From a virus: a DNA stretch of 22,192 nt. Positions 1-22,192 of the stretch are shown one piece after another (the stretch's first letter is position 1; every line of letters starts with the position of its first letter). A model generated the notes under the pieces. That model ran no database searches. It saw nothing but the letters and a program-made list of their open reading frames with translations, and had not been told where the DNA came from. Location: IMG/VR virus record IMGVR_UViG_3300030060_001794, positions 588 through 22,779 of that record; one strand, written 5' to 3'. The position numbers were made by a program, and so were the translations under genes.

Positions 1-1
1 T

Positions 2-214
2 AAAATTAAAGATCCAAGCGGTAAAAAACGTAAAGATTTTAAAGGCCCAAAAAGAGCTATTGGTGGTATGTCTATTTCTCAACAACGTAAGCAGGTTTCT
101 GCTGATCGTAAAGCAAGAGGCGGAGCCAAAGGGGTAAGAATGGTCGCTGCAGGTTGTGGAATGGTTGCTAGTAATAGAAGAAAAAAAACCAAACTACTCA
201 CAAAAGCGGCTTAG
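2..214 (+). CDS. Small basic protein, C-terminal part (5' end outside window)
   Basis: An open frame runs from the left edge to a TAG at 212-214, giving at least 70 residues. The first in-window ATG is at 68, but the reading frame is open upstream and keeps the same Lys/Arg/Gly-rich character (for example KDPSGKKRKDFKGPKRAIGG), so the true start probably lies outside the window. The composition is strongly basic, with a run of Arg and Lys near the C-terminus and two Met/Cys-containing patches. I recognise no family. It resembles the other short basic proteins just downstream (333-611 and 1160-1300), and a nucleic-acid-binding or virion-packaged role would fit but is not demonstrated. The stop codon abuts the ribosome binding site of the next gene, so the two are probably co-transcribed. 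Confidence 0.6.
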   Translation, partial: KIKDPSGKKRKDFKGPKRAIGGMSISQQRKQVSADRKARGGAKGVRMVAAGCGMVASNRRKKTKLLTKAA

Positions 215-219
215 GAGGT
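213..219 (+). promoter_or_regulatory. Ribosome binding site AGGAGGT
   Basis: A near-perfect Shine-Dalgarno sequence overlaps the stop codon of the upstream gene and sits 4 bases before the ATG at 224. It is one of the strongest in the window and is the main support for the very short gene that follows. Confidence 0.75.
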
Positions 220-223
220 AATC

Positions 224-331
224 ATGCTAGATTCAATCAAAAGTAAATGGAGCGCTTTAAACAAAAAAGGCAAAATAATTGTCGTTGTTGTTGGAGTCGT
301 TGCAATATACGCAATATCACAGATAGTATAA
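224..331 (+). CDS. Small single-span membrane protein (35 aa)
   Basis: This short frame begins at an ATG placed correctly after AGGAGGT and ends with TAA at 329-331. The N-terminal half is basic and hydrophilic (MLDSIKSKWSALNKKGK). The second half is one hydrophobic stretch of about 17 residues (IIVVVVGVVAIYAISQIV), long enough to cross a membrane once. The charge pattern predicts a cytoplasmic, positively charged N-terminus. No family is assigned. Small one-span phage proteins act as holins, holin modulators, superinfection exclusion factors or virion membrane proteins, and the sequence cannot separate these. The next gene starts 1 base after its stop, so it is part of the same transcript. 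The strong ribosome binding site and clean topology argue that it is real. Confidence 0.65.
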   Translation: MLDSIKSKWSALNKKGKIIVVVVGVVAIYAISQIV

Positions 332-332
332 T

Positions 333-611
333 ATGTCTGGCCACAAAGGATTAGCGAAGTGGTTTAAGCAGGATTGGAGAGATATAGGCTCTCGTAAGAA
401 AGATGGCAGCTTCGCTAAGTGTGGCAGATCCAAACAAAAAAAAGACGCTAAACGAAAGTATCCTAAATGTGTCCCCGCATCTAAAGCAAGAGCAATGTCA
501 AAGGGACAAATCAAATCAGCAGTTTCAAGGAAACGTGCCGCAGGTAATGTAGGCCCAAAACCCACAAACGTTAAAACAATTGTCAAGAAAAAAACACGCA
601 GAAAAAATTAA
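333..611 (+). CDS. Small basic DUF5872-like protein
   Basis: A 92-residue, highly basic protein. Recognisable features are an N-terminal GLAKWFKQDWRDIG segment (residues 6-19), a CGR motif (Cys30), the segment YPKCVPASKARAMS (43-56, with Cys46) and a Lys/Arg-rich tail. From memory, this pattern of LAKWF...W..I, CGR and YPKCVPASKA belongs to the domain of unknown function DUF5872. That family occurs in many marine phages and also in large DNA viruses of algae; the assignment is by eye. The two cysteines could bind metal together, but only two are present. The gene lies with other basic short proteins upstream of the head-tail connector genes. It overlaps the following gene by 32 bases in another frame. 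Function is unknown; nucleic-acid binding or virion packaging is plausible from charge alone. Confidence 0.75.
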   Translation: MSGHKGLAKWFKQDWRDIGSRKKDGSFAKCGRSKQKKDAKRKYPKCVPASKARAMSKGQIKSAVSRKRAAGNVGPKPTNVKTIVKKKTRRKN

Positions 612-1167
612 GCTTGACGTAATTGAATGGTCTAAGCAGGTCTTAGAACCCATGAATAAACACTTAGGTTTTCCAGCATGCCCGTTTGCAGCCAAATGGA
701 GAAAAGACGGTAAATTAAGAATAGAGGTAAGAATTGACAAGTCTAAGTATGAGAAACATCTCACTAACTTATTAAAAGATTGGAACAAAAAACAACATGA
801 CATTTTAATTTTTTGTGACCCGTATTATGATCAATACACATTAGAACAGTTTCAAGAAAAAATAGATTTTTATAACAAAACATACAACCGACGAGATGTT
901 TATTTTATGGGTTTTCATCCTGATAATCCTGCTACTGTTGAAGAGCAAGAGTTTTTAGTTGAGCCTACAAATGCAAACACTTATGATAATCCGATACCGT
1001 ACTCGATGATGTTAATACAGAAATTTAAACAGCTTTACGAAGCAAGTTGCAAACTACATAAGATAGGTTATTATAAAAAGTGGCCTCAGGAATACTATGA
1101 TGAGGTCGTTGCAACAAGGCAAGAAACGTACGAAAAACTATTTAAAAAAGGAGCTCGTAATGATTAA
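580..1167 (+). CDS. Conserved phage protein of unknown function (195 aa, TTG start)
   Basis: This frame follows an in-frame stop at 550-552, and the first usable start is TTG at 580, inside the end of the preceding basic protein. No convincing ribosome binding site precedes it. The next in-frame ATG (652) would remove the segment VIEWSKQVLEP, which looks like the beginning of the conserved part, so the TTG is preferred. The protein is soluble and rich in aromatic and charged residues. Notable segments are HLGFPACPFAAKW (with two Cys three residues apart, CPF region), DILIFCDPYYD and VYFMGFHPDNPA. I have an impression of similar unnamed proteins in marine phages but know no function. There is no signal peptide or membrane segment. 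It ends in an 8-base overlap with the next gene, indicating translational coupling. Confidence 0.7.
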   Translation: MSRKKHAEKIKLDVIEWSKQVLEPMNKHLGFPACPFAAKWRKDGKLRIEVRIDKSKYEKHLTNLLKDWNKKQHDILIFCDPYYDQYTLEQFQEKIDFYNKTYNRRDVYFMGFHPDNPATVEEQEFLVEPTNANTYDNPIPYSMMLIQKFKQLYEASCKLHKIGYYKKWPQEYYDEVVATRQETYEKLFKKGARND

Positions 1168-1300
1168 TAAACAAAAAATGGGAATGATGATGGGTGGCAA
1201 GAAAAAGAACGCCATGAAAAAAGGCGGCAAAAAAAAGAATGTCACTAAGAAACGCGGCGCAGTCAAAAAGCGTGGCGGCGGCATGAAGCCAAAGATGTAA
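1160..1300 (+). CDS. Lys/Gly/Met-rich micro-protein (46 aa)
   Basis: The ATG at 1160 follows an AAAAGGAG ribosome binding site (about 1146-1152) and overlaps the end of the preceding gene by 8 bases; TAA ends at 1300. The protein is almost pure low complexity. It has a Met/Gly patch (MGMMMGG), then repeated GGKKKN units and GGG plus a basic end. About 40 percent of residues are Lys or Arg. Longer readings using upstream starts would add residues that are merely the other frame of the preceding gene, so the short version is preferred. It could bind DNA or RNA through charge, like the other basic proteins of this cluster, or be a minor virion component. There is no recognised domain, and low-complexity composition makes homology calls unreliable. 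Confidence 0.6.
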   Translation: MINKQKMGMMMGGKKKNAMKKGGKKKNVTKKRGAVKKRGGGMKPKM

Positions 1301-1301
1301 T

Positions 1302-1979
1302 ATGGCTACCTCGAATACCACCACTTTTAATCTTAGTTTTGATAGCATTATTGAACGTGCTTATGCTCGTTGTGGTAAGTCTATGAGAACAGGTTATGAT
1401 CTAAGAGCAGCAAGAGATAATTTAAACTTGTTGTTTTCTGAGTGGGGTAATCGGGGTATTCATTTATGGAAAGTAAAAAATCACACACAAAATTTAACAG
1501 CAGGCACAACTACATATACTGCACCCTCTGATGCCTCAGATGTTTTAGAATTAGTTTTTAGAACTGTAAGTGGTAGCACAACAACTGATACAAGTATGAC
1601 AAAGATATCAAGATCAGAGTATGAAAATATTCCTAACAAATTCGAACAAGGCCAACCTAGTCAATACTTTGTACAAAGAAATTTATCAAATGTAGTAATT
1701 AATTTATATCAAACACCTAACACTACAGATACACAGATTAATTATTTTTATGTAGGTAGAATAGAAGATGTTGGAGCTTATACAAATCAACCAGACGCAC
1801 CTTTTAGATTTTTACCATGTACAGTAGCAGGACTTGCATATTATTTAGGGCAAGAAGTTGCACCTGAAAAGTCACAAGAATTAGAAAGAAGATACGAGGC
1901 AGAATTACAAAGAGCATTGACAGAAGATAGTCAATCGACTTCTGTAAATATAGTGCCTAGAAGTTTTTACGTGGGGTAA
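1302..1979 (+). CDS. Putative head-tail adaptor / tail-connector structural protein
   Basis: A 225-residue protein starting 1 base after the preceding stop. Its N-terminal part is predicted helical and reads like a phage connector (FDSIIERAYARCG at 13-25, then DLRAARDNLNLLFSEWGNRG at 33-52). This is followed by a beta-rich part containing TYTAPSDASDVLELVFR, and a C-terminal helix LERRYEAELQRAL. The pattern of a helical hairpin with 'LLxEWxxRGI' followed by a beta segment is shared, as I recall, by P22 gp4-like and related podovirus head-tail adaptors. The assignment is by pattern only. Its neighbour two genes on is a SU10-type adaptor, and connector genes usually cluster, which supports a role in joining portal and tail. 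A generic structural protein is the fallback call. Confidence 0.6.
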   Translation: MATSNTTTFNLSFDSIIERAYARCGKSMRTGYDLRAARDNLNLLFSEWGNRGIHLWKVKNHTQNLTAGTTTYTAPSDASDVLELVFRTVSGSTTTDTSMTKISRSEYENIPNKFEQGQPSQYFVQRNLSNVVINLYQTPNTTDTQINYFYVGRIEDVGAYTNQPDAPFRFLPCTVAGLAYYLGQEVAPEKSQELERRYEAELQRALTEDSQSTSVNIVPRSFYVG

Positions 1980-1982
1980 CAG

Positions 1983-2426
1983 ATGACCTTTGCAAATGGT
2001 AATCGTTCACTTGCAATCTGCGATAGATGTGGACAGCAATATAAGTATTTACAATTAAGACAAGAATGGAATGGATTGTTTACATGTCCAGAATGTTTTG
2101 AACCTAAACACCCACAACTCGATCCTGGATATCATCCTGCCGATGCAATAGCTTTAAAAGATCCAAGACCTAATCAAAATGCAATATTAAAAGCTAATTC
2201 TCCAACAGGTCCCGATGATGCAACATTTAATAATTTTGGTCAACCTATGCCTGTGACTGTGTTTATCGGAGATCCTGGCGATAGTGCTTTTATGACTACA
2301 AGACAAGCTACCTCACCTGATGATGGCACTGCACCTACAGATACTAATAGTATGTTACCACAAATACCTCATCAAAAATTGACAGTTGTATCTGCGGTTG
2401 GTACAGTGAGCGTGGTGATTACATGA
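1983..2426 (+). CDS. Zinc-ribbon phage protein
   Basis: A 147-residue protein with two knuckles, CDRCG (Cys13, Cys16) and CPEC (Cys35, Cys38), separated by 18 residues. This is the classic spacing of a treble-clef or zinc-ribbon site binding one Zn2+. The knuckles are followed by KHPQ and by a Pro-rich linker containing KDPRPNQN. The C-terminal half, from about residue 70, is rich in Pro, Thr, Asp and Val and ends in hydrophobic beta-like strands (KLTVVSAVGTVSVVIT), suggesting a small beta domain. Proteins with this 'CDRCG...W.G...C..C...RHPQ' start are common beside structural genes in phages, from memory, and no precise role is known. It lies between two adaptor-type genes and overlaps the next by 4 bases (ATGA), so a connector-associated or assembly role is likely. 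Confidence 0.75.
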   Translation: MTFANGNRSLAICDRCGQQYKYLQLRQEWNGLFTCPECFEPKHPQLDPGYHPADAIALKDPRPNQNAILKANSPTGPDDATFNNFGQPMPVTVFIGDPGDSAFMTTRQATSPDDGTAPTDTNSMLPQIPHQKLTVVSAVGTVSVVIT

Positions 2427-3115
2427 ATTATTCTGAGCTATTAGACAATGTTAGAAACTATACTGAGGTCACATCAGATGTTTTATCTAATGCAGTGGTA
2501 AATGTTTTTATTACAAATATAGAAAATCAAATTGACAGACTCGTTGATACAGACGCACAAAGAAGATATGCAACAACTACTTTTGAAGCAAACAATTCTT
2601 TTCTAGATGTATCTGGACCAGAGGGTGGATTTAGATTTGCTAGAGGTTTACAACTACACAAAACAGACGGAACTATTGTTTGGTTAGAACAGGTTGACAC
2701 AACTCTAATAGACGAATATGGAGTTGAAAGATCTACAACAGATTCAAATTTTACAGGTGAACCAAAGTATTGGGCAAATTGGGATTCTAATACATTAATT
2801 GTTGCGCCTACACCTAACATTGCTTACACAGTTGAAATGTGGTACGACGAGAAACCTGAAAGAATAGGCAATGGTACAGGTAGCACAGCTACAACAACTT
2901 TTGTTTCAAACAATGCACCCGAAGTTTTATTGTATGGTGTTTTGTCAGAAGCTTATTCATACTTGAAAAATACTCAAGATATGCAATTATACACGCAGAA
3001 GTTCCAGACTGCCTTACAGGCTTTTGCAAATGAGCAAATGGGACGTAAACGAAGAGATGAGTATGTTGATGGAGTTTTAAGAGTACCCTTACCATCGGCA
3101 GACCCAAAAGCCTAA
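2423..3115 (+). CDS. Head-tail adaptor, SU10-type phage adaptor family
   Basis: A 230-residue protein matching the phage adaptor family typified by phage SU10. It has an N-terminal helical region (MNYSELLDNVRNYTE, then a long helix with NIENQIDRLVDTDAQRR). This is followed by a beta region with the diagnostic GEPKYWANWD (112-121) and IVAPTPNIAYTVEMWY (126-141). The C-terminal helical part begins NNAPEVLLYGVLSEAY (163-178) and has LYTQKFQTALQAF after it. In the family these proteins form the ring between portal and tail nozzle. The ATG overlaps the preceding stop (ATGA), so translation is coupled. Its presence together with the nozzle protein at 12446-14272 supports a short-tailed virion. This is one of the safer functional calls in the window. 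Confidence 0.82.
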   Translation: MNYSELLDNVRNYTEVTSDVLSNAVVNVFITNIENQIDRLVDTDAQRRYATTTFEANNSFLDVSGPEGGFRFARGLQLHKTDGTIVWLEQVDTTLIDEYGVERSTTDSNFTGEPKYWANWDSNTLIVAPTPNIAYTVEMWYDEKPERIGNGTGSTATTTFVSNNAPEVLLYGVLSEAYSYLKNTQDMQLYTQKFQTALQAFANEQMGRKRRDEYVDGVLRVPLPSADPKA

Positions 3116-3120
3116 GGAGG
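3114..3120 (+). promoter_or_regulatory. Ribosome binding site AAGGAGG
   Basis: A full-consensus Shine-Dalgarno sequence overlaps the stop of the adaptor gene and lies 9 bases before the ATG at 3130. Most genes here have weak or absent sites, so a perfect one suggests that the small structural protein downstream is needed in large amounts. Confidence 0.75.
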
Positions 3121-3129
3121 GCATAAAAC

Positions 3130-3573
3130 ATGGCAATAAATCAAGCAGTTTGTGCTTCATTTAAACAGCAGCTCTTAGCGGGTGATCACGATATTGATAA
3201 TGATACAATCAAGTTGGCCCTCTACACAGATTCTGCAACATTGAATGGAAACACAACAGCATTTTCAGCAACTAACGAAGTTGGAAACTCAGGCACTTAC
3301 ACAAGTGGTGGGGCACAACTAACAAGTCCAACAATTGGATTAACCAAAACAAGCGCAACAGCTTCTACAGCTTTTGTAGATTTTGCAAACTTAAGTTTTA
3401 CCTCAGCTACTATATCTGCTCAAGCAGCAATGATATATAACAACAGTGCAGGTAACACAAATGCAGCTATTGCAATTTTGGATTTTGGTAGTGTAAAAAC
3501 TTCAACAAACGGAACATTTACAATCGCATTTCCAACTAATGATGCATCAAGCGCTATATTAAGATTATCTTAA
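3130..3573 (+). CDS. Small beta-rich virion structural protein
   Basis: A 147-residue, Ala/Thr/Ser-rich protein without charged clusters. It opens with INQAVCASFKQQLLAGDHD, followed by IKLALYTDSATL, then alternating small-residue beta strands with YTSGGAQLTSPTIGLT, AFVDFANLSFTSATI and AAMIYNNSAG, and ends in AIAILDFGSVKTSTNGTFTI. I recall this architecture (a short helix, an 'IKxALYTxSATL' strand and a final 'AICxLDFGGxKTStNGTFTIxFP' strand) as a frequent, functionally uncharacterised virion protein in marine and other phages. A decoration, tail or fibre-base protein would fit. The very strong ribosome binding site agrees with a high-copy structural component. Its stop codon lies inside a perfect palindrome. 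No membrane or signal segment is present. Confidence 0.7.
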   Translation: MAINQAVCASFKQQLLAGDHDIDNDTIKLALYTDSATLNGNTTAFSATNEVGNSGTYTSGGAQLTSPTIGLTKTSATASTAFVDFANLSFTSATISAQAAMIYNNSAGNTNAAIAILDFGSVKTSTNGTFTIAFPTNDASSAILRLS

Positions 3574-3578
3574 TATAG
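3554..3578 (+). repeat. Perfect 25-base palindrome across a stop codon
   Basis: CTATATTAAGAT and ATCTTAATATAG form two exact 12-base inverted arms around a single central T. In RNA this gives a hairpin of about 10-11 A/U-rich pairs with a 3-5 base loop. It includes the last codons and the TAA of the structural gene ending at 3573 and stops just before the ribosome binding site (GAGGTGG) of the next gene. No T-run follows, so it is not a standard intrinsic terminator. An RNA-stability, processing or translation-modulating hairpin, or a protein-binding site, is possible. Confidence 0.7.
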
Positions 3579-3590
3579 AGAGGTGGTCTT

Positions 3591-4700
3591 ATGTCCAACG
3601 GTTGGGGTGATGGTGTATACGGACATGGTAATTGGAATCAACAAGCCAACGCCACTGTCACAACTATAACTGGAGTAGCATCTGCTACTGCTCTCTCTTC
3701 TGTAAGCACCGAAGGAACCGTAGGTTCTGGTTGGAGTAGAGACGCATGGAATAGTTTAGGCTGGGGTGTTGCTTACTCTGTACAACTTACTTCAGCATCA
3801 AGCACATTTTCATTAGGATCGACATCACACATAGCTGACGCATTAGTCAGTCCAACAGGTGTATCGGCAACTACTGCTTTAGGAACAGCGGTCGGTGAAC
3901 CAGAACACAGAATTTTCCCAACAGGGCTAACGTTTGAAACTCAATTATCTGGAGCACTCTCTATAGAAGAGGGTGCAGGAGTTGTTCTTCCAAGCTTACT
4001 TACATCTTTTGCTGTTGGTGATGAAACAGGCTCTGGTACAGTTGATGTAGGTTGGGGTAGAGCTGAATGGGGTTCATTCGAATGGAACGCAAACATTGAA
4101 TTCATAACAAACGTCAGTGCTGTTACAATGTCAACAGCGCTTGGCACTACCACACAAGAGGTAGGAACCGGAGTTATAGTATCTGTCACTGGTGTAAGTA
4201 TGACAGGTGCACTTGGCACAACAACACAAACAGGTACAGCTGTAGAAACTTTAGGTAGTTTAACAGTTGGAGCTGCTTTATCAGGCGCTACCGTATCTGG
4301 TGAAGGTAGTGTAGGAGTTGTTGCTCCTTCGGATCAGTTAGATTTCACTATAGGTACACCTGTAATAGACATCTTCACACAAGTAGATCCGTCTGCTGTG
4401 ACGATGACTTCTGCTGCAGGAACATTGGCAGTAGAGGCTGATTGTAATGTAACTCTAAGCAGTGTTGCAATGAACAGTGCTTTAGGAACTCCAACAATAG
4501 AAGTTGGCACCGGAGTTATAGTATCTGTTTCAACAGTCGCCCTTTCATTTACTCCTGGTACAGTAACACCATCAGGAGCAGCGGTGGTTGATTTGACTGG
4601 TGTCAGTTCAACATTCAGCACTGGGCAGATGTTTAGCACTCCATGGGCTAACGTAGTAACAGGGGCAAGTAACACATGGACGGAGGTTGACGCAGCATAA
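3591..4700 (+). CDS. Repeat-rich beta structural protein, probably tail or fibre associated
   Basis: A 369-residue Thr/Val/Ser/Gly/Ala-rich protein, starting at an ATG after GAGGTGG. It contains two Trp/Gly modules, GWGDGVYGHGNWN (4-16) with GWSRDAWNSLGWG (47-59), and GWGRAEWGSFEWN (154-166). Around and after them lie repeated beta units of the form V-S-x-V-x-M-x-x-A-L-G-T. Examples are VSAVTMSTALGTTTQEVGTG (175-194), VTGVSMTGALGTTTQ (199-213) and LSSVAMNSALGTPTIEVGTG (289-308). At DNA level two copies of a unit share 20 identical bases 342 bases apart. Such Gly-Trp and ALGT-type repeats suggest an elongated beta-structured fibre or spike shaft. It immediately precedes three tail-fibre genes. 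I know no exact family, and the assignment rests on composition and context. Confidence 0.6.
   Translation: MSNGWGDGVYGHGNWNQQANATVTTITGVASATALSSVSTEGTVGSGWSRDAWNSLGWGVAYSVQLTSASSTFSLGSTSHIADALVSPTGVSATTALGTAVGEPEHRIFPTGLTFETQLSGALSIEEGAGVVLPSLLTSFAVGDETGSGTVDVGWGRAEWGSFEWNANIEFITNVSAVTMSTALGTTTQEVGTGVIVSVTGVSMTGALGTTTQTGTAVETLGSLTVGAALSGATVSGEGSVGVVAPSDQLDFTIGTPVIDIFTQVDPSAVTMTSAAGTLAVEADCNVTLSSVAMNSALGTPTIEVGTGVIVSVSTVALSFTPGTVTPSGAAVVDLTGVSSTFSTGQMFSTPWANVVTGASNTWTEVDAA
4167..4528 (+). repeat. Direct repeats inside the beta-repeat protein gene
   Basis: An identical 20-base sequence, ACCGGAGTTATAGTATCTGT, occurs at 4167-4186 and 4509-4528, in the same frame and encoding TGVIVSV. It is embedded in longer, imperfect repeat units (EVGTGVIVSV followed by V-S/A-x-x-x-ALGT-like strands). 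The 342-base spacing equals 114 codons, so unequal recombination here would shorten or lengthen the protein without breaking the frame. Confidence 0.75.
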
Positions 4701-4723
4701 TAGCTGATATATATTTATAAAAA

Positions 4724-5758
4724 ATGAGCACATATACAGATAGACTTAAACTCGAATTAATGGCTAGCGGTGCTAACGCCAATACATGGGGCACAAGAAC
4801 TAATAATAATTTAAATGTTATTGATACCTTTGGTGACGGATATATTTCTAAAGACGTAGCTGGTTCAGCTAATATTACACTAACCACAGGTAATGCTGAC
4901 CCAAGCGCAGAGGCAGCAAACAAAGTCATAGAATTTACTGGAGCACTTACTGGTGACATTACTGTTTTTGTTCCTGCTGTCGAAAACAATTATATATTTT
5001 TTAATAATACATCTGGCTCTCAAACTTTAAAAGTTGCTCCAACAGGACACGCATCTAATTCAGTTACAATTACACAAGGTGCACACACTATTGTTTATAA
5101 TAGAAACGATAATAAAATGATTGACCTTTTTGCTAACTCACTTGGCACCGTAAGTTTTAAAGGAGTAGGTAATGTTGCAGGTAATGTAACAGTTAGAGCT
5201 AATGGTCAAATAGTTGCTTCTTCTTTTACTGGTGCAGGTGGAGATTTATCAGGCGTAAGCACCTTACCTCAAAATACACAAATGGTTTTCTTACAAGCAG
5301 CAGCACCAACAGGTTGGACTCAAAATACAACTGCTGCTTTAAATAAGTCCACACTAAGAATTATTACATCAGGAACTGCAGGTACAGGTGGAGCAAATGA
5401 TTTTGATGATGTTTTCACAAGCTCAAAAACAACTTCTGGTTCTGCTACATGTGACATATCTCCTTTGACTGTAAGTGGAGGTACTTGTTCAGATCATACC
5501 TTGTCCACTCCAGAAATACCAAGTCATACTCACCCATACCTAAGTGGAAACCCAATGGTAAATAGACGATCTGGTCCTAAAAGTGTTTTGGGTGGAAGTA
5601 CAAATAGTTCTAACAGCACAGGAGGTGGTGGATCTCATACTCACCCAATTACAGGAGCTGGATCAGTTTCTGGAACTGTCGCTGCACCATCAGTTGCATT
5701 TTCAGTGCCAGCAATGGACGTAAAACATTCAAACGTTATAGTGTGTAGTAAGGATTAA
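4724..5758 (+). CDS. Tail fibre / receptor-binding protein, copy 1 of 3
   Basis: A 344-residue protein. The N-terminal 145 residues (STYTDRLKLELMASGANANT, then NKVIEFTGALTGDITVFVPA and NYIFFNNTSGSQTLKV) are shared with the two following genes and probably form the virion-attached base. A middle part contains FLQAAAPTGWTQNT (189-202), a motif typical of phage tail-collar or fibre tip proteins. The C-terminal part has SHTHP at 267-271 and GGGGSHTHPI at 300-309. In T4 gp37, HxH motifs of this kind line the fibre tip and coordinate iron; a similar trimeric metal-stabilised needle is inferred here. No ribosome binding site is evident before the ATG. There is no signal peptide. This is one of a tandem triplication, so it may give the phage alternative or heteromeric receptor binding. 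Confidence 0.75.
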   Translation: MSTYTDRLKLELMASGANANTWGTRTNNNLNVIDTFGDGYISKDVAGSANITLTTGNADPSAEAANKVIEFTGALTGDITVFVPAVENNYIFFNNTSGSQTLKVAPTGHASNSVTITQGAHTIVYNRNDNKMIDLFANSLGTVSFKGVGNVAGNVTVRANGQIVASSFTGAGGDLSGVSTLPQNTQMVFLQAAAPTGWTQNTTAALNKSTLRIITSGTAGTGGANDFDDVFTSSKTTSGSATCDISPLTVSGGTCSDHTLSTPEIPSHTHPYLSGNPMVNRRSGPKSVLGGSTNSSNSTGGGGSHTHPITGAGSVSGTVAAPSVAFSVPAMDVKHSNVIVCSKD

Positions 5759-5759
5759 T

Positions 5760-6815
5760 ATGGCAAGTACGTATTCAGATAGATTAAAATTAGAGTTGAT
5801 GGAAACAGGTGCAAATGCAAATACCTGGGGAGACAATACTAATACAAACTTACAATCAGTAGATGCTTTTAATGCAGGTTACTTATCAAAATCCGTGGCG
5901 GGATCTGCTAATATTACTTTATCTACCGCTAATGCAGACCCTAATTCAGAAGCTGCTAACAAGGTAATAGAATTTACTGGAGCTCTAACAGGATCTATTA
6001 CAGTTTTTGTGCCTGCAGTCGAATCAAACTATATATTTTTTAATAATACAAGCGGATCTCATACACTTACAGTAGCTCCAACTGGTCACGCATCTAATGG
6101 TGTTGCAATTGTTCAAGGCGCGCATACGATTATGTATAATAAAAGTGATAGAATGGTTGATTTATTTGCTAATTCATTTGGTAATTTATCTGCAAAAGGC
6201 AAAATTCAAATTGGTGATGACGTTACATTAAATGCTAACGGCGTTGTTGCTGCTACAACATTAAAAGGAGATGGATCAGGATTGTCAGGTGTTCAAGAGT
6301 TTCCGGCAGGTACTAAAGCAACATTTGTTCAAACATCAGCACCAACAGGATTTACAACAGATACTACCTCAACATTGACTGAGTGTTGTTTACAAGTAGT
6401 AAATGGTACTGGTGGAGGCACAGGTGGTGCAGATACATTTAGTAGTGTTTTTTCAGGATCTAAAGCTGCGTCAGCCGCATCTGCCCCTATTGATATAAGC
6501 AGTCTTTCTTTAACAAGTTCACTTGCTGCTGGAGCTACAACACTTTCAACTCCTACTATACCTAGCCACACTCATACTGCGAGTGCAGGTGGCGGAGGTA
6601 CAACACCACAATGTACTAACAGATCACAAAACCCTAGTGTGGTAACAAGATTGTCACCTACAGGTGCAACATCAGGTAGTGCTGGTAGTGGTGGAAGTCA
6701 CTCACACACTATATCGGGTGTAGGATTAAGCGGAACATTAAACGCACCTGTTTCTGCAAGTGTTCCAAATATGGACTTAAAATTCACAGATAGTATAATA
6801 GCAACAAAGGATTAA
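5760..6815 (+). CDS. Tail fibre / receptor-binding protein, copy 2 of 3
   Basis: A 351-residue paralogue of the preceding fibre, starting 1 base after its stop. The base domain is conserved (STYSDRLKLELMETGANANT, NKVIEFTGALTGSITVFVPA). The collar-like motif is changed to FVQTSAPTGFTT (189-200), with Phe in place of the usual Trp. The tip motifs are SHTHT at 269-273 and SHSHT at 313-317, so the Pro following HxH in the other copies is lost. A Cys pair (TECCLQ) and a Gly-rich loop (SAGGGGTTPQCTNRSQN) are specific to this copy. It is probably expressed from the same transcript. The divergence of the tip with a preserved base suggests a different surface ligand; this is inferred. Confidence 0.73.
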   Translation: MASTYSDRLKLELMETGANANTWGDNTNTNLQSVDAFNAGYLSKSVAGSANITLSTANADPNSEAANKVIEFTGALTGSITVFVPAVESNYIFFNNTSGSHTLTVAPTGHASNGVAIVQGAHTIMYNKSDRMVDLFANSFGNLSAKGKIQIGDDVTLNANGVVAATTLKGDGSGLSGVQEFPAGTKATFVQTSAPTGFTTDTTSTLTECCLQVVNGTGGGTGGADTFSSVFSGSKAASAASAPIDISSLSLTSSLAAGATTLSTPTIPSHTHTASAGGGGTTPQCTNRSQNPSVVTRLSPTGATSGSAGSGGSHSHTISGVGLSGTLNAPVSASVPNMDLKFTDSIIATKD

Positions 6816-6818
6816 AAA

Positions 6819-7859
6819 ATGTCAAGCACTTATTCAGATAGATATAAATTAGAACTACAAGTCACCGGTGCTAACTCAGGCACATGGGGTACGAATACAA
6901 ATAATAATTTAAATGTTATTGATGCTTTTACAAATGGTTACTTAGCTAAAAGCGTTGCAGGTTCAGCTAACGTTACTTTAACTACAGCAAACTCAGATCC
7001 TTCTGCTGAAGCATCCAATAAGGTAATAGAATTTACGGGAGCTTTGACAGGGAACATACATGTATTTTTACCTGCAGTTGAATCAAACTATATTTTTTTT
7101 AACAACACAAGTGGTTCACATACTCTGAAAGTTGTTGCTACTGGTCACGCCGCTAATGCAATAGAATTAGTGCAAGGCTCTCATACTATTGCCTATAACA
7201 GAGGCGATAATAAAATGGTAGATTTGTTTGCTAATTCTCTTGGTGATTTAAGTATTAAAAATTCTTTAACAGTGGACAGCACAGTCATAACAGCAGCCAA
7301 TGGTACTATTAATGCTACTGCATATTCAGGTAATGGAGCTGCACTTACCGGTGTTTCTAGTATACCTGCAGGATCACAAGCATTATTCTTCCAAGGTTCT
7401 GCTCCTACAGGATGGACACAGAACACAGACGCATCAATTAACACAACCACATTACAAGTTGTGACAGGATCTGGAGGCGGTACAAATAGTGGTGACGCTT
7501 TTGCTACAGTTTTTCCTGCATCTAAAGCAACTCCTTCTGGTCCTATTACTTTCAATAACATAGACAGCGCGTCAGCAAGTGCAGGAACTTTAGCTGTTGG
7601 TGACACTACTTTATCTACTCCAGTATTAGCTAGTCATGCACACCCTGTTGTTGGTGGTAGTGCAGGTATTGGAACTAGAGATGATAACCAGTTTACAGCT
7701 GCAACAACTACATTGAATGCTACAGGTGGCGGTGGATCACATACTCACCCAATCTCAGGTAGTCTTACTGTGGCAGGTAGTGCCTCAACAACAACAGCTT
7801 TGACTATTCCTGATATGGAATTAAAATTTGCAAATGTTATTGCTTGTTCGAAAAGTTAG
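6819..7859 (+). CDS. Tail fibre / receptor-binding protein, copy 3 of 3
   Basis: A 346-residue paralogue, starting 3 bases after copy 2. The base domain is conserved (STYSDRYKLELQVTGANSGT, NKVIEFTGALTGNIHVFLPA, NYIFFNNTSGSHTLKV). The collar-type motif is FFQGSAPTGWTQNT (190-203). The tip motifs are SHAHP (272-276) and GGGGSHTHPI (303-312). It is more like copy 1 at the tip and more like copy 2 in parts of the base, indicating exchange between copies or stepwise duplication. The Gly/Ser/Thr-rich C-terminal region is typical of intertwined beta-helical fibre tips. Its role is probably host recognition at the end of the short tail. Confidence 0.75.
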   Translation: MSSTYSDRYKLELQVTGANSGTWGTNTNNNLNVIDAFTNGYLAKSVAGSANVTLTTANSDPSAEASNKVIEFTGALTGNIHVFLPAVESNYIFFNNTSGSHTLKVVATGHAANAIELVQGSHTIAYNRGDNKMVDLFANSLGDLSIKNSLTVDSTVITAANGTINATAYSGNGAALTGVSSIPAGSQALFFQGSAPTGWTQNTDASINTTTLQVVTGSGGGTNSGDAFATVFPASKATPSGPITFNNIDSASASAGTLAVGDTTLSTPVLASHAHPVVGGSAGIGTRDDNQFTAATTTLNATGGGGSHTHPISGSLTVAGSASTTTALTIPDMELKFANVIACSKS

Positions 7860-7875
7860 TATAATATCCTAACAA

Positions 7876-8343
7876 ATGCCAATATTCGACCCCGATGGTA
7901 AATGTCCTCTTTTAAATAAAAAGTGCATCAAACACCAATGTGTTTGGTATAATATGCTTCAAGGTAAAAACCCACAAAACGGAACTAATGTGCAAGAGTG
8001 GGGATGTTCCATAGCATGGATACCCTTACTTTTAGTAGAAAATACAGGCAAACAAGTGCAAACTAATGCTGCAGTTGAGTCTTTTAGAAATGAAATGGTA
8101 AAAGCTAATATGGTTACTTTAGCTTTAGTAGATAAAAAAAATAAAGAAGATGAGCAAAAACAGAACCCAGTCGGTAGTTTTTGGAGTAAAATAGCACACG
8201 GTCAAGACGCTTTAGCAAATGGCGAAGATATGGAAGAAGATATGCAGTTGCTTCAGAATAAAAAAAATGTTAAAAAGAAGAAAGAAACTAAAAAGGTAGT
8301 TAAAAAAAATGGCAATAACAATAAACACCGTAACAATAAATAA
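7876..8343 (+). CDS. Cysteine-motif phage protein with Lys-rich tail
   Basis: A 155-residue protein. The N-terminal region has four cysteines, Cys10, Cys17, Cys22 and Cys44, in the context CPLLNKKCIKHQCVWY and WGCSIAWIPLL. This could bind zinc or an iron-sulfur cluster. It is followed by NAAVESFRNEMVKANM (a helical segment), a polar middle and a Lys/Asn-rich low-complexity tail from about residue 125. I recall similar unnamed proteins near fibre genes in marine phages but know of no function. The end of the frame overlaps the next gene by 35 bases, with the overlap beginning in a run of eight A. The low-complexity tail may therefore be partly a by-product of that overlap. A perfect TATAAT lies at 7860-7865, but no matching -35 is convincing. 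Confidence 0.65.
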   Translation: MPIFDPDGKCPLLNKKCIKHQCVWYNMLQGKNPQNGTNVQEWGCSIAWIPLLLVENTGKQVQTNAAVESFRNEMVKANMVTLALVDKKNKEDEQKQNPVGSFWSKIAHGQDALANGEDMEEDMQLLQNKKNVKKKKETKKVVKKNGNNNKHRNNK

Positions 8344-8782
8344 TAGACTAAGTATTGTAAATGATGCTGCTATAAACTCAGCTAATCCAAATAATGGACC
8401 AAGAGAATATTCTGGAGATACTGAAGCTGACGTTATAATAGATGGCTCTGGATATTTAAATATAACTGCTAGTGACATAATTCCATCAGACGTTCATGCA
8501 TTACAGTATAATGCTTCAACAAATACAGGACATTTAGAGTATGTTGGAACAGCACAAAACTTAACAATAGCTGATGCAAGTGGTTTACCTGCATGGGCTA
8601 ACACAATGGTAACTCGTTGGAACGGTGAAAAGACTTATGAAACTACATATCAAACAGAGTATGATAATGCTTTAGCTAATCTTGATGCTTCATCAGAGAC
8701 TTATGATGCAGATGTAGCTGCAGCAGACACAGCAGCAAAAGCTTCTGCGACCACAGCAAAAAATAACGTACTTAGTGCTTAA
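8309..8782 (+). CDS. Putative virion structural / fibre-associated protein
   Basis: A 157-residue protein starting at an ATG directly after an eight-A run. Its N-terminal part is beta-rich (ITINTVTINNRLSIVNDAA, VIIDGSGYLNITASDIIPSD, LQYNASTNTGHLEY). The middle has GLPAWANTMVTRWNGEKTYE. The C-terminal 45 residues are an Ala/Asp-rich helix, probably a coiled coil (TYQTEYDNALANLDASSE, then AAADTAAKASATTAKNN). A beta domain followed by a C-terminal coiled coil, with the gene next to fibre genes, resembles tail-fibre assembly or fibre-associated proteins. No exact family is recognised. It overlaps the first oxygenase gene by 8 bases, which physically links the structural module to the oxygenase module. 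Confidence 0.62.
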   Translation: MAITINTVTINNRLSIVNDAAINSANPNNGPREYSGDTEADVIIDGSGYLNITASDIIPSDVHALQYNASTNTGHLEYVGTAQNLTIADASGLPAWANTMVTRWNGEKTYETTYQTEYDNALANLDASSETYDADVAAADTAAKASATTAKNNVLSA

Positions 8783-9353
8783 TCTTAAAAAAGACGTATT
8801 AGAATATTCCATCACAATGAAAAATGTGATGAAAGAACCCCTTATAAAATTAATTAATGAACAAGTTTATAATTATATAGACTCATGGTCAAATGGTGCC
8901 ATAGCGACTGGTGAAGATTTAGGTGTCAGATCAGTTAAAGTCAAAGGTTTTGAAGAAGAAGATATTGGAACATCAGTGTCCAATAGAATTATTTACAATG
9001 ATTTACAAAGATTTACTGCGTTAATAAATAAAGAATATCAAAAAAATGTTTGTGATTTTTATACAAGTAAAGAAAGTGTTTTTCAGTTCCTTTATTATGA
9101 CTCAAAAATGAAAGGTCATTACGATTATCACACTGATTATATGAAAGAACATCCAAGAGTATTGACTATATTAGTGGGTTTAAATTCTGTTAATGACTAT
9201 GATGGCGGAGAGCTTTTTGTACAAAACAATGAAAAAGGCGTAAAACTAGATAAGGGAGACGTAGTTGCATTTCCATCTAATTTTATGTACCCACACAAAG
9301 TATCACCCATTACAAGGGGAGAGAGAAGAGTTTTAATAATATGGACCCAGTAG
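8775..9353 (+). CDS. 2OG-Fe(II) oxygenase, prolyl-4-hydroxylase-like (HxD type)
   Basis: A 192-residue protein with the complete signature of a 2-oxoglutarate/Fe(II) dioxygenase. The metal ligands HTD are His119 and Asp121 (in GHYDYHTDYM), with the distal His174 in MYPHKVSPI. Arg184 ten residues later (TRGERRVLIIW) is the expected 2-oxoglutarate carboxylate binder. The strand DGGELFV (143-149) and KGDVVAFPS (160-168) complete the double-stranded beta-helix. Length and motifs match the prolyl-4-hydroxylase-like subfamily, which hydroxylates Pro or other residues using O2 and 2-oxoglutarate. The GTG at 8775 overlaps the previous gene; ATG at 8817 (Met15) is the alternative, and neither has a clear ribosome binding site. 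Substrate unknown. It begins the accessory cluster running to 17157. Confidence 0.85.
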   Translation: MLNLKKDVLEYSITMKNVMKEPLIKLINEQVYNYIDSWSNGAIATGEDLGVRSVKVKGFEEEDIGTSVSNRIIYNDLQRFTALINKEYQKNVCDFYTSKESVFQFLYYDSKMKGHYDYHTDYMKEHPRVLTILVGLNSVNDYDGGELFVQNNEKGVKLDKGDVVAFPSNFMYPHKVSPITRGERRVLIIWTQ

Positions 9354-9946
9354 ATTATTTTAAAGAAAATAGCTATGCACATATACCTGGATTAGTTTCA
9401 CCGGATTTATCTAGTTTTATTTATAATTACTTAATAATAAAATCATGTACAAATGTTGATTTTGATCAACAATTTAAACCAGGCTTTGATACGTATATAA
9501 GATATTGCTATGGAGATATTGCCATTGAAACATTGTCATCTACGCTATTAGAAAAAATGTCTTTTATTACACAAAAGAAACTTTGCCCTACTTATTCATA
9601 CTGTCGTGTATATACAAAAGGTGAAATTCTAAAACCACATACAGATAGACCAGCTTGTGAATACTCTGTTACAATTAATTTTGGTGGAGATCCATGGCCT
9701 ATATATTTTGGCGAGTTTAATAAGGATAATAATTTAGATAATGGATATAAAATGAAAAACGAAATCTCTTTAAATCCAGGCGACGGAATAGTTTATATGG
9801 GAGAAAAGCTAATACATTGGAGAAATAAATTTATTGGTGATCACTGCGCACAAGCTTTCTTACATTACATTGATAGTGAAGGATTACACTACCCAGAACA
9901 TGCATACGACGGGCGTACTAATATCGGTTACAAAAACGCAAAGTGA
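9341..9946 (+). CDS. 2OG-Fe(II) oxygenase family protein (HxD type)
   Basis: A 201-residue protein starting at an ATG that overlaps the previous gene by 13 bases. The iron site is HTD (His100, Asp102) in ILKPHTDRPACEYSVTINF, and the distal His is His159 in KLIHWRNKF. The segment WPIYFGEF (119-126) and NPGDGIVYMGE (145-155) complete the fold. Where classical members carry Arg about ten residues beyond the distal His, the motif here is HCAQAFLHYID, so Gln171 or Arg161 may take that role. This 'KPHTDRPxCEYS...HWRxxxxG' type is, as I recall, widespread in marine phages and bacteria and is often labelled proline hydroxylase without biochemical proof. The substrate is unknown. It is coupled to the next gene by a GTGA overlap. 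Confidence 0.82.
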   Translation: MDPVDYFKENSYAHIPGLVSPDLSSFIYNYLIIKSCTNVDFDQQFKPGFDTYIRYCYGDIAIETLSSTLLEKMSFITQKKLCPTYSYCRVYTKGEILKPHTDRPACEYSVTINFGGDPWPIYFGEFNKDNNLDNGYKMKNEISLNPGDGIVYMGEKLIHWRNKFIGDHCAQAFLHYIDSEGLHYPEHAYDGRTNIGYKNAK

Positions 9947-10494
9947 TAAAAACTTTTTACACAGAAAAGTATTATCATTCAAAAATAGACAATAATGTGT
10001 GCAAAGAATCTTTTAATTTCATAAATAAAGAAAATAAAAATTACACAGAACAAAGTTGGAACTGTAAAATTAGGACATCTTTAAATGTTACCGATAATAT
10101 TCTTAATGAAAAAGAAATGTTAAACACAAAAATGAACATACTTGGTCATATAGAAAATTATATGCATTTAAATGGAAAATATTTTTATGGTTATATAATT
10201 ATGTCATGGGCCAATATATACGAAAAAGAATTCTTTCAAGAAAAGCATACCCATGAGCATAGCTGTAATAAACATTTAAGTGGCATATTGTACTTAACAG
10301 AAAATAATTCAAACTTAAATTTATACTCTAGTAATCTCTCGGAGGTTACACCCGTAAAACCTGAATTTGCAGATATAATAATTTTTGAGGATGATCGTCC
10401 GCACAGCGTAGAAGTTAATGCAGAAGAAACATTAAGGATTAGTTTAGCTTTTAATTACCTATTAGTATCAGAATGGAATGGTAGAAAAGTTTAA
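9943..10494 (+). CDS. Putative 2OG-Fe(II) oxygenase-like protein (HxH type)
   Basis: A 183-residue protein starting at GTG, overlapping the previous TGA (GTGA); the next in-frame ATG is far inside the protein. The fold is indicated by FQEKHTHEHSCNKHLSGILY (98-117) and by ADIIIFEDDRPHSVEV (143-158) with LRISLAFNY (164-172). Probable metal ligands are His102, His104 and His154, with Arg165 placed as the 2-oxoglutarate binder. The usual Asp/Glu after the first His is a His; Glu105 follows it. The 'HxHxxs...LSGilYl' and 'PHSV......RiSlaFN' wording resembles the Pfam family of putative 2OG-Fe(II) oxygenases PF13759, from memory. It appears paralogous to the protein at 11918-12427. Activity and substrate are unknown. 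Confidence 0.72.
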   Translation: MIKTFYTEKYYHSKIDNNVCKESFNFINKENKNYTEQSWNCKIRTSLNVTDNILNEKEMLNTKMNILGHIENYMHLNGKYFYGYIIMSWANIYEKEFFQEKHTHEHSCNKHLSGILYLTENNSNLNLYSSNLSEVTPVKPEFADIIIFEDDRPHSVEVNAEETLRISLAFNYLLVSEWNGRKV

Positions 10495-11087
10495 TGGAAA
10501 TAAATTACAAATTTTATTACTGGGGTCCTTTTCTGTTAAAGACACGTATTGACGAAAATTTAAGAAATGATTTGTTGAATGAATGTAAAAAAGCAAAGTC
10601 TTATTTTGCACATGATTTATCTAAATTAGAGGATGAGTACACGTTCGATGATCAACAATTAGCAAAGTTTGTACCAAGATTAAAAATATATTTAGATATG
10701 TACAAGAAAGCATACCAAGAACATTGGGATTGTGGTCTTATTGATGATATTAAAATACAAGCTATGTGGGTGAATTTTCAAAAAGAGAATGAATGGAGGC
10801 CACCTCACTTTCACAGCAATTGTGATGCATCATATGTTATCTACCTAGATGTTCCGAGTGTAGAAAGTCTAGGTGAAAACGTAGGTAATGAATACACCCC
10901 AGGTGGTATTGTTTTTAAGAATGACCTTAAAGCACAATTTCAAAACAAATTAAAAAGCATAGACCGACTTGCTTATCTACCAGAAAATGGAGATATGTTT
11001 ATATTTCCTTATGACCTTGAACACTATAGTGTCCCATTCAAAACAAAAGCAACAAGAATATCTTTATCAGGTAACTTAGAGATTTAA
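10494..11087 (+). CDS. Putative 2OG-Fe(II) oxygenase-like protein (HxH type), paralogue A
   Basis: A 197-residue protein starting within the previous stop (TAATG). A helical N-terminal half leads into the beta-helix domain at IQAMWVNFQKENEW (88-101). The metal motif is RPPHFHSN (His105, His107), followed by SYVIYLDVP (113-121). Then come GDMFIFPYDLEHYSVPF (166-182, with His177) and RISLSGNLEI (Arg188). The order first-His, HxH, distal His and Arg is that of a 2OG oxygenase domain with His in place of the carboxylate ligand. It is clearly paralogous to the gene at 16567-17157, sharing WVNFQKxxE, PxHxH, VIxxxVP, IFP/LFP..DL.H and RxSxSGNL. Proteins with this wording occur in marine phages, as I recall, and are labelled 2OG-Fe(II) oxygenase; no activity is known. 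Substrate unknown. Confidence 0.72.
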   Translation: MEINYKFYYWGPFLLKTRIDENLRNDLLNECKKAKSYFAHDLSKLEDEYTFDDQQLAKFVPRLKIYLDMYKKAYQEHWDCGLIDDIKIQAMWVNFQKENEWRPPHFHSNCDASYVIYLDVPSVESLGENVGNEYTPGGIVFKNDLKAQFQNKLKSIDRLAYLPENGDMFIFPYDLEHYSVPFKTKATRISLSGNLEI

Positions 11088-11102
11088 TGAAAGGAAAGAC
11101 AG

Positions 11103-11918
11103 ATGATAGATCCTAAAGAAATAAAAAATAAAAATTTTAAAATATTTGTAGGTATGCCTATGTACGGAGGTATGTTGTCAGAGGCAACAATGCATGGCAT
11201 TTTAGACTTACAACAATGGTCTTTGTCTGCTGGAGTACATATGAGATTTCAGACAATAGGCAATGAAAGTCTTATTACTAGAGCTAGAAATACAATCGTA
11301 TCACAAATGTTTGACTCACAAGATTTTGTAGCAACACATTTACTCTTTATTGATTCAGACATAGGGTTTACATGGCAAAACATAGATCGATTAGTCAGAT
11401 TTGATAAAGATGTTGCTTGTGGTATATATCCTAGAAAACACATACATTTTGAAAAAATGGCAAAAATATTGAGAGAAAAACCTGACGCTACAGAAGAAGA
11501 ATTAGAGATTAAGGCATTAGGATATAATCTGAATTTTGATGATCCAATGAATGTCAAACTGCAAGACGGGTTTTGTAAAGTTAATGAAGCAGCAACAGGC
11601 ATGATGCTAGTAAAAAGAGAAGTCTTTAAAACTATGATGGATAAATTTCCTGAAAGACAGTATGAGTCTGATCAAATAATTAATGGTAAGTCTTACAAAT
11701 CAGACAATTGCTATGATTTATTTGCAGTTGGTCCTTATTTAACAAAAGCTATTAAAGGTGAACCACAAAAAAGGTATCTATCAGAGGATTATTATTTCTC
11801 TAGACTCTGGCAAGAATGCGGTGGAGAGATCTGGGCAGACATGGCAATGCCTCTTACACATTTCGGAAATAGAGCTTTCAAGGGTCATGTAGGTAGTTTA
11901 TTAGCTGAAAAAAAATAA
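11103..11918 (+). CDS. GT-A-like glycosyltransferase
   Basis: A 271-residue protein preceded by AAAGGAAAG, one of the few clear ribosome binding sites in this region. The first strand, FKIFVGMPMYGG (12-23), and a helix with NESLITRARNTIV (54-66) look like a nucleotide-sugar-binding fold. The segment THLLFIDSDIGF (78-89) contains the DxD motif Asp84-Ser-Asp86, expected to hold a divalent metal and the sugar nucleotide. Later motifs are EAATGMMLVKREVF (162-175), LSEDYYFSRLW (226-236, a typical acidic ED acceptor-side motif) and PLTHFGNRAFKG (His253), which can be a metal ligand in GT-A enzymes. It is probably a cytoplasmic retaining or inverting GT-A transferase; the donor and acceptor are unknown. 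Embedded among oxygenase genes, it could glycosylate a hydroxylated residue; this is inference. Confidence 0.75.
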   Translation: MIDPKEIKNKNFKIFVGMPMYGGMLSEATMHGILDLQQWSLSAGVHMRFQTIGNESLITRARNTIVSQMFDSQDFVATHLLFIDSDIGFTWQNIDRLVRFDKDVACGIYPRKHIHFEKMAKILREKPDATEEELEIKALGYNLNFDDPMNVKLQDGFCKVNEAATGMMLVKREVFKTMMDKFPERQYESDQIINGKSYKSDNCYDLFAVGPYLTKAIKGEPQKRYLSEDYYFSRLWQECGGEIWADMAMPLTHFGNRAFKGHVGSLLAEKK

Positions 11919-12427
11919 TGAAAGAACTTTTAATTAGAAAAGATTCTTTATATGTAGCACAATATAGTGGTAATTTAGATGTATTAGAGGACCAAATTTC
12001 TTATATTCGTAGACATGATCCGGGTAGAATAGTATCTAATATCGGAGGATATCAAAGCAACAATATAAGTTTTGGGTTTGATGATTTAATATTTTTTGCA
12101 ACAGCTAAGTTAGCAGAGATAGGAGTGCAGGCTCGTTTAAATTGTTTTTGGCTTAATGCAAATAAAGGTAGCGATTGGAATGCTTCTCACATACATAATA
12201 TAACAGGCGGTTTTTCAGTGGTATATTATCATAAAATTTGTTGTGACAAATGTCCTATAATTTTCAGTCATTTAATACCCTGTATATATGGGGATGAAAT
12301 AAAATACTCGCCTAAACAACAAGATATTGTGTTCTTTGATGATAGAATACCTCACTCGGTACAGCCTTGTAATCAAAGTGATCACGAAAGAATATCGGTC
12401 GCTTTTAATTTTGATCTGGTAAAATAA
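11918..12427 (+). CDS. Putative 2OG-Fe(II) oxygenase-like protein (HxH type)
   Basis: A 169-residue protein starting in the glycosyltransferase stop (TAATG). The core is CFWLNANKGSDWNASHIHN (76-94) with HIH (His91, His93), then GGFSVVYYH. Next come QQDIVFFDDRIPHSVQP (134-150, distal His146) and ERISVAFNFDL (Arg158). This matches the HxH...H...R pattern and the 'FFDDRxPHSV...RISvAFN' wording of the 9943-10494 protein, with which it appears paralogous, and resembles PF13759 as I recall it. A cysteine-rich stretch KICCDKCPII (106-115) with Cys122 further on is peculiar to this protein and could bind an extra metal or form a disulfide. No carboxylate ligand follows the first His. Activity and substrate are unknown. 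Confidence 0.7.
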   Translation: MKELLIRKDSLYVAQYSGNLDVLEDQISYIRRHDPGRIVSNIGGYQSNNISFGFDDLIFFATAKLAEIGVQARLNCFWLNANKGSDWNASHIHNITGGFSVVYYHKICCDKCPIIFSHLIPCIYGDEIKYSPKQQDIVFFDDRIPHSVQPCNQSDHERISVAFNFDLVK

Positions 12428-12445
12428 ATATAGTATATTGAACAA

Positions 12446-14272
12446 ATGCCCCTAGTAAATTTTAGACCCGCACCAGGTATCAACAAAGAAGTCACTGATT
12501 ATACAGGTCAGGGTAAATGGACTGATGGTGATATGGTGCGTTTTTTTCAAGGATCTGCACAAAAAATAAAGGGTTGGGAGAAGTTTATAGCCAAAACTCT
12601 GGTAGGTGCAGCTAGAGATCAGCACGCTTATGTAGCCTTAGACGGCACAAGATATAATGCTGTAGGCACTGATAGAAAATTATATGTAATTGCAGAGGGT
12701 TTAGCATACGACATAACTCCTCTAAGAAGAACACAAGCAAGAACAAATCCTTTTACTACAAACGCTACTACATCGGTCGTGGTGTCAGATTCAGGACACG
12801 GTTGTATAAAAGGCAGCTTTGTTACTTTTGACTCATTTAGTGCGATTGATGGACTTGATATGAATAAAGAGTTTGAGGTTACTTCAGTTGTAAACACTGC
12901 TGCTTATGTTGTAACTCATACTAGCACAGCGTCTGGATCTACATCTGGAGGCGGTGGCACAGGTAACATGAAGTATCAGATAAATCCTGGACCTGAGTTT
13001 TCTTTACCCGCCTTTGGTTGGGGCACAGACGAGTATGGTGTATCTACATGGAATACACCAAGATCTACATCTAATGTAACATTAGAGGCAAGACAATGGT
13101 CACTAGATAATTTTGGTCAACTGCTTATTGCTACTGCCTTAAATGGCGGAGCTTTTGAATGGGATCCTGACGATGGTGTAACCACAAGAGCAACTGCCAT
13201 AGCTAATGCACCTACAGCATCTAGATTAAGTTTAGTTTCAACACCAGATAGACATATTTTATTTATGGGAACTGAGGGAACAATAGGTACAACAAATACA
13301 CAAGATGATTTACTACTAAGGTTTTCTAGTCAAGAAGATAGAAATACATATCAACCAACAGCAGAAAATACAGCAGGTTCTTTGCGCATAGCCGACGGTT
13401 CACGGATCGTTGCCGCAGAGAGATCTAGAGGACAGATACTTGTATGGACAGACACATCACTGCACGCTTTACAATTTATAGGACCACCTTTTACATTTGG
13501 TCTAAGACAGTTAGGTCAAAACTGTGGTATTATAGGTATGCACGCAGGTGTTGATATTAATGGTGTAAGTTATTGGATGTCACAAGATTCATTCTTCTTA
13601 TTCGATGGTTCTGTAAAAAAACTACCTTGTACTGTAGAACAATTTATTTTTAACAATATTAATGTAACTGGTGCAGAAAATGCTTTTGCAGGACATAATG
13701 GTGAGTTCAATGAAATCATGTGGTTCTACCCAAGAACTGGCTCTGATCAAATTAATGCTATTGTGGCTTATAATTATCTAGAGCAAACTTGGTGGACAGG
13801 AACGCTTGATAGAACAACTTGGACTGACAGAGAAGTATATGATAATCCTGTAGCATCTGATTACTTACCAACGACCACGGCCAACAATGAAGTAATTCTA
13901 GGTTTGACTGATGGAGCTACTCAAATGTTTTTACATGAAACAGGTAATGACGGTGATGGTCAAGCTATTACTGCTTTTGTAAAATCAGGTGTTGTTCAGA
14001 TAGCCCAAGGTGATGATTTTGCATTTGTATCAAAACTAATACCTGATGTTGAAGATCAAGCTGGTGTGTTAAACGCAAAGCTTGAATTTAAAAATTATCC
14101 AAATAACAGCACAGCAGTTACTAAAACAACAAGTTTTAGTGATACAACAGATTTTGTAAGTTTAAGAGGTAGAGGGAGAGAGTTTACAGTCAACGTAGTT
14201 TCTAACACAGCAGGTACTGCATGGAGATTAGGAACACAACGTTTTGACATACAGCCAGATGGAAGAAGATAA
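12446..14272 (+). CDS. P22 gp10-like tail nozzle / packaged-DNA stabilisation protein
   Basis: A 608-residue structural protein beginning MPLVNFRPAPGINKEVTDYT, then WTDGDMVRFFQGSAQKIKGW (25-44). It continues through a long series of beta strands of propeller type (for example NFGQLLIATALNGGAFEWDP, SRGQILVWTDTSLHALQFIG and INGVSYWMSQDSFFLFDG). It ends in a jelly-roll-like tail with RGRGREFTVNVVSN and a terminal DIQPDGRR. This order of motifs is that of the phage stabilisation protein family (P22 gp10), which forms the tail nozzle under the portal. A Gly/Ser/Thr-rich insert near residues 155-175 (STASGSTSGGGG) is a likely linker. Oxygenase genes lie directly before it and a cupin-like gene overlaps its end by 14 bases, so this essential tail gene is embedded in the accessory cluster. 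Confidence 0.78.
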   Translation: MPLVNFRPAPGINKEVTDYTGQGKWTDGDMVRFFQGSAQKIKGWEKFIAKTLVGAARDQHAYVALDGTRYNAVGTDRKLYVIAEGLAYDITPLRRTQARTNPFTTNATTSVVVSDSGHGCIKGSFVTFDSFSAIDGLDMNKEFEVTSVVNTAAYVVTHTSTASGSTSGGGGTGNMKYQINPGPEFSLPAFGWGTDEYGVSTWNTPRSTSNVTLEARQWSLDNFGQLLIATALNGGAFEWDPDDGVTTRATAIANAPTASRLSLVSTPDRHILFMGTEGTIGTTNTQDDLLLRFSSQEDRNTYQPTAENTAGSLRIADGSRIVAAERSRGQILVWTDTSLHALQFIGPPFTFGLRQLGQNCGIIGMHAGVDINGVSYWMSQDSFFLFDGSVKKLPCTVEQFIFNNINVTGAENAFAGHNGEFNEIMWFYPRTGSDQINAIVAYNYLEQTWWTGTLDRTTWTDREVYDNPVASDYLPTTTANNEVILGLTDGATQMFLHETGNDGDGQAITAFVKSGVVQIAQGDDFAFVSKLIPDVEDQAGVLNAKLEFKNYPNNSTAVTKTTSFSDTTDFVSLRGRGREFTVNVVSNTAGTAWRLGTQRFDIQPDGRR

Positions 14273-14804
14273 AGTTACTAAAATTCTAAAAGAGTTGAAG
14301 GTATCTATTACAGAGTCAGAAATCTTAGATAGATTGTTAGATAGATTAAGGTGGCCAAAAACATACTCGTTGTATGATATGCCTAGCGTAGAAGCTATTA
14401 ATGAAGATGGTAGTAAACACCAGAGTTTTTTTAATGATGACGATTATCTAAACTCAATGAATTGTATTCAATGTTATGAAGAAGGTTACACTCTTATATT
14501 ATCAAATGTTGGTGGTTTATGTAAAGACTTATGGCTGATACAAGAAATTTTATCAGATAATTTCAAAAGATTTATAAATTGCAATTTGTATTTTGGTAAT
14601 GGTAAAAAATCCGTATCATTTAAAAAACATAGGCATGAGTATCCTGTAATAGTAAAAAATTTATACGGTTCGTCTAAATGGATTATTAACGACAAAGAAA
14701 TTGTATTAAATGATCAAAATGCAATATGGTTTGATAAAGAGACTGATCATCAAGTTATCGAAATTAATGAGCCTAAGGCATCATTAACTTGTAACATAGT
14801 ATAA
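14259..14804 (+). CDS. Cupin/JmjC-like metal-dependent oxygenase candidate
   Basis: Read from ATG 14259 (181 residues). A TTG at 14244 would add five residues, but both starts lie in the end of the preceding gene, and the ATG is favoured. The C-terminal third is a double-stranded beta-helix segment. VSFKKHRHEYPVIV (119-132) carries His124 and His126, followed by NLYGSSKWIINDKEIVL and AIWFDKETDHQVIEI with distal His164. The pattern 'H-x-[HD]-x-Y...G.k.W.i....i.L.......H' is what cupin-type and JmjC-type proteins show. JmjC oxygenases usually have HxD; here the second ligand is His. The N-terminal 100 residues are unfamiliar, with several Cys. Function is not known; a dioxygenase or simply a metal-binding fold is possible. 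Distinct in sequence from the other cluster members. Confidence 0.55.
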   Translation: MEEDKVTKILKELKVSITESEILDRLLDRLRWPKTYSLYDMPSVEAINEDGSKHQSFFNDDDYLNSMNCIQCYEEGYTLILSNVGGLCKDLWLIQEILSDNFKRFINCNLYFGNGKKSVSFKKHRHEYPVIVKNLYGSSKWIINDKEIVLNDQNAIWFDKETDHQVIEINEPKASLTCNIV

Positions 14805-14806
14805 AT

Positions 14807-15538
14807 TTGTTAGATAAAAAAATTAAATTCATAACCCCGTTCAAAGGTTTTATACCTGATCCTAAGCCTGCATCTTTTTTTATACCAAAAGAATACAAAA
14901 ATTTAAAAGCATATATGACCGACTCAAAAAAATATCCTACCGTAAAAAAATGCATACCTTTTTTAGATGCTTATTCATTAGGATACATCATACCCTTTCC
15001 ACTAGATATTGAATATCGATCAGCTACAATTGATCCTGAGGATGGTAAAGAAGAGGGTGCTGAGTTTTCAATAAACGCTATTCTGCCAGAAAATTTTGTT
15101 GGTTTTTTCAATATACTATCTCATGCACAGCATCAATCTACACCTGAATTAAGAAATCCTAAAAGAACAATTGACAAAGTATTTAAATTTTCCAACCCTT
15201 GGAAAATAAAAACACCTCCTGGTTACAGTTCATTGATAGTAACTCCTTTAAATCATAATCTACCTTTTGATTTAATTTCAGGGGTAGTCGATACAGACAC
15301 TTATGATAACAACATATTGTTCCCTTTTTATTGGACAGGACCTACTGATAAGAGCACCTTATTGAAAAAAGGCACACCATGGGTACACGTAATACCTTTT
15401 AAAAGAGAGGCTTGGAAGATGGAGACTGATTATCAAGATATAGAAAATTTTAGAAATACTTACAAAAGACTTAGTTTTTTTTCAAAAATGGCTGACAATT
15501 ATAAAAATTTGTCTTGGATAAAGAAAACTTTCAAGTAA
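14807..15538 (+). CDS. DUF6065 family protein (TTG start)
   Basis: A 243-residue protein. An in-frame stop at 14792-14794 leaves TTG at 14807 as the only usual start before the conserved region. Characteristic segments are VKKCIPFLDAYSLGYIIPFP (46-65), NPWKIKTPPGYSSLIVTPLN (130-149), SGVVDTDTYDNNILFPFYW (158-176) and KKGTPWVHVIPFKREAWKME (187-206). By recollection this is DUF6065. It is common in marine phages and often near oxygenase genes, but its biochemical role is undetermined. The NPWxIKTPPGYS and VIPFKRE wording, with few acidic motifs, gives no catalytic clue. No Cys cluster, membrane segment or signal peptide is present. It starts 2 bases after the cupin-like gene, with which it is probably co-expressed. 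Confidence 0.72.
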   Translation: MLDKKIKFITPFKGFIPDPKPASFFIPKEYKNLKAYMTDSKKYPTVKKCIPFLDAYSLGYIIPFPLDIEYRSATIDPEDGKEEGAEFSINAILPENFVGFFNILSHAQHQSTPELRNPKRTIDKVFKFSNPWKIKTPPGYSSLIVTPLNHNLPFDLISGVVDTDTYDNNILFPFYWTGPTDKSTLLKKGTPWVHVIPFKREAWKMETDYQDIENFRNTYKRLSFFSKMADNYKNLSWIKKTFK

Positions 15539-15547
15539 GATTTAATT

Positions 15548-15718
15548 ATGGCAAAACTATCATTAACAAGATTTCCTGATCCTAGAGATGATTATGACAG
15601 GCAACAGCAGGCTGAATTGATAAGACAGCTTGAGGACTTAATACTTCAATTAAATAGTTCTTATACACAGGATACGCAAGAGGAGTCAACGAGAAGGGCA
15701 TGGTTTTTAAGTGTCTGA
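15548..15718 (+). CDS. Short coiled-coil phage protein (56 aa)
   Basis: An ATG at 15548 opens a 56-codon frame ending TGA at 15716-15718. The sequence begins AKLSLTRFPDPRDDYDRQQQ and continues with a predicted helix, AELIRQLEDLILQLNSSYTQ, with Leu/Ile heptad-like spacing. Similar tiny proteins with a 'PxPxDxYDRxxxxELxRxLExxixqLN' pattern are common next to tail genes of phages, as I recall, and are unnamed. It fills the gap between the DUF6065 gene and the next protein and overlaps the latter by 8 bases. The recognisable pattern and position make it more than chance. A structural or oligomerisation role is a guess. Confidence 0.6.
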   Translation: MAKLSLTRFPDPRDDYDRQQQAELIRQLEDLILQLNSSYTQDTQEESTRRAWFLSV

Positions 15719-16067
15719 CGTATTTAAAAGATTTATAGCGAATATTACCACAACAGATTTAACCACTGTGTTTACTGTTCCGACAGCTAATGTAGCATCT
15801 GTGCCACCCGTGCCTGTTTCTACATTTATTGTTAAGACAATTAATATACATAATTATGATGGATCAAATGCTGTGACGGTTGACGTGGACCATAACAATG
15901 GCACCGCCGATTTTCAAATATTTCAAGTGGATGTTGCTGCAAGTAACACAAATACTATTAACTCAAGTATTGTTTATCAAGAAGGTGATGCCTTTAAAGT
16001 ACAGGCAAACGCAGCTAGCAGAGCTATGGTGGAAGTATCAGTGTTAGAGGTTAAACAACAACTTTAG
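15711..16067 (+). CDS. Small beta-sandwich virion protein candidate
   Basis: A 118-residue protein starting at GTG within the end of the preceding gene. It has few charged residues and a beta-strand-rich pattern. Segments are FKRFIANITTTDLTTVFTVP (5-24), TFIVKTINIHNYDGSNAVTV (38-57) and SSIVYQEGDAFKVQANAA, ending VEVSVLEVK. The 'DLTTVFTVPTANxxxVxxIxIxNxxGs..VTV' wording recalls small structural proteins placed near tail genes. Such proteins typically have an immunoglobulin-like or jelly-roll fold, but the assignment is only by resemblance. It is co-translated with its neighbours: the GTG of the next gene overlaps its TAG (TAGTG). There is no sign of a metal site. Confidence 0.6.
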   Translation: MSDVFKRFIANITTTDLTTVFTVPTANVASVPPVPVSTFIVKTINIHNYDGSNAVTVDVDHNNGTADFQIFQVDVAASNTNTINSSIVYQEGDAFKVQANAASRAMVEVSVLEVKQQL

Positions 16068-16567
16068 TGAAAGATCTTATTTTTAAAAGCAAAGTAGGAA
16101 ATAAAGAAATTAAAGACAAACTTTTAGAACAGATACACTTGATACCCACTAATCCAATAGTGGAAAATGATCAAAACATATTACATACGGATTGGAACTT
16201 ACCCTCTGCGATGCATAGAGAGTATGAAAAATTATTTTTTGAAATAATACGACCACATTTACAAGATGTAACTACAAAATTAGGTTGTGCTTTTTATGGT
16301 ATAACTCGTCTTTGGTTTCAAAAATACGGGACCAAAGGACATCATGGCTGGCATACACACCCTGGTGCACAATATAGTAATGTTTATTATTTAGAGTGCC
16401 CTGAAGGAGGTAGTACAAAGTTTAAAGATATTGACGTAAATTGTGAGGAGGGGGATCTTTTATCTTTTCCAGCGTTTCTAGCACATCAATCTCCACCCTG
16501 TTTATCAGAAACACCAAAAACAATCATATCTTTCAATTGTGATTTTAGTGTGGTACCCTTCGAATAA
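16067..16567 (+). CDS. Putative 2OG-Fe(II) oxygenase-like protein (HxH type, GTG start)
   Basis: A 166-residue protein whose GTG start lies in the previous stop (TAGTG). After LGCAFYGITRLWFQKYGTKG come the key motif HHGWHTHPGA (His96, His98) and YSNVYYLECPEGGSTKF. GDLLSFPAFLAHQSPP (129-144) carries the distal His140, and Lys151 appears where an Arg is usual (PKTIISFNCDF). The HTHPG followed by 'YxxVYYLxxPEgg' strand is the best match in this window to PF13759-type proteins as I recall them. Substitution of Lys for Arg is known to occur in some 2OG oxygenases; here it is only an observation. Substrate unknown. The gene is joined to the next by TAATG. Confidence 0.75.
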   Translation: MKDLIFKSKVGNKEIKDKLLEQIHLIPTNPIVENDQNILHTDWNLPSAMHREYEKLFFEIIRPHLQDVTTKLGCAFYGITRLWFQKYGTKGHHGWHTHPGAQYSNVYYLECPEGGSTKFKDIDVNCEEGDLLSFPAFLAHQSPPCLSETPKTIISFNCDFSVVPFE

Positions 16568-17157
16568 TGTATATTATTGCAGACGTACCTAAAGAACTTC
16601 TTAATAAGTTAGAAATTTGTATACAAGAGAAGGGCCTTGATAAATACAATAAAGAACTTGCTGGAAATATAAAAAGGGAATACGGAATACCAAAAGGTAA
16701 ATCTATAATATCACCCTTTTTGATGCAAATGATTCTTGCGTACAATGAAAAATATCCAAAGTTTTGGAAGGTAAGACATTCCATGATGAAATATAAGCCA
16801 GTGGATGTGGAGCTACAAAGCCTCTGGGTTAACTTTCAAAAGAAATATGAGTTCAATCCAATGCATACTCACGATGGTATATGGAGTTTTGTTATATGGC
16901 ATAAAGTGCCTTATTCAATAGAAGATGAAAAACAACAATTTCCAGAAACAAATATGGATGATATCAGAGCAGGTATGTTTTCTTTTTTTATGCTTGATCC
17001 ATCTGGTAGAATATACCAACAACCTATTCAAGTTGACAAAACATGGGAAGGTAAAATAGCTTTATTTCCTGCCGACCTTAATCACATGGTATATCCTTTT
17101 TACACATCTGATGATTATAGAGTATCTATATCTGGTAACTTAGGTTTTAAGATATAA
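16567..17157 (+). CDS. Putative 2OG-Fe(II) oxygenase-like protein (HxH type), paralogue B
   Basis: A 196-residue protein starting in the preceding stop (TAATG). It is closely related to the gene at 10494-11087. Shared or similar blocks are LQSLWVNFQKKYEFNP (83-98), MHTHDG (99-104, His100 and His102), WSFVIWHKVPYS (106-117), KIALFPADLNHMVYPF (163-178, distal His173) and YRVSISGNLGF (Arg185). The metal motif is HTHD, so Asp103 sits beside the second His and could substitute as ligand if the alignment shifts. The helical N-terminal 80 residues are unrelated by eye to other domains. It is the last oxygenase-like gene of the cluster. Activity and substrate are unknown. Confidence 0.72.
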   Translation: MYIIADVPKELLNKLEICIQEKGLDKYNKELAGNIKREYGIPKGKSIISPFLMQMILAYNEKYPKFWKVRHSMMKYKPVDVELQSLWVNFQKKYEFNPMHTHDGIWSFVIWHKVPYSIEDEKQQFPETNMDDIRAGMFSFFMLDPSGRIYQQPIQVDKTWEGKIALFPADLNHMVYPFYTSDDYRVSISGNLGFKI

Positions 17158-17198
17158 AAGCTATTGATTTAGTGTGTTTCTGTCTATAAAACTATATT
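17158..17198 (+). promoter_or_regulatory. Longest gap; possible weak promoter
   Basis: These 41 bases are the longest non-coding gap in the window and separate the oxygenase cluster from the internal virion genes. They contain TTGATT (17164-17169) and TATAAA (17185-17190), separated by 15 bases. That is a poor but conceivable sigma-70-like promoter, with the ATG nine bases beyond. No terminator hairpin or other element is seen. The spacing is shorter than the usual 16-18 bases, so this is only a weak candidate. Confidence 0.2.
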
Positions 17199-17453
17199 AT
17201 GGCAAAGATTGTAGATGAACCTAAGATTCTACGCTATGAGTTCGATCCACAAGGTAAAAAAATACCTGTGTATAGTGCTAAAGTAGAAACCACGGTAACA
17301 AATACTAAAACAGGACATGAGTACAGCACTCACGAAGAGGTGGATGCTGACATTGCCGACCCTGCAACTGATACTAAAGAAGAAGATATAAGAAGAGATG
17401 TGCATGTTATAGCACCTAATTTATTCAGTGGAGCTTATACAGGGGATGAGTGA
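17199..17453 (+). CDS. Small hypothetical acidic protein (84 aa)
   Basis: An 84-residue soluble protein, first gene after the longest gap in the window. It begins AKIVDEPKILRYEFDPQGKK, continues with beta-like segments (IPVYSAKVETTVTNTKTG), and has an acidic half with EEVDADIADPATDTKEEDI. I recognise no family and see no metal motif, membrane segment or signal peptide. Its stop overlaps the start of the next gene (TGATG), so it is translated with the internal virion genes. A small virion or assembly factor is a guess from position. Coding is supported by the ATG, tight linkage and lack of stops, but not by homology. Confidence 0.55.
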   Translation: MAKIVDEPKILRYEFDPQGKKIPVYSAKVETTVTNTKTGHEYSTHEEVDADIADPATDTKEEDIRRDVHVIAPNLFSGAYTGDE

Positions 17454-18280
17454 TGTTAAAAAATATATTCAAAAGCGCTAAAAAACTTTTAAAAAGTCCA
17501 GTTGGACAAATAGGTATAGGTTTATTAGCTCCTGGATTAAATCTTAATCCCGCCGTCGCAACAGGTATAGCAGGCTTACTTGGAGGCGACAAGCCAGCAA
17601 ACATAGCTAAGAATCTTGGTATCACTGCCTTATTAGGTGGCGCTACTGCAGGTCAAGGTAAAACATTTTCTGAGGGTGTGATGGACACTTTTAAAACTCC
17701 AGGTGCTGGTTTAAATCTTATGGACAAACGAGAATCAGTAATGAAAGACTTTACTAAGGGCGATGGAATCATAGATTTATTATCTGGATTACCTGGAACA
17801 ATCATAGAACAAATAATTGAAAACCCAATCAAAGCAGCAGAGATTGGTTTATTAGCGACTGCCTTTGCTCAAGGACAAGACGATCCTAGATTGGCTGATG
17901 TTAATGCAACAGGTGTAGCAGGTTTACAAAACCTTCAAGATCAATATAGAAAAGATTTAGCTGACAGCTCCTTTCAAAATGCAGGTGGCGGTATAGCTGG
18001 TTACAAAATGGGTGGTGAGACAATGACAAGCATTGGTATAAATGCAAATACTGGTGAGCCAAGTGGCTTTGTCACCGGACCAGGGACCGGTAAGAGTGAC
18101 TCGATAAGATTTGTAAGTAGCGAAGCTAAAGTGCCTACAGATATTTCCAATGGTGAGTTTATAATCACAAAAGAGGCAACAGATAAAATAGGACCAGAAA
18201 ACCTTTATGCGTTACAGACTGCTTTTGACAAGGATGCAGAAACGTTTGAAGAAGGTCAAGAAAGGATGGCGATGGTATAA
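17453..18280 (+). CDS. Putative internal virion protein with GPGTGKSDSI motif
   Basis: A 275-residue protein read from ATG 17453, in the stop of the previous gene and preceded by AGGGGA; a GTG at 17450 would add one Met. The N-terminal 65 residues are hydrophobic and Gly/Ala-rich with Lys at the start (KNIFKSAKKLLKSPVG, then IGIGLLAPGL). These could be membrane-active, as in phage ejection proteins. A second hydrophobic helix lies near IIEQIIENPIKAAEIGLLAT (118-137). The C-terminal domain has GPGTGKSDSI (209-218) and ISNGEFIITKEATDKIG (231-247). This 'GPGTGxSDSIxA.LSdGEFVi' arrangement recurs in many phage structural proteins, from memory, with no firmly known role. It is the first of four large proteins that I interpret as internal virion or DNA-ejection proteins. 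Confidence 0.65.
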   Translation: MLKNIFKSAKKLLKSPVGQIGIGLLAPGLNLNPAVATGIAGLLGGDKPANIAKNLGITALLGGATAGQGKTFSEGVMDTFKTPGAGLNLMDKRESVMKDFTKGDGIIDLLSGLPGTIIEQIIENPIKAAEIGLLATAFAQGQDDPRLADVNATGVAGLQNLQDQYRKDLADSSFQNAGGGIAGYKMGGETMTSIGINANTGEPSGFVTGPGTGKSDSIRFVSSEAKVPTDISNGEFIITKEATDKIGPENLYALQTAFDKDAETFEEGQERMAMV

Positions 18281-19152
18281 TGGCTACGTTAGAAGAACTA
18301 AGGAATCAATATTACGCCGACCTGATGAAGTCGGGTCAAGATCTAATATCTAATTTACCACCTGTCCCTAAAGAGACTGTGCAACCTATTTCAGGTGCGG
18401 AAACTCAAGCTCTAAATTTAGCACAGACAGGTGTTGCACAAAGACCTGACTTTTTAAACATGGGTGTTGGTGCATTAGGTCAAGGGGCTCTATCAGCTGC
18501 TAATGCAGCTACTCAGGCTACTGCTTCAACAGCAGCGTTTGATCCTTCAACAACTCAACAGTTTATGAATCCTTTTCAACAACAAGTTATCGACGAATAC
18601 ACTAAGGAAATGAACCGTCAGTTTAATATTCAACAAACAGGCAGAGATGCAAAAGCTTCTGCAGCAGGTGCTTTTGGTGGAAGTAGACAGGGTGTGTTAG
18701 ATGCAGAGGCAGCAACAGGTTTCCAAAGACAATTAGGTCAAGGCATAGCAGGATTATTATCTGGTGGGTTTCAACAAGCTCAAAGGGCTGCACAACAAGC
18801 TTTTGAAAATCAACAAAGGCGAGGTCAATTAGCAGCACAGAATTTAGCTAATATAGGTAGAACTCAAACCGGTATTGGACAAGTGTTTGGTTCGTTTGAT
18901 CCTATTTCATCAGGAGTTTTAGAGAGAGATGTTAGCACCTTAGCAAGAATAGGAGCTACAGAGAGAGGCATTGGACAAGCAGATAGAGCTGCAGATTTTG
19001 CAAATTTATCAAGACAATACATGCAACCTTTCGATGCATTATCTAGACAATCAGGTATATTAGGTGGCTTCCCTACTTATGGTGAAAGTCAAACAGCACA
19101 ATTATACAATCCATTATTCACAGGCATCGGATCACTATTTGGACAGGCGTAG
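18280..19152 (+). CDS. Putative internal virion / DNA-ejection protein
   Basis: A 290-residue Gln/Ala/Gly-rich protein starting in the previous stop (TAATG). Predicted largely helical: TLEELRNQYYADLMKSGQDL (3-22), TQQFMNPFQQQVIDEYTKEM (92-111) and an Ala/Gln-rich helix with QQAQRAAQQAFENQQRRGQL. A characteristic central motif is SAAGAFGGSRQGVLDAEAAT. The 'aGAFGGSRQgv' block is one I recall from podovirus-type structural proteins adjacent to internal core genes, though I cannot give a named family. No membrane segment, signal peptide or enzymatic motif is seen. Low charge and high Gln/Ala suggest flexible helices packed inside the capsid, which is an inference from composition and context. The next gene starts 3 bases downstream. 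Confidence 0.62.
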   Translation: MATLEELRNQYYADLMKSGQDLISNLPPVPKETVQPISGAETQALNLAQTGVAQRPDFLNMGVGALGQGALSAANAATQATASTAAFDPSTTQQFMNPFQQQVIDEYTKEMNRQFNIQQTGRDAKASAAGAFGGSRQGVLDAEAATGFQRQLGQGIAGLLSGGFQQAQRAAQQAFENQQRRGQLAAQNLANIGRTQTGIGQVFGSFDPISSGVLERDVSTLARIGATERGIGQADRAADFANLSRQYMQPFDALSRQSGILGGFPTYGESQTAQLYNPLFTGIGSLFGQA

Positions 19153-19155
19153 TCA

Positions 19156-21006
19156 ATGAGCGAATCAGGATTTGACGTACTAAAAGGTTTTCAACCAGAG
19201 GGTGGTTCTATTACTTATGAACCTTACAAACCTATTGTTCCTCAAGATACACCAATAGAATATCAACAAGAGAAAGCTATAAAAGATCAAGAGTCTTTAG
19301 ACCAAGCAGCTCGAATTGAGAAAGATACTAATCTATTTAACTATTACGCTAATCAGTATGCAGGACAAATGCTTCCTATAATTGATGCACAGAATTTAAA
19401 CATGGCTAATTATGCAGCAATGTTAGGTCTAGGAAAAAGATATAGTCCTGAAGAATTTAAAAAAACTATCGAGGAGTCAATAGGGCCAATAGAAGAAACA
19501 ACTGCAGGTAGAAAGTTTACTAGATTTATGGTTGATGCCTTTAATGCTAGAACACCATATAGGGGAGCAGCAGGTGCGCTAGATATATATTTACAAACAG
19601 TTGGTAAAAGATTTGAAAGAGAAGATTTAGAAAAACAAAATAAATTAAATAGACGACTAATGGTTGGTGAGTTAGCTGCCAAACAAGCTGCAGATGCCAA
19701 TGAATCGATTAAAGCAGTTGAAGCAGATTTTTATTTAAAACAGATGGGTTACGATAATAAAAATGCTCAAGAATATTTAGGTTTTACTTCAGATATACTT
19801 AAAAAGATTGCACAAACAAATTTAGACATGGAAGAAGAAAAGTTAAAAGCAGGTTTTCACTTTTTAAAAAATCCACAAATGCCAGTGCAGATAGCTTACA
19901 CAGGAAGCGACGGTAAAGTTGTGGGTCCAATAGCTGCGATGCCAATACAAACAGAGTTTGGCATTCAATATAGACTTGGCAGAGTTGATGAAGAAGGTAA
20001 TCAAATATTTGATGTGAAAATACCTGGTGATGAACAAGGTAGATTAAATTTATTTTTCCCTAGTAAAACTTCTGCTGCAGAAGATGTTGGCGCATACAAA
20101 AGTTTAAATCTTTCAGAGGCTAAAAAGAGAGAGGGATCACTAAACGTGTTTACTCTACAAAATCAATATGACTCTATTCAAAAAATATTAGAAACAGATC
20201 CTTCTAAGTTAGGTATTTCTGGTACAATAAAAAGTGCATTTCAAGAAGTTGGAGCTACCACTCAAGCATTATTTGATTTGATAGGTCAGGAGCAGGGTGT
20301 AGGTGCGTTTGGAACAAATGCAGTAAATCAAGGACAAGAGATATTTGCTTATGATCAAGAAAATCCTGGTGCATTACCGACAGGTGGTACTGTGGATACA
20401 TCTTTGCAAGACGACATAGTTCTTACAGACTTACCTACATATGTAGGTGGTGTAAAAGTTCCTTTCAAAACACAAACAAAAGTTGTTAAGGCTTCTCTAG
20501 ATGACATAACTAAAACTCAGTGGTGGGAAAGTCAGGGCTATGATCCAACATATGCACAAAACAAAGTTAAAGAAGTATTTATAGTTTACGGTTTAGCTAG
20601 AGCTTTAAAAGCAACCGGTAGATTGAACGTTGATGATATTCAAAGATCATCTGAAGCTGTGTCCATATATGGTTTTCAATCACCTGAAAAAGCAATTGCA
20701 AAATTATCTGCTGTAGCTGATCAGTTATCTGCCGCACAGAAAGCAATCATAAGATCTACACCTGAAGTTTTAGGCACAACTCCAGAGGTCAATGAGCTTA
20801 TCATACCAATGTTAGAAAGATTACAATTACCTGTTGAGAGTTATAGACAATATTTTATGCAACCTACTCAAAGTGGAGCGGTTACAGCAACACAACCAGA
20901 GGGGACATTTCCAACTACAATAGATGAGACTGTTCAAGAAAACATTGTCACTCCTCCTGAGGGATCAATATCTATTAAAGTGGAGGACTTGTTTAGTACA
21001 TTATAA
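19156..21006 (+). CDS. Large putative internal virion protein (616 aa)
   Basis: A 616-residue, mostly helical and soluble protein with Gln- and Glu-rich stretches. Residues up to about 60 are extended and Pro-rich (PYKPIVPQDTPIEYQQEK). Long helical segments follow (for example FERE-DLEKQNKLNRRL and DMEEEKLKAGFHFLK). A later part has YGLARALKATGRLNVDDIQR at about 477-496. This 'LARA.k.tGRLNvdDi' block is one I remember from large structural proteins of cyanophage- and pelagiphage-like podoviruses. No catalytic motif is recognised. The gene is linked to both neighbours by short spacing, ending TAATG with the next start. A core or ejection role is inferred from size, lack of membrane segments and position after the nozzle. 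Confidence 0.6.
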   Translation: MSESGFDVLKGFQPEGGSITYEPYKPIVPQDTPIEYQQEKAIKDQESLDQAARIEKDTNLFNYYANQYAGQMLPIIDAQNLNMANYAAMLGLGKRYSPEEFKKTIEESIGPIEETTAGRKFTRFMVDAFNARTPYRGAAGALDIYLQTVGKRFEREDLEKQNKLNRRLMVGELAAKQAADANESIKAVEADFYLKQMGYDNKNAQEYLGFTSDILKKIAQTNLDMEEEKLKAGFHFLKNPQMPVQIAYTGSDGKVVGPIAAMPIQTEFGIQYRLGRVDEEGNQIFDVKIPGDEQGRLNLFFPSKTSAAEDVGAYKSLNLSEAKKREGSLNVFTLQNQYDSIQKILETDPSKLGISGTIKSAFQEVGATTQALFDLIGQEQGVGAFGTNAVNQGQEIFAYDQENPGALPTGGTVDTSLQDDIVLTDLPTYVGGVKVPFKTQTKVVKASLDDITKTQWWESQGYDPTYAQNKVKEVFIVYGLARALKATGRLNVDDIQRSSEAVSIYGFQSPEKAIAKLSAVADQLSAAQKAIIRSTPEVLGTTPEVNELIIPMLERLQLPVESYRQYFMQPTQSGAVTATQPEGTFPTTIDETVQENIVTPPEGSISIKVEDLFSTL

Positions 21007-22192
21007 TGGCACCTTTAAAAGCACAAAATTTTGTTACTCTCATGGAAGGCACTGAAAACCAGAAAAGTTTTTACTTGCAAAATCCGAGTCAGCCTACAGA
21101 AGCAGATATATCTAAAATTAAAAAAGCATATGGAATAGAAGCAGACGCAACGTTTGACCAAACACGTGACTTACTTAAGAAAATTGAAGCTGGTGAAGTA
21201 AAATCACCATTAGCTAATTTGCCTGAGGGACCCGCTGCTTTTGGTGAACTTTATGAAAGAGCTGCAGATATTGCAGAAAGAGCAGAGCTTATTAAAGATC
21301 CTTTACAGTATTACGGTAATACATTTTTACCTTTAGATGGAATAATATCAGAGCCATCATTCAGTGCCTCTGGTGGTTTTCTTGGAGTTGGTGCAGCACA
21401 AGCTGCTAAAATTGCTGGTACGAGAAATCCTTTTGCAATTTTAAATCCAGCTGAGTTTTTAGTAGCAGAAGCGGCAGGATCAGACATAGGAACTAAAGTT
21501 TATAGATTTGGTAACAATATTATTAGAGGTTTAATGGATTTACCTGAGGAAGATTTATCATCTCAGATGAGTCAAGCTTTATATGACACTGCATTGAACA
21601 CAATGTTTACTGGTGGTGCCATGACTATGGCTCCTATATTTAATGCAGGTAAAGCCACAATAGGTAAATACATCTTTGGTGTGTCACCTGATAAAGCAAA
21701 TCTAGAAAAGATTGCGCAAATCTCTGAGACATACGGTATGCCTATGGGTTTAATACAAGCGTCTAATATGCCTTTTTGGAAAGGTTACAGTAAAGTTATT
21801 GGTGTGTTTCCGTGGATTGGTAGCGCTTTTAAAAAACAAGCACAAGCCGTGGATGAGGGGTCAAGACAATATCTAGGAACTCTAGCTAATGGTATGGCAC
21901 CGATGCAAACTATGACAATGTTAGGTGCAGACTTCCAAGCAATAATGGGTAAAAACTATGAGGCAGTAAGAAACGCTCAAACTTACATGTACGAAAACTT
22001 TGAAGAGTATGCAAAAAAATTAAAAGGCAAGAAAGTCATAAATATTTCAGGATTCAAAGAAGTAGCTAAAGATACCGCTGCACAATTTAAAGAGGCAATA
22101 CCAGGCATGCAGGGTTATGGTGATTTTAGATTTCCTGGTGATGGCACTAAAAGAGCTTTCGGTACCTTTTATGAAACCATGAGCAGACTTGA
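21006..22192 (+). CDS. Internal virion protein, partial (3' end outside window)
   Basis: The ATG at 21006 overlaps the preceding stop (TAATG), and the frame stays open for 395 codons to the window edge, so the C-terminal part is missing. The visible part is helical with Ala/Gly-rich hydrophobic patches (GGFLGVGAAQAAKIAGTRNP, GGAMTMAPIFNAGKATIG). Segments such as YGMPMGLIQASNMPFWKGYS and KVIGVFPWIGSAFKKQAQAV are typical of large podovirus internal virion or ejection proteins. Hydrophobic stretches that could insert in a membrane agree with a DNA-ejection role. No lytic transglycosylase or protease motif is visible yet; one could occur in the missing part. No family is firmly recognised. Confidence 0.6.
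   Translation, partial: MAPLKAQNFVTLMEGTENQKSFYLQNPSQPTEADISKIKKAYGIEADATFDQTRDLLKKIEAGEVKSPLANLPEGPAAFGELYERAADIAERAELIKDPLQYYGNTFLPLDGIISEPSFSASGGFLGVGAAQAAKIAGTRNPFAILNPAEFLVAEAAGSDIGTKVYRFGNNIIRGLMDLPEEDLSSQMSQALYDTALNTMFTGGAMTMAPIFNAGKATIGKYIFGVSPDKANLEKIAQISETYGMPMGLIQASNMPFWKGYSKVIGVFPWIGSAFKKQAQAVDEGSRQYLGTLANGMAPMQTMTMLGADFQAIMGKNYEAVRNAQTYMYENFEEYAKKLKGKKVINISGFKEVAKDTAAQFKEAIPGMQGYGDFRFPGDGTKRAFGTFYETMSRL

Follow-up and report, generated by a model that had tools for sequence, protein, structure and literature searches.

Clustered oxygenase genes were reported in 2022 for the HTVC023P-type pelagiphages (Wittmers et al. 2022, PMC9599517), in which eight non-orthologous, co-located oxygenase families occur and a gene annotated as a ferrochelatase always lies beside an oxygenase. 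The locus described here belongs to the same phage group, and the placement of oxygenase genes among tail genes is already known from these related SAR11 phages. Tandem genes of the same families are also found in cyanophage arrays (Syn9 gp45-gp60; S-SCSM1, with 24 2-oxoglutarate (2OG)-Fe(II) oxygenase genes, PMC9602691; T4-like phages, PMC3037559), and that of Syn9 likewise includes a DUF6065 gene and a relative of the gene designated OX2 below, together with a tryptophan halogenase gene. These arrays differ from the present locus, however, in that they belong to T4-like myoviruses, and the Syn9 array has no flanking annotated fibre genes in the stretch examined. A viral pairing of hydroxylase and glycosyltransferase is provided by the Mimivirus procollagen lysyl hydroxylase (6ax6), whose hydroxylase domain is matched by the OX1 profile with an E-value of 0.002. 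That protein is a single bifunctional enzyme acting on collagen, whereas the genes considered here are separate and no substrate resembling collagen was identified. Ocean-phage genes of these kinds underlie a published seasonal signal (PMC11561400).

The DNA analyzed, hereafter the window, is a stretch of 22,192 nucleotides from a 22.8 kb viral fragment (IMG/VR record IMGVR_UViG_3300030060_001794, positions 588 to 22,779). The tail backbone is syntenic with those of the HTVC023P-type pelagiphages, apart from the position of the glycosyltransferase-like gene, and the nozzle protein is 40.5% identical over 93% of its length to that of HTVC023P and 38.8% identical to that of HTVC027P. The region is best explained as an island of modification genes within the tail locus of a marine podovirus related to HTVC023P, and from these relatives we infer SAR11 as the host. 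There are no tRNA genes in the window. The features of the locus are given below, with putative metal sites as read from the sequence.

4724..7859 (4724-5758, 5760-6815, 6819-7859), plus strand: three tandem fibre-like paralogues, candidate substrates, matching phrog_31104 (unknown function)
8309..8782, plus strand: g8309, in a presumed "fibre-tip" position between the fibres and OX1
8775..9353, plus strand: OX1, PKHD/P4H-like Fe(II) oxygenase (PF13640, 1.8e-14); H119xD121..H174, R184
9341..9946, plus strand: OX2, phrog_2954 "ferrochelatase" family, re-read from its predicted fold as an Fe(II) oxygenase; H100xD102..H159
9943..10494, plus strand: OX3, PF13759 family (3.1e-10); HxH..H, 102/104/154
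10494..11087, plus strand: OX4, PF13759 family (2.3e-12); HxH..H, 105/107/177
11103..11918, plus strand: GT, glycosyltransferase-like with a DSD motif (phrog_1574, 3e-39; phrog_34859, 1e-5)
11918..12427, plus strand: OX5, PF13759 family (4.2e-8); HxH..H, 91/93/146
12446..14272, plus strand: nozzle/stabilisation-like structural protein of the backbone (phrog_3287, 5e-84)
14244..14804, plus strand: CUP, JmjC/cupin-fold protein (weak Pfam matches and predicted fold); HxH..H, 129/131/169
14807..15538, plus strand: DUF6065-related gene in a variable slot (phrog_7084, 4e-43)
15711..16067, plus strand: g15711, small backbone gene (phrog_19211, 3e-5)
16067..16567, plus strand: OX6, PF13759 family (3.3e-10; PDB profile match 2rg4); HxH..H, 96/98/140
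16567..17157, plus strand: OX7, PF13759 family (4.4e-10); HxH..H, 100/102/173, R185

As can be seen, the eight open reading frames named in the original prediction are all present, although that at 14259 may begin at 14244, and the nozzle gene lies in the middle of the oxygenase cluster. The predicted chaining by stop/start overlaps was likewise borne out (8775/8782, 9341/9353, 9943/9946, 10494/10494, 11918/11918, 16067/16067 and 16567/16567). A fibre role for the three paralogues is inferred from their position and their HxH collar-like C-termini. The glycosyltransferase label is weakly indicated by the phrog_34859 match and by Anp1 in 6 of 20 relatives. That of DUF6065 derives from relatives, 14 of 17 of which carry PF19541; the window copy itself does not. 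Profile searches with GT, OX7, and the DUF6065-related gene gave no convincing solved relatives.

All eight proteins can be assigned to the double-stranded β-helix (DSBH) fold. Six of them, OX1 and OX3 to OX7, score above the Pfam cut-off, with the PF13759 matches of the latter five ranging from 4e-8 to 2e-12. The product of the gene at 9341 (OX2) matches no Pfam profile and that at 14259 (CUP) matches JmjC_2/cupin profiles weakly, but both are predicted to fold as DSBH proteins with pLDDT values of 88-89, and their models match JmjC ribosomal oxygenases and 2OG oxygenases. The textbook HxD...H iron site is limited to OX1 and OX2, and is invariant in their alignments. The sites of OX3 to OX7 and CUP read as HxH...H rather than the HxD/E...H of the 2OG-Fe(II) oxygenase superfamily, as does that of 2rg4, which is of the same Pfam-type family as the PF13759 members. 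These six are consequently described as proteins of the DSBH metalloprotein type for which 2OG dependence is unproven and any hydroxylation presumed. A basic residue follows the distal histidine by approximately 9-12 positions in OX1 (Arg 184), OX3, OX4, OX5, OX6 (Lys 151), and OX7. OX2 has none at the canonical 2OG position; its Arg 161 and Arg 192 are invariant.

The identity of OX2 as a ferrochelatase was rejected on the basis of both sequence and predicted structure. The PF00762 domain is absent from OX2, is listed for none of 36 relatives, and was found in none of seven phage genomes, with positive controls detected in 8 of 14 cases. The predicted fold is not the Rossmann-like one of a chelatase but an all-β DSBH preceded by N-terminal helices, the top matches of which are 2OG oxygenases; the sequence-profile search returned no solved relatives. 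This member of the phrog_2954 family is thus predicted to fold as an Fe(II) oxygenase, an assignment that is new here. CUP superimposes upon the JmjC ribosomal oxygenases NO66, MINA53, and YcfD (Z 15.3, rmsd 3.0, 168 aligned residues), but it is half their length and carries an HRH...H triad in place of HxD...H. The triad histidines are lost in one relative (L063).

A comparison was made with 43 related contigs in which the interval is complete. The cluster keeps its position within the tail genes of these relatives rather than being scattered. Indeed, 230 DSBH genes lie between the fibre genes and g17199 in the 43 intervals versus 8 in approximately 399 kb of flanking DNA, and none lies downstream of the interval. 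The eight genes had been thought far beyond the usual phage number, but an exceptional count is ruled out, as the relatives hold 3-10 (median 5) and published counts reach the 24 of S-SCSM1. Four slots within the interval show 25, 11, 10, and 13 arrangements among the 43 contigs, and only OX1-OX2 and GT are near-constant. A multi-step hydroxylation system had also been proposed. The DSBH folds and the conserved location are in keeping with it, but a single coordinated system is not supported, and a fixed series of eight steps is ruled out by the turnover of the slots. Because slot content varies between relatives, a mosaic of separate modifying enzymes fits better than a pathway.

OX1 and OX2 form a linked pair. 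Of the close loci, 62 of 66 have a same-strand DSBH gene directly before OX2, mostly overlapping it, as do 76 of 78 loci in a broader set, and the oxygenases reported as "nearby but not adjacent" (PMC9599517) are here mostly adjacent and overlapping. In some relatives the position of g8309 is taken by tail-fibre-assembly-like (TFA) or phrog_7759 genes. OX1 directly follows g8309 in 36 of 36 cases and TFA in 13 of 13, whereas after phrog_7759 a different oxygenase comes first (13/13 close relatives); in all 13 TFA contigs, a DUF6065 gene follows OX2. The tip-class label changes twice on the OX1 tree and twice on the OX2 tree, which is the minimum, as compared to ten times for GT and seven for the nozzle. 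Judged by gene order and trees, OX1-OX2 is co-inherited with the putative fibre-tip gene, which is new here and, together with the slot structure and the predicted fold of the "ferrochelatase," adds to the earlier account (PMC9599517). The fibre-side layout is the same in the isolates HTVC023P and HTVC033P. Co-variation of OX7 with the tip, suggested by a mean-identity test, showed no excess over the nozzle in the tree test. OX2 and OX1 both match the family phrog_3531 (362 positions), at 64-171 and 260-361, respectively, which hints at an OX2-OX1 fusion; no DSBH frame longer than 280 residues was found in 85 further loci.

In the mechanism that we propose, OX1 and OX2 would be Fe(II)/2OG oxygenases produced alongside the tail proteins and would hydroxylate side chains of the adjacent fibre or tip proteins, perhaps to create acceptor sites or to add stability. 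Further decorations, differing from strain to strain, would come from GT together with the DSBH proteins and transferases of the variable slots, and may tune how the virion binds its receptor or how stable it is. The reading we tentatively favor, at somewhat less than even odds, combines a fibre-linked pair of hydroxylases, whose presumed substrates are proteins of the virion or its fibres, with a set of exchangeable tailoring genes. A literature search found no relevant report of hydroxylated phage virion proteins, and no Gly-X-Y repeats were seen on reading the window fibre proteins by eye.

Adjacency alone could explain why OX1-OX2 stays with the tip, which counts against fibre modification. 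Also counted against it are the negative outcome of the literature search, the missing 2OG basic residue of OX2, the HxH sites of six proteins, the location of the HTVC027P oxygenases on the opposite strand, and the cyanophage relatives of OX2 that lie away from tail genes, the P-SSM7 copy being among replication genes.

The alternative that survives best, although we consider it rather unlikely, is that the oxygenases, GT, and the variable transferases and epimerases act on glycans, either those of the infected cell's envelope or one added to the virion, for instance to prevent superinfection or adsorption to debris. The slots of relatives do hold sulfotransferase, carbamoyltransferase, NAD-dependent epimerase, glycosyltransferase, and halogenase genes, GT is a conserved neighbor (mean column identity 79%), and SnoN, EctD, and other small-molecule oxygenases are among the fold matches of OX2. 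The relatives of OX1 (PiuC, P3H1, and P4H among its PDB profile matches), however, are mainly protein or peptide hydroxylases, and it is OX1-OX2, not GT, that tracks the fibre tip. Less probable is a role in auxiliary metabolism or host takeover, through modification of host proteins such as EF-Tu or ribosomal proteins, or through a draw-down of 2OG that reprograms the cell, as suggested for cyanophages (PMC3037559). A top fold match of OX2 is the Pseudomonas putida EF-Tu prolyl hydroxylase and CUP resembles the ribosomal oxygenases, but CUP, with its HxH, also lacks the conserved lysine at the JmjC 2OG position in our reading of the alignment, and neither the placement among tail genes nor the co-inheritance with the fibre tip is explained. 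It is more doubtful still that the tail region is simply a recombination hot spot that gathers small genes without a common role. The strong slot turnover would be expected of such cargo, but DSBH genes dominate slot B (35 of 39 genes) and slot D (55 of 61), OX1-OX2 is near-universal, and purifying selection acts on OX1, OX2, and OX7. Modification or repair of DNA is very improbable. Hypermodification genes are known in HTVC023P-type phages (PMC9599517), a repair role has been suggested for cyanophage 2OG enzymes (PMC3037559), and the fold matches of OX2 include AlkB structures. The published hypermodification genes, however, are located close to the DNA polymerase rather than in the tail region (PMC9599517), and the solved-structure matches of OX1, mainly protein or peptide hydroxylases, include no AlkB.

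Few of the unexplained "auxiliary metabolic genes" in ocean phages are as widespread as genes of this sort. The re-reading of OX2 removes the proposed haem link of the phage "ferrochelatase," and the oxygenase-ferrochelatase partnership becomes an oxygenase-oxygenase pair. Returning to the hydroxylase pair, it is possible, though less probable than the general reading favored above, that each receptor-binding tip type has its own pair modifying the tail fibre before assembly, such that receptor specificity or virion stability would depend upon enzymatic side-chain oxidation, varied further by swappable tailoring enzymes. The tie of OX1-OX2 to the fibre tip makes hydroxylation of fibre proteins concretely testable in isolated pelagiphages.

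The window takes in most of a linear virus record of 22.8 kb, and its tail genes all lie on one strand. Ten window proteins were included in a family scan against Pfam and PHROG, with the following results for the eight genes originally predicted to carry a double-stranded-beta-helix (DSBH) signature.

8775, tail-gene strand: OX1, PF13640 above cut-off
9341, same strand: OX2, phrog_2954, named "ferrochelatase"; Pfam scan without match
9943, same strand: OX3, PF13759 above cut-off
10494, same strand: OX4, PF13759 above cut-off
11918, same strand: OX5, PF13759 above cut-off
14244, same strand: CUP, weak JmjC/cupin matches
16067, same strand: OX6, PF13759 above cut-off
16567, same strand: OX7, PF13759 above cut-off

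AlphaFold models of OX2 and CUP were built on alignments of relatives (pLDDT of 88.1 and 88.9, respectively). The OX2 model matches SnoN (VIA Z of 16.5), PHD2 (Z of 15.6), P4H, and EctD, and the CUP model matches NO66, MINA53, and YcfD. Given the Pfam families of six proteins and the structural matches of these two, all eight are DSBH proteins. The original prediction had made the fold of most of the eight its test, and the predicted folds leave it standing. Searches with the sequence profile of OX1 retrieve PKHD-type hydroxylases, P4H, P3H1, and the mimivirus lysyl hydroxylase, which are mainly protein or peptide hydroxylases. The PHROG labels "DNA endonuclease V" (phrog_274, phrog_2297) and "minor coat protein" (phrog_1644) apparently also fall on DSBH or DUF6445 oxygenase-like proteins, some below the Pfam cut-off (5171-6878 of the Syn9 locus, L089; 8775-9353 and 11918-12427 of the window).

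The putative metal site is HxD..H in OX1 and OX2 and HxH..H in OX3-OX7 and CUP; in a profile alignment, OX6 shares its HxH with 2rg4, a solved protein of unknown function. In OX2, no basic residue stands at its usual place, +9 to +12 past the last histidine; the invariant R161 and R192 may substitute for it. A CUP relative (L063 12827-13492) and its close copies have lost the metal-binding histidines, which suggests a non-catalytic cupin.

OX2 aligns with the genes labeled "ferrochelatase" in HTVC023P, HTVC033P, HTVC008M, P-SSM7, Syn9, and 023Pt_psg01, all of which share its H100, D102, and H159. Ferrochelatase identity was rejected: PF00762 is absent from those six genomes and HTVC027P, and is found in 8 of 14 control genomes. 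One record is doubly labeled "putative ferrochelatase / putative Fe(II) dependent oxygenate superfamily protein". No published correction to oxygenase was found in the portions of the literature covered; work resting on the label includes PMC9599517 and PMC11561400.

Contrary to the original claim, the gene number is not exceptional. The nozzle protein retrieved 80 related loci (83-100% nozzle identity), and the 43 contigs spanning fibre to g17199, the downstream end of the interval, carry 3-10 recognized DSBH genes (median 5; window 8), counts that are lower bounds, since several of the slot genes left unassigned have DUF6445 or JmjC_2 matches. Published figures are at most five such oxygenase genes for T4-like cyanophages (PMC3037559) and 24 for S-SCSM1 (PMC9602691); for HTVC023P-type phages, Wittmers et al. 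had reported eight non-orthologous 2OG-Fe(II) (2-oxoglutarate) genes that are co-located with "ferrochelatases" (PMC9599517). The oxygenase-cluster pattern is therefore known.

The usual gene order is fibre(s), tip gene, OX1, OX2, slot A, the glycosyltransferase-like gene (GT), slot B, nozzle, slot C, the small backbone gene g15711, slot D, and g17199. Slot contents are highly variable, with 25, 11, 10, and 13 arrangements for slots A-D, the first figure also counting the tip gene and OX1-OX2. Of the 39 genes found in slot B, 35 are DSBH genes, as are 55 of the 61 in slot D. Between fibre and g17199, the 43 contigs together hold 230 DSBH genes, versus eight in ∼399 kb of flanks from all contigs and none downstream. 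In a broader OX2 set, 76 of 78 OX2 genes directly follow another DSBH gene, and at least 36 of 67 oxygenase runs start behind a phrog_7759 gene. The slots of relatives also hold sulfotransferase, carbamoyltransferase, tryptophan halogenase, epimerase, and GT genes. Tryptophan-halogenase-type genes lie within oxygenase runs of relatives at L062 13105-14595, L063, L064, L110 2403-3923, and L119 2375-3856; similarly, Syn9 has one near its oxygenase array.

Contigs were classed, with labels of our own, by the gene right after the fibres: g8309 (the "fibre-tip" gene), a tail-fibre-assembly-like gene, or phrog_7759. On quick trees of metagenome contigs, which are non-independent samples, tip class changes twice (the minimum) on the OX1 and OX2 trees, 10 times on that of GT, and seven times on that of the nozzle, versus 19-23 on average with shuffled labels. 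For contig pairs with nozzle identities of 0.75-0.92, identity within versus between classes is 0.43 versus 0.26 for OX1, 0.50 versus 0.34 for OX2, and 0.79 versus 0.79 for GT. Thus, at the class switches that the nozzle tree implies, OX1-OX2 moved with the tip and GT did not. Linkage alone can explain OX1-OX2 staying with the tip; it is the separation of OX2 from GT, although the two often lie near each other, that hints at a functional unit.

Rough NG86 dN/dS ratios (window copy versus four relatives, several dS values above 1) are 0.06-0.38 for OX1 and OX2 and 0.02-0.24 for OX7. For OX6, the ratio rises to 0.61 in one comparison, between copies that share 23% identity and are probably not orthologues.

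On the fibre side, three tandem fibre-like paralogues (4724-7859; relatives often have just one or two) combine a conserved N-terminal half with a diverged C-terminal half bearing SHTHP-type motifs. The conserved protein of 7876-8343, whose gene always precedes g8309, is rich in Cys at its N-terminus and ends in a conserved C-terminal tail rich in Lys and Asn. PF24175, the SU10 adaptor family, has matches in two window genes, at 1302-1979 and 2423-3115. The phrog_7759 family adjoins the oxygenase run at L117 419-835 and at least 36 broader loci, and conserves seven tryptophans and three prolines at 85% or more; its protein is a possible substrate.

The main rival explanation for the role of these enzymes is glycan tailoring. 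The best-supported mechanism, which we advance tentatively, is that enzymes encoded alongside the tail proteins would modify virion or fibre proteins, a reading in which the substrate, residue, and benefit are all inferred.
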